64,000 nt of DNA from Haloarcula rubripromontorii. GTDB taxonomy: Archaea; Halobacteriota; Halobacteria; Halobacteriales; Haloarculaceae. Positions 1-64,000 of this stretch are shown piece after piece. Both the position numbers and the translations under genes were made by a program. The notes under the pieces were generated by a model that worked only from the letters and a program-made list of their open reading frames with translations, was not told the DNA's origin and ran no database searches. The DNA lies in contig NZ_LIUF01000001.1 in the NCBI RefSeq assembly GCF_001280425.1, positions 600,945 through 664,944 of the forward strand, in the 5' to 3' direction. The stretch's first letter is position 1; every line of letters starts with the position of its first letter.

Positions 1-63
1 GCCGAGTTCCTCGGCGTGCTCTTCGAGGAACTCAGAGGGAAACAGTGTAGTGAGCCGACGCAT
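1..63 (-). mobile_element. IS transposase, N-terminal 21 codons (runs off window)
   Basis: Reading leftward from an ATG at 63, the frame stays open to the window edge and begins MRRLTTLFPSEFLEEHAEEL. From memory this is the usual N-terminus of ISH8-type (IS4 family) transposases of haloarchaea, which would cut and paste the element. Only 21 residues are visible, so the DDE catalytic residues cannot be seen. The gene points away from the hsd genes and its upstream side meets a truncated hsdM. Family assignment rests on recall of the N-terminus; that it is a CDS start is fairly clear. Confidence 0.6.
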
Positions 64-169
64 GATTCTCGATGAGGAGGCTCTGTTGGACACAGCTATC
101 GCCTCCTCATTCCTCTCGAAAAGAAGCCTCGATAAGCCGCTGCTGTCACGCGGTTTCTCTCTTAGCTAA
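64..169. other. IS end / hsdM junction zone
   Basis: No gene fits here. The hsdM reading frame is closed by a TAA at 167-169, and the transposase starts at 63, so the outer end of the insertion sequence must lie in this stretch. The sequence around 85-102 (ctctgttggacacagcta) resembles terminal sequences of haloarchaeal IS elements by recall. The exact inverted repeat and target duplication cannot be fixed without the other end of the element. Confidence 0.45.
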
Positions 170-256
170 AGACGGATGCTACGCGAGTTACAGGCCGAGC
201 GTGACGAGATAGAAGCGCGGATGGATAGCCACATGGGGGCGCTGAACTATGAGTGA
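170..256 (+). pseudogene. hsdM: Type I modification subunit HsdM, C-terminal remnant
   Basis: The frame from 170 reads RRMLRELQAERDEIEARMDS and ends in HMGALNYE followed by TGA at 254-256. Such a charged coiled tail is typical of the end of HsdM, the N6-adenine methyltransferase subunit of type I restriction-modification systems. Its stop overlaps the hsdS start (ATGAGTGA), the normal hsdM-hsdS coupling. The frame is closed by TAA at 167 and the start of an IS transposase lies just upstream, so the gene appears cut by the insertion. The catalytic NPPY-bearing part, if it survives, would be left of the IS, outside the window. Confidence 0.65.
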
Positions 257-1562
257 GGAAGTCGGACTGGACGAGAGACTGGATGATTCAGAGGACGAAC
301 AGGGACAGAAGTGGCGAGAGGTGCGGCTTGAAGATGTATCTCGAAAGCGGTCGGAGAACGTTGACCCGCAGGAAGTGGACTTGGATATGCATGTTGGACT
401 CGAACATATCGACCCCAACACGCCGTACCCGGAGTGGGAACCGGTTGGCGGCCTATCAAGCACTAAACGACGTTTCGAGGCCGGAGATATTCTGTTCGCA
501 AAACTCCGGCCCAACCTTGAGAAATCCGCACAGCCCGATTTCGAGGGCGTTGCTTCGACTGACATATTCCCAATCGTCGCGGAAGAGGGTATCAACGCAA
601 AGTACCTGCTGTACCGATTGAGTTCAAAACCAGCCTACGATTACGCCCGACGTACCTCGGCTGGTACCCGTATGCCACGTACCTCATGGAACCTCTTCAG
701 TAACTTTGAGTTTGACCTTTCACCGCTTGAGGAACAACGCCGAATCGCCACCGTCCTTCACAACGTTGACCAAGCGATTCAGAAGACCAAGGGAATCATC
801 GAACAAACAAAATCGGTGAGGGATGGACTAAGACAAAACGTGTTCTCTCAGGGTATCCGGCCTGATGGTAGATTCCGAAATTTAGATGGAAGCGAATTAA
901 AAGAAACTCGGATTGGAAAAATCCCACCGAGTTGGCGTTTCCTCCGGCTTGATGAGGTTTGTTCAGATGTAGTTGATTGCTTAAATACCACGCCAGAATA
1001 TTCCGATGATGGGATACGAGTGATTCTAACCTCAGAAATTGAGGAAGGGAGATACAATCCCGAAGAGTCGCCCTATGTCTCAGAGGAAGTGTATGAAGAC
1101 CGGATTAGACGAATTGAGCCAAAACCGGACGACGTAGTTTTCACGCGTGAAGCACCAATCGGGGAAGCGTTCAAAATCCCTGAGGGAGAACGCTTGTGTC
1201 TCGGTCAACGTACAATGCAACTCCGTCCGGAAGCCGGAGTATTAAATTCGCACTATCTGTTAGAACTATTATACTCCGAGAAAATGCAGAGTTGGTATCG
1301 AAGAGTAGCAGTTGGTTCCACTACCAAACATATGCGTGTGGAAGATGTTGAGGGAATGAAAATCCCTGTTCCACCCATTGACGAGCAAGAGCAAATTGCC
1401 GCCTTGTTGGGTAGCTATCGTGAATATGTGGAAGCAAATATGGAACATTCTGCTCAACTCAAGCGATTGAAAGAAGGCCTCATGCAAGACCTGCTGTCGG
1501 GAACAGTCAGAACGGCCGACACGAATATCGAGGTACCGGAGGAAATCGCACAGCATGGCTGA
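249..1562 (+). CDS. hsdS: Type I restriction-modification specificity subunit HsdS
   Basis: This 437-residue protein has the two-fold layout of HsdS: a first target-recognition domain (about residues 20-145), a central conserved helix region (SPLEEQRRIATVLHNVDQ, about 158-215), a second recognition domain (about 220-370) and a distal conserved region (PPIDEQEQIAALL, about 375-425). HsdS binds the bipartite DNA target and scaffolds HsdM and HsdR. The start overlaps the hsdM stop, and its own stop overlaps the hsdR start by 8 bases, so translation is coupled. DNA for the second recognition domain (about 850-1500) is visibly richer in A and T than the first half, as expected when recognition domains are swapped. 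Length is normal. Confidence 0.93.
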   Translation: MSEEVGLDERLDDSEDEQGQKWREVRLEDVSRKRSENVDPQEVDLDMHVGLEHIDPNTPYPEWEPVGGLSSTKRRFEAGDILFAKLRPNLEKSAQPDFEGVASTDIFPIVAEEGINAKYLLYRLSSKPAYDYARRTSAGTRMPRTSWNLFSNFEFDLSPLEEQRRIATVLHNVDQAIQKTKGIIEQTKSVRDGLRQNVFSQGIRPDGRFRNLDGSELKETRIGKIPPSWRFLRLDEVCSDVVDCLNTTPEYSDDGIRVILTSEIEEGRYNPEESPYVSEEVYEDRIRRIEPKPDDVVFTREAPIGEAFKIPEGERLCLGQRTMQLRPEAGVLNSHYLLELLYSEKMQSWYRRVAVGSTTKHMRVEDVEGMKIPVPPIDEQEQIAALLGSYREYVEANMEHSAQLKRLKEGLMQDLLSGTVRTADTNIEVPEEIAQHG

Positions 1563-4530
1563 CCACCCATCCGAAGAGGGCGTAGAACACTCGCTTCTGT
1601 CGTGGCTCGATACCGTCGGGTGGGATACCTACGGAGAGGACGGCGACCGTGGGGCGAGCGCCCTCGACGCCGCGTATGACCGGCAGAGCCACGAAGTCGT
1701 CTACTGGGACCTGCTGGCCGAACAAGTCGTCGCGCTGAACAAGGACGTGACCGAGGAAAACGTCGAGAAATTCATCTCGTCCTTGAAACGTGACCTTGAT
1801 TCCGAGAACCTGATGGACGGCAACCGCGCGTTCCACCAGTTGCTCACCAAAGGGAAGACCTTCACCGTCCGGCGCGACGACGGCGTGACGAAGACCGTCT
1901 ACGTAGACCTGATTGACTACGAGAACCCCGAGAACAATGCCTTCCACGCCGTGAATCAGTTCTCGGTGTCGCGGGAGACGACCATCCGTCCGGACGTGAA
2001 CCTGTTCGTCAACGGGATTCCGCTCGTGACGATGGAACTGAAGAGCCGGGCGCAGGACAACGACTGGCACGACGCCGTGAGCGACCTTCTGGCCTACGAA
2101 GACGACGTACCTCGACTGTTCGTCCCCGGCCTGTTCAACGTCGCCGCCGACACGATGGAACTCCGATACGGTGCGGTCGGCGCACCGCGCGAGTTCTACG
2201 AGCCGTGGAACGACGCCCCGGAGAAGTTCGAGGACGACAACGAAATGCGCCAAGCCGTGAAGGCGCTGTGCAATCCCGGCTCCCTTCTGGACCTGCTGAG
2301 GAACTTCGTCTTCTACGAGCGCCGCGCTGGCGGGGACGCGAAAATCGTCCCCCGGTACATGCAGTACTACGCCGTGAACGCGATTCTCGACCGCGTGGGG
2401 GAGGGCGAAGACAAGACCGGCCTTATCTGGCATACGCAGGGGTCGGGGAAGTCCTTCACCATGCTCTACGCCGCCGAGAACCTGCTATCCCGCGACATGG
2501 CCGACAATCCGCAGGTCTTCATTATCGTGGACACGGACAAACTGAACTCCCAAATGCGGGACCAACTGGCGAACCTCTCCCTCGAACGGTGGACCGAAGC
2601 CACGGGTATCGACCACCTCGAAGAACTCATAGAAGAGGGTCAGAGCGAACTCGTCCTTACGACCATTCAGAAGTTTCAGGACGTAGAGCCGGACACGCAG
2701 GGCAACGACGAGGTAATCGTCATGAGCGACGAGGCCCACCGGTTTATGGAAGCCGACCTTGGCAGTCGTCTCGACAACGCGCTTCCGGACTGCTACCACT
2801 TCGGTTTCACCGGCACCCCGGTCAGAGAAGGAGAGACACAGAAGGCCCGAAACACCTTCCGCGAGTTCTCGCCTGACGGCGAAGACTACCGAACCGGCGA
2901 ACGGTACCTACACCAGTACACGGTCAAGGAAGGTATCGAGGACGGCCTGATTCTCCCGGTCTACTTCACGCTCCGGCACGAGATGGAATGGCAGATAGAC
3001 GAGGCCGGGCTGGACGACGAGTTCGACCAAGAGTTTCGGGGCCTCACCAAAGACGAGAAGCGCGAGTTCATCCGCGAAGCGGTCAACACGACCACGCTCG
3101 CAGAAATCGAACCCCGCGTAGACAAGGCCGTCGAGGAAATCGACCAGCATTACGACGACCACGTTTCCCCGAACGGCTGGAAGGGGATGGTCGTCACACC
3201 GAGCCGCCGGTCAGCGGCCATGTACGGCCAGCGACTCACCGACCGTCGCGGCGAGGACGAAGTGGAAGTCCTCTACACCACGACGAACGACGACCCGGAC
3301 CTGATTCAGCAGTTCCATACCGACCCTGACGAGCGCGACAGTATCATCAAGTCGTTCAAAGAAGACGAGGACCCGAAACTGCTGGTCGTCCACAACATGC
3401 TGTTGACGGGCTTCGACGCCCCGATTCTGAAGACCATCTACCTCGACCGGAACCTCAAGAACCACACGCTCATGCAGGCTATCGCCCGGACGAACCGACC
3501 CGCCGAGGGCAAGGAGAACGGCGAGATAGTGGACTTCCAAGGCGTCTTCGAGAACATCGACGAGGCGCTGGACTACGACGACGAGACGAAAGCCTACGCC
3601 GCCCGCGACAAGAGCGAACTCTTCGAGGACCTGAAAGACCAGTTGGAAACGGTCATGGAAATCTTCGAGGGGATACCGAAGAACGACACCCAAGAGGCGG
3701 CCTACGAGGCCGTAGAACGCGTCAGCACCCATCCCGAACGCCGCCAGTTCAAACAGGGCTTCCGACGGCTACAATCGCTCTACGAGTCCGTTGCGCCCGA
3801 CAAGCGGCTCATAGAGAGCGGAATCGAAGACGACTACAAGTGGTTGAGTCGGGTCCACGTCGCGTTCAAGCGAACCACGTCCGGCGACGACGACCCCGAA
3901 GAGGACATGCAGGAGAAGACCCGCGAGATAATCAGCGAGAACGTCGAAATCGGGGAAATCAAGCGGGACTTCCCGACGTACAAACTCGGTGAGGAATACC
4001 TCGAAGACGTAGAGGGACTGGACAACCCCGGCGTGAAGGCCTCGCAAATTGCCCACGCGACCCGCGAACACTTGCACCCTCGGGAGAACCAGAACCCCCG
4101 CTACAAGCGTTTGAGCGAGCGCGTGACGGACATAGTGGAACGCTGGCAGGGAGACGAGATAGGCGACCCCGAAGCCGTTGAAGCCCTCAAGGCCGTCGAA
4201 GAGGAGATTCTGGAAGTGGAAGCCGAGGCCAACGAGAGAGGGATGGAAGCCGCCGAGTTCGCTATCTACACCCACCTGACCGAAGAGACAACTGAGACAA
4301 TCGACTCCGAAGAACAGGCCGAAGCCGTGGCCGAGGAAATTGTCTCGCAGTTCCGCGACCGTGTGGACCGAGGATACCACGGCTGGAAGACGAACCAACA
4401 AACAATCGCTGAAATTGAGCGTATCCTGCTGGACGTGCTGGTCAAGCAGTACGACCTTGGACGCTTGATTCAGGACGACGACGATTTCGTAGACGCGATT
4501 CGGAACTACCTCATAGCGAACAATGGCTAA
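1555..4530 (+). CDS. hsdR: Type I restriction endonuclease subunit HsdR
   Basis: The 991-residue product carries an N-terminal PD-(D/E)xK nuclease signature (D147 in RPDVNLF, then E161 and K163 in MELKSR), followed by an SF2 helicase motor: Walker A TQGSGKS near 294-300, the DEAH-like box MSDEAHRF, FTGTP, and the motif VI region QAIARTNRPAEG. HsdR translocates DNA and cleaves it when bound to M2S. All key residues are present and length is normal, so this gene looks intact. It overlaps hsdS upstream and the metallopeptidase gene downstream (ATGGCTAA at 4523-4530). With hsdM interrupted, HsdR may have no working partner unless another HsdM is supplied. Confidence 0.95.
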   Translation: MADHPSEEGVEHSLLSWLDTVGWDTYGEDGDRGASALDAAYDRQSHEVVYWDLLAEQVVALNKDVTEENVEKFISSLKRDLDSENLMDGNRAFHQLLTKGKTFTVRRDDGVTKTVYVDLIDYENPENNAFHAVNQFSVSRETTIRPDVNLFVNGIPLVTMELKSRAQDNDWHDAVSDLLAYEDDVPRLFVPGLFNVAADTMELRYGAVGAPREFYEPWNDAPEKFEDDNEMRQAVKALCNPGSLLDLLRNFVFYERRAGGDAKIVPRYMQYYAVNAILDRVGEGEDKTGLIWHTQGSGKSFTMLYAAENLLSRDMADNPQVFIIVDTDKLNSQMRDQLANLSLERWTEATGIDHLEELIEEGQSELVLTTIQKFQDVEPDTQGNDEVIVMSDEAHRFMEADLGSRLDNALPDCYHFGFTGTPVREGETQKARNTFREFSPDGEDYRTGERYLHQYTVKEGIEDGLILPVYFTLRHEMEWQIDEAGLDDEFDQEFRGLTKDEKREFIREAVNTTTLAEIEPRVDKAVEEIDQHYDDHVSPNGWKGMVVTPSRRSAAMYGQRLTDRRGEDEVEVLYTTTNDDPDLIQQFHTDPDERDSIIKSFKEDEDPKLLVVHNMLLTGFDAPILKTIYLDRNLKNHTLMQAIARTNRPAEGKENGEIVDFQGVFENIDEALDYDDETKAYAARDKSELFEDLKDQLETVMEIFEGIPKNDTQEAAYEAVERVSTHPERRQFKQGFRRLQSLYESVAPDKRLIESGIEDDYKWLSRVHVAFKRTTSGDDDPEEDMQEKTREIISENVEIGEIKRDFPTYKLGEEYLEDVEGLDNPGVKASQIAHATREHLHPRENQNPRYKRLSERVTDIVERWQGDEIGDPEAVEALKAVEEEILEVEAEANERGMEAAEFAIYTHLTEETTETIDSEEQAEAVAEEIVSQFRDRVDRGYHGWKTNQQTIAEIERILLDVLVKQYDLGRLIQDDDDFVDAIRNYLIANNG

Positions 4531-5245
4531 AGCACAACCCCGACAAATCGACCTGTTGGGGAATCCCATTGAGTACGAGGTACGCCGCAGTGCCGACGCC
4601 AATGAGCCGCGTATCGACGTGGACATTCATGGCGTAACGGTCGTCCTTCCCGAGTCCGAGGACGCTCGTCCATCGAGATTGCTGAAGGAGAACGCGGCGT
4701 GGGTCGTGGACCAGCAACGGAAGTACGACACCTACCGTGAGCAAGTCCCCGACCGGACCTTCGAGGCTGGCGAGTCCTTTCCATTCCTCGGCCAAGACCG
4801 AGAACTCGTCATAGAGCCACGCCGAAAGCACGAGGTAGACGAAGACTCGATTCGTCTCCGAAAGAGCGCCGTTGAACAGTCCTCGGTGAAGCGAGTTCTG
4901 GAAAACTTCTACCGGAGCCGGGCACGGGACCACCTCACCGAACGTATCGACTACTACGCCGGACGCATGGGCGTCGAGTACAAGAAACTCGAACTCCGGA
5001 ACCAGCGAACCCGGTGGGGCAGTTGTTCGACCGGCGGGACGATTAGCCTGAACTGGCGGCTCATTCTGGCCCCGCCCAAGGTTGTCGATTATCTCGTTGT
5101 TCACGAACTCGCCCACCTGACCGAACAGCACCACGGCAGGGAGTTCTGGAAGTTGGTCGGGGAACACGTCCCTGACTACAAGGCAAAGGCCGAGTGGTTA
5201 GAACAGAACAGCGCGAGGCTGATTTTCAGTGAAGAAGACGTGTGA
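4523..5245 (+). CDS. DUF45 (YgjP/WLM-like) zinc metallopeptidase
   Basis: A 240-residue protein whose C-terminal half matches the DUF45/YgjP family: RNQRTRWGSCS near 160-170, then the gluzincin zinc motif VVHELAHL (HExxH, about 192-199) and a downstream H-x8-W helix. The family shares the SprT-like fold, and genes of this kind are often carried in type I restriction loci. Substrate is unknown; a role in processing stalled HsdR or DNA-protein crosslinks is only a guess. The start codon overlaps the hsdR stop, so it belongs to the hsd operon. Catalytic residues are intact. Confidence 0.88.
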   Translation: MAKAQPRQIDLLGNPIEYEVRRSADANEPRIDVDIHGVTVVLPESEDARPSRLLKENAAWVVDQQRKYDTYREQVPDRTFEAGESFPFLGQDRELVIEPRRKHEVDEDSIRLRKSAVEQSSVKRVLENFYRSRARDHLTERIDYYAGRMGVEYKKLELRNQRTRWGSCSTGGTISLNWRLILAPPKVVDYLVVHELAHLTEQHHGREFWKLVGEHVPDYKAKAEWLEQNSARLIFSEEDV

Positions 5246-5285
5246 TTACACACGAAGTGGATTCTGACCATACTTGACCAGTCGA

Positions 5286-5489
5286 TTAGACCCGTCTACT
5301 TGCTCCCGAATCCAACCAATCATTGAAAGCCATCTCACACAGGGAACACAAGCCAAACGTGTACTCTTCAGAGTCAGCACAAGGGCTGTTCCGAGCGACG
5401 TGTGCATAGTTGATATAGGCATATCCGACAGCGGTGTCGAAGTCACGACCGCACCGCTCACACTTGCCATGTTTCTGATTTCGTTTCAT
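5286..5489 (-). CDS. Small zinc-finger protein, function unknown
   Basis: A 67-residue protein beginning MKRNQKHGKCERCGRDF. It has two cysteine pairs, CERC near residue 10 and CSLC near residue 50, plus an unpaired cysteine, suggesting one treble-clef or zinc-ribbon site. A further in-frame ATG at 5513 would add eight residues; I chose 5489 because the KRNQKHGKC start gives a compact domain. It converges on the hsd operon across a 40-base gap and lies in the accessory block. No family is recognised. Confidence 0.6.
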   Translation of the reverse strand: MKRNQKHGKCERCGRDFDTAVGYAYINYAHVARNSPCADSEEYTFGLCSLCEMAFNDWLDSGASRRV

Positions 5490-5549
5490 TAGACTGTGGA
5501 TAGTTACGAGCAATCGAGTTCAGTTTGGATAGTGTTGTCCGACATGTTC

Positions 5550-6056
5550 TCACCATGAAAGCGGGTCTTGAAGCGTTCTGCCGTCAATTGCGGGGTCGCC
5601 ATTGGCCTTCACGTTGATTTCTCCCGAGGTGTTCATACGATGGCGGTAGACTGTATAGATTCCTTCCCACCTACACCTAATACGAACCCCCTCTCGCTCG
5701 GACTCGAACACAGTGGGGTCGGCCCTCACCAGTTCATATTTTCCACGACTTGACTCCTTCAGAATCCCGAACCGAAGGCAATCATTGATGAACTCGTTAA
5801 GAGATACGTCTATTTCCTTGTGGTATTCTGGATACACGGTCTGTTCTAACGGCAGGTGACCCGTTCTGCCTTCAATCAGGTACTTTTCTTCGTCGGACAA
5901 CACACGCTGTCGGATTTTTCGTTTGATTTCCCACCGGGCTAACGGAACCAGTTCACGCCCTTGTGGCCCTTCTCTAATGAAAACTGATTCAAGGTCTAAT
6001 TCCTCGTACTTGTCCCTCAAGTCATTGCAGACCGATTGCCGAACATTTCGTTCCAT
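5550..6056 (-). CDS. Hypothetical protein, 168 residues
   Basis: The product begins MERNVRQSVCNDLRDKYEEL and is rich in charged residues without membrane segments or cysteine pairs. A middle helix (RWEIKRKIRQRVLSDEEKYL) followed by a region with alternating helix and strand could be a winged-helix-like fold, but I cannot name a family. The reading frame has haloarchaeal character although codon use is poorer in GC than in the core chromosome. It stands alone on the minus strand, 183 bases from the next gene upstream. Real gene likely; role unknown. Confidence 0.6.
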   Translation of the reverse strand: MERNVRQSVCNDLRDKYEELDLESVFIREGPQGRELVPLARWEIKRKIRQRVLSDEEKYLIEGRTGHLPLEQTVYPEYHKEIDVSLNEFINDCLRFGILKESSRGKYELVRADPTVFESEREGVRIRCRWEGIYTVYRHRMNTSGEINVKANGDPAIDGRTLQDPLSW

Positions 6057-6240
6057 CGCATACTACAACTGGTTCAGCAGATACTTAACTCATTTCATGA
6101 CAGCAATAATATGTGAATAGGGATAATGAGAGAGAAAACAGGCATATGGGCGCTATTAGGGCTATCAGATTAATACGCCATAATTAAACAAGTCTGATAT
6201 TACGGGCATATTCTCGTTCTCAGTCCAACCCGTCGTCTGT

Positions 6241-6522
6241 TCAATTCGAGGGACGGCTTCGGGCTATCGCCGTCACCGAGACGAGTTTCCCCTGCCAGTA
6301 CACCGCTTCCACAAGTACCTCGTCAGCACCGTCCGTCTCGTTGCTGATAGCCCTATCAGCGCACTCGTCACACCAGACTCGTCGGAGCGTCCATCCGCCA
6401 CGCTCGTAGTAGGTCCCGTAGGCGACCGCCTTGTCGCCGGTCCTGATTCCCCTGTTGCACCGGTCGCAGATGTGGCCCACCTGTACGCCGTTCAGAGCCG
6501 CCGCCGGGGACGGTCGAGTCAT
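6241..6522 (-). CDS. Small zinc-finger protein downstream of SWIM gene
   Basis: This 93-residue protein has CDRC near residue 19 and CDEC near residue 51, with GDKAVAYGTYYERGGW between, a two-knuckle zinc-binding module seen in many uncharacterised haloarchaeal accessory proteins. Its ATG overlaps the TGA of the upstream SWIM gene (ATGA at 6519-6522), so the two are translationally coupled and probably act together or are at least co-expressed. Nucleic-acid or protein binding is plausible from the fold; nothing more specific can be said. Confidence 0.72.
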   Translation of the reverse strand: MTRPSPAAALNGVQVGHICDRCNRGIRTGDKAVAYGTYYERGGWTLRRVWCDECADRAISNETDGADEVLVEAVYWQGKLVSVTAIARSRPSN

Positions 6523-6986
6523 TCGCCCTCACCCGGCAGGTCACGGCGACCAACGTTGTAGCAGTCGAAGCACGGGAAGTCGTGGTCGTCGCACCAGCAC
6601 CCGTCTTCGTCGTCGTCCCCGGTGGTGAACGAGGCCAAAGTCACGCCGCCGTCGGTCGCGGCAACCTTCGGCGTCCCTTCGACGTGCTGACCGAGTTGGG
6701 CGTCTACCTCGTCGGCGTCAATCCATGCGGGGATAGCCCACTGACCGGTGGCGAACCGAACGCGCCGTTCATGCTTACAGAGTTCGCCGTCCTTGAGGTT
6801 GTACTGCTTGTCCGGACACGTACAGCGCCCTTCGAGGGCGTCCACACGGTACTCTGACCCGCTCTGCGTCGTCACCGAGTACATGTCGCCCCCGACCGGA
6901 AGGGTCGTCATGTACTCTGTCAAGGCGCGTACATCGCGCTGTTCGAGGTCGGTACTCTCATGCCTCTCGGCAGACGTAGTTTGCAT
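6519..6986 (-). CDS. SWIM zinc-finger domain protein
   Basis: The 155-residue protein contains a SWIM signature, CTCPDKQYNLKDGELCKH at about residues 55-72 (CxC-xn-CxH), within YRVDALEGRCTCPD. SWIM domains bind DNA or protein partners and occur in mobile-element and recombination proteins. A second cysteine-rich cluster (CWCDDHDFPCFDCYNVG) lies near the C-terminus, after an acidic linker. The start is followed upstream by a leader with alternative hairpins (6988-7037). It is the first gene of a two-gene operon with the 93-residue zinc-finger protein. Confidence 0.82.
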   Translation of the reverse strand: MQTTSAERHESTDLEQRDVRALTEYMTTLPVGGDMYSVTTQSGSEYRVDALEGRCTCPDKQYNLKDGELCKHERRVRFATGQWAIPAWIDADEVDAQLGQHVEGTPKVAATDGGVTLASFTTGDDDEDGCWCDDHDFPCFDCYNVGRRDLPGEGE

Positions 6987-6987
6987 T

Positions 6988-7037
6988 GGCTTTCACTCCC
7001 GAAAGCCACTGTCCGGCGTCCCAAGCGCCGGGCTTTC
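6988..7037 (-). promoter_or_regulatory. SWIM-gene leader with two competing hairpins
   Basis: In the transcribed (minus) sense the leader reads GAAAGCC (7037-7031), GGCTTTC (7007-7001), GGGAGT, GAAAGCC (6994-6988), then A and the ATG at 6986. The central GGCTTTC can pair with either flanking GAAAGCC, never both. The upstream hairpin also has a CGGCG/CGCCG inner stem; the downstream one has a 6-base loop that is exactly the Shine-Dalgarno-like GGGAGT. This is the geometry of a translational switch. Pairing is seen directly; switching is inferred. Confidence 0.5.
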
Positions 7038-7075
7038 TCGTAGTGAGATTGCCCCGAAGAGACAGTGACTCCGTA

Positions 7076-7127
7076 CTATAGAGTAGGTGCCGTGGGATTA
7101 TAATTGTAGGGAATTATAACTCTATAG
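7076..7127. promoter_or_regulatory. AT-rich inverted repeat, probable operator/promoter
   Basis: CTATAGAG (7076-7083) and CTCTATAG (7120-7127) are perfect inverted repeats. Between them lie ATTATAAT (7097-7104) and GAATTATAAC (7111-7120), both TATA-like. The block sits about 40 bases before the leader hairpins of the minus-strand SWIM gene, so it can hold its TATA box and an operator. The adjacent winged-helix repressor gene is a natural candidate to bind it; that link is inference. Confidence 0.45.
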
Positions 7128-7332
7128 ACAATGCGCGTGAAGAATCGGGGGTCACTCACATAGACGCACAGCGCCTCATAGCGAACATCAGAAACGACGG
7201 CCCAAACCACTCGGTCGGGCTTCGACCACGCTCACACACTACTCACGCCGCTCTCACGGCTCGCTGTCGGTGCTACTACCCTCGGAAGTCAGGGTAGAAG
7301 TGTTCTCTTTCCGGTTTAGGGGATGTACGGAG

Positions 7333-7602
7333 TCAGTTGTCGTCGTCGGGTTCGAGTTCAGCCGCGTCGAGTTGGCCGTCGAGATACTGTTTGCCTTCGT
7401 CAGTAAGGACGTACACTCCGTTGCCGAGAAAACGAACAAGTCCATGTGATTCTAACTTTTTGACACGTTGATGGATGTGAGAACGACCGAAGCGAACGTC
7501 TTCGTTTCTTGATATGGTAGTAGGGGTACCGGATTCGTTATCGCGTAGAAACTCAAGTATCCGCTCGTCCGCGATAGTCATCCAATCTGCGGATTTTCGC
7601 AT
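7333..7602 (-). CDS. PhiH1-repressor-like winged-helix transcriptional regulator
   Basis: An 89-residue protein: ADERILEFLRDNESGTPTTI, a recognition segment (FGRSHIHQRVKKLESHGLV, about residues 38-56) and a wing ending VYVLTDEGKQYLDG. This is the compact winged helix-turn-helix of the halophage PhiH1 repressor family, common in haloarchaeal proviruses and integrated elements. It lies back to back with a lipoprotein gene across about 110 bases that contain an inverted repeat, so autoregulation is likely. An acidic tail ends the protein. It probably keeps accessory genes of this element silent. Confidence 0.82.
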   Translation of the reverse strand: MRKSADWMTIADERILEFLRDNESGTPTTISRNEDVRFGRSHIHQRVKKLESHGLVRFLGNGVYVLTDEGKQYLDGQLDAAELEPDDDN

Positions 7603-7632
7603 TGCCGGAGAGTCGCGCTAATCGTCGTTACA

Positions 7633-7646
7633 TACCACGAATGGTA
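7633..7646. promoter_or_regulatory. Inverted repeat between divergent genes, candidate operator
   Basis: TACCA-CGAA-TGGTA is a perfect 5-base inverted repeat located 30 bases upstream of the repressor start (7602) and about 70 bases upstream of the lipoprotein start (7714). Position and symmetry fit a site for the dimeric winged-helix repressor. Short palindromes occur by chance, so confidence is modest. Confidence 0.35.
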
Positions 7647-7713
7647 CACTACAAACAACTTAGCGTTGACTACAGTAACAATTATGTGCGCCCCATGTCA
7701 CGTTAGTATCGAA

Positions 7714-8196
7714 ATGCAACGACGCAAGTACCTCGCAACTATCGGAGCAACTGTTGGTGGCCTCGCCCTCGCGGGATGTACGGAAGACAGCGGTGACTCC
7801 GGTGGCGGAGACGCGAACGACAACAGCGGAGACAGCAGTAACGGCAACTCGGACAACAGTGGCGGCGACGGCAACGGTGGCGATAGTAACAGCGGAAACA
7901 GCGGAAACAGTAGTGGCAACGACCAGCCCGACGTGGAAATCCTGAACCACGAGTTCTACAGCGAGGAGTTCTCTTCGGGCGTTCGTGGCACCGCTGTCAA
8001 CAATACCGACAGTGAAATCGGCTACGTCGAGGCGACCGCGACGTTCCTCGACTCGGAAGGTACGCAGATAGGCGAAGGACTCGATAACGTGAGCGACCTT
8101 GCTGGTGGGCGTGAGTGGGAGTTCGACTGTATGTTCACCGGGCAGGAAGAGAGCCGTATTGAAGAGTACGAAGTCGAAGTGACGACCGGGTTCTGA
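7714..8196 (+). CDS. Secreted lipoprotein with FxLYD-like domain
   Basis: The start at 7714 gives MQRRKYLATIGATVGGLALAGC, a Tat-type signal with paired arginines near the N-terminus and the lipobox LAGC, so the mature protein is anchored by lipid on Cys22 outside the cell. A long low-complexity linker of Gly, Asn, Ser and Asp (residues about 25-75) leads to a domain (VEILNHEFYSEEFSSGVRGT, then VEATATFLDSEGTQIGEG) resembling the FxLYD beta-sandwich fold. An upstream in-frame ATG (7666) would bury the signal peptide, so it was rejected. It is divergent from the repressor gene. Function unknown. Confidence 0.82.
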   Translation: MQRRKYLATIGATVGGLALAGCTEDSGDSGGGDANDNSGDSSNGNSDNSGGDGNGGDSNSGNSGNSSGNDQPDVEILNHEFYSEEFSSGVRGTAVNNTDSEIGYVEATATFLDSEGTQIGEGLDNVSDLAGGREWEFDCMFTGQEESRIEEYEVEVTTGF

Positions 8197-8321
8197 CCGG
8201 CGACGTTCACAATACCAGTAGCCGGGGTCATGCAATCACCACTCTCGAATCAACGAATCAGACGTTGCCGAATGTTATTTACCGTTTCATTATCATTTGC
8301 CAACAAGACAGGTGTCCTGAA

Positions 8322-8987
8322 ATGCCCGAAGGAAACTACGTAACGAACAAGACGGTTAGCAAGGTCGAAGACGAACTCCGAGCCGACGAAGAGGTACAGT
8401 ACCTTGCCCGAGGGAACAAGGTCGAACAGAGTTACCGTGGGTCTACGGAGAAGTTGGGATACCTCCGAGGTCGTCCGTGGTTAGTTGTCACTGACCAGCG
8501 AGTGTTTCTGAAAATCCCGAAGGCAATGAGTAGCCATGTGGACTCGTTCGAGTATGATGAACTCGCTGGTGCCGACCTTGGAAACAGTGGCATGACTGGT
8601 ACGCGGGTCAAGTTCCGCACCGTTCAGGGCAAGGACTACTCGTTCCGGGCAGACAAGCCCGAAGATACCGAGTTGGAAATGATGGTCGAGTTCATGCGGG
8701 AACAAGCGAGCGGTCAGCGGTCTACGGGAGCGGCTCCTTCGGGTTCTCACTCTGCGGACCTACACCAGACGGAATCCTGTATCGAGTGCGGCCAAGGTGT
8801 TTCAGAAGGAGTTAGCCGGTGTCCGAACTGTGGGTTCAACCCCGCCGCACACAACAAGTGGCGGGCGATTCACTCGGTGTTGGCTGGCTTTTCATTCATC
8901 ACGATAGTCGGGATTCCGCTTGCAATATGGTTCTACCTCAAAGCAAAAAGCCATCGTAAGAAGGTGAAAGGAGGGGTCACCGGGTGA
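8322..8987 (+). CDS. PH-like domain protein with zinc ribbon and membrane anchor
   Basis: The 221-residue protein has three parts. Residues about 15-115 look like a bacterial-type (YokE-like) PH domain: LVVTDQRVFLKI, then EYDELAGADLGNSG and the RFRTVQ-like strand VKFRTVQGKDYSFRA. Residues about 145-170 form a zinc ribbon (CIECGQ and CPNCGF). The end holds one hydrophobic segment (FSFITIVGIPLAIWFYL) and a basic tail, placing the rest probably in the cytoplasm. ATG 8322 was preferred to an earlier in-frame start because the domain begins at once. Role unknown; similar proteins sense or localise to membranes. Confidence 0.75.
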   Translation: MPEGNYVTNKTVSKVEDELRADEEVQYLARGNKVEQSYRGSTEKLGYLRGRPWLVVTDQRVFLKIPKAMSSHVDSFEYDELAGADLGNSGMTGTRVKFRTVQGKDYSFRADKPEDTELEMMVEFMREQASGQRSTGAAPSGSHSADLHQTESCIECGQGVSEGVSRCPNCGFNPAAHNKWRAIHSVLAGFSFITIVGIPLAIWFYLKAKSHRKKVKGGVTG

Positions 8988-9219
8988 AGTGAAGATGAAC
9001 ACGGATTCGGGCGAGTGCTTATTTTGAAGGCTTTCGGTGTAGACGTATAACTGAATAGACCAAACCCGAGCAAATTCTACGATACCAGTTTGCGGCTACA
9101 CAATTACGGGAACGGGAATGTCCGGAGTATTGCGGTTTCTTGCATTGAGGTTAATTACGTAACGAGTTGCATAAAACGTCAGAATAATTTAACTTCTTCC
9201 GCTCCCTCGGGAAGTCTGT

Positions 9220-9525
9220 ATGATACCAGAGTACGCGAAGCCCGGTGATACCGTGGTGAACTGTCCCCGTGGGGGTTACGTTTGGCCTTACAGCGGGAGT
9301 CATCTGCGGGCCACTTGCCCGTCCTGCGGATACAAATGCGAAGTGACCGAGAATCAGAAAGGTATCGTCGTATCTCCCGAAGACGGGATTCTGGTTGACG
9401 TGGATAGATACGACCAGTCGGTGCGGAAGGCTCTTTCACTCGGCCTGAAGAGAAGCGACCGAGAGTACCGCAGTGGTATCGCAGAAGTGTTCCCCACGAA
9501 GGGTGGTGAGTTCTGTGAGTTTTGA
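9220..9525 (+). CDS. Small zinc-ribbon protein, 101 residues
   Basis: It starts MIPEYAKPGDTVVNCPRGGY and has a single cysteine knuckle pair, CPSC near residue 38 followed by CEV six residues later, with CPRGG near residue 15 completing a plausible zinc site. The rest (VSPEDGILVDVDRYDQSVRK) has no recognisable family. An AT-rich region with a TATA-like run (aataatttaac, about 9182-9192) precedes it. The last residues are ECF-like (GGEFCEF) and the stop overlaps the start of the 34-residue zinc ribbon gene. Confidence 0.6.
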   Translation: MIPEYAKPGDTVVNCPRGGYVWPYSGSHLRATCPSCGYKCEVTENQKGIVVSPEDGILVDVDRYDQSVRKALSLGLKRSDREYRSGIAEVFPTKGGEFCEF

Positions 9526-9619
9526 AGCACAATGTCCGTTCTGCGGGACTGCGGTTGGCGAGTACGATTCAGAGTGTTGGAAGTGCGAGGCCACGCTATC
9601 GCCACCGAATAACGGGTAG
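9515..9619 (+). CDS. 34-residue zinc-ribbon microprotein
   Basis: From GTG 9515 the frame reads (M)SFEAQCPFCGTAVGEYDSE then CWKCEATLSPPNNG and stops at TAG 9617. CPFC and CWKC, ten residues apart, make a complete rubredoxin-like zinc knuckle, so the whole protein is one zinc ribbon. Its GTG lies inside the last codons of the upstream gene (11-base overlap, +1 frame), which argues for coupled translation. An alternative reading is that a frameshift split one longer double-ribbon protein. No function can be assigned. Confidence 0.6.
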   Translation: MSFEAQCPFCGTAVGEYDSECWKCEATLSPPNNG

Positions 9620-9643
9620 GAAGAGGCCCATATACCAGTTCGA

Positions 9644-10633
9644 CTAACTCCCACCAGCAGACGTGTGGAACGACCGCCCGCTTCGGAACTCGGTCAGTTC
9701 CTCGATACGGCTCTCAAGTTCTTCGATTTCCTCGCGGAGTTCGTCGGCTTCCTCGCCTTGGGTGGCCGCGAGTTGGTCTTTGAGGCCCTGTAGGCGCGTC
9801 TCCTTCTTGTCTTCGTCCACGTCGGCCTTCCGAACGTACTCGCTCTCTTCGACTTCGTACACGTCCGTCTCGGAGAGTTCGGTCACATCAAGTGCCTCGT
9901 CCACCTTGCTCGAATCGACAGTGGTCAGTCGTTCCCGTTCGATACCAGCGGCCTCGAAGGCGTTCAGCACCACCCCGTCGTCCTTGAGCGACCGGTTGCG
10001 ACGACTCGTCCGTTGGACTGACCCGAACTGGCCGCTCACTGGTTGGTCATGATGTAATCGGTCGAGAAGGACACTTCGTACGTCTTGGCGCAGGTCGTTG
10101 GCGTTGCGCTGTACGTCCGATAGCAGGGTGTAGAGGTTGACGAGAGCGGGCGTCTCTACGTCTTCGAGCGTAGTCACGTCGTGGCGTTCGAGAGCGTCAA
10201 TAAGCAACAGAGCGTCACTGTAGACGGCCACATCCGGCTCTTCTCGCTCTTCGTCGCCGTCGTCGGTGTCTCCTTGTGCTTCGACCAACGGCGAGCCTGT
10301 GGAAGTCTCCGACTCCGTTAGCGTCCCTTCGCGGTCGGCTATCTCGAAGCGCGGGTGCAAAGACAGCACGGTCGCGTAGGGTTCAGCGTCCGGTGGGAGT
10401 CGGTCTAACTCGAACTCGCCACGCGAGTCCTGAACCCGCTGAAACAACGTCTCGAACTGGTCGCGCTGTAGGGGTATCGTCTCGTCGTCGTCACGGTACT
10501 GAATCAAGACTCGCTGTTCCTGTACGTCGGTCACGCGAAACGCCTTGCGCGAGAGTGGGGTGACGAGAGTCGCGTCTGAAGGGAGTTCTTCGACGTTCTC
10601 AATGAGATTCTGCCACGTAGAGCCGAAGGTCAT
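9644..10633 (-). CDS. Coiled-coil protein of integrase neighbourhood, unknown function
   Basis: The ATG at 10633 gives 329 residues beginning MTFGSTWQNLIENVEELPSD. An N-terminal beta-rich region (residues about 20-110, FRVTDVQEQRVLIQYRDDDE) is followed by an acidic linker, a helical region (LLLIDALERHDVTTLEDVET) and a C-terminal coiled coil (LKDQLAATQGEEADELREE, about 285-315). An in-frame start at 10843 would overlap the integrase gene extensively and was rejected. It lies 50 bases downstream of the integrase on the same strand, so the two are probably co-transcribed. No family is recognised; an accessory role in integration or excision is possible. Confidence 0.68.
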   Translation of the reverse strand: MTFGSTWQNLIENVEELPSDATLVTPLSRKAFRVTDVQEQRVLIQYRDDDETIPLQRDQFETLFQRVQDSRGEFELDRLPPDAEPYATVLSLHPRFEIADREGTLTESETSTGSPLVEAQGDTDDGDEEREEPDVAVYSDALLLIDALERHDVTTLEDVETPALVNLYTLLSDVQRNANDLRQDVRSVLLDRLHHDQPVSGQFGSVQRTSRRNRSLKDDGVVLNAFEAAGIERERLTTVDSSKVDEALDVTELSETDVYEVEESEYVRKADVDEDKKETRLQGLKDQLAATQGEEADELREEIEELESRIEELTEFRSGRSFHTSAGGS

Positions 10634-10683
10634 GCGAGCGGGTACGAACGAGCGGGATAAAACATTCAGGTGGGTAATTCCGC

Positions 10684-11874
10684 CTACCAGATTTGCTCTA
10701 CGGCACTGTTCCGCGTTTCTGCGTCCGAGTGTAGGTACTTCATAGTCGTGTTCAGACTCTTGTGCCGTAGTTGCTCCTTCGCGTGGTGCGGGCCAACGTG
10801 GTTCGCCCAATACGTTGCCACCCCGTGCCGGATAGAGTACCACGAGATTTCCTTATGCTCGGGAATCGGAACATCACCGCTCTCGATTACCCGGTGAAGG
10901 AGCGCGTTGCACGACTTGGAACTGTACGGCGACGACTTCTGCGTTAGCCACAACTCGTCTCTGCCGTCGTACTTGTCCATCGACGCCCGTTCATCGAGCC
11001 AGCGTTTCAGGGCCTTCGCCGTTCGACCCTTGATAGCACAGTTCCAATGCGCTTCGTTCTTCGTAGCCTCGTCCTTGGGGATGTTCAGTTCGTTGTCTTC
11101 GAGGTTTACCCACGACACCTTCGCCCGCCCAACCTCGATAGGGCGTAGTCCGGTGTCGAGCGTGACTGCTATCATGGACGGGTACTTCCACGAGTTCGCT
11201 TCTTTGAACTCCGCCGGGCCGACCTTCTCCTTCGGGATTCCAAGCCGCTGTGCGACGAAGGACTTCAGTTGGCTACGCTCGTCGGGCGAGACGGAGTGGT
11301 AACTCTTTACCGACGAGTGGTCGAGCGCCGCTTGGTACAACGGCTCGAACGCACTCCGCCGAAGGTAGTCCCGTTCGTCACCGTTCGCCTGCGAGAGTTC
11401 CACGTCGAGTTCCCACTCGTAGTCCGTTCCCCGGACGTGGTTACTGAAGCGGAAGTACCGCTTAATGTCCTTGGCATGGTGCAGGACGGTCGAGTCAATC
11501 ATCCCGTCCGACTGGTCGAGGACGCGAACGAACTTGTCCGCATGGTCGGGCGTGAACTGCGTGGTGTACTGGTTCTCGTACCGCCACAGCCACCGGAAGG
11601 CCGTTTCGAGTTTGTAGTGGGTGGATTCGAGCGTCGAGCGGGCAAGGCCCTCGTGCTTCTCGGGATTCTTCCCATAGGTGGCGAGCCACGACAGCAGTTC
11701 GTGTTTGAAGTCGCGGTAGTCGTCTACCATGTTCAGTCCAAACTCTTGCAAGTCGCCCTTCGAGCGCTCGCTGACCAGTGGGTACTCGAACTCGTAGTCC
11801 TCGGGCGCGGGTGGTATCTCTGCGGATACCGCGTCCCCACTACCGAGGTTGTCGAGCGGGTCAGCCCGGTTCAT
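10684..11874 (-). CDS. Tyrosine recombinase / integrase
   Basis: This 396-residue protein has an N-terminal SAM-like core-binding domain (about 40-160) and a C-terminal catalytic domain. Visible catalytic residues are R244 (TGLRPIE), R349 in WYSIRHG (the usual HxxR histidine position is Tyr346), H371 in LRHKSL and the nucleophile Y380 in TTMKYLH. The family cuts and joins att sites, commonly at tRNA 3' ends. Its start faces a tRNA-Thr gene 183 bases away whose 3' end points toward the integrase, the standard layout for an integrated element. It probably mobilised the accessory block to its left. Confidence 0.92.
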   Translation of the reverse strand: MNRADPLDNLGSGDAVSAEIPPAPEDYEFEYPLVSERSKGDLQEFGLNMVDDYRDFKHELLSWLATYGKNPEKHEGLARSTLESTHYKLETAFRWLWRYENQYTTQFTPDHADKFVRVLDQSDGMIDSTVLHHAKDIKRYFRFSNHVRGTDYEWELDVELSQANGDERDYLRRSAFEPLYQAALDHSSVKSYHSVSPDERSQLKSFVAQRLGIPKEKVGPAEFKEANSWKYPSMIAVTLDTGLRPIEVGRAKVSWVNLEDNELNIPKDEATKNEAHWNCAIKGRTAKALKRWLDERASMDKYDGRDELWLTQKSSPYSSKSCNALLHRVIESGDVPIPEHKEISWYSIRHGVATYWANHVGPHHAKEQLRHKSLNTTMKYLHSDAETRNSAVEQIW

Positions 11875-12056
11875 CGGTACCGCTCACCCCCCGAATCGCC
11901 GGACGGCACGGTTCCGTATCTTATAGTGTCCTGACAACAACGCGAATCGCAAGACGGCGACGGGGTGGACGTGTAGTGAAACGTAACGTTCCTGAGTTCC
12001 ATTTGTTCTCTCCTAAGAAGGGCGTAAAATGGACGGAGAGACGCTGAAACGCCTGA
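11875..12056. other. Integrase promoter and presumed att-side region
   Basis: These 182 bases separate the integrase start from the tRNA-Thr 3' end. They are non-coding and should carry the integrase promoter (TATA-like tcttatag near 11919-11926) and the element end adjoining the tRNA. I see no second copy of the tRNA 3' end anywhere to the left in this window. Confidence 0.5.
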
Positions 12057-12128
12057 AGCCTAGGCCGGAATTTGAATCCGGGGTCTCGTCCTTACCAAGG
12101 ACGCGCTTTACCGCTAAGCTACCCAGGC
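12057..12128 (-). tRNA. tRNA-Thr (anticodon GGU)
   Basis: The minus strand folds as a 72-base cloverleaf. Acceptor arms are GCCTGGG and CCTAGGC with discriminator T; the anticodon stem CGTCC/GGACG closes the loop TTGGTAA, anticodon GGT; the T arm is CCCGG-ATTCAAAT-CCGGC-like with GATTCAAATTC. CCA is not encoded, as usual in haloarchaea. It reads threonine codons ACC and ACU. Its 3' end faces the integrase gene, making it the likely attB site of the accessory block. Confidence 0.95.
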
Positions 12129-12195
12129 ACGCATCAATGTGTATCCGGCAATTGTCTAAAGTCGTTTCGATTCGGGACCGGTGTGTCGAATAGTA

Positions 12196-12852
12196 TCAGT
12201 GGTCGGCGGCGGCCTCGGTCCCGTCGCCGGTTGGCTGTTCGGCCCCGGCTCGCGCACGGAGTGTGTCAGCGACCTCCTCAGCGAGCAGGTCGGCATTCGA
12301 CGGGAGGCCGTCGACGGCCAGCTCAGTCGCGTACTCGCGAAGCGTCGGAGTGGGTCTGATGCCGGCAGCAGTGACGCCGGCGACGACGGCGAGTTCCAGA
12401 ATGTCCGTTTCGAGCGCAGTGTCGAGGCTTTCGTCGTCGGTCGTCTGACGGACCGTCTGGTCGTGGCCGAACGAGCGGACGACAGTGACAGCGGCGTCGG
12501 CGGCCTCGGTTCTGGCGAGCAGGTAGAAGCCCCGTGAGACGAGGATATCCGCGATGAGGATGTCCAAGTCGGCGGTGTCGCGGTCGCCGTTGACCCAGGG
12601 GTCATCCCGGGCCAGTTGCCGAGTGAGCGAGAGCCCCTCGTAGATGAGCTGGACGCCGGCGGCTCGGTCAGCGACGCCGTCAGCCAGGTCGACCGGTGGG
12701 TCGCTGGTCGCGCCCGCGCTGACGAGCGTCAGGACGCCGGGCGCCAGCGACGCGTCGTCCAAGCGAGCGTCGATCCGCTCGTGAAGCCGGTCAGGCTCGA
12801 CATCGTCGACTGCCGCCAACGCCGCTCGGCGAACTGCCGCCACTTCCTCCAT
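12196..12852 (-). CDS. Haloarchaeal conserved protein (DUF7114-like)
   Basis: A 218-residue, almost all-alpha acidic protein beginning MEEVAAVRRAALAAVDDVEP. Segments such as GVQLIYEGLSLTRQLARDDP and ILIADILVSRGFYLLARTEA recall the helical core of polyprenyl-synthase-like proteins but lack the DDxxD catalytic motifs. By recall it belongs to a haloarchaeal family (DUF7114) conserved beside the enoyl-CoA hydratase gene, which is divergent here across 60 bases. It begins the core chromosome right of the tRNA-Thr. Function unknown. Confidence 0.7.
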   Translation of the reverse strand: MEEVAAVRRAALAAVDDVEPDRLHERIDARLDDASLAPGVLTLVSAGATSDPPVDLADGVADRAAGVQLIYEGLSLTRQLARDDPWVNGDRDTADLDILIADILVSRGFYLLARTEAADAAVTVVRSFGHDQTVRQTTDDESLDTALETDILELAVVAGVTAAGIRPTPTLREYATELAVDGLPSNADLLAEEVADTLRARAGAEQPTGDGTEAAADH

Positions 12853-12912
12853 TATGAGGGTCTAGCGACGGGAAGGGCAAAGACCTTTGGAAACCGCAGA
12901 GTCACAGCAGAC

Positions 12913-13587
12913 ATGGTACAGACCACGAGCAGCGATGGTGTCCGGACCCTGACGCTCGACCGGCCCGACCAGCGCAATGCGCTCACCAGCGCGGCGCTTC
13001 GTGACCTCGAAGCGGCGGTCGAGTCAGCGAGCGAACCGGTGCTGTATCTCCACGGCGCTGGCGAGGCGTTCTGTGCCGGCGCGGACCTGAACGAAGTAAA
13101 GGCGCTCTCCGCGTCGAGCGCCGAGACGTTCGCGGCGCTGGGCCAGCGGGTCGCCCGGACGCTCGAATCCTACGACGGGGCGGTCGTCGCCGGTATCGAC
13201 GGCGCGGCACGGGGCGGCGGCGTCGAACTGGCGCTGGCCTGCGATATCCGTGTAGCGACACCCGATGCGACGCTGGCCGAGACAGGTGTCAAACTCGGCC
13301 TGTTCGGCGCGTGGGGTGGGACGGCGCGGCTCCCAGACATCGTCGGGACCGGCGACGCCCTAGACATCGCACTCTCCGGCCGAACGCTCGACGCAAAGAC
13401 GGCGCTGCAGATGGGGCTGGTTTCGCGGCTCACTACGGAGCCACGGGCCGTCGCCGAGGAGTTGGCAGATGTCGACGCGGACGCGCTTCGGGTGCTGAAA
13501 ACACGGATCCGAGACGACGCGGACACCGAGACACAGGAGCGCCGCGAGCAGCAGGCCTTCGCCGATCTCAACGCGAAGACGGAGTAG
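12913..13587 (+). CDS. Enoyl-CoA hydratase/isomerase family protein
   Basis: The start at 12913 gives 224 residues, somewhat shorter than the usual 255-260. Crotonase fold markers are present: the first oxyanion-hole segment FCAGADL (about 56-62), the second ARGGGVELALACD (about 97-109) with the conserved Glu, and the region LAETGVKLGLFGAWGGT (about 118-134). Such enzymes hydrate or isomerise enoyl-CoA in fatty-acid or branched-chain degradation; the exact substrate cannot be told. The C-terminal trimerisation helices are reduced. Divergent from the DUF7114-like gene. Confidence 0.88.
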   Translation: MVQTTSSDGVRTLTLDRPDQRNALTSAALRDLEAAVESASEPVLYLHGAGEAFCAGADLNEVKALSASSAETFAALGQRVARTLESYDGAVVAGIDGAARGGGVELALACDIRVATPDATLAETGVKLGLFGAWGGTARLPDIVGTGDALDIALSGRTLDAKTALQMGLVSRLTTEPRAVAEELADVDADALRVLKTRIRDDADTETQERREQQAFADLNAKTE

Positions 13588-13625
13588 GAAAGGGTACAAG
13601 ACGCCGCCTCGCGTACAGGTCGGCA

Positions 13626-14396
13626 ATGGTCGACTGTGAGTATTGTTCAGAATCGTTCGACGGCGAGGACGCCTACCTCACCCACCTCGACGACGCTCAC
13701 GACGGCGAATTGGGAGCTATCGATCGTCGGCGCGTCGAGGCACAGGCCGGCGGCGAGGACGGGACCGCCCTTCCGGTGGGCCCCATCGTTATCGGCGTCG
13801 TCGTGGTGTTCGCTATCGGACTCACAGTGTATGTGACTCAGCTAAGTGGCGGTGATGGCGGACGTGGCGCGGATCTAGTCGGGACCGCAGGCGCACAGCC
13901 GCTTTCGGCGGTCGAAGCCTCCGGAATCGAAGCGTCACCGCTCGACGAGGCCGGCGACAGCGACCGTCTGGCCGGCGTCGAGCAGTTCCCGGATCGGGGG
14001 GCCAACCACGTCGAAGAGGGGAGTGCCATCGACTACCAGCGGGTCCCGCCGCTCTCCGGGACACACTACGCGTCGACAGTGGATGCGGGCTTCTACGAGG
14101 CGACGCCGTTGCTTGGCTCGCTCGTCCACACGCTCGAACACGGCGCGGTCATCGTCTACTACGACCCCGACGAAATCTCGCCCGAAGCCAGAGCGAGCCT
14201 TCGAGAGTTGTCCAGCACACACACCGGTACTTGGCGGAGCGTCGTCGCCGTCCCGAATCCCAGCGACGACCCGCGGGCACCCTACGTCGTGACGGCGTGG
14301 CGGCACGAGCTGCTGCTTGACAGCTACGACGCCGAAACCGCCCACGCGTTCCTCTCTGAGTATCTGGGTCGCGGTCCGGAGAACCCGGTTCGCTAA
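13626..14396 (+). CDS. DUF3105 membrane protein with N-terminal C2H2 finger
   Basis: The 256-residue product opens with a C2H2-like finger (CEYCSESFDGEDAYLTHLDD, then H), has one membrane segment near residues 57-76 (IVIGVVVVFAIGLTVYV) and an external DUF3105 domain with its hallmark LEHGAVIVYYDP near 172-183 and YPPLSG-like VPPLSGTHY. The finger would face the cytoplasm and the DUF3105 domain outside. The ATG at 13626 follows a haloarchaeal-looking gap of 38 bases after the hydratase gene. Function of DUF3105 is not established. Confidence 0.8.
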   Translation: MVDCEYCSESFDGEDAYLTHLDDAHDGELGAIDRRRVEAQAGGEDGTALPVGPIVIGVVVVFAIGLTVYVTQLSGGDGGRGADLVGTAGAQPLSAVEASGIEASPLDEAGDSDRLAGVEQFPDRGANHVEEGSAIDYQRVPPLSGTHYASTVDAGFYEATPLLGSLVHTLEHGAVIVYYDPDEISPEARASLRELSSTHTGTWRSVVAVPNPSDDPRAPYVVTAWRHELLLDSYDAETAHAFLSEYLGRGPENPVR

Positions 14397-14416
14397 CGGC
14401 TGAAACGAGACACGAC

Positions 14417-15250
14417 TCAGTACAGCGGGTCCGGACCCGGCGGCATCGCCCGCTTGTGGGCGCTCGAGGTGTGCATCTCACGGACAGTCTCAACGACATC
14501 GAGCGAGACACCAAGCCGGTCGGCTGTCGCGGCCGCCGGAACACCGCCGTCGATGTGCAGAGCGAGGATGGAGTCGAGCGTGTCGTAGTCCATCCCCATC
14601 TCGTCGGCGTCGGTTTGCCCGGCCCACATCTCGGCGCTAGCGGTCTTTTCGGCGAGGTCATCGGGGACGCCGACGTGTTTCGCAAGCTGCCGGACCTGCT
14701 GTTTGTACAGCGGCGCGATAGGATGGCAGTCGACCGCGCCGTCGCCGTATTTCGTGTAGTAGCCGACCAATGCCTCGCTCCGGTTTCCAGTCCCCAGTAC
14801 CAGCGCCTGTTCGTGGTTGCCGACGAGATAGTTCAGCACCGCTCGACAGCGGACCCGGAGATTGCCGACGGCGAGCTGGTCGCCCTCAGCATCTGGATAG
14901 GCATCGAGGAACGCGTCGACCAGCGGGTTGATCTCGATGACGTCGTAGTCGATGCCGAGCAGGTCGTTGGCCACCCGCTCGGCGTCGCTCATATTGTCGG
15001 CACGATTGACCTCGCTGGGCATCACGAGCCCGTGAACGGCGTCACGGCCGAGCGCTTCGACGGCCAGATGCGAGACGAGCGTGCTATCGATGCCACCCGA
15101 GAGCCCCATCACGACGGTGTCGACACCGGCAGCGTCGACCTGCTCCTCGATGAACGACGTAATATGATCGCGATGCGCCTCCAATTCAGCCGCAGAGAAC
15201 GTCAGGTTCAGCGGCTCATCGGCACGGACAATGGATTCGGCCGTTGCCAT
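14417..15250 (-). CDS. nadE: NAD+ synthetase (ammonia-dependent type)
   Basis: A 277-residue enzyme with the ATP-pyrophosphatase loop MGLSGGIDST (SGGIDST at 51-57), the GTGNRSEALVGYYTKYGDG segment (about 157-175) that binds deamido-NAD and ATP, and a C-terminal HKRAMPPGP. It amidates deamido-NAD+ to NAD+ in the last biosynthetic step. There is no glutaminase domain, so it should use ammonia, as for other haloarchaeal NadE. Length matches the family. It converges on the DUF3105 gene. Confidence 0.95.
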   Translation of the reverse strand: MATAESIVRADEPLNLTFSAAELEAHRDHITSFIEEQVDAAGVDTVVMGLSGGIDSTLVSHLAVEALGRDAVHGLVMPSEVNRADNMSDAERVANDLLGIDYDVIEINPLVDAFLDAYPDAEGDQLAVGNLRVRCRAVLNYLVGNHEQALVLGTGNRSEALVGYYTKYGDGAVDCHPIAPLYKQQVRQLAKHVGVPDDLAEKTASAEMWAGQTDADEMGMDYDTLDSILALHIDGGVPAAATADRLGVSLDVVETVREMHTSSAHKRAMPPGPDPLY

Positions 15251-15401
15251 GGTCTCTAGTTGGACGGCCCGAACTAATACCCATCTATCGGCGTGATATT
15301 TTCGGACGCGCGTCCAGTCAAAACGCTACGTTCAAGTGCAGTCGCTGTTGACAGTTCGGTACGGAGTTCGCGGGTCCGCCCGACCTGCAATCTACCACAG
15401 C

Positions 15402-15432
15402 GCGCCGGTGGTGAGCGATTCCGCAGGAATCG
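15402..15432. repeat. Partial copy of tRNA-Gly 5' end with hairpin
   Basis: GCGCCGGTGGT at 15402-15412 repeats the first 11 bases of the tRNA-Gly gene (15457-15467). It is followed at 15414-15431 by the hairpin GCGATTCC-GCA-GGAATCGC region. Eleven bases in GC-rich DNA can recur by chance, but the position directly before the tRNA, mirrored by a tail duplication after it, makes it worth marking. Confidence 0.4.
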
Positions 15433-15456
15433 CGAGCCTCGGCGCGAGTGCAACGA

Positions 15457-15527
15457 GCGCCGGTGGTCCAGTGGTAGGACATTGCCTTCCCAAGGCAATA
15501 GCCCGGGTTCAATTCCCGGCCGGCGCA
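15457..15527 (+). tRNA. tRNA-Gly (anticodon CCC)
   Basis: A 71-base cloverleaf: acceptor GCGCCGG with CCGGCGC and discriminator A; anticodon stem TTGCC/GGCAA around loop TTCCCAA, anticodon CCC; T arm CCGGG-TTCAATT-CCCGG. CCA is not encoded. It decodes GGG. The last 21 bases are repeated about 100 bases downstream, a sign of a past insertion at its 3' end. Confidence 0.95.
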
Positions 15528-15607
15528 TTCTGCGACGAACGTGAGGAGCGAATGGGTACAGAGGGAATTGAATCACGCGAGGCGAACGGAGTGAGTCTCG
15601 CCATCGT

Positions 15608-15628
15608 GTTCAATTCCCGACCGGCGCA
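15608..15628 (+). repeat. Duplicated 3' end of tRNA-Gly
   Basis: GTTCAATTCCCGACCGGCGCA matches the last 21 bases of the tRNA gene (15507-15527) with one change (G to A). The two copies are 101 bases apart in direct orientation. This is what an integration or duplication at a tRNA 3' end leaves behind. No integrase gene lies between; the insert is only 80 bases. Confidence 0.8.
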
Positions 15629-15771
15629 CTCCCTTCTGTCGCTTGCCGCCCGATATCTGTGAACCACCGGTTTCGCTTACGCCTGTCCGCGTGTGTTGTT
15701 GCGAACACCCAGAGGCGAGAGGGGCAGTGACAAACCGATACACGGGCGGGATACGATTCCAGCATCGCTGG

Positions 15772-15785
15772 TCACACCGGTGTGA
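15772..15785. promoter_or_regulatory. Perfect 14-base palindrome upstream of small zinc gene
   Basis: TCACACCGGTGTGA is fully symmetric and lies 56 bases before the ATG of the 46-residue zinc-ribbon gene, upstream of its TATA-like box. It could be a dimeric regulator site. No regulator is identified. Confidence 0.35.
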
Positions 15786-15840
15786 TTCTAGGTACGTAGA
15801 GTGAATAGTTATATGAGAAAGATGTGTAACTAGTTAACAT

Positions 15841-15981
15841 ATGCCGCGACCATCCACTCGACCACACAATCCTCTCCGGGAATGTAAGCAATGCGGCGAG
15901 CCGGTAATCAAGACAGCCGACGCGGAGTTCGAGTGCGTGGAATGCGGATGGCGGCCAGCGGTGGACAGTCTGCTCTCGTAA
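15841..15981 (+). CDS. 46-residue zinc-ribbon protein
   Basis: The frame starts MPRPSTRPHNPLRECKQCGE and has a second knuckle CVECGW, so CKQC and CVEC fifteen residues apart form one zinc ribbon. Such small DUF-type proteins are numerous in haloarchaea and are mostly uncharacterised. A TATA-like ttatat lies about 30 bases upstream, which fits leaderless expression from this ATG. It is monocistronic, between tRNA-Gly and the RFC gene. Function unknown. Confidence 0.7.
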   Translation: MPRPSTRPHNPLRECKQCGEPVIKTADAEFECVECGWRPAVDSLLS

Positions 15982-16140
15982 TCGGGATCGAGGATCTTCG
16001 GGGTGGTGTGCCGGTCACCGTTAGCTGTCGGTCAGGGCGCGGACTGAATGCGTTGTGACTACACCGTTGGTACTAACGGGAAGTGTAAGCCCGCGGACCG
16101 CGGGATACTTGTCGGGGCCGGGCATATCCAGTGCCAACAG

Positions 16141-17148
16141 ATGGACGCGCCGCTGTGGACAGAAACACACGCCCCGGAGTTGTCGGATATCCGCCAGCCG
16201 AAGGCCCGCGAGCACCTGCAGGGGGCCATAGAGGAGCCGATGAATCTGCTGGTCCACGGCCCAAAAGGCAGCGGAAAGACGGCCGCTGTCCGGGCCTTTG
16301 CCCGGGAGGTCCACGAGAATCCCGACGCGGACTTCACCGAACTGAATATGGCTGACGTGTTCGACATGACAAAAAAGGAGGTCGCCAACGACCCGCGCTT
16401 CTCGTCGTTCATCGACAGCAAGCGCCGCCGAGAGTCCTCGAAGGCCGACCTCATCAACCACGTTCTCAAGGAGTCAGCCAGCTACTCGCCGGTGTCGGGC
16501 AGCTACAAGACCATCCTGCTCGACAACGCCGAGGGGATGCGCGAGGACTTCCAGCAGGCGCTACGCCGGGTGATGGAGCAGTACTACGAGGCGACGCAGT
16601 TCGTCATCGCGACGCGCCAGCCCTCGGCTGTTATCCCGCCGATCCGCTCGCGGTGTTTCCCGGTCGTGATGCGCGAGCCGACCCACGAGGAGACGGCGTC
16701 GGTGCTTGAGGACATCGTCACCGCGGAGGGCGTCGACCACGACGACGACGGCATCGAATACGTCGCCGGCTACGCGGAGGGCGACCTTCGGACGGCGGTG
16801 CTGGCCGCACAGACGACCGCCGAAGCCGAAGGTGAGGTGACGATGGACGCCGCCTTCGAGACGCTCAACGCCGTCGAAGCCGACGACCAGGTCGAGCAGA
16901 TGATCGACGCGGCCGAAGAGGGGCGCTTTACCGACGCGCGGTCGACGCTGGACGACTTGCTCGTCGACGAGGGCTACGGCGCGTCCGACGTGCTTGACGA
17001 CGTGCTAGACGTGGCCCGGTCGCGCTACTCCGGCGACCGCTTGGCCGAGATCCATACGATGGCCGGCGAGACAGATATGGCACTCGTCGACGCGGCAAAC
17101 GAGCGAATCCACCTCTCGCATCTCCTCGCACAGCTTGGCGAGCAGTGA
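16141..17148 (+). CDS. Replication factor C small-subunit paralogue
   Basis: A 335-residue AAA+ protein starting MDAPLWTETHAPELSDIRQP. It shows Walker A GPKGSGKT (about 40-47), the RFC box SRCFPVVMR (about 178-186) and the C-terminal collar helices. RFC loads the PCNA clamp at primer ends. The Walker B position reads LLDNAEGM instead of the canonical DEAD-type box, so this is likely one of the divergent small-subunit paralogues that haloarchaea add to the main one. The ATG at 16141 was chosen because the conserved start (WTExxxP) follows at once. Downstream are S24e and S27ae. Confidence 0.87.
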   Translation: MDAPLWTETHAPELSDIRQPKAREHLQGAIEEPMNLLVHGPKGSGKTAAVRAFAREVHENPDADFTELNMADVFDMTKKEVANDPRFSSFIDSKRRRESSKADLINHVLKESASYSPVSGSYKTILLDNAEGMREDFQQALRRVMEQYYEATQFVIATRQPSAVIPPIRSRCFPVVMREPTHEETASVLEDIVTAEGVDHDDDGIEYVAGYAEGDLRTAVLAAQTTAEAEGEVTMDAAFETLNAVEADDQVEQMIDAAEEGRFTDARSTLDDLLVDEGYGASDVLDDVLDVARSRYSGDRLAEIHTMAGETDMALVDAANERIHLSHLLAQLGEQ

Positions 17149-17287
17149 GGGAGGGCGTCCGGCCGCTATCGCTCCAGAAGCGCTGTACCGGACATAGCTG
17201 ACCGCTGTAACGCGTTCCCGTCTCACCGCCGAACCGGGCCACGGCGCGGTGACACGGAATCGCGGACTGAGACGGCGTCAACCGCTT

Positions 17288-17301
17288 CGAAATCCTTTTA
17301 C
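17288..17301 (+). promoter_or_regulatory. Promoter of the S24e operon
   Basis: CGAAATCCTTTTAC combines a BRE-like CGAAA with a TTTTA TATA box in the usual haloarchaeal spacing. It lies 33-46 bases before the S24e ATG at 17334, giving a short or absent 5' leader. It would drive S24e, S27ae and Kae1-Bud32. Confidence 0.6.
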
Positions 17302-17333
17302 GCGCTTCGGCGGGTAGATACGGACAACGAACC

Positions 17334-17642
17334 ATGGATATCGACATCATCGAAGAAGACGAGAATCCCATGTTGCACCGCACGGACGTCCGGTTCGAGG
17401 TCGTCCACGACGAAGCCACTCCCTCCCGTCTCTCTGTCCGCGACTCTCTTGCGGCCACGCTGAACAAGGACGCCGAGGAAGTCGTCATCCACAAGCTCGA
17501 CACCAAGTTCGGCATGCGGAAGACGGTCGGCTACGCGAAGGTCTACGACAGCCCCGAGTACGCCCGCGACGTCGAGCAGGACCACATGCTCGAACGCAAC
17601 AAGATCGTCGCCGACGGCGAAGAGGAAGCGGAGGAAGCATAG
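17334..17642 (+). CDS. rps24e: 30S ribosomal protein S24e
   Basis: The 102-residue protein has the archaeal S24e pattern: MDIDIIEEDENPMLHRTDVR at the start, then RDSLAATLNKDAEEVVIHKL and the signature FGMRKTVGYAKVYDS (about 62-76), with an acidic tail. It belongs to the small ribosomal subunit. Its stop is directly followed by the S27ae start (TAG ATG), showing an operon with S27ae and Kae1-Bud32, an arrangement widely kept in archaea. Confidence 0.97.
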   Translation: MDIDIIEEDENPMLHRTDVRFEVVHDEATPSRLSVRDSLAATLNKDAEEVVIHKLDTKFGMRKTVGYAKVYDSPEYARDVEQDHMLERNKIVADGEEEAEEA

Positions 17643-17774
17643 ATGCCACACAACGAGTACTACAACGACGGCGAACTCGACCGCGAGACCTGTCCCCGGT
17701 GTGGCGACACCGTCCTCGCCGAGCACGAGGACCGCCAGCACTGCGGGAAGTGCGGCTACACCGAGTGGAAGTAA
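17643..17774 (+). CDS. rps27ae: 30S ribosomal protein S27ae
   Basis: A 43-residue zinc-ribbon ribosomal protein: [20 protein letters not shown] near residue 17, [10 protein letters not shown] at the end. The two CxxC pairs bind one zinc. It begins on the base after the S24e stop and ends nine bases before the Kae1-Bud32 start. Length is normal for haloarchaea, which lack the ubiquitin fusion of eukaryotes. Confidence 0.96.
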
Positions 17775-17783
17775 GGCCGCCCG

Positions 17784-19502
17784 ATGCGTATTCTGGGTAT
17801 CGAAGGTACCGCCTGGGCAGCCAGTGCTGCGGTGTTCGAGACGCCGGACCCAGCGCAGGTAACCGACGACGACCACGTTTTCATCGAGACTGACGCCTAC
17901 GCGCCGGACAGCGGCGGCATCCATCCCCGGGAAGCGGCCGAACACATGGGCGAGGCCATCCCGACCGTCGTCGAGACGGCCATCGAACACGCACACGAGC
18001 GGGCGACCGCTGGCGGCACGGACGAGCGCGGAACCGACAGCGCTCCTATCGACGCCGTCGCCTTCGCCCGCGGCCCGGGTCTGGGACCCTGTCTGCGTAT
18101 CGTCGCGACGGCGGCCAGAGCCGTCGCTCAACGCTTCGACGTGCCGCTGGTCGGCGTGAACCACATGGTCGCTCACCTCGAAGTGGGCCGCCATCGCTCG
18201 GGCTTCGATTCGCCGGTGTGTCTGAACGCCTCGGGCGCGAACGCCCACATTCTGGGGTACCGGAACGGCCGCTACCGCGTGCTGGGCGAGACGATGGACA
18301 CCGGTGTCGGCAACGCTATCGACAAGTTCACGCGCCACATCGGCTGGTCCCACCCGGGCGGACCAAAGGTCGAACAGCACGCCCGTGACGGCGAGTACCA
18401 CGAGCTACCCTACGTCGTCAAGGGGATGGACTTCTCCTTCTCGGGCATCATGAGCGCCGCCAAGCAGGCCGTCGACGGCGTCTCCGCGAGTGATGCGAGC
18501 GGAGGCTCGTCGGACGAGCACGGCGAATCCGACGGTGGCGTCCCGGTAGACGATGTCTGTCGCGGGATGGAAGAGACTATCTTCGCGATGCTGACGGAGG
18601 TCTCCGAGCGGGCGCTGTCGCTGACTGGCGCCGACGAACTGGTGCTTGGCGGTGGCGTCGGCCAGAACGACCGCCTCCAGCGGATGCTCGGCGAGATGTG
18701 TGAGCAACGCGGCGCAACGTTTTACGCCCCCGAAAATCGCTTCCTGCGGGACAACGCGGGGATGATAGCCATACTCGGCGCGAAGATGTACGCGGCCGGT
18801 GACACCATCGAAATAGAGGACTCACAGATAGACTCGAACTTCCGGCCCGACGAGGTGGCCGTCGCCTGGCGCGGGGCCGAAGAATCGGTGGACAGCTATC
18901 GGGCGGCGGACGACGAAGTTCAGGGTGCGGAGGCAACGGTCCGCTTCGAGGGCGACCGGGTCGTCAAGGAGCGGATCCCCCGGAGCTACCGCCACCCGCG
19001 ACTCGACGAGCGCCTGCGGACCGAGCGCACCAGACAGGAGGCCCGGCTCACCAGCGAGGCGCGCCGGCACGGCGTCCCGACGCCGCTGGTCCGGGACGTG
19101 GACCCACACGAGGCCCGCATCGTCTTCCAGCGGGTGGGCGAGTCGGACCTCCGCGAGGGGCTGTCCGAGGCGCGGGCCGCGGACGTTGGCCGCTGGCTCG
19201 CCCGCATCCACGACGCCGGCTTCGTCCACGGCGACCCGACGACGCGGAACGTCCGGGTCGGCAGCCGGAGCGGGCAGGCGGACCGGACGTTCCTCATCGA
19301 CTTCGGGCTGGGCTACTACACGCAGGAGGCTGAGGACCACGCGATGGACCTCCACGTGCTCGCCCAGTCGCTCGCCGGGACCGCGGACGACCCTGAGACG
19401 CAGCTGTCGGCCGCTGAGGACGCCTACCGGACCGAAAGCGACCACGCCGACGCGGTGTTCGCCAGTCTCGACGACATCGAGGGACGCGGGCGGTATCAGT
19501 AA
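17784..19502 (+). CDS. kae1-bud32: Kae1-Bud32 fusion, KEOPS complex (t6A tRNA modification)
   Basis: The 572-residue protein fuses two KEOPS subunits. Residues 1 to about 330 are Kae1/TsaD, the threonylcarbamoyl transferase, with the metal-binding NHMVAHLE (HxxxH) and late GGGVGQND. Residues about 345-572 are Bud32, an atypical small kinase/ATPase, with FVHGDPTTRNVRV (catalytic loop) and LIDFGLGYY (DFG). Together they make N6-threonylcarbamoyladenosine at position 37 of tRNAs reading ANN codons. The fusion is usual in euryarchaea. It is the last gene of the S24e operon; a hairpin repeat follows the stop. Confidence 0.97.
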   Translation: MRILGIEGTAWAASAAVFETPDPAQVTDDDHVFIETDAYAPDSGGIHPREAAEHMGEAIPTVVETAIEHAHERATAGGTDERGTDSAPIDAVAFARGPGLGPCLRIVATAARAVAQRFDVPLVGVNHMVAHLEVGRHRSGFDSPVCLNASGANAHILGYRNGRYRVLGETMDTGVGNAIDKFTRHIGWSHPGGPKVEQHARDGEYHELPYVVKGMDFSFSGIMSAAKQAVDGVSASDASGGSSDEHGESDGGVPVDDVCRGMEETIFAMLTEVSERALSLTGADELVLGGGVGQNDRLQRMLGEMCEQRGATFYAPENRFLRDNAGMIAILGAKMYAAGDTIEIEDSQIDSNFRPDEVAVAWRGAEESVDSYRAADDEVQGAEATVRFEGDRVVKERIPRSYRHPRLDERLRTERTRQEARLTSEARRHGVPTPLVRDVDPHEARIVFQRVGESDLREGLSEARAADVGRWLARIHDAGFVHGDPTTRNVRVGSRSGQADRTFLIDFGLGYYTQEAEDHAMDLHVLAQSLAGTADDPETQLSAAEDAYRTESDHADAVFASLDDIEGRGRYQ

Positions 19503-19545
19503 TACAAGAAGTATCTGAGGCGCTGAGTCACAGTCGGTCAAGCAT

Positions 19546-19670
19546 ACCGCGGTCGAAGACCGCGGTTTCACGCGAATCGCGAAGCGATTCGCGCCTTTTT
19601 CGCCCACGTTTTTCCGCGGGGGTTGAGCGCTCGCCGGTGGCGAGCGCGATGCCCCCGTCGAAAAAGGTGG
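19546..19670 (-). repeat. Structured intergenic repeat, copy A
   Basis: On the minus strand 19670-19594 reads CCACCTTTTTC, a long hairpin (GGGGG, GCGCTCGCC / GGCGAGCGC, CCCCC), then GGAAAAACGTGGGCGAAAAA. Two perfect hairpins follow: GCGAATCGC-type arms at 19571-19593 (10 bp) and ACCGCGGTC/GACCGCGGT at 19546-19566 (9 bp), both with three-base loops. Fixed blocks match copies B (35828) and C (44960); hairpin arms do not. It lies between Kae1-Bud32 and the DUF5808-like gene, opposite to both. Confidence 0.8.
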
Positions 19671-19709
19671 TGGACAAATGGTTTAACCTCGGCCCAAGTA
19701 GAACACAGT

Positions 19710-19985
19710 ATGGCAGAAAAACCCCAGTCGGGAACGTTGTTCGGCGTGCCGTACAACTTCGAACGACCGAGCCTCAAGCGGTTGGTGTCGGCCTATTGGA
19801 AGCCGGGCGATGACATGCTGGTCGAAAAGCCGTTCGGCATCGGCTACACGCTGAACCTGGCGAACTGGCGCTCGTGGGTCGTGCTCGCGGTCGCCGGCGT
19901 GATGCTGTACCTCGAGCGCGGCGGCAGCAGCGAGGAGTTCGAGTCCGAGAGCGAGGACGAACCGGTCGAAGTCGTCGTCGACTGA
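19710..19985 (+). CDS. DUF5808-like membrane protein
   Basis: A 91-residue protein: MAEKPQSGTLFGVPYNFERP, then SLKRLVSAYWKPGDDMLVEK and FGIGYTLNLANWRSW, followed by one membrane segment (VVLAVAGVMLYL, about 63-75) and an acidic tail. The FGVPYNFERPS and GIGYTLNLAN pattern is that of DUF5808, whose function is not known. The ATG at 19710 follows repeat copy A by 40 bases. Probably one gene, monocistronic. Confidence 0.82.
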   Translation: MAEKPQSGTLFGVPYNFERPSLKRLVSAYWKPGDDMLVEKPFGIGYTLNLANWRSWVVLAVAGVMLYLERGGSSEEFESESEDEPVEVVVD

Positions 19986-20030
19986 CCGCTGTTTCGACGG
20001 GTCTTTTATCGCCGGTCGCCGTGTGCCGGT

Positions 20031-20699
20031 ATGCTCAATTTTGTCACGACTAACCCCGGGAAAGTCCGGGAGGCGACCGAGTATCTCGACGACGATGTCC
20101 GGCAGTTCGACTTCGACTACCCGGAGGTTCAGGCCGACGACCTGCGAACGGTCGCGGCAGAGGGCGCGCGAGCGGCCTATCACGCAGCGGACGGGCCGGT
20201 CATCGTCGACGACGCGGGGCTGTTCATCGACGCCTTCGACGGGTTCCCCGGGCCGTACTCCTCTTACGTCGAGGATACCGTCGGCGTAGAGCGTGTCTGG
20301 CGTATGACCGAACCAGAGGACGACCGCGGCGCGGCGTTCAAGACGGTCATCGCCTACTGTGACGGCGAAGGCTTCGAGGCGACGCCGGACCCGGACGGCA
20401 TCAACCGCGAGGGCCGGCGCGGACAGGACCTGGCAGCCGACGACCGCGGCGCAGCGACGACGGACGAGCAGGTTCACGACGGGAGCGCAAAGAGTAGCGA
20501 GACAGTGCCGGTAAAGCTGTTCGAGGGGCGTGTGAACGGCGAGATCGTCGCCCCGCGCGGCGAGGGTGGGTTCGGCTTCGATCCGATCTTCGAGCACGAC
20601 GGGACGACCTTCGCGGAGATGAGCACCGAGCAGAAGAACGCCATTTCCCACCGCGGGCGGGCGCTGGCGAAGTTCGCGGAGTGGTACGGTGAGCGGTAG
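20031..20699 (+). CDS. rdgB: XTP/dITP diphosphatase (HAM1/RdgB family)
   Basis: This 222-residue enzyme removes pyrophosphate from non-canonical purine triphosphates. It shows FVTTNPGKVREA (SHTTNxxKxxE-type, residues 3-14), VIVDDAGLFIDAF (about 57-69), GEGGFGFDPIFEH (about 183-195) and SHRGRALAKF near the end. It is about 35 residues longer than usual because of an acidic insert (about 125-165) before the VKLFEGRVNGEI strand. The last 26 bases of the gene are repeated downstream at 20784-20812. Confidence 0.93.
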   Translation: MLNFVTTNPGKVREATEYLDDDVRQFDFDYPEVQADDLRTVAAEGARAAYHAADGPVIVDDAGLFIDAFDGFPGPYSSYVEDTVGVERVWRMTEPEDDRGAAFKTVIAYCDGEGFEATPDPDGINREGRRGQDLAADDRGAATTDEQVHDGSAKSSETVPVKLFEGRVNGEIVAPRGEGGFGFDPIFEHDGTTFAEMSTEQKNAISHRGRALAKFAEWYGER

Positions 20700-20812
20700 C
20701 GAACCGTCCGTCGAGGGATGTCCCATCCCTCGGAAGTTCCAGCGACGAGGGGCCGATGGCGCTGGAACCCGAAGCGACAGCGGTCGCGGAGTGGGACGGT
20801 GAGCGGTAGCGA
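20674..20812 (+). repeat. 29-bp direct duplication flanking an 81-bp hairpin insert
   Basis: The end of rdgB plus three bases (20674-20702) recurs at 20784-20812 with one mismatch (TGGTACGG versus TGGGACGG). The 81 bases between hold two hairpins: CGAGGGATG-TCC-CATCCCTCG (about 20713-20733) and GTTCCAGCG...CGCTGGAAC (about 20737-20769). The right copy supplies the GTG start of the SDR gene, the left copy the rdgB stop, so both genes stay whole. Confidence 0.85.
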
Positions 20813-21596
20813 CGTGCCGGTCGTCGGGACCGGCGGCACCGCGTTGATAACCGGTGCGTCGGCGGGCATCGGCGAAGCGTTGGCGCGTGAGTTCGCCGCA
20901 CGCGGCCACGACGTAGTGCTGGTCGCCCGGAGCGAGCGGAAACTGGAGCAGCTGGCCGAGGACCTCGAAACAAGGGGAGTCACAGCGACCCCTGTTGTGA
21001 TCGATCTCGACCGCCCGGCGGCCGCCGAAACCCTGTACGAGGAGGTGACCGAGCGCGGTCTGGCCATCGATGTCCTCGTCAACAACGTCGGTGTTGGGAC
21101 CTACGGTCCGTTCGCCGAAAGCGACCTCGACGCGGAGCGGACGCAGGTGCGCCTGAACGTCATGCTCCCGGTCGAACTGACCCGACTATTCGTCGATGGA
21201 TTCGATGAGGGCGGCGCGGTTATCAACATGGGTTCAGTCGCCGGATTCCAGCCGGGGCCGAACCTCGCCGGCTACTACGCGAGCAAAGCGTACATCAACA
21301 GCTTCAGCGAAGCGCTCGCAGAGGAATTCCGGGAAACGCCGGTCGACGTGACGGTCGTCTGTCCCGGCCCGGTCGACACAGAGTTTCAGGAGCGAGCAGG
21401 GATGACGGACTCGACGGTCGGGTCGGTCGCCACGAACTCGCCCGAGGCGGTCGCAACGGCTACCTACGAAGGGGCCGCCGCTGGCGAGACTGTCGTCATT
21501 CCGCGGCGGTCGATGCGGCTTATCGACCGATTAGTGCGGGTGACACCGCGCTGGGTTGTCCGGCGCGTTGCAGCGCTGGTCAACCGGGACAGGTAG
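20799..21596 (+). CDS. SDR-family oxidoreductase
   Basis: From GTG 20799 the protein has 265 residues. It carries the SDR cofactor motif TGASAGIG (about 16-23), NNVG near 94-97, and the catalytic Ser and YYASK (Tyr-x3-Lys about 155-159). Such enzymes use NAD(P)H to reduce carbonyls; the substrate is not evident. The GTG start is preferred over ATG 20718, which would translate the hairpin insert. The GTG lies in the duplicated copy of the rdgB tail, suggesting the two genes once overlapped by 11 bases. Confidence 0.87.
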   Translation: MSGSDVPVVGTGGTALITGASAGIGEALAREFAARGHDVVLVARSERKLEQLAEDLETRGVTATPVVIDLDRPAAAETLYEEVTERGLAIDVLVNNVGVGTYGPFAESDLDAERTQVRLNVMLPVELTRLFVDGFDEGGAVINMGSVAGFQPGPNLAGYYASKAYINSFSEALAEEFRETPVDVTVVCPGPVDTEFQERAGMTDSTVGSVATNSPEAVATATYEGAAAGETVVIPRRSMRLIDRLVRVTPRWVVRRVAALVNRDR

Positions 21597-21699
21597 AGAA
21601 TCAGTTCCGAGACTGCCGTTGATTCCGGTGTTCTTCTCGTCTCCTGTCTGATTTTCGTCCGCCGATTCCTTTTCAATCTCCGAGAATTGGACTCGAACC

Positions 21700-21724
21700 T
21701 TATTATACACTGTAAGAAAAAGGA
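21700..21724 (+). promoter_or_regulatory. Transducer gene promoter and ribosome site
   Basis: A TATA box TTATTATA lies at 21700-21707 with a BRE-like CGAA upstream. AAAGGAG at 21718-21724 is a good Shine-Dalgarno match four bases before the ATG at 21729. The box is close enough that the transcript may be nearly leaderless, so the ribosome site may be incidental. Confidence 0.5.
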
Positions 21725-21728
21725 GCGT

Positions 21729-23432
21729 ATGCTCACAGCCCCCGTCGAACAGTATAAGTCGGTGATACGTGGATCACTCGATATTTTCGGTGTCTCCGGT
21801 TCAGTCGAGCGGAAGGTACTCGCAGCCGTCGGGCTGCAGTTTGCCGCGTCTGTCGCACTGGCAGTTGTCTCGCTTGTCGCCAGCGGGACCGTCCGGTTCA
21901 TCGTCACGGGCGTGTTGCTGGCTGGCGCTATCGTCGCGTTCGCCAACACGGTGTTCATTACCCGCGAGGACTTCGTCGAACCCATCACAGCGATGGCCGC
22001 GGGTGCGGACCATATCGCGGCTGGCGAACTCGACGTGGAACTGCCCGAAAGCGAGCGCGACGACGAGGTCGCCGAACTGCTCTCGTCGTTTCGCTCGATG
22101 CAATCCTATCTGCTGACAGTGTCTGAACAGGCCGACGCGCTCTCCCGGCAGGAGTTCGACGCCGACGTTCTCGACGAGGACGTGCCCGGGACCTTCGGGC
22201 AGTCGCTGGAGAAGATGGCCGCCAGTATGGACGATTACACCACCGAACTCAAGACGATGACCAGCGACCTCGAACGGCGCTCTCAGGCGCTTAACGACCT
22301 CGTCGTCGCCTTCGGTGACGCCGCCGAACGGGCGAAAGACGGGGACCTGACGGCCACTATCGACGAGGACTTCGAAGCCGACGACGAGCAGTTTGACGCC
22401 GTTGTCGAGAACTACAACGACCTCGTGACGACGCTCGGAGGAACAGTGGCAACCGTCGCCGCGTTCGCGGAGGACGTCGACGAGACAAGCGATCACGTCA
22501 CCCGAAGCATCGAAGAAATCGACGACGCGAGCGACGAGATTTCCCGGTCGATTCAGGAGATCTCGGCTGGAGCCAGCCAGCAGGCGTCGCGTCACGACGA
22601 CGTCGCCTCGGAGATGAGCACGCTCTCTGCCACCGTCGAAGAGATTGCCGCGACAGCCGAAAACGCGGCTGACACCGCAGAGAAGGCGACACAGCGAGGG
22701 CGCGAGGGACGCGCGGACGCCGAGCAAGCTATCGACGAACTCGACGAGATGGAGGCCCGCATCGACGATATCGCTGTCGCAGTCGAAAGTCTGGTCGACC
22801 AGATCAGCGAGATTGACGACATCGTCGAGGTCATCACCGATATCGCCGAGCAGACGAACATGCTCGCGCTAAACGCCTCCATCGAGGCGGCCCGCTCGGA
22901 CGCAAGCGGGGACGGGTTCGCCGTCGTCGCCGACGAGGTGAAGACACTCGCAGAAGAGACTCGCGACGCCGCAACGGACGTGTCGGACCGGATCCAGGCA
23001 GTCCAGCACGAGGCCAGCGAGACCGTCAGCGACGTGGAGGCGACGAACCAGCAGGTGACCGACAGCGCCGCGACAATCGAGTCAGCGCTCCGAGACTTCG
23101 AGGATATCGTCGACGTCCTCGGCGAGGTCAACGCCTCGATTCAGGAGATCTCGGGAGCCACCGCCGAGCAGGCAGAGACCACGCAGGAGGTCGTCGATAT
23201 GGTCGACGAGGTCGCCAAAGTGAGCGAGCAGACAAACGAGGAGTCCGAGGCCGTTGCCGCCGCGACAGAGGAACAGACCGCGACGATTACCGAAGTGACC
23301 ACTGAGGTACAGGAGATGGCAGCACAGACCGACGAATTACGTGAGGTGCTTGCGGAGTTCGACGTTGCAGAGGACGCAGCCGAGCCATCGAGGACCGTCG
23401 CTGCACCCACGGTAACGACGGCTGACGACTGA
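21729..23432 (+). CDS. Halobacterial transducer (methyl-accepting chemotaxis protein)
   Basis: A 567-residue Htr protein. Two adjacent membrane segments (about 30-75, [20 protein letters not shown] and [20 protein letters not shown]) are separated by only a few residues, so there is almost no external sensor domain. HAMP-like helices follow ([20 protein letters not shown]), then a long coiled coil with the signaling hairpin tip [20 protein letters not shown]. It relays signals to CheA/CheW. The input may come through the membrane, a partner protein or the cytoplasmic side. ATG 21729 chosen for its promoter and ribosome site. Confidence 0.93.
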
Positions 23433-23439
23433 TTACTCG

Positions 23440-23916
23440 CTATGTGCGTGGGTCCCGGTCTGGGCCCGGATACTCGCCGTTCTCGACGACGGGATACAGT
23501 GACTCCGGATCGAACAGGCGAGCGAAGGCATCCGGCGGTCTGATACTCAGGGACATATGACGGTTGAGCGACGCGCTGGTCCGGGCGCTACGCAGGTCGT
23601 TCGCATAGGAGAGGAGATGCTGTGCGCCGCCCCGGTAGGCCGAGGCCAGCGCGGGATGGTCGCTGGCCGGGTGGGCAACGGTATCACAGTCGGGTTCGAT
23701 CCGCGCCCGCCAGTCGGCCGCCAGGGCGTCGTCGGCGAGGTCAGCGATGACGGCGGTCGCGTCGTCTAATAGGTGGTCGCTCGCCACGAGCGTGACCCAC
23801 GAGTGGCGGCGGACGTGGTCTAGGGCGGCACGAGCGTCGCCGTCCGGTCCACACAGCAGGTCGGCGGCGAGAACATCAGCATCAGCGACGATACGCGCTG
23901 GCGACGGCTCATGCAT
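23440..23916 (-). CDS. PIN-like domain protein (DUF7384-like)
   Basis: The start at 23916 gives 158 residues beginning MHEPSPARIVADADVLAADL. IVADADVLAADLL resembles the first strand and acidic residue of PIN nucleases, and LVASDHLLDDATAVIADLAD the second helix, but the complete acidic set cannot be confirmed. By recall this is haloarchaeal family DUF7384. Its start overlaps the stop of a 35-residue gene upstream, a layout like toxin-antitoxin pairs, though function is unknown. It converges on the transducer gene. Confidence 0.72.
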   Translation of the reverse strand: MHEPSPARIVADADVLAADLLCGPDGDARAALDHVRRHSWVTLVASDHLLDDATAVIADLADDALAADWRARIEPDCDTVAHPASDHPALASAYRGGAQHLLSYANDLRSARTSASLNRHMSLSIRPPDAFARLFDPESLYPVVENGEYPGPDRDPRT

Positions 23917-24016
23917 CGTCCTTGTCCTCCGTGCGGTGCGTTTCGAGGGCCGCACAGACAGCGTCGACCGTGGTCTGGTGGTCTGTCGCACGTTCAAACA
24001 GCGTCGCCCATGTCAT
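23909..24016 (-). CDS. 35-residue protein coupled to the PIN-like gene
   Basis: Reading left from ATG 24016: MTWATLFERATDHQTTVDAV followed by CAALETHRTEDKDDA and TGA. The helix-rich acidic sequence and coding base pattern look real. Its TGA lies inside the PIN-like gene start (GATGCATGA, 8-base overlap), so translation is coupled. It could be a small partner or antitoxin-like protein. It is easily missed because of its size. Confidence 0.55.
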   Translation of the reverse strand: MTWATLFERATDHQTTVDAVCAALETHRTEDKDDA

Positions 24017-24297
24017 AGGAGAAAGCAGTGGTCGAACGATGAAAAACCCGTTCCGTCTGTCGTCTGTCGGCCGCCTGTCTGACGGGCATTTATGCCTACC
24101 GGTAGCATTCCACCCGGTACGGGCGCGCTTCCACGGCTCCAGTGGATGTCGGTGACACTGCGTGCCATCCTATCCTCCCCAGGCGCGCCCGGACACCGCG
24201 ATCCTCCCTTTCATATCCTACTTCCCCCCGGATTTCCTCGAATACAGCGAGTACTGTCGGTCTGAGAGCGACTGCGACAGAGCGGACCCCGGGAGTT

Positions 24298-24963
24298 TCA
24301 GGCCGATGCGTCGCCCCGGAGCGTCGCCCGGATGTCGTCCAGCCCGCCGGGGTCGGCCATAATGGCAACGCTATCGCCGGGCTCGATTTCGGTCTGTGGG
24401 AGCGGAATCGTCATGGGTTTGTGGTCCTTCCCGTGGGCGTAGATGCGGGCGTCGCCGGGGAGGTCCACCTCAACGACTCGTTTTCCGACGAACGGCGAGT
24501 CGTCGGGGATTCGGATACTCGCAACTGATAGCTGTTCGGTCAGGTCGGCGAGAACGTTGAAGTCACCGCCAAGCAGTGCCGTCTTCGCGCCCGCCGCGCC
24601 CAGCCGCTCGGGGTAGATTATCTCGTCGACGTCGGCGGCGTACTTCTCGTAGATTTCCTCGCGGTAGTCGGCGTCGATGCGCAGGACGGTCCGACAGCCG
24701 AACTCCTTGCCTATCATGCAGGCGGTGAAGTTCGTGTTCAGGTCGCCCGTGAGGCCGCCGATAGCGTCCGCGCTTTCGATGCCGGCGTCTATGAGGACAC
24801 TCTCCTCGTTGCCGTCGCCTTGGATGGTCTCGAAGCCGGTTTCCCTGGCCCGTTCGACCTTCACAGGGTCGTTGTCGACGATAACGACTTCGTGGCCCTC
24901 GCTTTGCAGAATCCGTGCGGTCCGGATGCCGACGCGGCCATAACCAACGATAACGAACTTCAT
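24298..24963 (-). CDS. trkA: TrkA-type potassium uptake regulator (RCK protein)
   Basis: A 221-residue protein with an N-terminal Rossmann RCK_N domain (MKFVIVGYGRVGIRTARILQ; GxGxxG at 7-12, acidic D30 in VIVDNDP) and a C-terminal RCK_C domain (about 140-215). It binds NAD(H)/ATP and gates a Trk/Ktr potassium channel from the cytoplasmic side. No channel gene adjoins it here. Monocistronic, with its start at 24963. Length is standard for single-RCK proteins. Confidence 0.92.
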   Translation of the reverse strand: MKFVIVGYGRVGIRTARILQSEGHEVVIVDNDPVKVERARETGFETIQGDGNEESVLIDAGIESADAIGGLTGDLNTNFTACMIGKEFGCRTVLRIDADYREEIYEKYAADVDEIIYPERLGAAGAKTALLGGDFNVLADLTEQLSVASIRIPDDSPFVGKRVVEVDLPGDARIYAHGKDHKPMTIPLPQTEIEPGDSVAIMADPGGLDDIRATLRGDASA

Positions 24964-25020
24964 GGACTACGGTACGACGGCCACCATTAAAAATGTGAAC
25001 GGGTGACAGGGTGACGCGGG

Positions 25021-26139
25021 TTAGCTTTCTGTCGCCGCGTCTTCTTCGGTCGCGTTGCCCGTTTCGTCAGTCTCGTCGCCTTCGTCAGCTTCCTCGGTTT
25101 CGTTAGCTGGCGGTTCTTCGGTTTCGTTGACGGGCGGCTCTTCAGTCTCGTTGGCTGGCGGTTCTTCGGTTTCGTTGGCTGGTGGCTCCTCGGTCTCGTC
25201 CGCTGGCGGCTCTTCAGTTTCGTTGACGGGCGGTTCTTCGGTTTCGTTAGCTGGCGGCTCTTCAGTCTCGTTGGCTGGCGGTTCTTCGGTTTCGTTGACG
25301 GGCGGTTCTTCGGTTTCGTTGACGGGCGGTTCTTCGGTTTCGTTGACGGGCGGTTCTTCAGTCTCGTCCGCTGGCGGCTCCTCAGTTTCGTTGGCTGGTG
25401 GCTCTTCAGTCTCGTTGGCTGGCGGCTCTTCGGGCACGTCAGCTGCCGGCTCGATAGTGATCTCGGCGAACGCACCGTCGTCGCGCGTGAAGACGCTATG
25501 GATGTACGTATCCGGCTCGACACCGGTCGTGTCGACGGTAAACGTCACGTCAGCAGATTCGTTCGCGTCGAGGCTCACGGACTTGGAGGCGAGCGGCTGG
25601 CCACCAAGTCGGAACTCGACGGCCTGGGTCGTGTTGAACTCGTTCGGGTTGGCAACAGTCGCGGTGACCGTGACGTTGTCACCGGCGGTTGCGTTCGTCG
25701 GTGCGTCGAGGCTCTCCAGCGTGAACGAGTCGGAGATTGTGACCGCGGCGACCTGCCCGTCGTCGCTGGTGAAGACACCGTGGCGGTAGTCACCGGGTTC
25801 GATGCCGGTCGTGTCCGCGGCGAACTGGACGGTCGCGCTCTCGTTAGGCTCAAGCGTGACGAGCGTCCGGTCGACGACAGCTCCGTCGAACCGGAACGCC
25901 ACGGATTCAGTCACCGCGGTGTTTTGATTGTTCGTGACCGTCGCGGCCACGTCAGCAGTCGAGTTGGGAGCGACGCTCTGTGGTGCGGTCAGGGAGTCGA
26001 CAGTGACCCCCGTGTTCGCGGCTTGCTCTGACGGCGATTCCTGTTGCGCTGTCACGCCCGGTACAGCCCCGACCTGTGCGGTGAGGCCGCCGACGACGAG
26101 GAGCGCAGCGAAAACGGCGAGTGTGCGAGTTTGTATCAT
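25021..26139 (-). CDS. Secreted CARDB-like protein with EEPPxNET repeats
   Basis: The 372-residue product has a signal peptide (MIQTRTLAVFAALLVVGGLT, cleavage likely near AVPGVTA), two CARDB-like beta domains (about 45-135 and 140-230; both contain VEPD/IEPGDY and FTxDDG strands), then fourteen 8-residue repeats EEPPxNET (237-348) and an acidic tail. Twelve repeats contain the N-glycosylation sequon NET; two read DET. No membrane anchor or sortase-like motif is visible, so it is probably released or held by partners. The start at 26139 begins the signal peptide. Confidence 0.85.
   Translation of the reverse strand: MIQTRTLAVFAALLVVGGLTAQVGAVPGVTAQQESPSEQAANTGVTVDSLTAPQSVAPNSTADVAATVTNNQNTAVTESVAFRFDGAVVDRTLVTLEPNESATVQFAADTTGIEPGDYRHGVFTSDDGQVAAVTISDSFTLESLDAPTNATAGDNVTVTATVANPNEFNTTQAVEFRLGGQPLASKSVSLDANESADVTFTVDTTGVEPDTYIHSVFTRDDGAFAEITIEPAADVPEEPPANETEEPPANETEEPPADETEEPPVNETEEPPVNETEEPPVNETEEPPANETEEPPANETEEPPVNETEEPPADETEEPPANETEEPPANETEEPPVNETEEPPANETEEADEGDETDETGNATEEDAATES
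25096..25431 (-). repeat. Fourteen tandem 24-bp coding repeats
   Basis: The DNA encodes (EEPP[A/V][N/D]ET)x14 in perfect 24-base register. Units differ by synonymous changes and by A/V and N/D swaps, so copies have been shuffled after expansion. Repeat number is likely to vary between strains by slippage or recombination. Confidence 0.9.
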
Positions 26140-26519
26140 GATTCGGTTCTGCGGTGATCGGCAGGCAATGCGAACGATTCGACGGGTGAACGACACATAA
26201 ACCGGCGAGACAGTTCAGCAGAGCATAGTAACCTGCTAAGCCGTCCCCTGTTACTGCTGGATCGGGAAAGTGAGACTGAGCGACAGGTACTTTCTATTAA
26301 AAAATTTTTGCTGGTGATTAAGCTCTCGGCAGAGAAGCGTGTGCGTTGGCGAGAGATAGCGGAAAGCAGCCGTTATTTTGGTATAGTACGAATAGCCATG
26401 CCACAACCACACACACTTACGGCCGCCGCAGCGACCCGACCGAACAAAATAACAAGTGCTACCCAACCACTGATAGCGTCCTTTCGACACCGGTTTACCC
26501 GTCGGCAGTAGAGGATGCG
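26140..26519. other. Divergent intergenic region, secreted protein / RNase Z
   Basis: These 380 bases carry promoters for both flanking genes. A TATA-rich block (tattaaaaaatttttg, about 26296-26311) and a second (ttattttggtatag, about 26372-26385) stand out. Short frames exist, for example from ATG 26398 (37 codons), but none has convincing protein character. A longer in-frame extension of the RNase Z frame starts at 26346 and was not accepted. Confidence 0.5.
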
Positions 26520-27455
26520 ATGACTATGCGCGTGACGTTTCTCGGGACGAGTGGGGCCGTGCCGACGACCCAGCGCAACACGAGCAGCATCTTCCTCAAC
26601 CGCGACGGTGACTACCTCCTCTTCGATTGTGGCGAGGGTACACAGCGGCAGATGATGCGCTTTGGGACCGGCTTCGCTATCGACCACCTGTTCGTCACGC
26701 ATCTCCACGGGGACCACGTCCTCGGGATTCCGGGGCTGCTCCAGACGTGGGACTTCAACGAACGCGAGCGGCCAATTGCCGTCCACACGCCGGCAGGCAC
26801 GCGCGGAAACATCAAACAGCTCATCCAGGCCAACGGGACGACACCCTCGTTTCCCGTCCGCATCAACGAGGTGTCGGCCGGCGACGTGGTCCTCGACCGC
26901 CCGGAGTACGAGGTCCGGGCCATCGAGACGGAACACCGGTGTGCCAGCGTCGGCTACGTCCTCGACGAGGACGACCGGAAGGGGAAGTTCGACCGGGAGA
27001 AAGCCGAGGAGGAGTTCGGCATCCCGCCGGGGCCGAAATACTCCAAGCTCCACCGCGGCGAGGCCGTCGAACACGAGGGCGAGACCATCCAGCCGGAGGC
27101 CGTCGTCGGGCCGCCCCGTCCCGGCCGGCGGTTCGTCTACACCGGTGACACGCTGCCGAAAGAGAGCGTCATCGAAGCGAGCGAGGGCGCGGACCTGCTG
27201 GTCCACGACGCCACGTTCGCCGAGGACCGGAAAGAGCGGGCGAAGGCGACGGCCCACTCCACCGCCCGGGAAGCCGCCGACGTAGCGCGACAGGCCGGCG
27301 CGTCGACGCTGGCGCTGACACACATCTCGACGCGCTACGCCGCGAACGCCGACGAGCTAGTCGACGAGGCCCGCGACGCATTCGACGGCGAGGTTGTGCT
27401 CGCCGAAGACGGGATGGAGCGCCGCGTCGAGTTCCCGGACGCAGACGAGTACTGA
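26520..27455 (+). CDS. rnz: Ribonuclease Z (tRNA 3' processing)
   Basis: A 311-residue metallo-beta-lactamase-fold nuclease that cuts the 3' trailer from pre-tRNA, needed because these tRNA genes lack CCA. It has FLGTSGAVPTTQRNTSS near the start, the zinc motif THLHGDH (about 61-67), GDT near 211 and THIS (about 272). The product length fits the family when started at 26520 (MTMRVTF); ATG 26526 is an equally possible start. It is divergent from the secreted protein gene. Confidence 0.95.
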   Translation: MTMRVTFLGTSGAVPTTQRNTSSIFLNRDGDYLLFDCGEGTQRQMMRFGTGFAIDHLFVTHLHGDHVLGIPGLLQTWDFNERERPIAVHTPAGTRGNIKQLIQANGTTPSFPVRINEVSAGDVVLDRPEYEVRAIETEHRCASVGYVLDEDDRKGKFDREKAEEEFGIPPGPKYSKLHRGEAVEHEGETIQPEAVVGPPRPGRRFVYTGDTLPKESVIEASEGADLLVHDATFAEDRKERAKATAHSTAREAADVARQAGASTLALTHISTRYAANADELVDEARDAFDGEVVLAEDGMERRVEFPDADEY

Positions 27456-27497
27456 TGAGATAGTGCAGCATTTATTCGTTGAAGCAGTAGCGGAGCC

Positions 27498-28571
27498 ATG
27501 ACATACCGATTAGTCCACGTCGGTCTGGGGGGCCAGGGGTCCACCTGGGCGACGGACGCGATCCCGCCGAACGTTCGCGACGACCGAATCGAGGTCGTCG
27601 CCGCGGTCGACACCGACCCCGAACGACACGAACTGGCCCAGCGCGAACTCGGGCTGTCGCCCGAAGAGTGCTACACGGATCTCGAAACCGCGCTCTCTGA
27701 GCGGCCGGCCGACATTTGTTCTATCGTGACGCCGCCGTCGACCCACGAGGCCGTCGTAGAGACGGCACTTGCCCACGACCTGCATATCATCTCGGAGAAA
27801 CCGATTGCCGATACGCTGGAGGCTTCGGTCCGCGTCGCTGAAAAAGTCGACGAGGCCGGCAAAAAAATGGGCGTTACGATGAGCCACCGGTTCGACCGGG
27901 ACAAGGCGACGTTCCAGCGGGCTGTCGAGGACGCCGGCGACATCGACTATCTGACGGCGCGGTACACGGGGAACGTCCGCGAACGTGGCTTCTACGCCGA
28001 CTACGTCTACGAGATGGAGAACATGCTCCTGCTCGACGGTGCTATCCACCACCTCGACATCCTCGCGTCGCTGGCCGACTCGCCGTGTGAGCGGGTGTAC
28101 GCCGAGACGTGGACGCCCGAAGAAGCCGACTACGACGGTGACTGCACCGGGCTCGTGACGCTGCATTTCGCCGACGGCACCCGCGCCCAGTACGAGGGCA
28201 GTTACGCCAACGCGACGACGCTGAACGGCTGGGGCCACGAACAGTTCCGCGCCGAGTGTACCGACCAGACTGTCGTCCTCGACCGCCGCGACGTCGAGCG
28301 GTTCCACGCCGACGACTACCACACCGGGAACTTCGAGAGTATCGGCAAGGGCGACGGCGAGTCGGTGCCGCTGGCCGAACGCCCCCACTGGAAGAACGCC
28401 TGGCTCATCGAGCAGTTCTGTGACTGGATCGACGGGGGCGAGCCGATGCCGACGAACGTCGACAGCGTCCTCCAGTCGATGGCCATCGTCTTCGCCGCCA
28501 TCGAGAGCAGCGAGACCGGCGAGGCCGTCGACGTCCAGGCGCTGCTCGACGACGCCCGCGCGAACGCCTAA
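27498..28571 (+). CDS. Gfo/Idh/MocA-family NAD(P)-dependent oxidoreductase
   Basis: The 357-residue protein has an N-terminal Rossmann domain (YRLVHVGLGGQGSTWATDAI) and the family's SEKPIADTLEASVRVAE segment (about 98-114, EKP active region), followed by the C-terminal alpha/beta sheet domain. Members oxidise or reduce sugars, inositols or related alcohols; the substrate is not shown. It starts 42 bases after RNase Z on the same strand and overlaps the next, convergent gene by four bases. Confidence 0.9.
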   Translation: MTYRLVHVGLGGQGSTWATDAIPPNVRDDRIEVVAAVDTDPERHELAQRELGLSPEECYTDLETALSERPADICSIVTPPSTHEAVVETALAHDLHIISEKPIADTLEASVRVAEKVDEAGKKMGVTMSHRFDRDKATFQRAVEDAGDIDYLTARYTGNVRERGFYADYVYEMENMLLLDGAIHHLDILASLADSPCERVYAETWTPEEADYDGDCTGLVTLHFADGTRAQYEGSYANATTLNGWGHEQFRAECTDQTVVLDRRDVERFHADDYHTGNFESIGKGDGESVPLAERPHWKNAWLIEQFCDWIDGGEPMPTNVDSVLQSMAIVFAAIESSETGEAVDVQALLDDARANA

Positions 28572-29176
28572 CGCCCACCCCGAAACACGTCGCCTGGTTG
28601 TTCGTACTCCATCTCCTCACAGACAGCGGCGGCCACGTCCGCGCCCCACTCGCGCTCGACGAGGTGGACCGCGAGGTCCAGCCCGGACGTGACGCCGCCG
28701 CAGGTCAGCACGTCGCCGTCGTCGACGACCCGGGTGTCGACCACGGTCGCGTCGGTCGCTCGCAGGTCGTCGATTGCACCGCCGTGTGTCACTGCCGGCC
28801 GACCGTCGAGCAGGCCGGCTCGGGAGAGGACCATACCGCCGGTACAGACGCCGGCAACGGTCGCGCCGCGGTCGTGTGCCGCCGCGACGGCCTCGGGTAG
28901 GTCTCCGCGCTCGGTCTCCGTCCAGACGCCTGCCTCACTTCGGTCGTTCCACCCACCGCCAGCAACGACAAGCAGGTCCGGGGTCACGTCGGCGAGCGGG
29001 CCGTCCGGTTCGACCCGGAGTCCGTGGCTGGCAGTGACTGTCTCCGAGTCCCGCACCGAGCGAAGCGTCACGTCCCACGACGCACCAAAGCGCGCCGCGT
29101 TCTGGAACACCTCGTAGGGGCCGATGGCGTCCAGTTCGTCGAACCCGTCGAAGCAGGCAATTGCGACAGTGTCCAT
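28568..29176 (-). CDS. DJ-1/PfpI-family protein
   Basis: From ATG 29176 the 202-residue protein begins MDTVAIACFDGFDELDAIGP and has the nucleophile-elbow region VAGVCTGGMVLSRAGLLDGR with Cys near 107, plus THGGAIDDL. It belongs to the class I glutamine amidotransferase-like fold as in DJ-1/PfpI and the sensor half of GlxA regulators. Role could be amidase, isonitrile hydratase-like or chaperone; not decidable. An in-frame extension to 29509 was rejected because it overlaps the divergent PhzF gene. Confidence 0.88.
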   Translation of the reverse strand: MDTVAIACFDGFDELDAIGPYEVFQNAARFGASWDVTLRSVRDSETVTASHGLRVEPDGPLADVTPDLLVVAGGGWNDRSEAGVWTETERGDLPEAVAAAHDRGATVAGVCTGGMVLSRAGLLDGRPAVTHGGAIDDLRATDATVVDTRVVDDGDVLTCGGVTSGLDLAVHLVEREWGADVAAAVCEEMEYEQPGDVFRGGR

Positions 29177-29284
29177 GCCCACACGATGGCTGACAGCGAG
29201 AAATAGCCTGGTGGCTTCAGTTGACGTGGTACCATACAACAGGCAGCCGGAGTGTTCTTTGGGGACGCCGCCGAGCGAACAGGT

Positions 29285-30163
29285 ATGTCCCACCCGTTTC
29301 ACATCGTCGACGTGTTCGCCCAGGAGCGATACACCGGGAACCAGTTGGCCGTCGTGACCGACGCCGGTGACCTGCACGAAGACGAAATGCAGGCTATCGC
29401 CGCCGAGATGGACTACTCGGAGACGACGTTCGTCATCGGGGAGCCAGGCGACGGCGCGTGGCCAGTCCGCATCTTCACGCCCGCCGCCGAGATACCATTC
29501 GCCGGCCATCCAACCCTCGGGACGGTACAGGTCATCCGGGACCAGCTCGCTGACGGGACCCCCGAAACGGTGACGCTGGACCTGCCCGTCGGCGAGGTCC
29601 CGGTCGAAGTGCGAGCGCGCGACGGCCGCGAGACCCTGTGGATGACACAGCAGGCCCCCGAGTTCGGTGAGCAGCTAGCCCACGAAGACCTCGCTGGCGT
29701 CCTCGGCCTGTCGGCTGACCGATTGGACCACGATTGGCCGGTCGAAATTGTCTCCACGGGGCTGGCGACGATTGTCGTCCCGGTGGCCGACCGCGAGGCG
29801 CTGGAAGCCATCGATCTGGACCGAGACGCCTACGACGCCGTGACCGGCGACCGCGAAGCCAAGAACGTGCTGGCGGTCTGTCGGGACCCGCGGAGCGACG
29901 ACAACGACCTCGCCGTCCGCGTGTTCGCGCCGTTCTACAACGTCCCAGAAGACCCCGCGACCGGTTCCTCGAACGGCTGCCTCGCCGCGTATCTCGCCCG
30001 TCACGAGATGCTCGGGAGCCCCGCTATCGAGGCCCGTGTCGAGCAGGGCTACGAGATGGGGCGACCGTCGCTGTTGCATCTCTCGACAGACGGCAGCGGC
30101 GAGGATATCACCGTCCGGGTCGGCGGTAGCGTCGTCCCCGTGGCCCGCGGCGACCTGCTGTAA
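29285..30163 (+). CDS. PhzF-family isomerase
   Basis: A 292-residue PhzF/DapF-fold protein. It starts MSHPFHIVDVFAQERYTGNQ, and carries SETTFV (about 44-49, catalytic Glu), FAGHPTLGT (about 76-84) and the late DPATGSSNGCLAAYL (about 221-235). The family performs isomerisations without cofactor; most members, as here, are not in phenazine loci and have unknown substrates. ATG 29285 gives the canonical start. Confidence 0.93.
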   Translation: MSHPFHIVDVFAQERYTGNQLAVVTDAGDLHEDEMQAIAAEMDYSETTFVIGEPGDGAWPVRIFTPAAEIPFAGHPTLGTVQVIRDQLADGTPETVTLDLPVGEVPVEVRARDGRETLWMTQQAPEFGEQLAHEDLAGVLGLSADRLDHDWPVEIVSTGLATIVVPVADREALEAIDLDRDAYDAVTGDREAKNVLAVCRDPRSDDNDLAVRVFAPFYNVPEDPATGSSNGCLAAYLARHEMLGSPAIEARVEQGYEMGRPSLLHLSTDGSGEDITVRVGGSVVPVARGDLL

Positions 30164-30222
30164 GCGACCGCGCCACCCGCGTTACCGCCACACTCATTTC
30201 GACCCGTCCACAACGCCGCGGC

Positions 30223-30594
30223 ATGGATCTCGCACACACCGCTATCTGCGTTTCGGACCTCGACCGTGCGATGGAGTTCTACGACGCGCTTGGCTTCGAG
30301 GAAACGAATCGGTTCACGTTAGACGGCGTGGAAAACGTCTATCTCGGTCGGGACGGCGACGGTGACCTGCAACTGCGCCACGACCCGGAGCGGACCACAC
30401 CGATTGCTCCGAACCGCGCCGACGTGGACCACATCGCGTTCACCGTCGACGACGTCGAGGGGACCTACGAGACGGCGATCGACGCCGGCGCTGCGCCGGT
30501 CCTCGAACCGACGGAGGTCGACGCCGCCGATGCCTTCGCCGCGTTCGTCGAAGACCCCGAGGGGTACACGCTAGAGTTCTACCGCTGGCTCTGA
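30223..30594 (+). CDS. VOC-family (glyoxalase-like) protein
   Basis: The 123-residue protein has the paired beta-alpha-beta units of vicinal oxygen chelate proteins: LAHTAICVSDLDRAMEFYDA with His5, then DVDHIAFTVDDVEGTYE with a second His near 70, and EDPEGYTLEFYRW with the metal-binding Glu near the C-terminus. It could be a lactoylglutathione-lyase-like or dioxygenase-like enzyme; glutathione is not used by haloarchaea, so the substrate is open. Confidence 0.9.
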   Translation: MDLAHTAICVSDLDRAMEFYDALGFEETNRFTLDGVENVYLGRDGDGDLQLRHDPERTTPIAPNRADVDHIAFTVDDVEGTYETAIDAGAAPVLEPTEVDAADAFAAFVEDPEGYTLEFYRWL

Positions 30595-30624
30595 ACGGCA
30601 GCGGCAGTGGCAAACGGGCGGCGC

Positions 30625-32103
30625 TCACCTGAACAGGGAGCGAGCGCGACGACGCCACAGCGTTGCCGTCCGAGCAGCGACGAGTCGAGCCGGTGAGGAC
30701 ACGGCGACGAGGAAGCCGCCGAAGCCGACGAGACACGTCACGGCGGCCACGCTGGCAACGACAATCGGGGAGAGGCCAGCGCGCGTGAGGCCAGCGACTG
30801 CACCGGTCGTGAGCGCGAACGAGACGCCGAGGCCGACGGTGAGGGCTGTTGCTACCCCGGGTTCGAGCGGAATCCGTCCGAAGACGGACCGGGAGTAGTA
30901 GAGGACGTACCCGAAGATGACCAGATTCATCACGCCGTACCCGGCGGCCCCGGCGACAGCGCCGAACTCCGCACCGAATATCGCCGGAACTGGAACGCTG
31001 AACGCCAGTCCATAGAGCTTTGTACGAAAGCTCACACTCGGTTTCCCGACCCCTTCTATGGCGTGTGACGTGAGCGTCCAGAAGCCACGGAGGATGTTCA
31101 CGCCCCCGACGAGCAGGACCGTCGCCGAGAAGACGCCCTCCGAGCCGGTGAAGGCGATCCGTGCGACCACGTCGTGTGCGGCCAGCAGGTAGCCGAACAC
31201 GACGAAGGTGACGCCCGTTCCGCCGGTGACCGCACCGTCAAGGTAGGCGAGTTGCGTGTCGCCGACAGAGGAGTCCCCGCTGACCTTCGTGAGCAGTGGG
31301 GAAGAGAGATGCCAGGAAATCGTCGCGCCGAAGTCGGCGAACCGGTCGGCGGCCTCGTAGATGCCGACGGCCGCTGGCGTCGCGACGACGCCCAGTACGT
31401 ACACCGGCATGTTGTACGACAGGCGGTCGAAAATCTGGTCCGGAATGCTCCACTTGGCGAAGTCCCAGGCGCGCTCAATGGCGTGTCGGTCCGGCAGCGT
31501 CGGGACGACCCCAAGCGCGACGGCGACCGGACCGAGTACCGCCAGCCGGACAGCGGCGACAACGAGCAGCAGGTCGACGGCGGTCGTCAGTGTCGGAGCC
31601 AGCGCCAGCAGGACGACGAGTTGGATAGCGCTCTGCGTGCTGGTGAGCCACGTCTCCACGCTCGGGTAGCCGATGGCACCGACCAGGCTCGACACAATCA
31701 TCGACAGCGCGACCGACAGCGCGTAGAGGCCGATTGGGGCGAGCAGTCCCGGCGAAACCACCGTGGTGCGGACGATTACGCCAGCCAACGCAGCCACGCC
31801 CACACCGACGATGAGAAGATACCCGAGGGCGAACAGCGCCGCCAGACCGAGATACGGACCGACGAGTTCGCCCCGTTCGCTGCCGACCTTCTTCAACGCC
31901 TGGCTGATGCCCCGAATCGGACGTAGGACCAGCGAGACAGAGAGGGCGATGAAAAAATAGGTCCCGGTCGCCGCGGGCGACGTGACGAGCGCGTAGACGA
32001 TGCCGCTGAGAACGAACAACGTCGTCGACACAAGCGCTCCGCTGGTCGTCCGAATCGAGGAGTCCAGCAGGTCAATCTCGTCACCGTCGCGCTGTTCGAC
32101 CAT
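30625..32103 (-). CDS. Polysaccharide flippase (MOP/Wzx-like) membrane protein
   Basis: A 492-residue integral membrane protein with about 12-14 hydrophobic segments beginning GALVSTTLFVLSGIVYALVT, and loops with small charged patches. The spacing and the RAWDFAKWSIPDQIFDRLSY segment resemble lipid-linked oligosaccharide flippases of the MOP superfamily, used in haloarchaeal glycan and S-layer glycosylation pathways. No glycosyltransferase gene is next to it. The C-terminus is basic (RRRARSLFR). Its start is 103 bases from the tRNA-Ser gene. Confidence 0.87.
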   Translation of the reverse strand: MVEQRDGDEIDLLDSSIRTTSGALVSTTLFVLSGIVYALVTSPAATGTYFFIALSVSLVLRPIRGISQALKKVGSERGELVGPYLGLAALFALGYLLIVGVGVAALAGVIVRTTVVSPGLLAPIGLYALSVALSMIVSSLVGAIGYPSVETWLTSTQSAIQLVVLLALAPTLTTAVDLLLVVAAVRLAVLGPVAVALGVVPTLPDRHAIERAWDFAKWSIPDQIFDRLSYNMPVYVLGVVATPAAVGIYEAADRFADFGATISWHLSSPLLTKVSGDSSVGDTQLAYLDGAVTGGTGVTFVVFGYLLAAHDVVARIAFTGSEGVFSATVLLVGGVNILRGFWTLTSHAIEGVGKPSVSFRTKLYGLAFSVPVPAIFGAEFGAVAGAAGYGVMNLVIFGYVLYYSRSVFGRIPLEPGVATALTVGLGVSFALTTGAVAGLTRAGLSPIVVASVAAVTCLVGFGGFLVAVSSPARLVAARTATLWRRRARSLFR

Positions 32104-32206
32104 CGACCGGGTATCAGTACTGGGGCGGGAAAACGGTGCGGTGGTTACAGAGCCGCACTACGCTGTTAGAAGCGGTCGCTCCTCACTCGCAGTCGGTCAC
32201 AGAAAA

Positions 32207-32290
32207 CGCCAGGACTGGGATTTGAACCCAGAATCCCAAATGGGAACACGCTTTCCAGGCGTGCGCCTTACCAGATTCGGCCATCCTGGC
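32207..32290 (-). tRNA. tRNA-Ser (anticodon GGA)
   Basis: On the minus strand 84 bases fold as a class II tRNA: acceptor GCCAGGA with TCCTGGC and discriminator G; anticodon stem around loop CTGGAAA, anticodon GGA; a long variable arm (GTTCCCATTTGGGATTC region); T arm with GGTTCAAATCC. No CCA is encoded. It reads UCC and UCU. Confidence 0.95.
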
Positions 32291-32319
32291 ACGTACTTCG
32301 AGAGTGCGAGGGCGGGCGA

Positions 32320-32523
32320 TTAAGGGCTTTCGTTTCTGACCAGCCGTGGCTGCAGACGGTAGGAAGCAAGCGTCGCCCCGATGCCGACGGCGACGGCGAC
32401 ACCAGCTTTGGCCGGTATCGACACCGGAATCCCGGCCAGCAGTTCGTACCCCTGGACGAGAACCAGAAACGCGAGGCCCCCGACGACGCCCCACAGGAGG
32501 CTGCCCTTCGTTCGCGGGTTCAT
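32320..32523 (-). CDS. Small two-helix membrane protein
   Basis: From ATG 32523 the 67-residue protein starts MNPRTKGSLLWGVVGGLAFL and has two membrane segments (about 8-28 and 35-55: AKAGVAVAVGIGATLASYRL). The basic ends suggest both termini are cytoplasmic. It is a haloarchaeal protein of unknown function. The longer in-frame extension to 32586 adds a low-quality N-terminus and was not used. Confidence 0.72.
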   Translation of the reverse strand: MNPRTKGSLLWGVVGGLAFLVLVQGYELLAGIPVSIPAKAGVAVAVGIGATLASYRLQPRLVRNESP

Positions 32524-32695
32524 CAACGCCCTCCGCTCTGTGCTGTTGTGTCGGCAGGAACTGTACGCGCGAGCCGTCGCATACACGAGGCAGGGGCCGC
32601 CGCGGCTAAAACCCCGCCGAAATCAGCGCAGACCAGTGACAGGCACCAGCAGCGAGGAGATGCCGTCGTGACGGGCGTGACGCAGACGCTTCGAG

Positions 32696-33907
32696 TCAGA
32701 CCAGCACGTCGACCTCGTACCCCTCGTCGGTGAGCGCGTCGATGAGTTCGTCGACGTGGTCGTGGCCGCGGGTCTCAAGATCCAGTTCGACCTCTGCCGA
32801 ACTCATCGCCACGTCACGACTGGTCCGGTCGTGCTCAATGCCGTAGATGTTGACTTGCTCGCGTGACAGGACCTCGACGAGTTCTTCCAGCGCGCCGGGT
32901 TGGTCCTGGAGGACGGTCCTGATCTTGAGATAGCGGCCGGTCTCGACGAGGCCGCGCATGATGACGTTGGTCAGCATATTCAGGTCGATGTTCCCGCCAC
33001 ACAGCGCGGGGACGATTGTCTCGTTGTCCTCGAAATCGAACTTCTCCTCCATGACCGCGGCCAGCGCCACGGCACCCGCGCCCTCAGCAAGCGTTTTCGA
33101 GCGCTCTAACAGCGTCGTCAGCGCGACAGCGATTTCCGAGTCCGACACCGTCACGACCTCGTCGACGCGGTCGCTGATGACCGCAAACGTCTGCTCGCCG
33201 ACAGTACGGGTGGCGATGCCGTCGGCGATGGTTTCGACGCTGTCACGCTCGATACGATGGCCCTTCTCCAGCGACTCGGCGACGCTTGACGCCCCCTCGG
33301 CCTGAACGCCGATAACGCGAATGTCTTCGTCCTTGCCCTTCAGCGCCGTGGCGATGCCGCTGATGAGTCCGCCGCCACCGATTGGCACGACGACCGTATC
33401 GACGCCGGGGAGGTCCTCGTAGATTTCCAGTCCGATGGTCCCCTGCCCCGCCATCACTTTCTCGTCGTCGAAGGCGTGGACGTAGGTCCGACCCTCCTCG
33501 CGCTCAAGCTCGTGGGCGTGTTCGGCGGCCGCGTCGTAGTCCCGCCCGTGGAGGACCACGTTGCCGCCGTAGCTCCGGGTCGCCTTCACTTTCGAAACCG
33601 GGGCCCGTTCCGGCATCACGATTTTCGAATCAACGCCGATTCGCGTGGCGGCCAGTGCGACCCCCTGGGCGTGGTTACCGGCGCTCGCTGTGACGACGCC
33701 AGCCGCCCGTTCAGCGTCCGAAAGCGACGCGATGCGGTTGGTCGCACCCCGTATCTTGAACGACCCCGTCCGCTGGAACAGTTCGAGTTTGAGATGGATA
33801 TCCGCGCCCGTCATCGCCGAAAACGTGTGCGAGTAATCCAGCGGTGTGTGTCTGGCTGTCTCAGAAACAGTGTCCTGTGCCGCGAGGACATCCTCAAATG
33901 AGAGCAT
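32696..33907 (-). CDS. ilvA: Threonine ammonia-lyase with ACT domain
   Basis: The 403-residue PLP enzyme deaminates threonine to 2-oxobutanoate for isoleucine synthesis. It has the Schiff-base lysine K51 in TGSFKIRGATNR, the phosphate loop GGGGLISG (about 177-184) and a C-terminal ACT domain (about 325-403: VLQDQPGALEELVEVLSREQ) for feedback control. Start 33907 (MLSFEDVL) is typical; in-frame ATGs at 33952 and 33931 lie upstream. It could also act on serine. Confidence 0.93.
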   Translation of the reverse strand: MLSFEDVLAAQDTVSETARHTPLDYSHTFSAMTGADIHLKLELFQRTGSFKIRGATNRIASLSDAERAAGVVTASAGNHAQGVALAATRIGVDSKIVMPERAPVSKVKATRSYGGNVVLHGRDYDAAAEHAHELEREEGRTYVHAFDDEKVMAGQGTIGLEIYEDLPGVDTVVVPIGGGGLISGIATALKGKDEDIRVIGVQAEGASSVAESLEKGHRIERDSVETIADGIATRTVGEQTFAVISDRVDEVVTVSDSEIAVALTTLLERSKTLAEGAGAVALAAVMEEKFDFEDNETIVPALCGGNIDLNMLTNVIMRGLVETGRYLKIRTVLQDQPGALEELVEVLSREQVNIYGIEHDRTSRDVAMSSAEVELDLETRGHDHVDELIDALTDEGYEVDVLV

Positions 33908-34192
33908 GGGAGTGGCTATTCGCCGGACCATGTTATACTGTCGGCCGACCATGCGGTATCGGCGGTTGGGACAGCCGCGACTGCTCGGGTAGTGTCCTGA
34001 AACGGAAAGGGGGAGCGTGTGACTGCACGCGGGAGAACGAACGCGATTGACTTAAATCCGGTCGTAGCGCGGTGAAAGTGAAAGTGCAGGACAGCGGACG
34101 GGTAGAGCCGCTCGCCTTGCCACTCAGCCCGTGAAGTCGATATGGCTAGCCGGACAGAACTGTTTTACACTCGGTATCCCAGAAAGTAGTAG
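33908..34192. other. Divergent intergenic region, ilvA / potassium channel
   Basis: These 285 bases are non-coding. Promoters for ilvA and the channel gene (ttttacac near 34164-34171) lie at its ends. A further promoter-like run (ttgacttaaatcc, about 34047-34059) is followed by GC-rich DNA with a weak ACGGG/CCCGT pairing; a small RNA here is possible but not supported enough to call. Confidence 0.4.
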
Positions 34193-35827
34193 ATGGATAC
34201 CTGGCTGCGACGGACGCTGGTGTATATCGTCGCACTCGGCGGCATCATTCTGGGGTATGCGTTCGCATACGACTACGGAATGGCAACGTTCGAAAGCGAC
34301 CCGCAACCGTTTCTGCGGTCGCTTCGCGTCGTGGTCGAAACGTTCACCACGACCGGATACGGCTCGGACGCGCCGTGGAGTACCACGGAGATGCGACTGC
34401 TCGTTATCGTGATGGACATCACCGGCGTCGTGCTCATCTTTCTCGCGCTGCCGGTGTTGCTGTTTCCGCTGTTCGAAGAGGCGATGGAGACGACAGCCCC
34501 GAACACGGTCGAAAACAGTCTCAGCGACCACGTCGTTATCTGTCAGTTCTCCCCCCGCGGTGAGACACTCGTCACCGAACTCGACACCTGGGACGTCGAC
34601 TACGTCATCGTCGAACCGGACCGGGATCGGGCCAACGACCTCTACGAGGACGGGTACTACGTCATCCACGCCGACCCGCAGTCCGTCGACGGGCTTGAGC
34701 GAGCCCACCTGTCGTCCGCCCGCGCGCTCGTCGCCGACGCATCCGACCAGGTGAACACCAGTATCATCCTCACCGCCCGAGAAGTCGACGAATCCGTCCA
34801 GACCGTCAGCGTCGTCAAAGAGCCTGATCGCGCGAAGTACCACGACCTCGCCGGTGCCGACGCCGTCCTCTCACCGCGGGGCCTACTCGGCGAGAGCCTC
34901 GCAAGCAAGGTGACGACCGGCATTTCGACGACGCTCGGAGACTCAATCGAGATCGGCGAGGACTTCGATATCGCCGAACTGCCGATCCACCGGGGGAGCG
35001 ACCTCGTCGGAACGACGCTGGCCGACAGCGGCATCCGCGAGGAGACCGGCGTCAACGTCATCGGCGCGTGGTTCCGCGGCCAGTTCGTCAGTCCGCCCGA
35101 CCCCGAATCTGAACTCGACGGTAGTACGGTCCTACTGGTGTCAGGGACCGAGTTACAACTGGAGCAACTCAAGCAAATGACCCTCTCCAGCGTGCGTGGC
35201 TTCCGCCGAGGGGAGACAGTGATTATCGGGGCCGGCGAGGTCGGTCAGACCATCACGTCGGCGCTTACGAACGCCGGGGTGCCGCATACGGTGCTCGATC
35301 AGGCTGACGCACCGGGCGTCGATGTGGTCGGGGACGCCACGGAGCCAGAGGAACTTCGGCACGCTGGCGTCGGCACAGCCAGAACGGTTATTCTCGCCCT
35401 GTCGTCGGATACCGACACCGAGTTCGCGACGCTTGTCATCCGTGATCTCAATCCGGACGTCGAAATCATCGCCCGTGCCGAGGAAAGCGAGAACGTCCAG
35501 AAGATGTATCGTGCGGGCGCTGACTACGTCCTTGCATTGTCGACGGTTAGCGGCCGGATGCTCGCCTCCACAATTCTCGAAGACGAAGACGTCATCTCGA
35601 TGGATCAGCAGGTCGAGGTGATCCGCGTCGCCGCAAACGGCCTCGGGAACACGACGATCGGCGAGGCCGATGTCCGCTCACGGACGGGCTGTACGGTCGT
35701 CGCCATCGAGCGCAACGGCACCGTCGTCACCGACCTCGGTCCCGACGTGACTATCGAACCGAGCGATAAGCTCGTCATCGCCGGCACCGACGACGGCGTG
35801 ACGCGGTTCAAGTCGGTGTTTGGCTAA
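34193..35827 (+). CDS. Potassium channel with two RCK modules
   Basis: A 544-residue protein. Two membrane segments (about 9-28 and 69-92) flank a pore loop with the selectivity filter TTTGYGS (about 56-62), giving a two-TM potassium channel. Two cytoplasmic RCK_N/RCK_C units follow: residues about 107-325 (DHVVICQFSPRGETL) and about 340-544 (ETVIIGAGEVGQTI, GxGxxG). The second binds a nucleotide; the first has a degenerate glycine motif. This is the MthK/KefC-like plan with tandem RCKs. Repeat copy B begins on the base after its stop. Confidence 0.93.
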   Translation: MDTWLRRTLVYIVALGGIILGYAFAYDYGMATFESDPQPFLRSLRVVVETFTTTGYGSDAPWSTTEMRLLVIVMDITGVVLIFLALPVLLFPLFEEAMETTAPNTVENSLSDHVVICQFSPRGETLVTELDTWDVDYVIVEPDRDRANDLYEDGYYVIHADPQSVDGLERAHLSSARALVADASDQVNTSIILTAREVDESVQTVSVVKEPDRAKYHDLAGADAVLSPRGLLGESLASKVTTGISTTLGDSIEIGEDFDIAELPIHRGSDLVGTTLADSGIREETGVNVIGAWFRGQFVSPPDPESELDGSTVLLVSGTELQLEQLKQMTLSSVRGFRRGETVIIGAGEVGQTITSALTNAGVPHTVLDQADAPGVDVVGDATEPEELRHAGVGTARTVILALSSDTDTEFATLVIRDLNPDVEIIARAEESENVQKMYRAGADYVLALSTVSGRMLASTILEDEDVISMDQQVEVIRVAANGLGNTTIGEADVRSRTGCTVVAIERNGTVVTDLGPDVTIEPSDKLVIAGTDDGVTRFKSVFG

Positions 35828-35935
35828 CCACCTTTTTCAGCGTCGGGTTTCCTCGCGGCGCGAAGCGCCGCTGTGGGAACCCTCCTCGAAAAACGTGGGC
35901 GAAAAAGGCCGAACGCTCGCTATGCTCGCGTTCGG
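35828..35935 (+). repeat. Structured intergenic repeat, copy B
   Basis: It begins CCACCTTTTTCAGCG directly after the channel stop codon. A hairpin (inner arms GCGGCGC-GAA-GCGCCGC, 35855-35871; outer GGGTTTCC/GGGAACCC) follows, then CTCGAAAAACGTGGGCGAAAAAGG-type block to 35908 and a second hairpin CCGAACGC...GCGTTCGG (35909-35935). The opening CCAC-TTTTTC can pair with GAAAAA-GTGG to close the first hairpin. Same fixed blocks as copies A and C. It lies between convergent genes. Confidence 0.85.
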
Positions 35936-36040
35936 TGAACCGCTCACTTCGTTCCCGGACAGTCGCTACGTGTCCGTTACCGTAGAGCCCGATTTTAGAG
36001 AGACTCGACAAGAAATGAATCTTGTGCTGATTCCGGGGAA

Positions 36041-36059
36041 CCGGCGGCGTCGCCGCCGG
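36041..36059. terminator. Perfect GC hairpin between convergent genes
   Basis: CCGGCGGCG-T-CGCCGCCGG is a 9-base perfect inverted repeat in the gap between the potassium channel and citrate synthase genes, which converge. It could stop or stabilise either transcript. It lacks a T tract, which archaeal termination normally uses, so a terminator role is tentative. Confidence 0.4.
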
Positions 36060-36151
36060 ATACTGGCCGCCCTGCCTTCCCCCGGTTCGCGCGATGAAAC
36101 GCGCTCACGGCCGTCAGTAATCCACTCTTCAGACGAAAAGTACGGTAGGGC

Positions 36152-37297
36152 CTATCGCTCGTCCAGCGGCACGAACGTCGTGTCTTCCGGCTTCGCACCG
36201 ACGTAGCGGGCGCGCGGGCGAATCAGGCGATTGTCCTCGATGTACTCGAAGACGTGTGCGACCCAGCCGCCGACGCGGGACATCGCGAAGATGGGGGTGT
36301 AGATGTCGATGGGGATACCCATCTGGTAGTACGTCGAGGCCGAGTAGAAGTCGACATTGGGGGCCAGTCCTTTCTCTTCCATGAGGTAGTCTTCGATGGT
36401 GGTCGACATCTCGTACCACTTGAGCGTGCCGGCGGCCTCGCCGAGTTCCTTCGACCGCTCGCCGAGAATCTTCGCACGCGGGTCCTTGACGTTGTAGACG
36501 CGGTGGCCGAAGCCAGAGACGCGGCGACCCTCGTCGAGGGCGTTCTTGACCCAGTCGAGCGGGTCGGATTCGGCGTCGTCGACCTCCTTTAGCATCTCCA
36601 TAACGTCCTGATTGGCCCCGCCGTGGAGCGGTCCCTTCAGCGTCCCGATAGCGGAGGTGACCGCGCTGTGAACGTCCGACAACGTCGACGCCGTCGTGAT
36701 GGCCGAGAACGTCGAGGCGTTGAGACCGTGGTCGGCGTGGAGCACGAGCGCCTGATCGAACACGTCCGCCAGCACGTCGTCGGGCTCCTCGCCGTTGAGC
36801 ATGTAGAGGAAATTCGCCGCGTGGTCGAGGTCATCGCGAGGTTCGACGGGCTCCTTGCCGTCGCGGATGCGGGTAAACGCCGCGATGATGGTCGGGATTT
36901 TGGCGGTGATCCGCCGCCCAGTTTCGAGGTTGACCGTCTCGTCGGTCGGCTCGGCGTCCTCGGGCGCAGGGTCGAACGCCGAGAGCATCGACACCGCAGT
37001 CCGGAGCGCTGCCATCGGGTCCTCGTCCGCCTCGGCGAGCTGTCGGACAGTCGAGATGACGTCGTCGTCCACGTCGCGTGCCGCCACCATCGCCTGCTTG
37101 AACTCGGAGAGTTCGTCCCGGTTCGGCAGGTGGCCGTGCCAGAGCAGGTACAGCACCTCTTCGTAACTGGCACCCTTCGCGAGGTCCTCGATGGTGTACC
37201 CCCGATACACGAGTTTGCCAGCGTCGCCGTCGATAACGCTGAGTTCGGACTCGGCGACGATGACACCCTCGAGTCCCTTCTTGAGGTCGTCGGACAT
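36152..37297 (-). CDS. citZ: Citrate synthase
   Basis: The 381-residue protein condenses oxaloacetate and acetyl-CoA to citrate. Visible family features are VIVAESELSVIDGDAGKLVY and YRGY at the start, LNGEEPDD, the catalytic region ADHGLNASTFSAI (His near 186), GPLHGGANQDVMEML (about 221-235), the FGHRVYNVKDPRAKIL loop (about 259-274) and the late catalytic Asp. Length fits prokaryotic type I enzymes. A 2-methylcitrate synthase would look similar. ATG 37297 (MSDDLKKG) is preferred over 37303. Confidence 0.95.
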   Translation of the reverse strand: MSDDLKKGLEGVIVAESELSVIDGDAGKLVYRGYTIEDLAKGASYEEVLYLLWHGHLPNRDELSEFKQAMVAARDVDDDVISTVRQLAEADEDPMAALRTAVSMLSAFDPAPEDAEPTDETVNLETGRRITAKIPTIIAAFTRIRDGKEPVEPRDDLDHAANFLYMLNGEEPDDVLADVFDQALVLHADHGLNASTFSAITTASTLSDVHSAVTSAIGTLKGPLHGGANQDVMEMLKEVDDAESDPLDWVKNALDEGRRVSGFGHRVYNVKDPRAKILGERSKELGEAAGTLKWYEMSTTIEDYLMEEKGLAPNVDFYSASTYYQMGIPIDIYTPIFAMSRVGGWVAHVFEYIEDNRLIRPRARYVGAKPEDTTFVPLDER

Positions 37298-37477
37298 ACG
37301 CAATCAGTTCCCTACCTTCCGGGAAAAACATTTTCTTTCTGAGCGTGTGTGGCACAATGTCAGGATCGCGAGACTGGACGTTCGTTCAGTTGTCGGTCGC
37401 CGCCACCGCCGTTCTAGTGGGCTCAGCCCTGTGATGGTGACTGGGCGACCTGCAGGCACACCGCCGTCGAGCAGCCG

Positions 37478-37840
37478 CTACCGTTCCGACCGCGTTTCCG
37501 AGACCGCCCTCACGAGTTCGTTCACGGGGAAGCCGTCGTCGTAATCGAAGGACGCGAAGACCCCCTCGTATCGTCTCGATGGGAACAAAAACACGATGAT
37601 GTCGTCGAAAAACAACGTCTGTGCATTGAATCGCCCTTCTCCGATGAGCGATTTGAAATCGTCTCCCGTAACTGTGTGTGCCATGATGAGTTTGTACGCT
37701 TCGTCGAGGTCTCTATCGGAGTAACTGCCCGCCACGTCGTCGCGGATGTACTCGATTTCGAACGTGGTGCTGTGGAGGTCAGCGACGACACGGGGCGTAG
37801 ACTCTCCGAAATCGTGGATAGTATCAGCTATTTCGGACAT
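37478..37840 (-). CDS. Haloarchaeal hypothetical protein, 120 residues
   Basis: From ATG 37840 the protein starts MSEIADTIHDFGESTPRVVA and continues with DLHSTTFEIEYIRDDVAGSY. Its mixed alpha/beta sequence (FFDDIIVFLFPSRRYEGVFA) resembles small haloarchaeal proteins of the DUF7522 kind, sometimes listed as sensory-accessory; no function is known. A TATA-like atgagtatatatttc lies just upstream on its strand. Longer in-frame extension to 38035 was rejected because the conserved-looking part begins here. Confidence 0.7.
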   Translation of the reverse strand: MSEIADTIHDFGESTPRVVADLHSTTFEIEYIRDDVAGSYSDRDLDEAYKLIMAHTVTGDDFKSLIGEGRFNAQTLFFDDIIVFLFPSRRYEGVFASFDYDDGFPVNELVRAVSETRSER

Positions 37841-37987
37841 ATGAGTATATATTTCGCTGGATTGAAAAGTGGCGTGGATTGGGTACAAGCCGTGCGTCGC
37901 CGCCGTTCGGCCCGCCAGATCGGGCAGTCGCGCTACCATTCCACACAGTGAGGAACGCTTTTGCTCGGGGCCGTCGAACCGGCGGCT

Positions 37988-39211
37988 ATGGACCCGACAG
38001 GGACGGTCGAGTACGAACCGGTCAGCGTCAAGCAAGTGCTGGCCGAGATGAAAGACACCGCCGAGTTGCTCATCGACCTCTCGTACTCGGCCGTCCTGCT
38101 CGGGAGCGACGACGTGGCCGCGGAGGTGCTTGAGCTGGAGGAGAAGATGGACGTCCTCCAGTTGCGGGCGCGCATGAGCCTCCTGATGGCCTGCCGGTCG
38201 ACGGCGGACGCGGAGTCACTGGCCCCCGTGCTGGGGATGGTCGGGGCCGCCGAGAAGATAAGCGACGCCGCCGGCGACATCGCCAAGGTCGTACTGGAGG
38301 ACATCGGCCTCCCGGACACGATGCGGGCGGCCCTGCCCGAGGCGGTCGAGACGCTCGTGCGGGCGACAATCGGTTCGGACTCGGCGCTGGCCGGCGAGAC
38401 GCTCGGGGGGCTCAACCTCGAAACCGAGACCGGCGTCCGCGCGCTGGCGATTCGCCGGCAGGGGAACTGGCTGCTCAACCCCGACCGGGAGACGCGCCTC
38501 GAAGCGGGCGACGTGGTGCTGTTCCGCGGCCCCGAGACCGGCGTCGCCGAGGTCTATCGGGACGCCACCGGCGACGCGTACGAGCCGCCGGAACCGCCCG
38601 AGGGTGGCGTCCGCGACCTCGAACGCGCCGTCGACTCCATCGTGTTGATGAAAGACATGGGCGAACTGGCGGTCGACCTGGCCTACGGCGCGGTGCTGTT
38701 CGACAGCACGGAGGTCGCCGAGGAGGTCGTCGAACTCGAAGCCGAGGTCGACGCGCTGCAGTCCCGGTTCGAGGCCTGGACGCTCCGGGCCGCCGCCGAC
38801 ATCGACGACCCCGTGTCGCTGCGGGGCCTCGTCCACCTGGCTCGCTCGACAGAGGTCATCTCCGACGCCGCGCTGGAAATGAGCGAAGGTGTGCTGCGGG
38901 GGCTATCGACGCATCCGGTCGTCGCCGAGGCCGTGCAGGAGTCCGACGAGATTATCGTCCGAACGACGGTGTACCCCGGTAGCGACCTCGCGGGGACGAC
39001 CATCGGCGACGCGGAAGTCAAGACGGCGACCGGCATGCGCATCATCGCCGTCCGGCGGGCGGCCGGCGAGAGCGAGCGCACCGGCCGAGAAGGCGGGGAC
39101 TGGGTTATTTCGCCGGGACCGGAGACGGAAATCCGGACCGGCGACGTGCTCATCGCAAAGGGGACTCGAACCGGGGGCGACCGGCTTACAGACCTGACAA
39201 AGGGTGCATAG
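37988..39211 (+). CDS. Tandem PhoU-RCK_C protein, potassium-channel related
   Basis: The start at 37988 gives 407 residues in two halves of the same design: a PhoU-like helical domain (residues about 15-110 and about 215-310, each with VKDMAELxxDLxYxAVLxxS-type sequence) and an RCK_C/TrkA-C domain (about 120-195 and about 320-400, each with LAGxTxG...TGxRxxAxRR). PhoU-RCK proteins occur with ion channels or transporters of haloarchaea and probably tune potassium flux through ligand binding. No transporter is encoded next to it. It converges on a small membrane-protein gene with an 7-base gap. Confidence 0.9.
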   Translation: MDPTGTVEYEPVSVKQVLAEMKDTAELLIDLSYSAVLLGSDDVAAEVLELEEKMDVLQLRARMSLLMACRSTADAESLAPVLGMVGAAEKISDAAGDIAKVVLEDIGLPDTMRAALPEAVETLVRATIGSDSALAGETLGGLNLETETGVRALAIRRQGNWLLNPDRETRLEAGDVVLFRGPETGVAEVYRDATGDAYEPPEPPEGGVRDLERAVDSIVLMKDMGELAVDLAYGAVLFDSTEVAEEVVELEAEVDALQSRFEAWTLRAAADIDDPVSLRGLVHLARSTEVISDAALEMSEGVLRGLSTHPVVAEAVQESDEIIVRTTVYPGSDLAGTTIGDAEVKTATGMRIIAVRRAAGESERTGREGGDWVISPGPETEIRTGDVLIAKGTRTGGDRLTDLTKGA

Positions 39212-39218
39212 CGTTCGG

Positions 39219-39434
39219 CTACTGTCTGGCGAGTCGAACGGCCGAGACCGCCGTGAACAGCGCTGTCAGCAGCCCGCCCAGCGACGTCGCGAGGACGAAC
39301 GCCAGCGCCACGTAGAATCCAATCGGTCGCTGGGCCCCTGGCAGGACGAACAGAGCGAACAGCCCCGCGGTAAACAGACCAGCGAGCACGAACCCGATTT
39401 TCGCGTTGCGTGGCACGTTCAGCGCCGCGACCAT
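39219..39434 (-). CDS. Two-helix small membrane protein
   Basis: A 71-residue protein from ATG 39434, MVAALNVPRNAKIGFVLAGL, with two membrane segments (about 13-32 and 39-62). Similar proteins are annotated only by DUF number (DUF7536-like) in haloarchaea. The short RRxR-like basic ends suggest cytoplasmic termini. It is divergent from the desuccinylase-like gene and converges on the PhoU-RCK gene. Confidence 0.72.
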   Translation of the reverse strand: MVAALNVPRNAKIGFVLAGLFTAGLFALFVLPGAQRPIGFYVALAFVLATSLGGLLTALFTAVSAVRLARQ

Positions 39435-39569
39435 CGCCGCTTTGCCGCTCTGTGGCTCGGACTGGGACACACCGGCTAGTAGGGCCGGCGTCCCCAAGAT
39501 GCCGTCGATCCGGCGCAACTGTTGGCGAAATCCGAACCAGTAAAGGCTCCCAAGGCAAACGTGGGAACA

Positions 39570-40526
39570 ATGGTTACTTTCGGTACGGCGACCGCCGCTC
39601 CCGGTGAGAAAGACACGGGGCGGCTGGAGGTCGGTGAGACCCGCGACGGGTCGACGTTCGGGCTGCCGGTCGCCGTCGTCAACGGTGTCGACGACGGACG
39701 GACGCTCTACATTCAGGCGGCCAGCGACGGCGACGAACTGAACGGCGTCGGCGTCATCCAGCGGACGCTCCCGCAACTCGACCCGACGGAACTGTCCGGG
39801 ACGATTCTGGTCTGTGGCGTCGTCAACTACCACGCGTTCCAAGTCGCCGAGCACCGCAATCCGGTCGACGACACGAAGATGAACCGGGCGTATCCGGGCG
39901 ACAAAACAGGAACATCAAGCGAGCGTATCGCAGCGGCGACGTTCAACGCCGCCATCAGCGCCGATTACGTACTCGACCTGCACCAGGGCTCGACCTCACA
40001 GATGATCGACGAGGTGCGGGTCCGGTGTGGCACTCGCCATCGACTCCACGAGGAGTGTCTCGAACTCGCGAAGGTGTTCGGCTGTGGGTACATCCTCGAC
40101 CAGAAAGGCCCCGACGGGCAGTTGGCTCGCGCCGCGCCCGACGAGGGTGTCCCGACCATCGACCCCGAACTCGGCGGCTGTGTCGGCTGGGACGAGCGGT
40201 CCATCCAGCGGGGCGTCGACGGCGTGTTCAACGTCCTGCACTACTACGGCTTCCTCGACGGCCACCACGATACGCGCCCACAGACCCGCGCCACCGGGTT
40301 CGAGCAGTACGGCTCCCCCGTCGGCGGCCTCATCGACCTCAAGCCCGACCTCGGTGACCGCGTCTCGCGCGGCGAGACGCTGTTCGAGGTGACCGACGTG
40401 TTCGGCGACCCGAAGGCCGAAATCACTGCTGACTCCAGTGGCGTATTCTGGCGTGCCCGCCGGCTCCCGCAGGTCGCGACCGGCGAATACGTCTGTTCCG
40501 TCGGGACAAACATCGATACCTGCTAG
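39570..40526 (+). CDS. Succinylglutamate desuccinylase/aspartoacylase family protein
   Basis: From ATG 39570 the 318-residue protein starts MVTFGTATAAPGEKDTGRLE. It shows the zinc-carboxypeptidase-like core of the AstE/ASPA family: NPVDDTKMNRAYPG (about 104-117), YVLDLHQGSTSQM (zinc His near 146) and DPELGGC (about 196-202, catalytic Glu). A C-terminal beta domain (DLKPDLGDRVSRGETLFEV) follows. The natural substrate is unknown; deacylation of an N-acyl amino acid is the family activity. The upstream start (39522) is unlikely. Confidence 0.88.
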   Translation: MVTFGTATAAPGEKDTGRLEVGETRDGSTFGLPVAVVNGVDDGRTLYIQAASDGDELNGVGVIQRTLPQLDPTELSGTILVCGVVNYHAFQVAEHRNPVDDTKMNRAYPGDKTGTSSERIAAATFNAAISADYVLDLHQGSTSQMIDEVRVRCGTRHRLHEECLELAKVFGCGYILDQKGPDGQLARAAPDEGVPTIDPELGGCVGWDERSIQRGVDGVFNVLHYYGFLDGHHDTRPQTRATGFEQYGSPVGGLIDLKPDLGDRVSRGETLFEVTDVFGDPKAEITADSSGVFWRARRLPQVATGEYVCSVGTNIDTC

Positions 40527-40616
40527 ATCACGTTTTACTGCAGGGTGCCCTCGCTTAGGCCAACACGCCGGGCAAAGCGTCAGGTATGCCCGCTCGCAGA
40601 CCTGCCTTTCCCCGTG

Positions 40617-40674
40617 GCGGCCGACGGAGCGGCCGCCCGGCCCGCCGTCTGTGCGCTCCGCAGCGGGCGCAGAC
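40617..40674. other. Two GC-rich hairpins upstream of threonine-synthase-like gene
   Basis: GCGGCCG-(acgga)-CGGCCGC (40617-40636) and GTCT..GCGC / GCGCAGAC (40647-40674) stack in the 198-base gap before the next gene. They may end the upstream transcript or be a remnant element. No known RNA family is recognised. Confidence 0.35.
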
Positions 40675-40724
40675 ACCGACGACAATGCCGCCGGTTTTTG
40701 AACGGCCAGTGCCCCAGTACCCCT

Positions 40725-41789
40725 ATGCGCACCTGTAGCGTCTGCGACCGGGAGTACCCGCGTAAGGAACCCTGGCAGTGTTCCTGCGGAGCACCGCTTG
40801 ATTACGTCAGCCAGCCACTGACCGACAGCCAACCGGGGCCGTTCTCACGGACCAGCGGCGTCTGGGACTTCGCCGACTTCCTCCCGATGAGTGAGCGAGT
40901 CAGCCTCGGTGAGGGCTGGACGCCGCTGGTCGACGCGCCCGGGTGGGACGCCACGTTCAAGCTGGAGTATCTCCACCCGACGGGGAGTTTCAAGGACCGC
41001 GGCGCGGCAACGGTCATCGCCGAAGCGCTCGACGTCGGGGCCGACCGGGTACTCGAAGACTCATCGGGCAACGCTGGACTGGCAGTCGCGTCCTACGCGG
41101 CGCGGGCGGGTCTGGACGCGGAGATATACGTCCCGGCGAGCGCGAAGGAAGCGAAGGTTCGCCGCATCGAACGAACCGGCGCAGACGTGCTCCCAGTCGA
41201 GGGAAGTAGAGAGGCCGTAACCGCGGCCTGTATCGACGCTGTAGAGAACGGGGCGGGGTGGTACGCCAGCCACGCCTGGAACCCCGCCTTCTTCGCCGGG
41301 ACGGCGACGGCCGCCTACGAGATTGCCGCCCAACGGGACTGGAACGTCCCGGACGCCGTCGTCACGCCGCTCGGTCACGGGACGCTATATCTCGGTCTCT
41401 ACCGCGGATTTCGGGCACTGGAACAAGCTGGCTGGACGGACGCTATCCCGCGCATACTGGGGACGCAAGCGGTCGGGTACAGTCCTATCGCCGACGAAGA
41501 CGGGAGCAGCTCTGACGGTGCTGCTGCCAACGAACTCGCCGACGGGATTCACATCCGGGACCCGCCGCGTGGCCGGCAAATACGGCACGCCATCGACGAG
41601 ACCGATGGGGCCGCCGTCGCTGTCTCCGCGGCGGCAACGGCGCGAGAACGCGAGCGGCTCGGTGCAGCAGGGTTCCACGTCGAGCCGACGTGTGCGACGG
41701 CGACAGCGGCGCTACCCGAGTTCAGAGAGCGGGGAGAACTCCAGGACGGTGACGACGTGGTTGTCGCGTTGACCGGGCGAAACGACTAG
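40725..41789 (+). CDS. Threonine-synthase-like PLP enzyme with zinc ribbon
   Basis: From ATG 40725 the 354-residue protein has an N-terminal zinc-ribbon-like region (CSVCDREYPRKEPWQCSCG) and a PLP fold type II core with GSFKDRGA (Schiff-base Lys near 88) and SSGNAGLAVASYAARAG (about 108-124). The plan matches archaeal threonine synthase paralogues, though it is shorter than ThrC (about 390-430). Activity could be threonine synthase, or a related lyase. It overlaps the convergent small gene by four bases. Confidence 0.85.
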   Translation: MRTCSVCDREYPRKEPWQCSCGAPLDYVSQPLTDSQPGPFSRTSGVWDFADFLPMSERVSLGEGWTPLVDAPGWDATFKLEYLHPTGSFKDRGAATVIAEALDVGADRVLEDSSGNAGLAVASYAARAGLDAEIYVPASAKEAKVRRIERTGADVLPVEGSREAVTAACIDAVENGAGWYASHAWNPAFFAGTATAAYEIAAQRDWNVPDAVVTPLGHGTLYLGLYRGFRALEQAGWTDAIPRILGTQAVGYSPIADEDGSSSDGAAANELADGIHIRDPPRGRQIRHAIDETDGAAVAVSAAATARERERLGAAGFHVEPTCATATAALPEFRERGELQDGDDVVVALTGRND

Positions 41790-41989
41790 CGCATCAGCAG
41801 CGTCGAGACCGGAAAGTCGGCATCGACGGAGAGCCACTGGTCCTCTACGTCTGCCGTGTCGACATCTGGCGCATAGCAGATGAGCCGCTCGCTGCCGTCG
41901 GGACGGGAACGTACCACGGCGGGCAGCGTTCCCTCGTCGTCAGCAGTCGCCGCCGTCACCTCGCTCGTCGACCGGGTATCGGAGTCCAT
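41786..41989 (-). CDS. Small DUF7511-like protein, paralogue 1
   Basis: A 67-residue protein from ATG 41989 (ATG 42001 also possible). Its C-terminal half (ERLICYAPDVDTADVEDQWLS) resembles haloarchaeal DUF7511 proteins, which have an RC/LI-x-YPP-x-W-L-x-x-D pattern. It is similar to the next gene upstream on the same strand, so the two arose by duplication. Function unknown. It converges on the threonine-synthase-like gene. Confidence 0.65.
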   Translation of the reverse strand: MDSDTRSTSEVTAATADDEGTLPAVVRSRPDGSERLICYAPDVDTADVEDQWLSVDADFPVSTLLMR

Positions 41990-42045
41990 GTCCCGATTCA
42001 CAACAGGTGTTACTATTGTTACCAGTCGATTATCGGGCGTAAGGA

Positions 42046-42252
42046 CTACTGAACGTCGTCGAGAGAGACGAGAAGGTCCGACGAAACGGCCAGCCAGTTC
42101 GACTCCAGCTCGGAGCCAGTGCTGCTGGGTGGGTACAGAATTGAACGCTGGCCACCACCCGCAGCCGGCTCGTGTTCGACAGTCAATAGCTTCTCGGCAC
42201 CGTCGCCGTCTGCCGTATTTCGCCGCTGGGTATCCGACCTCTCAGGTCTCAT
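42046..42252 (-). CDS. Small DUF7511-like protein, paralogue 2
   Basis: The 68-residue product begins MRPERSDTQRRNTADGDGAE and ends with QRSILYPPSSTGSELESNWL and AVSSDLLVSLDDVQ, aligning with the same part of the neighbouring paralogue. Both genes have an AACAAT-containing AT-rich promoter region upstream, so the duplication seems to have included regulatory DNA. No function can be assigned. Confidence 0.62.
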   Translation of the reverse strand: MRPERSDTQRRNTADGDGAEKLLTVEHEPAAGGGQRSILYPPSSTGSELESNWLAVSSDLLVSLDDVQ

Positions 42253-42336
42253 AGCCCCACATAACGGTATATCAACATTGTTATCCGTAGTCTAAATTGG
42301 CGTATATCCCCGTATTACCGGAATATTCGTGATGCT

Positions 42337-42348
42337 TACTGGCCAGTA
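42337..42348. promoter_or_regulatory. 12-base palindrome, candidate operator
   Basis: TACTGGCCAGTA is perfectly symmetric and lies in the 250-base gap between the DUF7511-like pair and tiaS, about 85 bases upstream of the former. Nothing else is recognised in the gap besides AT-rich promoter sequence at 42253-42330. Confidence 0.3.
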
Positions 42349-42502
42349 GCCAATTCGAACCGAATAGCAGGCGAAAGCTGAACGCCGAATGACCACCGGC
42401 GAGCGGAGTACACGGTATCGGAAACCCGGAGGTTGTCACTTCTCTCCTGATCGTTCCGCTCCGTGTTCGACACGCTCCGGGGAGACAGCGAACTACTCCC
42501 TC

Positions 42503-43768
42503 TCAGCGAGACGGGTGAGTAGGCGCGTCGAGGCCGCCCCGAACCAGCGGTTTCGCGATGTGGCGGCGCGCGACCGGTGGCACTTCGTACCACCCACATT
42601 CCAGTCCTCGCTCGATGGACTGCTCAGTTTTGCCGTCAGCGCTGGTCCCGCAGTCCCGACACCGATAGCCCTGGTCTCGGCCGGCGGATTTCATCGACCG
42701 ACCACAGTCCGGACAGTCCGGTGTGACGGATTCCGTCCGGACGAGGGTCCGGACCGCGAACTTCTCCAGTTTGAGCGTCCCATCGGTCACTTCGCCGCAG
42801 GCGGTGATTCGGTCGCCGACTCTGAGCGAGCGGACCCGGTCGCGAAAGCCCTTCGTCGGCTCGAAAGCCGCACAGTCGATGGTTGCGCCGTCGCCTTCGA
42901 GGGTGAGAAACACGTGTCCCCCCGCCCGCGTCTCCGGAGTTTCGACCACATCGCCGGTGACGCGGTAGGCGCTGTCGGCCGTGACCGCGTCGACAGCGGC
43001 GTCCTGTAGATGCACATCGGTTCCTTGGTTCGTCACGAACGTCGCCCGACGAGCGATGGGTTCGCTATCGATGGCGTCGGCGGCGGCGCGGCAGGCGTCG
43101 GGGTCGTCGCCGCGAATCCCGTAGAGGATCGGACACGGCGTCCGCGGCACACAGACCGGATAGCCCGATGCGCGGTCGACGGTATCCCACACGTTGGGGT
43201 AGTGCTCCTCGGCCGCGGCGCGAACGCTCTCCGGGTCGACCGTCCGCTCGGTCCCCCATCGCTCCCGCTCGCGGTACGCGATGTGTTCGTACGTCCAGTC
43301 CGATAGTTCGGCCCAGGCCCCGACCGCCGCGAGCGCGCCGACCAGTCCGCGGCCGTTGCCCCGCTGACAGCGGGCGAACCCGACCACGTCAGCTAGCGTC
43401 GTCGCGTCCATCGGGTCCTGTATCGACTGGATTGCCTCGCGGGCGAACGTTGCGACCTGCGGCGGGACATCTTCAGGGTCGCAGTCGGCGACGATTGCGC
43501 CGGGATTGGTCCGTGGGTCGTCGGTCTCGGCCATGTCGAGCACGTCTTCGACCAGATTGAGCGCCGCGTCGGCGTCGAGGTCGGTATGGACCGCCAGCGC
43601 GGCGTTCCCGCGGGTCTTGTGTTCGACGGCGGGGTTCAGCCGGACGAGGAGCAGTCGCTCGACAGTCCCCCCAGCGTTCCGTATCGACTCCGCGAGGGTG
43701 GCGGCGGCGTAGGTCGTACACATTCCCCGTTCACGCGAGTCTGTATCATCGAGACCGACGACAGTCAC
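42503..43768 (-). CDS. tiaS: tRNA(Ile2) 2-agmatinylcytidine synthetase TiaS
   Basis: A 421-residue enzyme that attaches agmatine to C34 of the tRNA-Ile reading AUA. The start MTVVGLDDTDSRERGMCTTY carries the family DDTDS motif (7-11). A kinase-like region and a ferredoxin-like region follow, then an OB fold (about 290-345: VRSLRVGDRITACGEVTDGT) and a C-terminal zinc ribbon (CPDCGRS and CRDCG, about 357-380). Length and order match the family. It is divergent from the HTH regulator gene. Confidence 0.95.
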   Translation of the reverse strand: MTVVGLDDTDSRERGMCTTYAAATLAESIRNAGGTVERLLLVRLNPAVEHKTRGNAALAVHTDLDADAALNLVEDVLDMAETDDPRTNPGAIVADCDPEDVPPQVATFAREAIQSIQDPMDATTLADVVGFARCQRGNGRGLVGALAAVGAWAELSDWTYEHIAYRERERWGTERTVDPESVRAAAEEHYPNVWDTVDRASGYPVCVPRTPCPILYGIRGDDPDACRAAADAIDSEPIARRATFVTNQGTDVHLQDAAVDAVTADSAYRVTGDVVETPETRAGGHVFLTLEGDGATIDCAAFEPTKGFRDRVRSLRVGDRITACGEVTDGTLKLEKFAVRTLVRTESVTPDCPDCGRSMKSAGRDQGYRCRDCGTSADGKTEQSIERGLECGWYEVPPVARRHIAKPLVRGGLDAPTHPSR

Positions 43769-43897
43769 AGACGATTATAGCTCCGAAGTGGTCAAACACC
43801 TTTCGTCACAGACCCCCACTCCGGCCCGAGAGGGCAACGGACGGCGCAATACATATAATGGGTGAGCGGGCTAGATTCAGTAGAGGTACAGAGTACT

Positions 43898-44866
43898 ATG
43901 TCACGGTCGGCGCTGGTGGAAAACGTCATGGCGATGCTCGAAGACGCTGGCTTCCTCGTCAGCGACCGCTGTGCGATTCGTCCGAAGAGTTTCGACATCG
44001 CTGCCCGTCGCGGCGAGGACGTGTTGCTCCTGAAGATACTGGGCAACATCGACGCCTTCGACGCACAGACCGGGGGCGAGATGCGGCGACTGGGCACGTA
44101 TCTGAATGCCACACCGATCGTGATCGGCCTCCGAACGCGCGACGAGGAGCTGAAACCCGGTGTCGTTTACTTCCGGCACGGTGTCCCCGTGCTGTCGCCC
44201 GACACCGCGATGGACCTGTTCGTCGAGGAGGTCCCGCCGCTCATCTACGCCGCCCCGGGCGGACTCTACGTCAACATCGACTCCGAGATCCTCGCCGACG
44301 TGCGCGAGGACCGCGACTGGTCGCTCGGTCGGCTGGCGAAGGAACTGGGCGTCTCCCGGCGGACAGTCTCAAAATACGAGGACGGAATGGACGCGTCCGT
44401 CGAGGTAGCCGCCGAACTCGAAGACCTCTTCGACGCGCCGCTGACCTCGCCGGTGAGCGTCCTCGACGGCGCTGAAGAAGTCCGAGACGACGAGCCAACG
44501 CCGGACGACCCCGATGTCGCGCCGGAGGACGAGCCGATTGTGACGGTGTTCACCCGTATCGGCTTCGAGGTCCATCCGACGGATCGCGCGCCCTTCAAGA
44601 GCGTCAACGAGAGCGACGATCAGCATGGACAGGTCCTTGCCGGACACTCCGCGTTCACCGAGACAGCCGAGAAGCGGGCCCGCATCATGTCTTCGGTCGG
44701 CGAGGTGACCCGAACCCGGTCGGTGTACGTCGTCGACGAACTCCGACGGGAGTCCGTCGAGGGGACCGCCCTCATCGAAAAGGAGGAGATGGAGAACATC
44801 GAGGACGCCGTCGATCTGCGGGATCTGATTATGGAACGCGGCGAGGACCGCGAAGAAGTAGCCTGA
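43898..44866 (+). CDS. Archaeal HTH-type transcriptional regulator (UPF0279-like)
   Basis: The start at 43898 gives 322 residues. The N-terminal part (about 1-110) resembles a nuclease-fold sensor ([20 protein letters not shown]), followed by a Cro/CI-type helix-turn-helix ([20 protein letters not shown], about 133-152) and an extended C-terminal region. It is a conserved archaeal family annotated only as putative HTH regulators. Ligand and targets are unknown. It converges on the glutaredoxin-like gene across repeat copy C. Confidence 0.9.
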
Positions 44867-44923
44867 GCGGGGCCCTCAGTCTTCGCTGTCAAGTGAAAAC
44901 GAAAACCGCCGCAAGTGTCGGGT

Positions 44924-45098
44924 CTACTGCCCGTACGTTTCTTCGAGATATTCGACAATCCACCTTTTTCAGCGTCGGGTTCGCGCTAACCGCGCGAACC
45001 ACTCCTCGAAAAACGTGGGCGAAAAACGGTCGCGCATGGCGCGACCGCGAGACAGAATATCGCTACTGCCCGTACGTCTCTTCGAGATATTCGACGAT
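44924..45098. repeat. 36-bp direct duplication of a gene tail around repeat copy C
   Basis: 44924-44959 and 45063-45098 are 34/36 identical. Both encode, on the minus strand, the end of the glutaredoxin-like protein (IVEYLEETYGQ and stop). The two differences are transitions at third codon positions (ATC/ATT, GAG/GAA). The 103 bases between are repeat copy C plus a short tail. The inner copy serves the intact gene; the outer one is a spare tail. Confidence 0.9.
44960..45047 (+). repeat. Structured intergenic repeat, copy C
   Basis: It starts CCACCTTTTTCAGCGTCGGG, forms a hairpin (GGTTCGCG ... CGCGAACC), continues CTCCTCGAAAAACGTGGG and GCGAAAAACGG, and ends with a second hairpin CGGTCGCGC-ATG-GCGCGACCG (45027-45047, 9 perfect pairs). 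Fixed blocks match copies A and B while both hairpins have different sequences that still pair. It sits between two convergent genes. Confidence 0.85.
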
Positions 45099-45311
45099 GT
45101 CGTCGGATTCAGGCATCCCGTCGACGCCGTTGTCCGTGTCAACGAGGACGGGAACGCCGGTCTGTCCCGAAACCTCCTTCACTTCGGTCCGCTCGCCGTG
45201 GGACCGCGGGACCATGTGGGAGTCGTAGTCGAGGCCCAGTTCGTCGAGTTTCTTGATTACTTTCGCACAGTACGGACAGCCCTCAAGTTCGTAGAGTTCG
45301 AGATTAGCCAT
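45063..45311 (-). CDS. Glutaredoxin-like protein (CPYC)
   Basis: An 82-residue thioredoxin-fold protein: ANLELYELEGCPYCAKVIKK with the redox motif C12-P-Y-C15, a cis-Pro in TGVPVLVDTDNG (about 50-61) and a C-terminal helix DIVEYLEETYGQ. It resembles the N-terminal domain of glutathione transferases and haloarchaeal glutaredoxin-like proteins. Thiol-disulfide exchange is likely, perhaps with gamma-glutamylcysteine as partner thiol in haloarchaea. The last 12 codons are also present as a duplicate beyond repeat copy C. Confidence 0.9.
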   Translation of the reverse strand: MANLELYELEGCPYCAKVIKKLDELGLDYDSHMVPRSHGERTEVKEVSGQTGVPVLVDTDNGVDGMPESDDIVEYLEETYGQ

Positions 45312-45395
45312 TACACCGGTTGTAGGCGAGCCAGCGTCAAGAACACATCGGTGCTGTGTCTCGGCCGCGCACCGTCGACAGCGGTTCCGCCTGCG

Positions 45396-45947
45396 CTACA
45401 CGTCGATGTCGTCGGGCGCGTCGGCGAGCAGGTCAGAGGCGGTCACGAGTGAGGAGAGTTCGAGGTCGTGATCGGCGAGGTTCTCGCTGGCCCCTTCCTC
45501 GCGGTCGACGACGACGAGCACACGATTGACGACAGCGCCGGCCTCGCGGAGCGCCTCGGCGGCGTCGACCGCGCTCTGGCCGGTCGTCGCGATGTCTTCG
45601 AGGATGATGACCTCCTCACCGTCGGTCAGATCGCCTTCGATGCGGTTGCCCGTGCCGTACTCCTTGGCCTGCTTTCGGGCGATGACGTAGGGAATGTCGG
45701 TCTCGACGCTGGTGACCGCGACCAGCGGGACTGCACCGAGGGCGACGCCGGCCAGCGTGGCGTCCGTGTCCCACTCGTCGATGCGCTCGGCGAAGGCCTC
45801 GGCGATGAGGTCCAGACAGTCGGGGTTGGTCTCAAAGACGTACTTGTCGACGTAGTAGCTCGACGTGCCGCCGTGGGAGAGTTCGAACTCTCCGAACTTG
45901 ACGGCGTCAGCGTCCCGCAGTGCCGCGATGAGGTCGTCGGTTGCCAT
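45396..45947 (-). CDS. pyrE: Orotate phosphoribosyltransferase
   Basis: A 183-residue type I phosphoribosyltransferase that makes orotidylate from orotate and PRPP. It has [20 protein letters not shown] near the start, [16 protein letters not shown] (about 90-105) and the PRPP loop [19 protein letters not shown] (about 113-131). Length fits archaeal PyrE. The start at 45947 follows a short promoter region shared with the divergent GlmM-like gene. Confidence 0.95.
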
Positions 45948-46033
45948 ACGCTCACTGAACGGTCACGGGGCTAATGACTGTTGAATTCGGACAGCGACAT
46001 TCCTAAGCCCCTCCGCCTCAGACAGTCGCTCGA

Positions 46034-47413
46034 ATGCAAGTGTTCGGGTCGAGTGGCGTCCGAGGTGTCGCGGGCGATGAGCTGACACCACGGTACGTCC
46101 TTCGGGTTGCACAGGCCGCCGGGGACGTCTGGCGTGACGACCACGACCGCGTGGCGATCGCCCGGGACACGCGGACGACCGGGCGGACGTTTATCAACGC
46201 CGCGACAAGCGGGCTGACGACTGTCGGGTTCGATGTCGACCGCCTCGGCGTCGTGCCGACGCCGGGGTTGCAGGCCTACTGCGAGCGTGAGGCAGTCCCG
46301 GGCGTGATGATTACCGCGAGCCACAACCCGGCCGCGTACAACGGCGTGAAACTCATCGGCGCGGACGGCGTCGAACTGACGCGGAATACGCTCGACCGCG
46401 TCGAACAGTCCCTCCGGGACGATACGCCGGTCTACGCGGACTGGGAGACGGTCGGGTCCGACACCGCCATCGAGAGCGCCCGCCGCCGCTACCGCGAGCA
46501 GGTACTGTCTGCCGTCGACCGCGACCGCATCGCCGACGCTGACCTCACTATCGTCGTCGACTCCGGCCACGGCGCCGGCTCGCTCACGAGCCCCGACCTG
46601 TTCCGCGAACTCGGCTGTGAAGTCCATACGATCAACAGCCAGCCAGACGGCCACTTCCCCGGCCGCGACCCCGAACCCGTCGCCGAGAACCTCGAAGACC
46701 TGCGAGCGTTCGTCCGCGCCACCGACGCCGACCTCGGATTCGCCCACGACGGCGACGCTGACCGCGGGATGTTCGTCGACGAGACCGGAGCCCACATCGA
46801 AGGCGACGCCGCGCTGGCCGCGCTGGCGGCGGCGAAAATCGAGTCCGGTGACGGCGTCGTCTCGGCGGTCAACGCCTCCCAGCGACTGGTCGACGTGGTC
46901 GAGGACGCCGGCGCGACCCTCTCACTGACGCCCATCGGCTCGACGTACATCGTCAGCCGCATCCGCAAACTGCAACGCGAGGGGACACACGTCGCGATTG
47001 CCGGTGAAGGCAACGGCGGCATCCTCTTCCCCGACTACCGCATCGCCAGAGACGGCGCGTTCACCGCCGCGAAGTTCCTCGAACTCGTCGCCGAACGGCC
47101 CGCAAGCGAGGTCGCTGCGGACTACGACGACTACTACAACGTCCGGCGAAACCTCGAATACGAGACCGAAGACGAGCGCGAGGCGATGCTCGAAGGCATC
47201 GAATCCCACGCGAACGACGCGACAGCCGACCTCGATACGACGGACGGCTACCGGCTGGACTACGGCGACGGCTGGGTGCTGGCCCGGCCGTCCGGGACGG
47301 AGCCCGTCGTCCGCGTCTACGCCGAGGCGCGCACGCTCGACCGCGCAGAGGAACTCGCGGAAACGATGGTCAGCCGGGCGACCCAGCGAACGGATATCTA
47401 CAGTGACGAGTAA
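46034..47413 (+). CDS. glmM: Phosphohexomutase (GlmM/ManB-like)
   Basis: A 459-residue alpha-D-phosphohexomutase with the phosphoserine loop TASHNPAA (Ser96), metal loop DGDADRG (about 239-245), sugar loop GEGNGG (about 325-330) and phosphate loop RPSGTEPVVRVY (about 418-429). It interconverts hexose 1- and 6-phosphates, most likely glucosamine phosphate in archaeal GlmM, but phosphomannomutase or phosphoglucomutase activity is equally possible. It overlaps the end of the convergent DUF7118-like gene by 16 bases. Confidence 0.93.
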   Translation: MQVFGSSGVRGVAGDELTPRYVLRVAQAAGDVWRDDHDRVAIARDTRTTGRTFINAATSGLTTVGFDVDRLGVVPTPGLQAYCEREAVPGVMITASHNPAAYNGVKLIGADGVELTRNTLDRVEQSLRDDTPVYADWETVGSDTAIESARRRYREQVLSAVDRDRIADADLTIVVDSGHGAGSLTSPDLFRELGCEVHTINSQPDGHFPGRDPEPVAENLEDLRAFVRATDADLGFAHDGDADRGMFVDETGAHIEGDAALAALAAAKIESGDGVVSAVNASQRLVDVVEDAGATLSLTPIGSTYIVSRIRKLQREGTHVAIAGEGNGGILFPDYRIARDGAFTAAKFLELVAERPASEVAADYDDYYNVRRNLEYETEDEREAMLEGIESHANDATADLDTTDGYRLDYGDGWVLARPSGTEPVVRVYAEARTLDRAEELAETMVSRATQRTDIYSDE

Positions 47414-48549
47414 GTGTCCAGCGCGTCCTCGATAGCCGCGCTGGCCTCGCGGGCCGCCGACAGTTCCTGTTCGACAGCGCCGCTCGCCAGCCGTTCGCGC
47501 TCGGATTCTGTAAGTTCTGCCCGAGCGACAGCGCTCTCCCGCAGTCGCCCGTAATCGTCGCGCTCCGCGAGTCCACGCACCTCCCGGAGCGCGGCGACGA
47601 CTGGCTCGTCGGCGAATCGGGCAACGACCGAGCGGTACTCTCGGCAGTACCACGGCAGGGCGGCGGCTGACGGTGGCGGCCAGTCGACTCGCACCGGCTC
47701 GGCGTCGAGTCGCCGGAGATACGTCTGTCGGGTAGCGACGGCACTGCGGAGCGCCGCCGCGTCGTCGACGTAGTGGTCCAGCTTCGAGGCGGAGTAGCCG
47801 GCGTACTCCAGTAATTTCGGAATCGGCTCCGTGCCGGCGTCGTGCTCGCGGACGTACGTCAGCAACTCGGCGGGCGGGGACTGGAACTCGACGAGCGGGT
47901 ACGCGTCCGCCTGTTCGATGACTGCAAGGGCGTCTCTGGCCGCCGTGTTGCGCCGAAACTCGGTGAACGCCTCGGTGACGGCGTCGTTGTAGCGCTCGAT
48001 GGGGTCACGGAGATGCTCGACCGGGGCATCGAGGTCAGCGTCGCCGAGCCGCTGGAGGCGTTCCAGTTCGTCGATGCGGTCGCCCAGTTCGCCGCGTCGA
48101 CGGTTCGCCTCGGTCCGGGCCTTCTTGTACTGCTCACGCGCGTCGTCGAGTTCGTCGAGTCGGCCGACGAGGTCGCCGATGGGCGACAGCATCTCGCGGG
48201 CCTGTTCGAAGTCGCCCTCGGTGAGCCGCCGCTGCTGGAGGAAGTCGTCGATTTCTTCGAAGGTATCGCGCTCGGGCAGGTCCTCGGGGAGGTCGTCGGT
48301 CAGCGTCCCGACCCGCCCCTGAAACTCCATGAACGCCTCGAAGTCCCCGCCGCCGGTCGCCCGCCCGTCGTAGCTTTCGAGCAGATTCCACAGTTCGTTA
48401 TGGATGTCACGGCAGTCACGGAGCGCGTCTGCGCCGACCGCCTCGACGCGTTCCTGTGCCCGATGGTACGCCTCTGCGGCCTGTTCGAGACGTTCCACCA
48501 CGTCCGGGGTTCCCGCGGTGATTTCAGTCTCAGTATCGGATCGCGCCAT
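47398..48549 (-). CDS. Coiled-coil haloarchaeal protein (DUF7118-like)
   Basis: A 383-residue, highly charged, almost wholly helical protein. It begins [20 protein letters not shown] and has long predicted coiled coils (LDELDDAREQYKKARTEANR, RRGELGDRIDELERL). By recall it belongs to family DUF7118, kept next to hisI in haloarchaea. Its ATG overlaps the hisI stop (TGATG), so the two are co-translated. Function unknown; a structural or DNA-associated role would fit but is a guess. Confidence 0.82.
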   Translation of the reverse strand: MARSDTETEITAGTPDVVERLEQAAEAYHRAQERVEAVGADALRDCRDIHNELWNLLESYDGRATGGGDFEAFMEFQGRVGTLTDDLPEDLPERDTFEEIDDFLQQRRLTEGDFEQAREMLSPIGDLVGRLDELDDAREQYKKARTEANRRRGELGDRIDELERLQRLGDADLDAPVEHLRDPIERYNDAVTEAFTEFRRNTAARDALAVIEQADAYPLVEFQSPPAELLTYVREHDAGTEPIPKLLEYAGYSASKLDHYVDDAAALRSAVATRQTYLRRLDAEPVRVDWPPPSAAALPWYCREYRSVVARFADEPVVAALREVRGLAERDDYGRLRESAVARAELTESERERLASGAVEQELSAAREASAAIEDALDTYSSL

Positions 48550-48911
48550 CAGTACACGTCGTCGGGGTCGAACACTTGTTCACCAACCGTCTCGCCGTCG
48601 ACGGTCCGGTGGAAGCAGGACTCGTAGCCAGTGTGGCAGGCTCCACCGGTCTGGTCAACGATGTACAGCAGCGCGTCCCCATCACAGTCGACCCGCACCT
48701 CCTCAACGGCCTGTGTGTGCCCGCTCGTCCCGCCTTTGTGCCAGAGTTCGTCGCGGCTCCGCGAGTAGTAGTGGGCCTCCCCCGTCTCGCGGGTCTTCCG
48801 AAGCGCTTCCTCGGTGACGTAGGCGAGCATGAGCACCTCACCAGAGTCTGCGTCCTGCGCGACCGCCGGGATGTACTCCTGCTCGTCGAACGCGAGGTCG
48901 ACGTCGGTCAT
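48549..48911 (-). CDS. hisI: Phosphoribosyl-AMP cyclohydrolase
   Basis: A 120-residue enzyme opening the purine ring of PR-AMP, third step of histidine synthesis. It shows [40 protein letters not shown] and [20 protein letters not shown] with the zinc ligands of HisI (DCDGD, and CHTGYESCF near 95-103). The ATG at 48911 matches the family; the in-frame stretch to 49070 was rejected. The hisE function is not fused. It is followed by the DUF7118-like gene. Confidence 0.95.
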
Positions 48912-48958
48912 ACTCAGGCCGAGGCGTGTCCGGAAAATAGGTCTTCTGCTGTCGGGGG

Positions 48959-49975
48959 TCAGGCCAGCCCGACCGCCTGCAACAGCGAGAACAGCACGTC
49001 GCCGTAGGTGAGCGAGACGACCAGCCCGGCAAACATCGGAACGAGAAACGGAATCCCGGGCGAGATCCACACTTCGTCCCGTTCGACGAGCACGTCCAGT
49101 CCAGCACGGAGCTGGGCCGGCGACGTGCCGTAGGCCGAGTGGTCGATATCGTCAAGGAACCGCTCGGCACCCCACGGATCGTCGACGGCGTCAGAGCGGT
49201 CCGCGCCACCGGCCCCGGCGTCGTGGGCTGGCTCGGTCACGTCGCCGGCCACCGGGTCACCACCATCGGTCACCAGCGAGCCGTCGCCGGGGTCGTTCGG
49301 GACCGCCGGGAGAGAGGAGGGACGTCGATGCTGCTCGGGATCGGCTCGGATATCGGCAAGCGAGCAGCCACGCCACTGGAGGTACATCCGGAGCGCATCG
49401 AGGTCGAGACCACCGCGGTCGAATCCGTCGGGCGATTCGAGCAGTCGGCCGTACTCTTCAGTGACGGTGGCGGCGGCGACGGGTCGCCCGATGAACATCG
49501 CCAGCGAGAATCGTCCACGGACGAGGTTGCCGGCGGCGACAGCCAGCGGATAGACGACGCCGGCGAGCACAGTGTTCGAGAGAATCGTCAGCGAGAAGAC
49601 GCCGATAGCGCTCTGCTGGAGCGGGAGCGCGACAGTCGGCAGGTAGTACACCGGATACACCGGGAAGAGGACAGCGACGAGCATGAACGCCTTCGCGTCG
49701 GCCCCGCCGAACCCGCCGATGAGCCAGAAGCCGTACGACAGCGGGATGACGAAGCCGAGGCTGATGGCGACCCTGATGAGAAACAGCCGCTGGCCGACCG
49801 CTGTCGGACCGGTCCAGACGGTGTAGGCGTCCCACAGCAGGAGCACGACCGCCAGCGCGGCAAGCGGGGTCCAGGTCCGGTTCGGCACCCGGCGGGTTTT
49901 CACATCGCGGTAGGCCGCCCACCCGAACACCGGGACGGCGACCAGCCGAAGCAGGTCCGGTATCGACCCAAGCAC
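48959..49975 (-). CDS. pibD: Archaeal type IV prepilin peptidase PibD
   Basis: A 338-residue membrane aspartic protease that processes prepilins and archaellins. The two catalytic aspartates are D24 ([11 protein letters not shown]) and D93 in the GGFGGAD motif. Six or more membrane segments are followed by a long acidic cytoplasmic linker (about 190-280) before the final hydrophobic segments, an insertion typical of haloarchaeal PibD. Together with pilins elsewhere it supports adhesion and motility. It follows hisI divergent-in-space by 47 bases on the same strand. Confidence 0.93.
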
Positions 49976-50077
49976 GGCTATACGCAGTACAGCGGCCCCC
50001 CTAATGGTTCCGGTACAACAGCTGTCAGTGGCAGTCGCTGCTGGAAGAAGAAAGTGTAGTGCGCTGCAGGAGCCGCG

Positions 50078-50467
50078 TTAGATGACGCGGTTCTGCAGGT
50101 AGTCGAGGTGCTTGGCGTTGTAGACGATTTTGACCTCGTCGGCGTCCGGGCTGCCGATGCAGGTCAGTCGGACGTTCTTGTCGTCGACTTCCTCGTCGCT
50201 GAGGATCTGCTGCATATCCATGTCGATGTCGCCTTCGAGAACGATGGCGGCACAGTTCGCACAGGCACCGGCGCGACACGAGAAGGGCCAGTCGTAGCCC
50301 TGCGCCTCGGCGGCTTCCAGGATGTACTCGCCTTCGTTCACGTCAAGGGACCCGTGGTCCTCGTCGTCGAGGTCGAGGTCCGACGCCTCTGCGAAGACGT
50401 CGTCGTCGTACATGTCCCAGCCGTTGTCGTCCACTACTTCGTAGTTAAGGTACTCTACCGTGGGCAT
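50078..50467 (-). CDS. fdx: Halophilic 2Fe-2S ferredoxin
   Basis: A 129-residue plant-type ferredoxin with cluster ligands C64, C69, C72 (CRAGACANC) and C103 (LTCIGSP). An acidic N-terminal insert of about 40 residues ([20 protein letters not shown] onward), characteristic of haloarchaeal ferredoxins, provides salt adaptation. By recall it is nearly the Haloarcula marismortui protein. It accepts electrons from 2-oxoacid oxidoreductases. ATG 50467 is used; a GTG three bases upstream is possible. Confidence 0.97.
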
Positions 50468-50592
50468 CACCTGATTGGTTCGAACCCCGCCCTGTTAGAC
50501 TTTGCCCTTCCGTTTTAGGTCGTGCAAAATAATGAGGGACAACGCGGGGATTCGTCGGGAATCGAGGACTGCTGTTCGGGGCCGAGTACCGC

Positions 50593-51801
50593 TCAGGTGA
50601 TTGGGAGGAACCTGAACACCAGGTACGCCGCGAGGGTCGCAATCGAGGGGACGACGTTCTGGAGGAAAATCACTCTCGCAGTGGTCCCGGGTTCGAACAG
50701 GTCCGACGCCGACGGGATGTCCTCGCGCGACTCCTCGCCGATGGGATCGGTCTCGGCCGGCTTCGGCGTCCCCTTCTTGCCACCGACAGTCGGGGCGTCT
50801 GCGGCTTCCGCGTCGGTGGTCAGCGCACCGACGGACGCGACGGGCGCTTCGCCCTGCACAGTGTCAGAGAGGCTCGTCGTTCGCGTCGCACGACCCCATC
50901 CGAGTCCGACGATGCTCATCGTGGCGATGATGACGAAACTGGCGGGGATGCCCAGCGCGGAAAGGAAGGTGACGATAGTCGAGGCGACTGCCGCGACGAC
51001 GATGGCGGCCACCAGTGGGAGGTCGGTCAGGTCGTTGCCGACCGTGTCCATCGTCCGGCGGGCGATGGTGAACGCACCGAGGCCGATAGCGCCGCCGCCG
51101 AGCAGGATGGCCGGGTACAGCTCCAGAGAGCCGTTGCCGACGAGGGGTGCAACAGCATTGGCAACGTTCGACGCCCCTGCCGAGAAGCCCATGTAACACC
51201 CGATGCCGATGACGACGACGGTCCCGACGAACTCACGTGGCGTCGTGTTCTCGCCGAGTGACGGCCGCGGAATCGCACCGGACCGGTCGAAATCCAGTAG
51301 CGACCCCTCGCTCTGGGAGACGGCGAACCACTCGACGAGCCGCGGGTAGAAGTACCGGCCGATGACGCCGCTGACCCAGAAGGCGATAATCGGCGAGACG
51401 AGCCACCACGAGACGATTTCGAGCATCAGGGCAGCGTTCAGCGTCCCGCGGGCGAGGCCCAGACCGGCGATAGCGCCAACGGCCGTCATCGACGTCGACG
51501 CCGGAACCCCGACCACGTTCGAGAGGAACAGTGCGACGCCGATGAAAAACAGGACGACGATGCTAATTAGCGGCGAGAACTGTGTGGCGACGAGGTCACT
51601 GCCCAGGCTCTGGACGACGGCCGGGCCGACGAGAAGCCCGCCGGCCATCGCGAATATCGTCATCAGGGCCGCTGCCGAGAGTTTCGAAAGTGTGTTCGAC
51701 CCGACCGCAGGCCCGAACGCGACACCCGTGGACGACCCCCCGATGTTGAAGCCGACGAAGATAGCCACCAGAACACCGAGGGCAAAGAGAACTTCGACCA
51801 T
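50593..51801 (-). CDS. PiT-family phosphate (or sulfate) permease, paralogue 1
   Basis: A 402-residue membrane protein beginning MVEVLFALGVLVAIFVGFNI. It has the PiT signature in both halves (GFNIGGSSTGVAFGPA near the start and GASNVANAVAPLVGNGSLEL near 212-231) and about ten membrane segments, with a long cytoplasmic loop near the C-terminus. PiT proteins import phosphate with sodium or protons; sulfate is possible. It is 140 bases from a second, similar gene on the same strand. Confidence 0.88.
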   Translation of the reverse strand: MVEVLFALGVLVAIFVGFNIGGSSTGVAFGPAVGSNTLSKLSAAALMTIFAMAGGLLVGPAVVQSLGSDLVATQFSPLISIVVLFFIGVALFLSNVVGVPASTSMTAVGAIAGLGLARGTLNAALMLEIVSWWLVSPIIAFWVSGVIGRYFYPRLVEWFAVSQSEGSLLDFDRSGAIPRPSLGENTTPREFVGTVVVIGIGCYMGFSAGASNVANAVAPLVGNGSLELYPAILLGGGAIGLGAFTIARRTMDTVGNDLTDLPLVAAIVVAAVASTIVTFLSALGIPASFVIIATMSIVGLGWGRATRTTSLSDTVQGEAPVASVGALTTDAEAADAPTVGGKKGTPKPAETDPIGEESREDIPSASDLFEPGTTARVIFLQNVVPSIATLAAYLVFRFLPIT

Positions 51802-51941
51802 ACGCTACCAACTGTCGTCGGCAGGTAAAGGGTACCGCCTTCGCCAGCGCGTCGTGCGACCGAGGTGGCGTGACCCAGTGCTGGTCCGTCCTGTCGGCGA
51901 CGACTGTCGGGCCGGGAGCGAATATCTCAGACGTGGGTGGG

Positions 51942-53105
51942 TCAGTAGGCGAGAACGTACTGGAATACCAGAAACGACGCAAGAGCGGACATCGACGGTG
52001 CCAGTATCCAGAGCATGACAACCCGACCAGTCGCGGCCGGGTCGAAGAGGTCTGCCGCCGAGGTTACGGACTGCGGGTCCTCCTGCCCGATGGGTTCGAC
52101 TTCGCGCTCCTCCGGTGGCGACCACGCAGCTTCATCGCGGTCGGTCGTCAGCGCGTCAACGGTAACGCTACCGCCTCCACCGCTGGCGGCGGCCCCGGTG
52201 ATGGCCGCGCCCGCTGCGTCAACTAGAGTTGTCGTCCGGGTGGCCCGACCCCACCCCAGACCGACGACACACATTGTTGCCGAGACCGCCAGACTCGCCG
52301 GGATTCCAGCCCAGGACAACAACCCGATGATTGTCGCACTCACGGTCTCAACGATGAGCGCCGCGAGAATCGGGAGTTCGGTGAGGTCGTTCCCGACCGT
52401 ATCGAGCGTTCGGCGCGCGATGGTAAACGCACCGATGCTGATAGCGCCACCAGCGAGCGCGACGCCCGGATAGAGGCCCAGCTCGCCGCTGCCGACGAGG
52501 GGAGCGACGGCGTTGGCGACGTTCGACGCCCCCGCGGAAAACGCCATATAACAGCCGATAGCGACGACCAGAAACTGCCCGATCCGCTCACGCCGCGACG
52601 TGTCCGGTCCCGTACTCTCGAAGGCGATCCTGACTTCGAGATGTGGGTAGAGGTAGCGTCCGACGACTGCCGACAACCAGAACGCAGTGATAGGCGCGAC
52701 GAGCCACCACGAGACGATACGCCCCATCACGGTCCAGTCGATAGTCCCGGTCGCGACGCCGAGACCGGCAATAGCACCGACGGCAGTCATCGACGTCGAT
52801 GCCGGCACCCCGAAGAGGTTCGAGACCAGCAGGGCAAGTCCAACGAAAAAGAGGATAATGACGCTCGCGAGGAGCGTAAACTGTCCGCTCGGGACGATGC
52901 GACCGCCCATCGTATCGATGACCTCCGTTCCGATGGTTGCCCCGCCGAGGAGTGCGAACGCCGACATCAGGACGGCGGCCCACTCCTTCGAGAGCGTGTC
53001 CGACCCCACTGCCGGACCAAAGGCGACACCGGTCGAAGAGCCGCCGATGTTGAAACCGACGAAAATGGCAACCAGAAGCCCGATAGCGAAGAGAATCGAG
53101 ACCAT
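51942..53105 (-). CDS. PiT-family phosphate (or sulfate) permease, paralogue 2
   Basis: The start at 53105 gives 387 residues. Its two halves carry the same signatures (GFNIGGSSTGVAFGPAVGSD near the start, GASNVANAVAPLVGSGELGL later), and the order of segments matches paralogue 1, so the pair arose by tandem duplication. The C-terminal loops differ strongly, which may mean different partners or regulation. Alternative start ATG 53117 would add four residues. Confidence 0.88.
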   Translation of the reverse strand: MVSILFAIGLLVAIFVGFNIGGSSTGVAFGPAVGSDTLSKEWAAVLMSAFALLGGATIGTEVIDTMGGRIVPSGQFTLLASVIILFFVGLALLVSNLFGVPASTSMTAVGAIAGLGVATGTIDWTVMGRIVSWWLVAPITAFWLSAVVGRYLYPHLEVRIAFESTGPDTSRRERIGQFLVVAIGCYMAFSAGASNVANAVAPLVGSGELGLYPGVALAGGAISIGAFTIARRTLDTVGNDLTELPILAALIVETVSATIIGLLSWAGIPASLAVSATMCVVGLGWGRATRTTTLVDAAGAAITGAAASGGGGSVTVDALTTDRDEAAWSPPEEREVEPIGQEDPQSVTSAADLFDPAATGRVVMLWILAPSMSALASFLVFQYVLAY

Positions 53106-53247
53106 GTCCAACAGCAACCTCTGACGGGTCTAAATAATACCGTTCGTGGCCGTTCCCGGAGACACACGGTTCGAGGCTGGCGTCTCGTCGGGCTGGGCCA
53201 CAGAGCAGCCGTACGCGTACAATCGATTAGCCGGCCGTCACAGCCGC

Positions 53248-54120
53248 TCAGTCGCGGTCATCATCACCGTTGTCAGCCGGCACCGTCTCTTCGACTTCCG
53301 ACGCGGTCTCCTCGACCTCGCTCGCCGTTTCCTTGGCCGCTTCGACCTCGTCGGTGACTGATTCAGCGGTCTGTTTCGCATCGCTGGTCTTATCTTTGAC
53401 CGCAGTCGTTTTGTCTTTCAGTTCGGTCGTCTTGTCTTTCGCTTCTGTCGCCTTGTCCTTGACTTCGGTTGTCTTGTCTTTGACTTCGGTTGTCTTGTCC
53501 TTGACTTCCGTTGTCTTGTCCTTGACCTCGGTGACCTTCTCCGCCGCGTCCTCGTCGCCGGCCTCGGTCGCAGTCTGTTCGACTTCGTCGGCCGTCTGCT
53601 CGACTTCGTCGGCTGTCTCTTCGACCTCGTCGACGGTTTCCTCCACTTCGTCTGCGGTCTGTTCCACCTCGTCGGCCGTCTGTTCGACTTCGTCCACCGT
53701 CTGCTCGACGTCCTCGGCGGCCTCGTCGACCGTCTCAGCGGCGTTTTCCACCTCGTCGGCAGTCGTCTCTAGCTCCTCGGCTGTCGTTTCCAGTTGCTCG
53801 GCGGCCTCTTCGAGTTCAGCGGCTTTGGTAGCGACATCCTCGTTCGTCCGTTCGAGGACGTTCGCGAGGACGAGAAACTGTAGCAACCCGACGACGACGA
53901 ACGCCGAGATTGCGATGCTGGCAGCGGTCGCAAGCACCGACACCGTGCCGGCACCGAGCGGGAGAACGCCGAACTCGGCCAGCCCCCAGGCCAGCGCCAG
54001 GCCGGCGGCAACGACCATCACGGCCTGTTCGAAGAGCTGGTACTCGCGCTCGTACGGCCCGAACATGAGTGCTTCGAGCCGGCGAGCGAGCGGTGTGAGG
54101 ACGAGTGTAGCAGTACCCAT
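53248..54120 (-). CDS. Membrane-anchored long coiled-coil heptad-repeat protein
   Basis: A 290-residue protein with two membrane segments (about 33-50 and 60-85) near the N-terminus, then a coil of about 200 residues. The middle is built of 7-residue repeats EVEETAD/EVEQTAD (about 125-190) and later VKDKTTE (about 195-260), so the DNA has 21-base periodicity. The charged tail resembles LEA-like stress proteins or apolipophorin-type coils. It ends in DNGDDDRD. Its role is unknown; a structural or stress function is possible. Confidence 0.8.
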   Translation of the reverse strand: MGTATLVLTPLARRLEALMFGPYEREYQLFEQAVMVVAAGLALAWGLAEFGVLPLGAGTVSVLATAASIAISAFVVVGLLQFLVLANVLERTNEDVATKAAELEEAAEQLETTAEELETTADEVENAAETVDEAAEDVEQTVDEVEQTADEVEQTADEVEETVDEVEETADEVEQTADEVEQTATEAGDEDAAEKVTEVKDKTTEVKDKTTEVKDKTTEVKDKATEAKDKTTELKDKTTAVKDKTSDAKQTAESVTDEVEAAKETASEVEETASEVEETVPADNGDDDRD

Positions 54121-54219
54121 GGCGGACCTTTCCCATCACAGCGTAAAAGCATGCGGGTCACTGGCGTCCGCACGCATCGGACCGACACGCTTTCGACGGC
54201 TGCCGCCGGACCACCGGCC

Positions 54220-54960
54220 ATGTTTCCCGAGTTCGAGGTCATCCCCGCGGTCGATATGCAGGACGGACAGGTGGTCCAGCTTGTCGGCGGCGAACGCGGC
54301 ACGGAGAAAACCTATGGCGACCCGGTCGAGGCCGCACAGCGGTGGGTCGACGCCGGCGCGCGGACGCTCCACCTCGTCGACCTCGACGGCGCGTTCGAGG
54401 GCGAACGGCAGAACGCGGCGGCCATCGACGCCGTCCTCGACGCGGTGGGAGACGACGTGGACGTGCAACTGGGCGGCGGCATCCGGACCGCCGAGGACGC
54501 CATCTCGCTGCTTGACCGCGGGCTGGACCGCGTCATCCTCGGAACGGCAGCCGTCGAGACGCCGGAAATCGTCGGCGAAATCAGCGACGAACACCCCGGC
54601 AGTGTGCTCGTGAGCCTCGACGCGAAGGACGGCGAAGTCGTGGTGTCGGGCTGGACTGAGGGGACCGGACTTGACCCCGCTGACGCCGCCGAGCGGTACG
54701 CCGACCTCGGGGCCGGCGGCATCCTGTTTACTGACGTGGACGTGGAAGGCCAGTTAGAGGGGGTTCGTACCGACCCGGTCCGCCGGCTGGTCGACAGCGT
54801 CGACATCCCCGTCATCGCCAGCGGCGGTGTCGCAACCATCGACGACGTGCTGGCGCTCCGGTCGGCCGGGGCCGCCGCCGTCGTCGTCGGCAGCGCGCTC
54901 TACGAGGGGCAGTTCACACTCGACGCGGCGATTGACGCCCTCGACGAGTCATCGGACTAA
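54220..54960 (+). CDS. hisA: Phosphoribosylformimino-AICAR ribotide isomerase HisA
   Basis: The start at 54220 gives 246 residues of a TIM barrel isomerase, fourth step of histidine synthesis. It has FEVIPAVDMQDGQVVQLV with catalytic Asp near 12, QLGGGIR near 85 and VIASGGVATIDD near 202, and the pair of half-barrel phosphate loops. Length fits. The in-frame ATG 54151 was rejected. It is 5 kb from hisI, so the his genes are scattered here. Confidence 0.95.
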   Translation: MFPEFEVIPAVDMQDGQVVQLVGGERGTEKTYGDPVEAAQRWVDAGARTLHLVDLDGAFEGERQNAAAIDAVLDAVGDDVDVQLGGGIRTAEDAISLLDRGLDRVILGTAAVETPEIVGEISDEHPGSVLVSLDAKDGEVVVSGWTEGTGLDPADAAERYADLGAGGILFTDVDVEGQLEGVRTDPVRRLVDSVDIPVIASGGVATIDDVLALRSAGAAAVVVGSALYEGQFTLDAAIDALDESSD

Positions 54961-55006
54961 GTCGGGGTGGCTGAACGCATAACTGTGTGGCGCACTCACA
55001 GGATGT

Positions 55007-55609
55007 ATGGACCGCAACGAGGTGCGCCGCGCGTGGGACAGCGTCTCCGAAACCTACGCCGAGCGGCGCGACCCGACCGGGTCGGACGCGGCCCTGCTCG
55101 ATGACCTGCTCGAACGGCTCTCCGACGCGCCGACCGTCCTCGACGTGGGCTGTGGCGACGGCGCGCGGACGCTCGCGAACCTGCCGGCGAACAGCGTCGG
55201 GCTGGACTTCTCGCGTGCGGGCCTGAACCTCGCCGCCGAGACGGTGCCGGACAGTCGGCTGGTGCAGGGAGACATGACGGCGCTCCCAGTCGCGTCCGAC
55301 AGTGTGGACGCCGTCACGGCCTACCACGCCGTCTTTCACGTCCAGCGGGACCAGCATCCGGCCGTCTACCGGGAGTTCGCCCGCGTCCTCCGGCCGGGCG
55401 GTATCGTGTTGATGACACTTCCGAGCGGCCAGTTCGAGACCGTCCGTCGCGGCTGGATGGGCGGGTCGATGTTCTTCTCGGCACCGGGCCGGCGGGCGAC
55501 CCTCGACCAGCTGGCCGACGCCGGCTTCACCGAGACGGAGGCGGTCACTGCGACGGACCCGCTCGGGAGCGACAGCGAGTTCGTCTTCGCCACGCTCGGC
55601 GGCGACTGA
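55007..55609 (+). CDS. Class I SAM-dependent methyltransferase
   Basis: The 200-residue protein begins MDRNEVRRAWDSVSETYAER and has the SAM motif VLDVGCGDGARTL (about 45-57), VQGDMTALP (acidic loop, about 86-94) and the RPGG of a class I methyltransferase (VLRPGGIVLMTL). Substrate not identifiable; small-molecule methylation is likely. It starts 46 bases after hisA on the same strand and converges on the next gene with one base between. Confidence 0.9.
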   Translation: MDRNEVRRAWDSVSETYAERRDPTGSDAALLDDLLERLSDAPTVLDVGCGDGARTLANLPANSVGLDFSRAGLNLAAETVPDSRLVQGDMTALPVASDSVDAVTAYHAVFHVQRDQHPAVYREFARVLRPGGIVLMTLPSGQFETVRRGWMGGSMFFSAPGRRATLDQLADAGFTETEAVTATDPLGSDSEFVFATLGGD

Positions 55610-55610
55610 G

Positions 55611-56003
55611 TCACTCGCCCAGGTCGTCAGCGGTGCTGACGTGCATGCCGACGAACTGCCAGGGGCGCTCCCCGTCGGTCGCTTCGAGCGTCCCGCTCCA
55701 GCGCGTGTCGTACTCGTGGCGGCTCCCACGCTCGGTGTCGGTCCAGCACAGCCACACGTCGTCGCTGAACCAGCCGTAGCCCTCGCGTTCTGTCACCCGG
55801 AGCGAGTGGCTCTGGACGGTCCAGTCCGTCGTCGTCTCGGTCTGCGCTTGCAGTCCCTCCCTGACAGCGTCGGTCCCGACCAGCCGCTCCGAAATGCCGA
55901 ACTTGACGACCGAGCGGTCCCCGTCGTCGGCGACAAAGGGGCCAAGCGGCTCGCCGGCCCGGAGCGCGGCGTAGTAGGCTTCGATGGTCTCGCGTGCGTT
56001 CAT
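55611..56003 (-). CDS. SnoaL/NTF2-like fold protein
   Basis: From ATG 56003 the 130-residue protein starts MNARETIEAYYAALRAGEPL and runs through a cone-shaped alpha/beta sheet typical of NTF2-like domains (GPFVADDGDRSVVKFGISER, WSGTLEATDGERPWQFVGMH). Family members are small hydrolases or binders; no active-site pair is clear here. The longer in-frame extension upstream lacks haloarchaeal character. It is divergent from mutS across about 110 bases. Confidence 0.8.
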   Translation of the reverse strand: MNARETIEAYYAALRAGEPLGPFVADDGDRSVVKFGISERLVGTDAVREGLQAQTETTTDWTVQSHSLRVTEREGYGWFSDDVWLCWTDTERGSRHEYDTRWSGTLEATDGERPWQFVGMHVSTADDLGE

Positions 56004-56114
56004 GCGTCGCTGTAGGGCCTGCAGCCCCTTCACTGGCTCCGCCCGGCTGCCACGAACACGCGCGTTCGCCCCCGACCCGCAATCCTTACGCCGCGGACGG
56101 CCACACGGACGTGT

Positions 56115-58880
56115 ATGACAGAGGCGACGGGAATCGTCGGAGAGTTCCTCACGCTCAAGGAGGGGACCGACGCGGACCTGCTGGCGATGCAGTGTGGCGA
56201 CTTCTACGAGTTCTTCGCCGAGGACGCCGAAATCGTCGCCGACGAACTCGACCTGAAGGTGAGCCAGAAGTCCTCGCATGGCTCGTCGTACCCGATGGCG
56301 GGGGTCCCGGTCGACGACCTGACGCCGTACGTCTCCGCGCTGGTCGAGCGGGGCTACCGTGTCGCCATCGCCGACCAGCACGAGACCGAGAACGGCCACG
56401 CCCGCGAGATAACGCGGGTCGTCACGCCCGGCACGCACTTGGAGACCGGCGACGAGTCGGCGCAGTACCTCGCCGCGGTGGTCCGGGAGGCCAGCCGAGA
56501 CGGCGGTGACACATACGGCATCGCCGCGACGGACGTGACTACGGGCCAGTTTCAGGTTACACAACTGGACGACGCCGACGCAGGCGAGGCGCTGACAGAG
56601 CTGTACACGTTCGGGCCGGCCGAGATTCTTCCCGGCCCGGAACTCCGGAACGACGACGCGTTCCTGGACCGCCTCCGCGAACGGACGGACGCGGCGCTGA
56701 CGCTTCATGATTCAGCGTCGTTCGAACCGGGACGAGCGAGCCACACCGTCCGCGAGCAGTTCGGGAGCGAGACGGTCGACAGCGTCGGTATCGGCGAGCA
56801 GGACGTGGCACTGCGAGCCGCCGGCGCGGTGCTGTCCTACGTCGACGACACCGGCGTCGGGACGCTGGCGGCGGTCACGCGCCTGCAGGCGTACGGCGAG
56901 CGCGACCACGTCGACCTCGACGCGACGACCCAGCGCAACCTCGAACTCACCGAGACGATGCAGGGCGACAGCTCCGGGTCGCTGTTCGACACCATCGACC
57001 ATACAGTCACGGCCGCCGGCGGGCGACTGCTCCGGCAGTGGCTCCAGCGGCCACGGCGAAACCGGGCCGAACTGGAGCGGCGGCAGTCCTGCGTGGCGGC
57101 GCTGTCGGAGGCGGCGATGGCCCGCGAGCGCGTTCGGGAGACGCTGTCGGACGCCTACGACCTCGAACGGCTGGCGGCGCGGGCCACCTCCGGGAGCGCC
57201 GACGCGCGGGACCTGCGGGCGGTTCAGGAGACGCTAGCGCTGCTCGGACGGGTCGCCGACGCCGTCGCCGAGACCGAGCGGCTGGCGGAGTCGCCGCTTG
57301 CCGACGCCCTTGACGGAGCCGACCGCGAGGCGGCCGACGCGCTGGCCGCCGAACTCGACGACGCGCTGGTCGCAGACCCGCCGGGGACGGTGCGCCAGGG
57401 CGGCCTGTTCAAGCGGGGGTACGACGACACCCTCGACGAGATTATCGACGAACACGAGGCCGCTCTGGAGTGGCTGGAGACGCTGCCAGACCGCGAGAAA
57501 GAACGGACCGGCATCACCCACCTCTCGGTCGACCGGAACAAAACCGACGGCTACTACATCCAGGTCGGCAAGAGCGAGACCGACGCCGTCCCCGAGACGT
57601 ACCAGCACATCAAGACGCTGAAAAACTCCAAGCGCTACACGACGCCCGAACTCGACGAGAAGGAGCGGGACGTGTTGCGCTTGGAGGAGCGTCGCCACGA
57701 CATGGAGTACGAGCATTTCCGGGAACTCCGCGAGCGGGTGGCCGAGCGTGCGACGCTGCTGCAGGACGTGGGCCGAACGCTGGCGGAACTGGACGCGTTC
57801 GCGTCGCTCGCGGTCCACGCCGTCGAGAACGACTGGACCCGCCCGGCGGTCGTCGACGGCAACGAGTTGTCCATCGAGGCCGGCCGCCACCCGGTCGTCG
57901 AGCAGACCACGGAGTTCGTCCCGAACGACCTCTACATGGACACCGACCGGCAGTTCCTCATCGTCACCGGCCCCAACATGAGCGGGAAGTCGACGTACAT
58001 GCGCCAGGCGGCGCTCATCACGCTGCTTGCCCAGGTGGGCAGTTTCGTGCCGGCGCGGTCGGCGACGGTCGGGCTGGTCGACGGCATCTTCACCCGCGTC
58101 GGCGCGCTGGACGAACTCGCACAGGGGCGCTCGACGTTCATGGTCGAGATGCAGGAGCTGTCGAACATCCTCCACTCGGCCACCGAGGAGTCGCTGGTGA
58201 TACTGGACGAGGTCGGTCGCGGAACGGCGACCTTCGACGGCATCTCCATCGCCTGGGCCGCCACGGAGTACATCGTCAACTCCGTCCGGTCGAAGACGCT
58301 GTTTGCGACCCACTACCACGAACTGACGGCGCTCGGCGAGGAACTGCCGACCGTCGAGAACGTCCACGTCGCGGTCGACGGCGATCCCCGCTCCGCGGAG
58401 GGCGACGGTGACGTGACCTTCCTCCGAACAGTCCGAGACGGGCCGACTGACCGGTCCTACGGTGTCCACGTCGCCGACCTCGCCGGCGTTCCCGAGCCGG
58501 TCGTCGACCGGTCACAGGAGGTACTCGACCGGCTACGCGACGACAAAGCTATCCAGGTTCGGGGCAGCGACGGCGACGGTGACGGGACGACACAGGCCGT
58601 GTTCGACCTGGAGTCGGGCCAGTTCAGGGACGGCACGGCCCAGTCAGGGGACACGAGGGCTGGTTCGGCTGCTGAGCCGATTGCGACCGACGGCGACCCC
58701 GAACACGCGCCCGGCGAGGCTGCGTCTGAAGCCGCCGATGGCGACGCGGCAACACCGTCGTTCGACCCGGAAACCGAGGCTGTTCTGTCGGAACTGACGG
58801 AGTTGGATGTCAACGAGACACCGCCGGTCGAACTGATGGCGAAAGTACAGGAGTGGCAGGCTGAACTGGACGACGCGTAG
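56115..58880 (+). CDS. mutS: DNA mismatch repair protein MutS
   Basis: A 921-residue MutS1. It has the mismatch-reading motif CGDFYEFF (F30-Y31-E32) in domain I, connector and clamp regions, and a C-terminal ABC ATPase with Walker A GPNMSGKST (about 619-627) and the signature ISIAWAATEYI further on, before a helix-turn-helix tail (KAIQVRGSD). It recognises base mispairs and recruits MutL. An acidic low-complexity linker (about 825-890) is an unusually long extension. The mutL gene is not in the window. The start at 56115 is conserved. Confidence 0.96.
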   Translation: MTEATGIVGEFLTLKEGTDADLLAMQCGDFYEFFAEDAEIVADELDLKVSQKSSHGSSYPMAGVPVDDLTPYVSALVERGYRVAIADQHETENGHAREITRVVTPGTHLETGDESAQYLAAVVREASRDGGDTYGIAATDVTTGQFQVTQLDDADAGEALTELYTFGPAEILPGPELRNDDAFLDRLRERTDAALTLHDSASFEPGRASHTVREQFGSETVDSVGIGEQDVALRAAGAVLSYVDDTGVGTLAAVTRLQAYGERDHVDLDATTQRNLELTETMQGDSSGSLFDTIDHTVTAAGGRLLRQWLQRPRRNRAELERRQSCVAALSEAAMARERVRETLSDAYDLERLAARATSGSADARDLRAVQETLALLGRVADAVAETERLAESPLADALDGADREAADALAAELDDALVADPPGTVRQGGLFKRGYDDTLDEIIDEHEAALEWLETLPDREKERTGITHLSVDRNKTDGYYIQVGKSETDAVPETYQHIKTLKNSKRYTTPELDEKERDVLRLEERRHDMEYEHFRELRERVAERATLLQDVGRTLAELDAFASLAVHAVENDWTRPAVVDGNELSIEAGRHPVVEQTTEFVPNDLYMDTDRQFLIVTGPNMSGKSTYMRQAALITLLAQVGSFVPARSATVGLVDGIFTRVGALDELAQGRSTFMVEMQELSNILHSATEESLVILDEVGRGTATFDGISIAWAATEYIVNSVRSKTLFATHYHELTALGEELPTVENVHVAVDGDPRSAEGDGDVTFLRTVRDGPTDRSYGVHVADLAGVPEPVVDRSQEVLDRLRDDKAIQVRGSDGDGDGTTQAVFDLESGQFRDGTAQSGDTRAGSAAEPIATDGDPEHAPGEAASEAADGDAATPSFDPETEAVLSELTELDVNETPPVELMAKVQEWQAELDDA

Positions 58881-58948
58881 CGGGCGGTATCCGATTTTCA
58901 ACGGCGATACTCGCGGGGGAAGGTGTATACGGGCCTTTTGACTGCTAG

Positions 58949-60895
58949 ATGCCAATGACCGACCGGATTCGTGTTCTCCACGTCGACGACGACCCGGCTG
59001 TCGTCGAAGCGGCCACGAGCGCTCTGGAACAGGCGCACTGTGGTATCACGGTCGAGACGGAGACGAGCGTCGCCGACGGACTCGAACGACTCGACAGTGG
59101 GACGTTCGGCTGCGTCGTCGCCGGTTACGACTTGCCAGAGCAGACCGGCGTCGAGTTCCTCGACGCAGTCCGCAAGCGAGCGCCCGACCTGCCGTTCGTG
59201 CTGTTCACCAGTGAGGGGAGTGAAGCAGCCGCGAGCGACGCGATTTCCGCCGGCGTCACCGAGTACATCCGGGCCGATGGCGGCGCCGAACCGTACGCAC
59301 GGCTGGCACACACCGTCGTCGACGCCGTGGAGCGGACGGCCGATGACATCGAATACACACAGAGCACACGTCGTGAGCGCGCTATCGAGGAGCTTCACAC
59401 CACCGCCAGGGCGTTCATGCGAGCCACAACTGAGGATGCGGTTGCGCAGATCACAGTGGACACTGCCAGAACGATCCTCAACATGCCGGCCAACGGCGTC
59501 CACTTCGTCGACGGCGATAGTCTGTATCCGGTCGCCTGGACCGAACGGGTCGAGGACTTCCTCGGCACGCCGCCGGTGTTCGAGGCCGGAGAATCACTCG
59601 CGTGGCAGGCTTTCGAAACCGGTGAGGCGCAGGTCCACGACGATATCACGTCGATTCCGGGCGGGTACAATCCGGAGACCGATATCCGGAGCGAAATCAT
59701 CCTTCCGCTCGGGGACCACGGCGTCCTCCTCGTCGGCTCGTGCGAGACAGGTGCATTCGATGAGACAGACGTTACGCTCGCGCAGACGCTCTCCGTCCAC
59801 GCGACAGCGGCGCTTAACCGTCTCGACCGCGACCACCAGCTCCGCGAGGAACGGGAATTCATCGATCAGGCGCTCGATACGCTTGACGACCTCTTCTACG
59901 TCGTCGACACGGACGGCAGCCTCCGGCGGTGGAACGAGCGCATCCCCGAAGTCACAGGATACAGCCACGACGAGATCGACGAGATGTCCGTCTCTGAGTT
60001 CTTCCCGGGTGACGAGCACGAGACAATCGCCTCGGCGATACATGAGACGCGAACCAGCGGCCGGGTAACTGTCGAAGCGGAAATCCTGACTGCCGATGGA
60101 GAGCGGATTCCATACGAGTTTTCGGGTAGTCGGTTGACAGACACCGATGGAGCGGTCTCTGGGACGGTGGGTATCGGCCGGGATATCTCCCAGCACAAGG
60201 CATACGAACAGCAGTTGGAACGCCAGAACGAGCGCCTGGATGAGTTCACAAGCATCGTCAGCCACGACCTCCGGAACCCGCTGACTATCGCGGAGGGGAA
60301 TCTGGAACTGGCCAGAACAGAATGTGACAGCGACGCACTCGACAAGGTATCGCGTGCCCACGAGCGAATGCGAGCGCTGATAGACGACCTCTTAGCGTTT
60401 GCACGTGCCGGCGAAACGGCGACGGATCTCGAATCCGTCGCGCTCGCCGACATCGTTGAGGAGTGCTGGCAGAGCGTCGAAGATGAACGGGCAACGCTCG
60501 TCGTCGAGGACAACCGACAGATTCGGGCAGATACGGCAAAGCTCCGGCGACTGTTATCGAACCTTATCCGCAACAGTGTGGAACACGGGTCCGAAGGCGC
60601 TCAGATGTCGGCTGACGGAGACGCTGACCAGTTCGGCGGGGGCGTGACTGTGCGAGTCGGTGTCATCGACGGCATGGACCAGCACGGCTTCTATGTCGCC
60701 GACGACGGGCCGGGCATCCCTGATGACGACCGCCAGCAGGTGTTTGAAGGGGGTTATTCGACTGGCGAGAGCGGGACCGGGTTCGGCCTCAAAATCGTCC
60801 AGCGGGTCGCCGAGGCCCACGGGTGGACGGTCACAGCTACCGAGAGCGAGGCCGGCGGCGCGCGGTTCGAGGTCACAGGCCTCGACCCCGCCTGA
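58949..60895 (+). CDS. Hybrid sensor histidine kinase with degenerate receiver
   Basis: The 648-residue protein has an N-terminal receiver-like domain (about 5-125), a GAF domain (about 150-290), a PAS domain (about 305-420), HisKA with phospho-acceptor His439 (IVSHDLRNPLTI) and a HATPase with NLIRNSVEHG, DDGPGIPDDD and GTGFGLKI. It should sense cytoplasmic signals and phosphorylate a partner. The receiver has the acidic pocket (DDD at 13-15) but Gly59 stands where the phospho-Asp should be (CVVAGYDLP) and Ala where the Lys is expected (YIRADGG). ATG 58955 is an alternative start. Confidence 0.92.
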   Translation: MPMTDRIRVLHVDDDPAVVEAATSALEQAHCGITVETETSVADGLERLDSGTFGCVVAGYDLPEQTGVEFLDAVRKRAPDLPFVLFTSEGSEAAASDAISAGVTEYIRADGGAEPYARLAHTVVDAVERTADDIEYTQSTRRERAIEELHTTARAFMRATTEDAVAQITVDTARTILNMPANGVHFVDGDSLYPVAWTERVEDFLGTPPVFEAGESLAWQAFETGEAQVHDDITSIPGGYNPETDIRSEIILPLGDHGVLLVGSCETGAFDETDVTLAQTLSVHATAALNRLDRDHQLREEREFIDQALDTLDDLFYVVDTDGSLRRWNERIPEVTGYSHDEIDEMSVSEFFPGDEHETIASAIHETRTSGRVTVEAEILTADGERIPYEFSGSRLTDTDGAVSGTVGIGRDISQHKAYEQQLERQNERLDEFTSIVSHDLRNPLTIAEGNLELARTECDSDALDKVSRAHERMRALIDDLLAFARAGETATDLESVALADIVEECWQSVEDERATLVVEDNRQIRADTAKLRRLLSNLIRNSVEHGSEGAQMSADGDADQFGGGVTVRVGVIDGMDQHGFYVADDGPGIPDDDRQQVFEGGYSTGESGTGFGLKIVQRVAEAHGWTVTATESEAGGARFEVTGLDPA

Positions 60896-60990
60896 GCGGA
60901 CCAGCCAGTCCCGAGTGCGAGACAGCGACGCCGACAGACCCACCGCGAGACGTGGCTGACCTTTTGGGTCTGAAGCCCTCAGTGGTGGTA

Positions 60991-62022
60991 ATGTCATCCC
61001 AGCGCCCTCCTCGGCAGAGTCCGCGGACCGCCGAGCAGTCGGCTGCGCCGAGAGACGGATCGACGCCTGCACTCGTCGTCGAGGGGCTGTCGAAGCAGTT
61101 CGGCAGCGGTGCGGACGCGGTGACGGCCGTCGACGACGTGTCGTTTCGCATCGAACAGGGCACGGTCGTCGGCCTGCTGGGACCCAACGGGGCGGGCAAA
61201 ACGACGACAATAAAATCGATTCTCGGGCTGGTGTTGCCTGATTCCGGGAGTGTTCGGGTGCAGGGTATCGACATGAGCGAACACCCGCGGGCAGCGTACC
61301 GTCACGTCGACGGGATGCTCGAAGGGGCGCGAAACGACTACTGGCGGCTGACTGTCCGTGAGAACCTGCGCTATTTCTCGACCATCAAGGGTGTCAAGCC
61401 GGCTGCTGTTGCCGACCGGCACGAGCGCCTGCTGGCGAAGCTCGACCTTCTGGAGAAGGCCGACGAACCGGTCCGGGACCTCTCCCGCGGGATGAAACAG
61501 AAGGTGTCGCTGGCGAGTGTGCTTGCCAGCGAGTCCGAACTGGTGTTTCTCGACGAGCCAACGCTGGGACTGGACGTCGAAAGCTCGCTGACGTTGCGGC
61601 GGGAACTGCGCCGCATCGTCGACGAGCGCGACCTCACAGCTGTCGTCAGCAGCCACGACATGGACGTCATCGAGGACGTCTGTGACCGGGTCATCATCAT
61701 GAACAACGGGGAGATCATCGCAGACGACAGCGTGGCAGCTGTGCTCGACCAGTTCACCGCGAACGCCTTCGCCGTCACCAGTCCGGACATCACCGATGCC
61801 CTGCTTGCGACGATTCGGGAGCGCTTCGAGGTGGTCGACGTGACGAGCGTCGAGCGGGGCCGGCTCGTCGAGGTGGCGACCGACAGCGACGGGTTCTACC
61901 GCCTGCTGGCCCTGTGCCGGGACCACAGCGTGACGCTGACTGGCGTCGGCACGGTCGAACCGGATTTAGAGGACGTGTTCGTCGAGATTACGGGACAGGA
62001 ACGGAGCGGGCCGGGCCGATGA
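60991..62022 (+). CDS. ABC transporter ATP-binding protein
   Basis: A 343-residue ATPase: Walker A GPNGAGKTT (K70), Q-loop region, signature LSRGMKQKVS (about 165-174), Walker B LVFLDEPTLGLD (about 186-197) and H-loop HDMDVIEDV. The last 90 residues form an accessory domain seen in drug and polysaccharide exporter ATPases. It powers the ABC-2 permease encoded by the next gene, whose ATG overlaps its TGA. The substrate is unknown. The ATG at 60991 gives a 35-residue flexible N-terminus. Confidence 0.94.
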   Translation: MSSQRPPRQSPRTAEQSAAPRDGSTPALVVEGLSKQFGSGADAVTAVDDVSFRIEQGTVVGLLGPNGAGKTTTIKSILGLVLPDSGSVRVQGIDMSEHPRAAYRHVDGMLEGARNDYWRLTVRENLRYFSTIKGVKPAAVADRHERLLAKLDLLEKADEPVRDLSRGMKQKVSLASVLASESELVFLDEPTLGLDVESSLTLRRELRRIVDERDLTAVVSSHDMDVIEDVCDRVIIMNNGEIIADDSVAAVLDQFTANAFAVTSPDITDALLATIRERFEVVDVTSVERGRLVEVATDSDGFYRLLALCRDHSVTLTGVGTVEPDLEDVFVEITGQERSGPGR

Positions 62023-62849
62023 CCGCGAGCACCGACACGCACACGGACGGCAGTGAGGATGCCCGTGCCGGCATGCAGGCGGGCTATCTCGACCTCGCAC
62101 GGGCGGTGCTGTACCGCGAATACCTCATTTTCGTTCGCTATCCGGCCAACGCCATCGGTGGCATCGTCATCTCGGTGTTTTTCTTCGGCCTGCTGTTTTA
62201 CGGCGGCCGGATGCTCGCCGGGCAGGCGATAACAGACTCCATCGAGGGAATCATCGTCGGCTACTTCCTGTGGTCGCTTTCGGTCGGGGCCTACCAGTCG
62301 ATTTCGAACGATATCGGCAGCGAAGCCCAGTGGGGCACCCTCGAACGGCACGTCATGACGCCGTTTGGCTTCGCGCCGGTCGCGTTCTGCAAGGGCGTCG
62401 CAAAAGTCGTCCGGACGTTCATCACCTCGACAGTGGTGCTTGCAGTGATGCTTGCGATTACCGGAACGTCGCTCCAGTTGAACGTCCTCACCGTCGTCGT
62501 CGTCGCGTCCCTTACCATCGCGTCGGTGCTGGGGCTGGGGTTCGCTGCCGGTGGCGTCGCGGTGCTGTACAAGCGCATCGGGAACTGGCTCAATCTGCTC
62601 CAGTTCGGGTTCATCATCCTCATCTCCGCGCCCGTGTTTGAACTCGGCTGGACGCGAATGCTGCCGCTGGCTCACGGGAGTGCGCTCCTGCAGCGAGCGA
62701 TGGTCGACGGGACCCGACTCTGGCAGTTCTCCGCCGTCGACTTGGCCCTTCTCGTCGGTGTCCCGGTCGGCTACGTCCTATTCGGATACGTCGTGTTTCA
62801 GTACACGACCCGGCGGGCCAGACGGCTCGGCGTCCTCGGCGACTACTGA
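62019..62849 (+). CDS. ABC-2 type transporter permease
   Basis: The start at 62019 gives 276 residues. After a polar N-terminus (about 25 residues) there are six membrane segments (VISVFFFGLLFYGG, then further segments to VLFGYVVFQYTTRRA), the plan of ABC-2 permeases that export drugs, polysaccharides or lipids. It begins in the ATGA overlap with the ATPase gene, so the pair forms a complete exporter with two copies of each subunit. Substrate unknown. Confidence 0.9.
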   Translation: MTASTDTHTDGSEDARAGMQAGYLDLARAVLYREYLIFVRYPANAIGGIVISVFFFGLLFYGGRMLAGQAITDSIEGIIVGYFLWSLSVGAYQSISNDIGSEAQWGTLERHVMTPFGFAPVAFCKGVAKVVRTFITSTVVLAVMLAITGTSLQLNVLTVVVVASLTIASVLGLGFAAGGVAVLYKRIGNWLNLLQFGFIILISAPVFELGWTRMLPLAHGSALLQRAMVDGTRLWQFSAVDLALLVGVPVGYVLFGYVVFQYTTRRARRLGVLGDY

Positions 62850-62956
62850 CCGAGGTAGACAGATGCTTTTACTTATGATGCCGGTAATGTGATACGTAAC
62901 GCTGTCACTCGGACTGACCGCACAGCGTCAGGCAGTCCCCGCCCTGTACCCCACAA

Positions 62957-64000
62957 ATGGTCACTCGACACCTCACATCGGAACGACTGGTGCTCACCAT
63001 CGCGACGGTGGTCGTCATTGGTGTGCTTACTGTTGCGATCTGGTCGCTCGCATTCGCGAGTACCGGGACCGCCGATCAACCTCAGATCAGCGCGGACGTG
63101 CAACAACGCTACGAGGCGATAGACGGCGTCAATTCGACACAGACGACGACTATCAGCCGGAACGGAACGGTCGCGAGTCGGACGACCTACGACGCCGTAC
63201 TCCAGCCAGGGACACAGAAGAAACGGCTGGCAGTCGTCAGCAGTACTGTCGACCGATACGATCTCCGGGTGTCGAACGGGTCGGCGCTGTGGTTGTACGA
63301 CCAGCGCCGCGCGAGCGCCACGCGCATCTCTCTCAGCAGGACTGAGTCAGACCAAGGTGAACGGCTGCAGCGCCTGGTTGCGAATCTCAATACGTCCACG
63401 GCAGCCAACGCGACAAGCGAGCCACAGTCAGTTGAGCCGTTGCCCGTTGTCCCCCGCGGCGAGCAGCGCCCGACCGTGGCTGCCGGCTCGATGATGGTCG
63501 GCTACCGCGGTACTGAATCAATCGACGGGCGTGACGCGTACGTCATCCACGTGGCACCGAAAGACGACACAGCGGCCTACGAGCAGACGATCTGGGTAGA
63601 CACGGAGCGGTTCTTCCCGGTGAAAAAGCGCACCGCGTGGACAGCCGACGGTGAGCGCACAGTCGTGACGACGACGCATACGAACGTCACCTACGACACC
63701 GGTGTGTCAGCGGACGTGTTTACCCCTGACTTCCCGGACAACACGACTGTCACCGTCCCAGAGACACCGGACCAACAGACATACGAGTCGATCAGTGCGC
63801 TCGAAGCCGACACCGAGATCCGGGTTCCAAAGCCCGACATTCCGGCGGGCTACGAGCTGACCTACGCGACCCAGACGCAGGGGCGAATCCACAGCGTCGG
63901 TCTCCGCTACGCGAACCGAACCAGTCTGATCACTGTTGCCAAGTACGACCGGCCGGTTGTCGGAGAGAACGCCAGCAAGGGAGTGACAATCGACGGGCAA
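62957..64000 (+). CDS. Membrane-anchored LolA-like lipoprotein-carrier-fold protein (3' end outside)
   Basis: From ATG 62957 at least 348 codons stay open to the window edge. MVTRHLTSERLVLTIATVVV begins a membrane anchor (about 10-35: TIATVVVIGVLTVAIWSLAF) followed by an external domain with sheet-rich sequence (RYEAIDGVNSTQTTTISRNG, YDLRVSNGSALWLYDQRRAS). The pattern resembles outer-membrane lipoprotein-sorting (LolA-like, DUF2092-type) proteins found in haloarchaea, several NxT/S sequons included. The function in archaea is not known. It is separate from the exporter by about 107 bases. Confidence 0.75.
   Translation, partial: MVTRHLTSERLVLTIATVVVIGVLTVAIWSLAFASTGTADQPQISADVQQRYEAIDGVNSTQTTTISRNGTVASRTTYDAVLQPGTQKKRLAVVSSTVDRYDLRVSNGSALWLYDQRRASATRISLSRTESDQGERLQRLVANLNTSTAANATSEPQSVEPLPVVPRGEQRPTVAAGSMMVGYRGTESIDGRDAYVIHVAPKDDTAAYEQTIWVDTERFFPVKKRTAWTADGERTVVTTTHTNVTYDTGVSADVFTPDFPDNTTVTVPETPDQQTYESISALEADTEIRVPKPDIPAGYELTYATQTQGRIHSVGLRYANRTSLITVAKYDRPVVGENASKGVTIDGQ

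What the first reader, a model, noticed from the sequence alone, without database searches (positions are those of the whole stretch)
6984..7037. Riboswitch-like leader with mutually exclusive hairpins before the SWIM gene
Three 7-base complementary blocks (GAAAGCC, GGCTTTC, GAAAGCC) allow two exclusive hairpins. One places the Shine-Dalgarno-like GGGAGT in a closed loop next to the ATG; the other frees it. Such leaders are rare in haloarchaea, where many mRNAs are leaderless. The protein might bind its own leader.
Basis: partly seen in the sequence, partly recalled or inferred. Interest (0 to 1): 0.62.

Follow-up and report, generated by a model that had tools for sequence, protein, structure and literature searches.

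The report
Widespread haloarchaeal switch leader RNA
The leader in front of this gene is one copy of an apparently undescribed folded RNA that occurs in over half of the salt-loving archaea sampled, mostly before accessory genes like those of plasmids and viruses, and can flip between a shape that leaves the start codon free and one that covers it.

Summary
The three complementary blocks are real. The hairpin next to the ATG (blocks 2 and 3) is conserved. The conserved competitor lies upstream: a three-way junction (P1/P2/P3, window 7073-7001, minus strand) whose P1 3' strand is also the 5' arm of P4, the AUG-side hairpin. P1 and P4 exclude each other and are almost equal in energy here (-35.5 vs -36.3 kcal/mol).

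A covariance model of P1-P3 built without this window finds the element in 216 of 391 haloarchaeal genomes, before at least 23 protein clusters. With a second model all 24 matching genomes of a phylum sample were haloarchaea; Rfam showed no match. 22 of 24 pairs covary.

A nucleotide motif inside the ORFs, at fixed distance from the ATG, looks like an antisense promoter starting at the ATG, where halovirus PhiH1 starts its antisense RNA Tant. PhiH1 T1 and T4 leaders share the design, and the window's upstream HTH gene is related to PhiH1 RepR.

Best reading: a P1/P4 translational toggle, probably controlled by antisense RNA, on early genes of haloarchaeal mobile elements. The toggle is well supported; the antisense part is inferred. 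Self-binding by the SWIM protein is not supported.

The parts
7097..7103 (-). TATA box (TTATAAT) of the leader promoter; predicted transcription start about 7073-7077
   Evidence: In 101 leaders the T at -30 from the P1 start is 85% conserved; PhiH1 T4 mapped start lies at the 5' end of its P1
7061..7072 (-). P1 5' strand GGAGUCACUGUC, the conserved competitor of the SD/AUG hairpin
   Evidence: Covarying helix, 13 of 13 P1 pairs with changes on both sides in 103 distinct sequences; fold
7030..7055 (-).
7015..7029 (-). P3 hairpin (GGCG-CUUGGGA-CGCC)
   Evidence: P3: 99.8% of cells paired, all 5 pairs with changes on both sides
7001..7013 (-).
6988..7007 (-). P4 hairpin GGCUUUC-GGGAGU-GAAAGCC, one nt from the ATG, with SD-like GGGAG in the loop
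   Evidence: P4 in 107 of 117 relatives, against 53 with shuffled and 76 with swapped spacers
6519..6986 (-). SWIM-type zinc finger ORF (155 aa), first gene behind the leader
   Evidence: Pfam SWIM, E 0.0094, below the curated cut-off
6950..6962 (+). Conserved nucleotide motif inside the ORF (+25..+37, sense CATGAGAGTACCG); read here as BRE/TATA of an antisense promoter firing towards the leader, start about 6987-6989
   Evidence: A29 94%, C36 96%, G37 96%; antisense promoter score peaks at the ATG; in this window the score alone is weak (6.5% of control ORFs as high)
7333..7602 (-). Winged-helix gene related to the PhiH1 repressor RepR
   Evidence: 32% identity over 93 columns, pairwise E 6e-9; Pfam winged HTH, weak
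10684..11874 (-). Tyrosine integrase next to tRNA-Thr (12057-12128): suggests an integrated mobile element; no att repeat found in the window

Best explanation
The leader is a member of a large haloarchaeal class of 5' leaders that act as a translational toggle on accessory genes of the kind carried by mobile elements. Transcription starts at the 5' end of P1. In state ON, a long P1 closes a three-way junction (P1/P2/P3) and leaves the 13-21 nt before the AUG single-stranded. In state OFF, the outer half of the P1 3' strand pairs instead with the bases directly before the AUG (P4), so that a hairpin abuts the start codon; in this window it also holds the SD-like GGGAG in its loop. The two states are close in energy, so a modest input can tip them. 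The input is most likely an antisense RNA: a promoter-like motif inside the first 13 codons would start an RNA at the ATG, complementary to the whole leader, as Tant does to T1 in halovirus PhiH1. A winged-helix repressor gene nearby would control the sense promoter. Shown by sequence and covariation: P1-P3, P4, their overlap, distribution, the coding motif. Inferred: ON/OFF assignment, the antisense RNA outside PhiH1, its effect on the toggle, the repressor link.
For: P1-P3: 103 distinct sequences, 24 pairs, 94.9% of cells paired (34-44% when slid), 22 pairs with changes on both sides, 0 of 500 shuffles. P4, whose 3' arm was never in the model: 107 of 117 leaders against 53 (shuffled) or 76 (swapped). 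G-U 194 against A-C 31 cells on the sense strand, so RNA rather than DNA. ddG P1-P4 mean -2.3, sd 3.5; window -35.5 vs -36.3. Coding motif across 23 unrelated protein clusters: A29 21, C36 23, G37 21. Promoter matrix learned from the sense promoters, run on the antisense strand of the ORFs, peaks at start -2/-1 from the ATG; leader genes 1.64 vs control ORFs -4.11; PhiH1 T1 gene in the top 0.2% of controls, and Tant is annotated to start at the base before that ATG. T1: GAGCAGG/CCUGCUC (P1) against UGCUC...GAGCA(UG) (P4), with compensating changes in PhiCh1; T4: P1/P2/P3 fold z -6.3. RepR-like gene in the window; divergent winged-helix gene at 20 of 47 leaders.
Against: No antisense transcript, structure probing or expression data for this locus or for any R1/R2 hit. 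The window's own antisense promoter score is unremarkable (6.5% of controls as high). PhiH1 T1/T4 leaders are not significant hits of model R2, so kinship with them rests on architecture and position. Energies are for 1 M NaCl at 37 C, not molar KCl. In some leaders one state is far more stable. The RepR-like gene here is co-directional, not divergent.
Confidence: 0.6

Rival explanations
1. A small-molecule or ion riboswitch: the P1/P2/P3 junction is an aptamer, and ligand binding locks P1 and frees the AUG.
For: The architecture (closing stem P1 shared with a translation-blocking hairpin) is that of translational riboswitches; conserved unpaired bases in j12 (CCUC) and before the P2 3' strand (A, 98%) and a patterned P3 loop.
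Against: Downstream genes are heterogeneous accessory genes (23 clusters, no shared pathway), often several copies per genome on plasmids, which does not point to a metabolite. The coding motif needs another explanation.
Confidence: 0.2
2. The SWIM protein binds its own leader and regulates itself.
For: SWIM-type proteins are the largest group behind these leaders (45 of 117 by motif, 34 of 97 by Pfam); zinc fingers can bind RNA.
Against: Most leaders precede other proteins; genomes with leaders but without SWIM homologues at E 1e-8 exist; Haloarcula plasmid SWIM genes carry a different leader.
Confidence: 0.06
3. The dyads are DNA sites (operators, recombination sites) and the RNA folds are by-products.
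For: There is a separate palindrome between TATA and P1 (7.55 vs 5.93 matched pairs) that probably is an operator.
Against: For P1-P3, G-U pairs exceed A-C mismatches 194 to 31 on the sense strand; fixed position before the AUG; P4 arm ends exactly at the AUG.
Confidence: 0.03
4. An RNA thermometer or salt sensor: the near-equal states shift with temperature or intracellular KCl without any partner.
For: Near iso-energetic states.
Against: Both states are GC-rich and differ by few pairs, so a sharp temperature response is not expected; sequence conservation in j12 and L2 is not explained.
Confidence: 0.07

Closest known systems
Halovirus PhiH1 early lytic T1 leader and antisense RNA Tant (Stolt and Zillig 1993; summarised in PMC4284463 and PMC8707807)
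   Same: Leader whose 5' strand and whose AUG-proximal arm compete for the same middle strand; mapped start at the P1 5' end; coding motif A29/C36/G37 present; antisense start at the base before the ATG
   Different: T1 leader is 151 nt with a longer interior and is not found by the models; in PhiH1 the antisense effect described is RNase processing; the P1/P4 toggle and its spread are not described in the papers I could read
PhiH1 T4 / PhiCh1 ORF49 leader next to the repressor (RepR / Rep ORF48)
   Same: P1/P2/P3 junction of the same layout, mapped start at P1, neighbouring winged-helix repressor
   Different: Longer distance to the annotated ORF; P4-like pairing does not abut the annotated ATG; not a significant R2 hit
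Translational riboswitches with a shared P1 / sequestering hairpin
   Same: Two exclusive structures, one blocking the initiation region
   Different: No ligand known; gene set does not suggest one
Antisense-controlled plasmid leaders of bacteria (pT181, IncB/IncI alpha type; from general knowledge)
   Same: Bistable leader of an element gene plus a counter-transcribed RNA
   Different: Archaeal, AUG-abutting hairpin, antisense promoter inside the ORF start; unrelated sequence

Membership tests
Class of leaders defined here (P1/P2/P3 + P4) | Covariance model match (P1-P3) | tested here: met
   R1 (window not in seed): 7001-7073(-), 29.7 bits, E 1.6e-4; R2: 40 bits, E 1.1e-7
Class of leaders defined here (P1/P2/P3 + P4) | P4 hairpin sharing the P1 3' strand and abutting the AUG | tested here: met
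   7007-6988, one nt before the ATG
Class of leaders defined here (P1/P2/P3 + P4) | Coding motif A29, C36, G37 | tested here: met
   window CATGAGAGTACCG at +25..+37
Known Rfam family | Match to any Rfam 15 model | tested here: not met
   only irrelevant or unrelated matches
Riboswitch | Ligand-binding aptamer | not testable with these tools
   needs probing with ligands
Riboswitch | Alternative structures coupled to expression | tested here: inconclusive
   structures supported by covariation; effect on expression not tested
PhiH1 T1/Tant-type antisense-controlled leader | Antisense RNA starting at the ATG of the leader gene | tested here: inconclusive
   promoter-like signal at the right place family-wide; no transcript data; window score weak
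PhiH1 T1/Tant-type antisense-controlled leader | RepR-like winged-helix repressor nearby | tested here: met
   window 7333-7602 vs RepR, 32% identity, pairwise E 6e-9
Protein-autoregulated leader (SWIM) | Leader confined to the gene of the binding protein | tested here: not met
   45 of 117

The most novel reading that the evidence does not exclude
Haloarchaeal viruses, plasmids and integrated elements share one general early-gene switch: a bistable AUG-occluding leader paired with a conserved antisense RNA promoter inside the ORF start and a winged-helix repressor, of which PhiH1 T1/Tant was the only case studied.
Probability: 0.45. Interest if true: 0.88.

Novelty: new variant of a known kind. 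Interest (0 to 1): 0.78.

Why it matters
[quoted passage not shown] A covarying switch leader in 55% of sampled haloarchaeal genomes contradicts the first view and gives many testable loci, including plasmids of Halobacterium salinarum, a tractable host. If the antisense reading holds, it explains how the PhiH1 antisense case of 1993 generalises and gives a common control point for mobile elements.

Tried and rejected
Block1:block2 as the rival hairpin: not conserved. SD sequestration as the family-wide principle: only about half of the P4 loops hold an SD-like word. SWIM autoregulation: see rivals. Covariation partner in the RNA for the coding motif: none found, which led to the antisense-promoter reading. 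RNAalifold on the raw MAFFT alignment A1 found only P2, because P1 was out of register; the seed was then restricted to seven leaders in register. Viral contigs (IMG/VR): no SWIM relative, no exact pattern match. Phage collection blastn: none; the PhiH1/PhiCh1 leaders were found by following the divergent repressor genes on plasmids. Att repeat of the tRNA-Thr inside the window: none.

Full report
Observation. The block 2/3 hairpin is far more stable than shuffles (z -4.65).

Conservation. Close relatives of the SWIM protein in four named genera keep the leader, and in Halorientalis the AUG-side hairpin changes on both arms (GGCTTTC/GAAAGCC to GGTCTTC/GAAGACC). Distant relatives found in haloarchaeal genomes have leaders of different sequence but the same plan: a long stem P1 closing two hairpins P2 and P3, then a hairpin P4 that ends at the AUG. 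In all of them the outer part of the P1 3' strand is also the 5' arm of P4, so the two cannot form together. Example L021: AACUCGCUGCGU/ACGCAGUGGGUU (P1) against GGGUU...AACCC-AUG (P4).

Model and spread. A covariance model of P1-P3 from seven leaders, without the window (R1), finds the window at 7001-7073(-), 29.7 bits, E 1.6e-4, and 216 of 391 haloarchaeal genomes in 69 of 86 genera, with up to 10 copies per genome (the threshold E 0.05 per genome allows about 20 chance genomes, but about 150 listed hits are below 1e-6). A second model from 104 hits (R2, which includes the window) scanned over 295 genomes of the phylum matched 24 genomes, all in the window's own order. Rfam 15 has no match for the window copy or for ten loci with strong hits.

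Structure evidence. In 103 distinct sequences 94.9% of cells pair, against 34-44% when the partners are slid; 22 of 24 pairs show changes on both sides; no shuffle reaches the scores. This alignment was fitted to the model, which favours it somewhat, but the seed alignment made without structure gives the same (93.9%, 14 of 24). P4 is independent because its 3' arm was never modelled: a hairpin of at least four pairs with the P1 3' tail, ending 0-3 nt before the ATG, is the minimum-energy fold in 107 of 117 leaders, against 53 with shuffled and 76 with swapped spacers. G-U pairs exceed A-C mismatches 194 to 31 on the sense strand, which points to selection on the sense RNA. The P1 and P4 states differ by -2.3 kcal/mol on average (sd 3.5); in the window P4 is favoured by 0.8.

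Block 1 is the 3' strand of P2. Its pairing with block 2 keeps six of seven pairs in 7 of 104 leaders. The SD-like word is in the P4 loop of 62 of 117. So the conserved design is occlusion of the start codon, not of the SD.

Genes. Of 117 downstream proteins 45 have the SWIM motif; 110 proteins fall into 23 clusters when the first 15 residues are left out, and Pfam recognises SWIM in 34 of 97 and little else. Several copies occur in one gene cluster (G323, G208, Halococcus dombrowskii plasmid). Named plasmid copies include Halobacterium salinarum pHSAL1, Halalkalicoccus jeotgali plasmid 6 and Natronococcus occultus plasmid 1.

Coding motif. At fixed distance from the ATG, without gaps and across unrelated proteins, +29 is A (94%), +36 C (96%, a third codon position) and +37 G (96%); +26 and +27 are A/T in 95% and 98%. 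One representative per protein cluster gives 21, 23 and 21 of 23 for A29, C36 and G37. No base-pairing partner shows covariation. Read on the other strand it is CG, then an AT-rich YTYWW, which fits the haloarchaeal BRE (CGAAA) and TATA (TTWT) quoted in PMC4983044. A matrix learned from the sense promoters and run on the antisense strand peaks at a start 1-2 nt beyond the ATG (z 4.6); leader genes score 1.64 on average, 479 control ORFs -4.11. The window alone is not convincing (6.5% of controls as high).

Link to PhiH1. In PhiH1 the antisense RNA Tant is annotated to start at the base before the ATG of the first T1 gene. That gene has A29, C36, G37 and scores in the top 0.2% of controls. The T1 leader has GAGCAGG/CCUGCUC against UGCUC...GAGCA(UG), with compensating changes in PhiCh1. 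The T4 leader starts, as mapped, at the 5' end of a P1/P2/P3 fold (z -6.3). Published summaries state that Tant pairing makes T1 a substrate for RNase, which renders the mRNA untranslatable (PMC8707807, PMC4284463), and that the repressor Rep binds the T4 promoter (PMC4284463). The gene upstream of the window leader is related to RepR, 20 of 47 leaders have a divergent winged-helix gene, and a palindrome lies between TATA and P1.

Verdict. Structure, exclusivity and spread: about 0.95. Function as a translational toggle: about 0.8. Control by antisense RNA: about 0.55. A small ligand remains possible. I found no description of this class in Rfam or in the papers searched, but the original Stolt and Zillig papers are not in the library and may have noted parts of the T1/T4 folds.

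Noticed in passing
G000:C2:66186-66258(-) (L072:1501-1573): A second, better-scoring copy of the leader in the window's own genome (R2 64.8 bits), before a 71-aa protein with two CxxC-like motifs.
   Followed up: partly
L021-L024, L026-L028 (upstream of SWIM ORFs): A second subtype of the leader with shorter j12 and different P2, weak for R1/R2, but with the same P1/P4 exclusivity and the same coding motif.
   Followed up: partly
L008, L033, L034, L036-L038, L040 (SWIM genes, several on small contigs): A different, also complementary-looking leader (GCGCCCC...GGGGCGT then CAGAGAGGGCGTG) before other SWIM genes; one variant changes both arms (L038).
   Followed up: no
L159:9557-9733 (PhiH1 T4) and L158 (PhiCh1 ORF49 leader): After the T4 P1 the 3' strand can pair with GAAGGCA just behind a GUG that opens an 11-codon reading frame in both viruses; possibly a small leader peptide.
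   Followed up: no
L160:9562-9619 (virus BJ1): Weak R2 match (E 0.036) exactly between a divergent winged-helix gene (ORF20) and ORF21.
   Followed up: no
window 7666-8196 and L005/L006/L068 upstream of the leader: A lipoprotein-like gene (RRKYLA..GATxxxLALAGC...DVEILxHEFY) is shared between the window and loci with a different leader gene, so neighbouring genes are mixed and matched around the leader.
   Followed up: no
upstream of P1 in most leaders, e.g. L053 CCTATTGGtacatgCCAATAGG: Palindrome between TATA and transcription start whose sequence differs between copies; probably operators of different winged-helix repressors.
   Followed up: partly
one of the 97 proteins of A7: One leader precedes a protein with an HNH domain that also matches IscB (E 5e-15); not identified further.
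   Followed up: no
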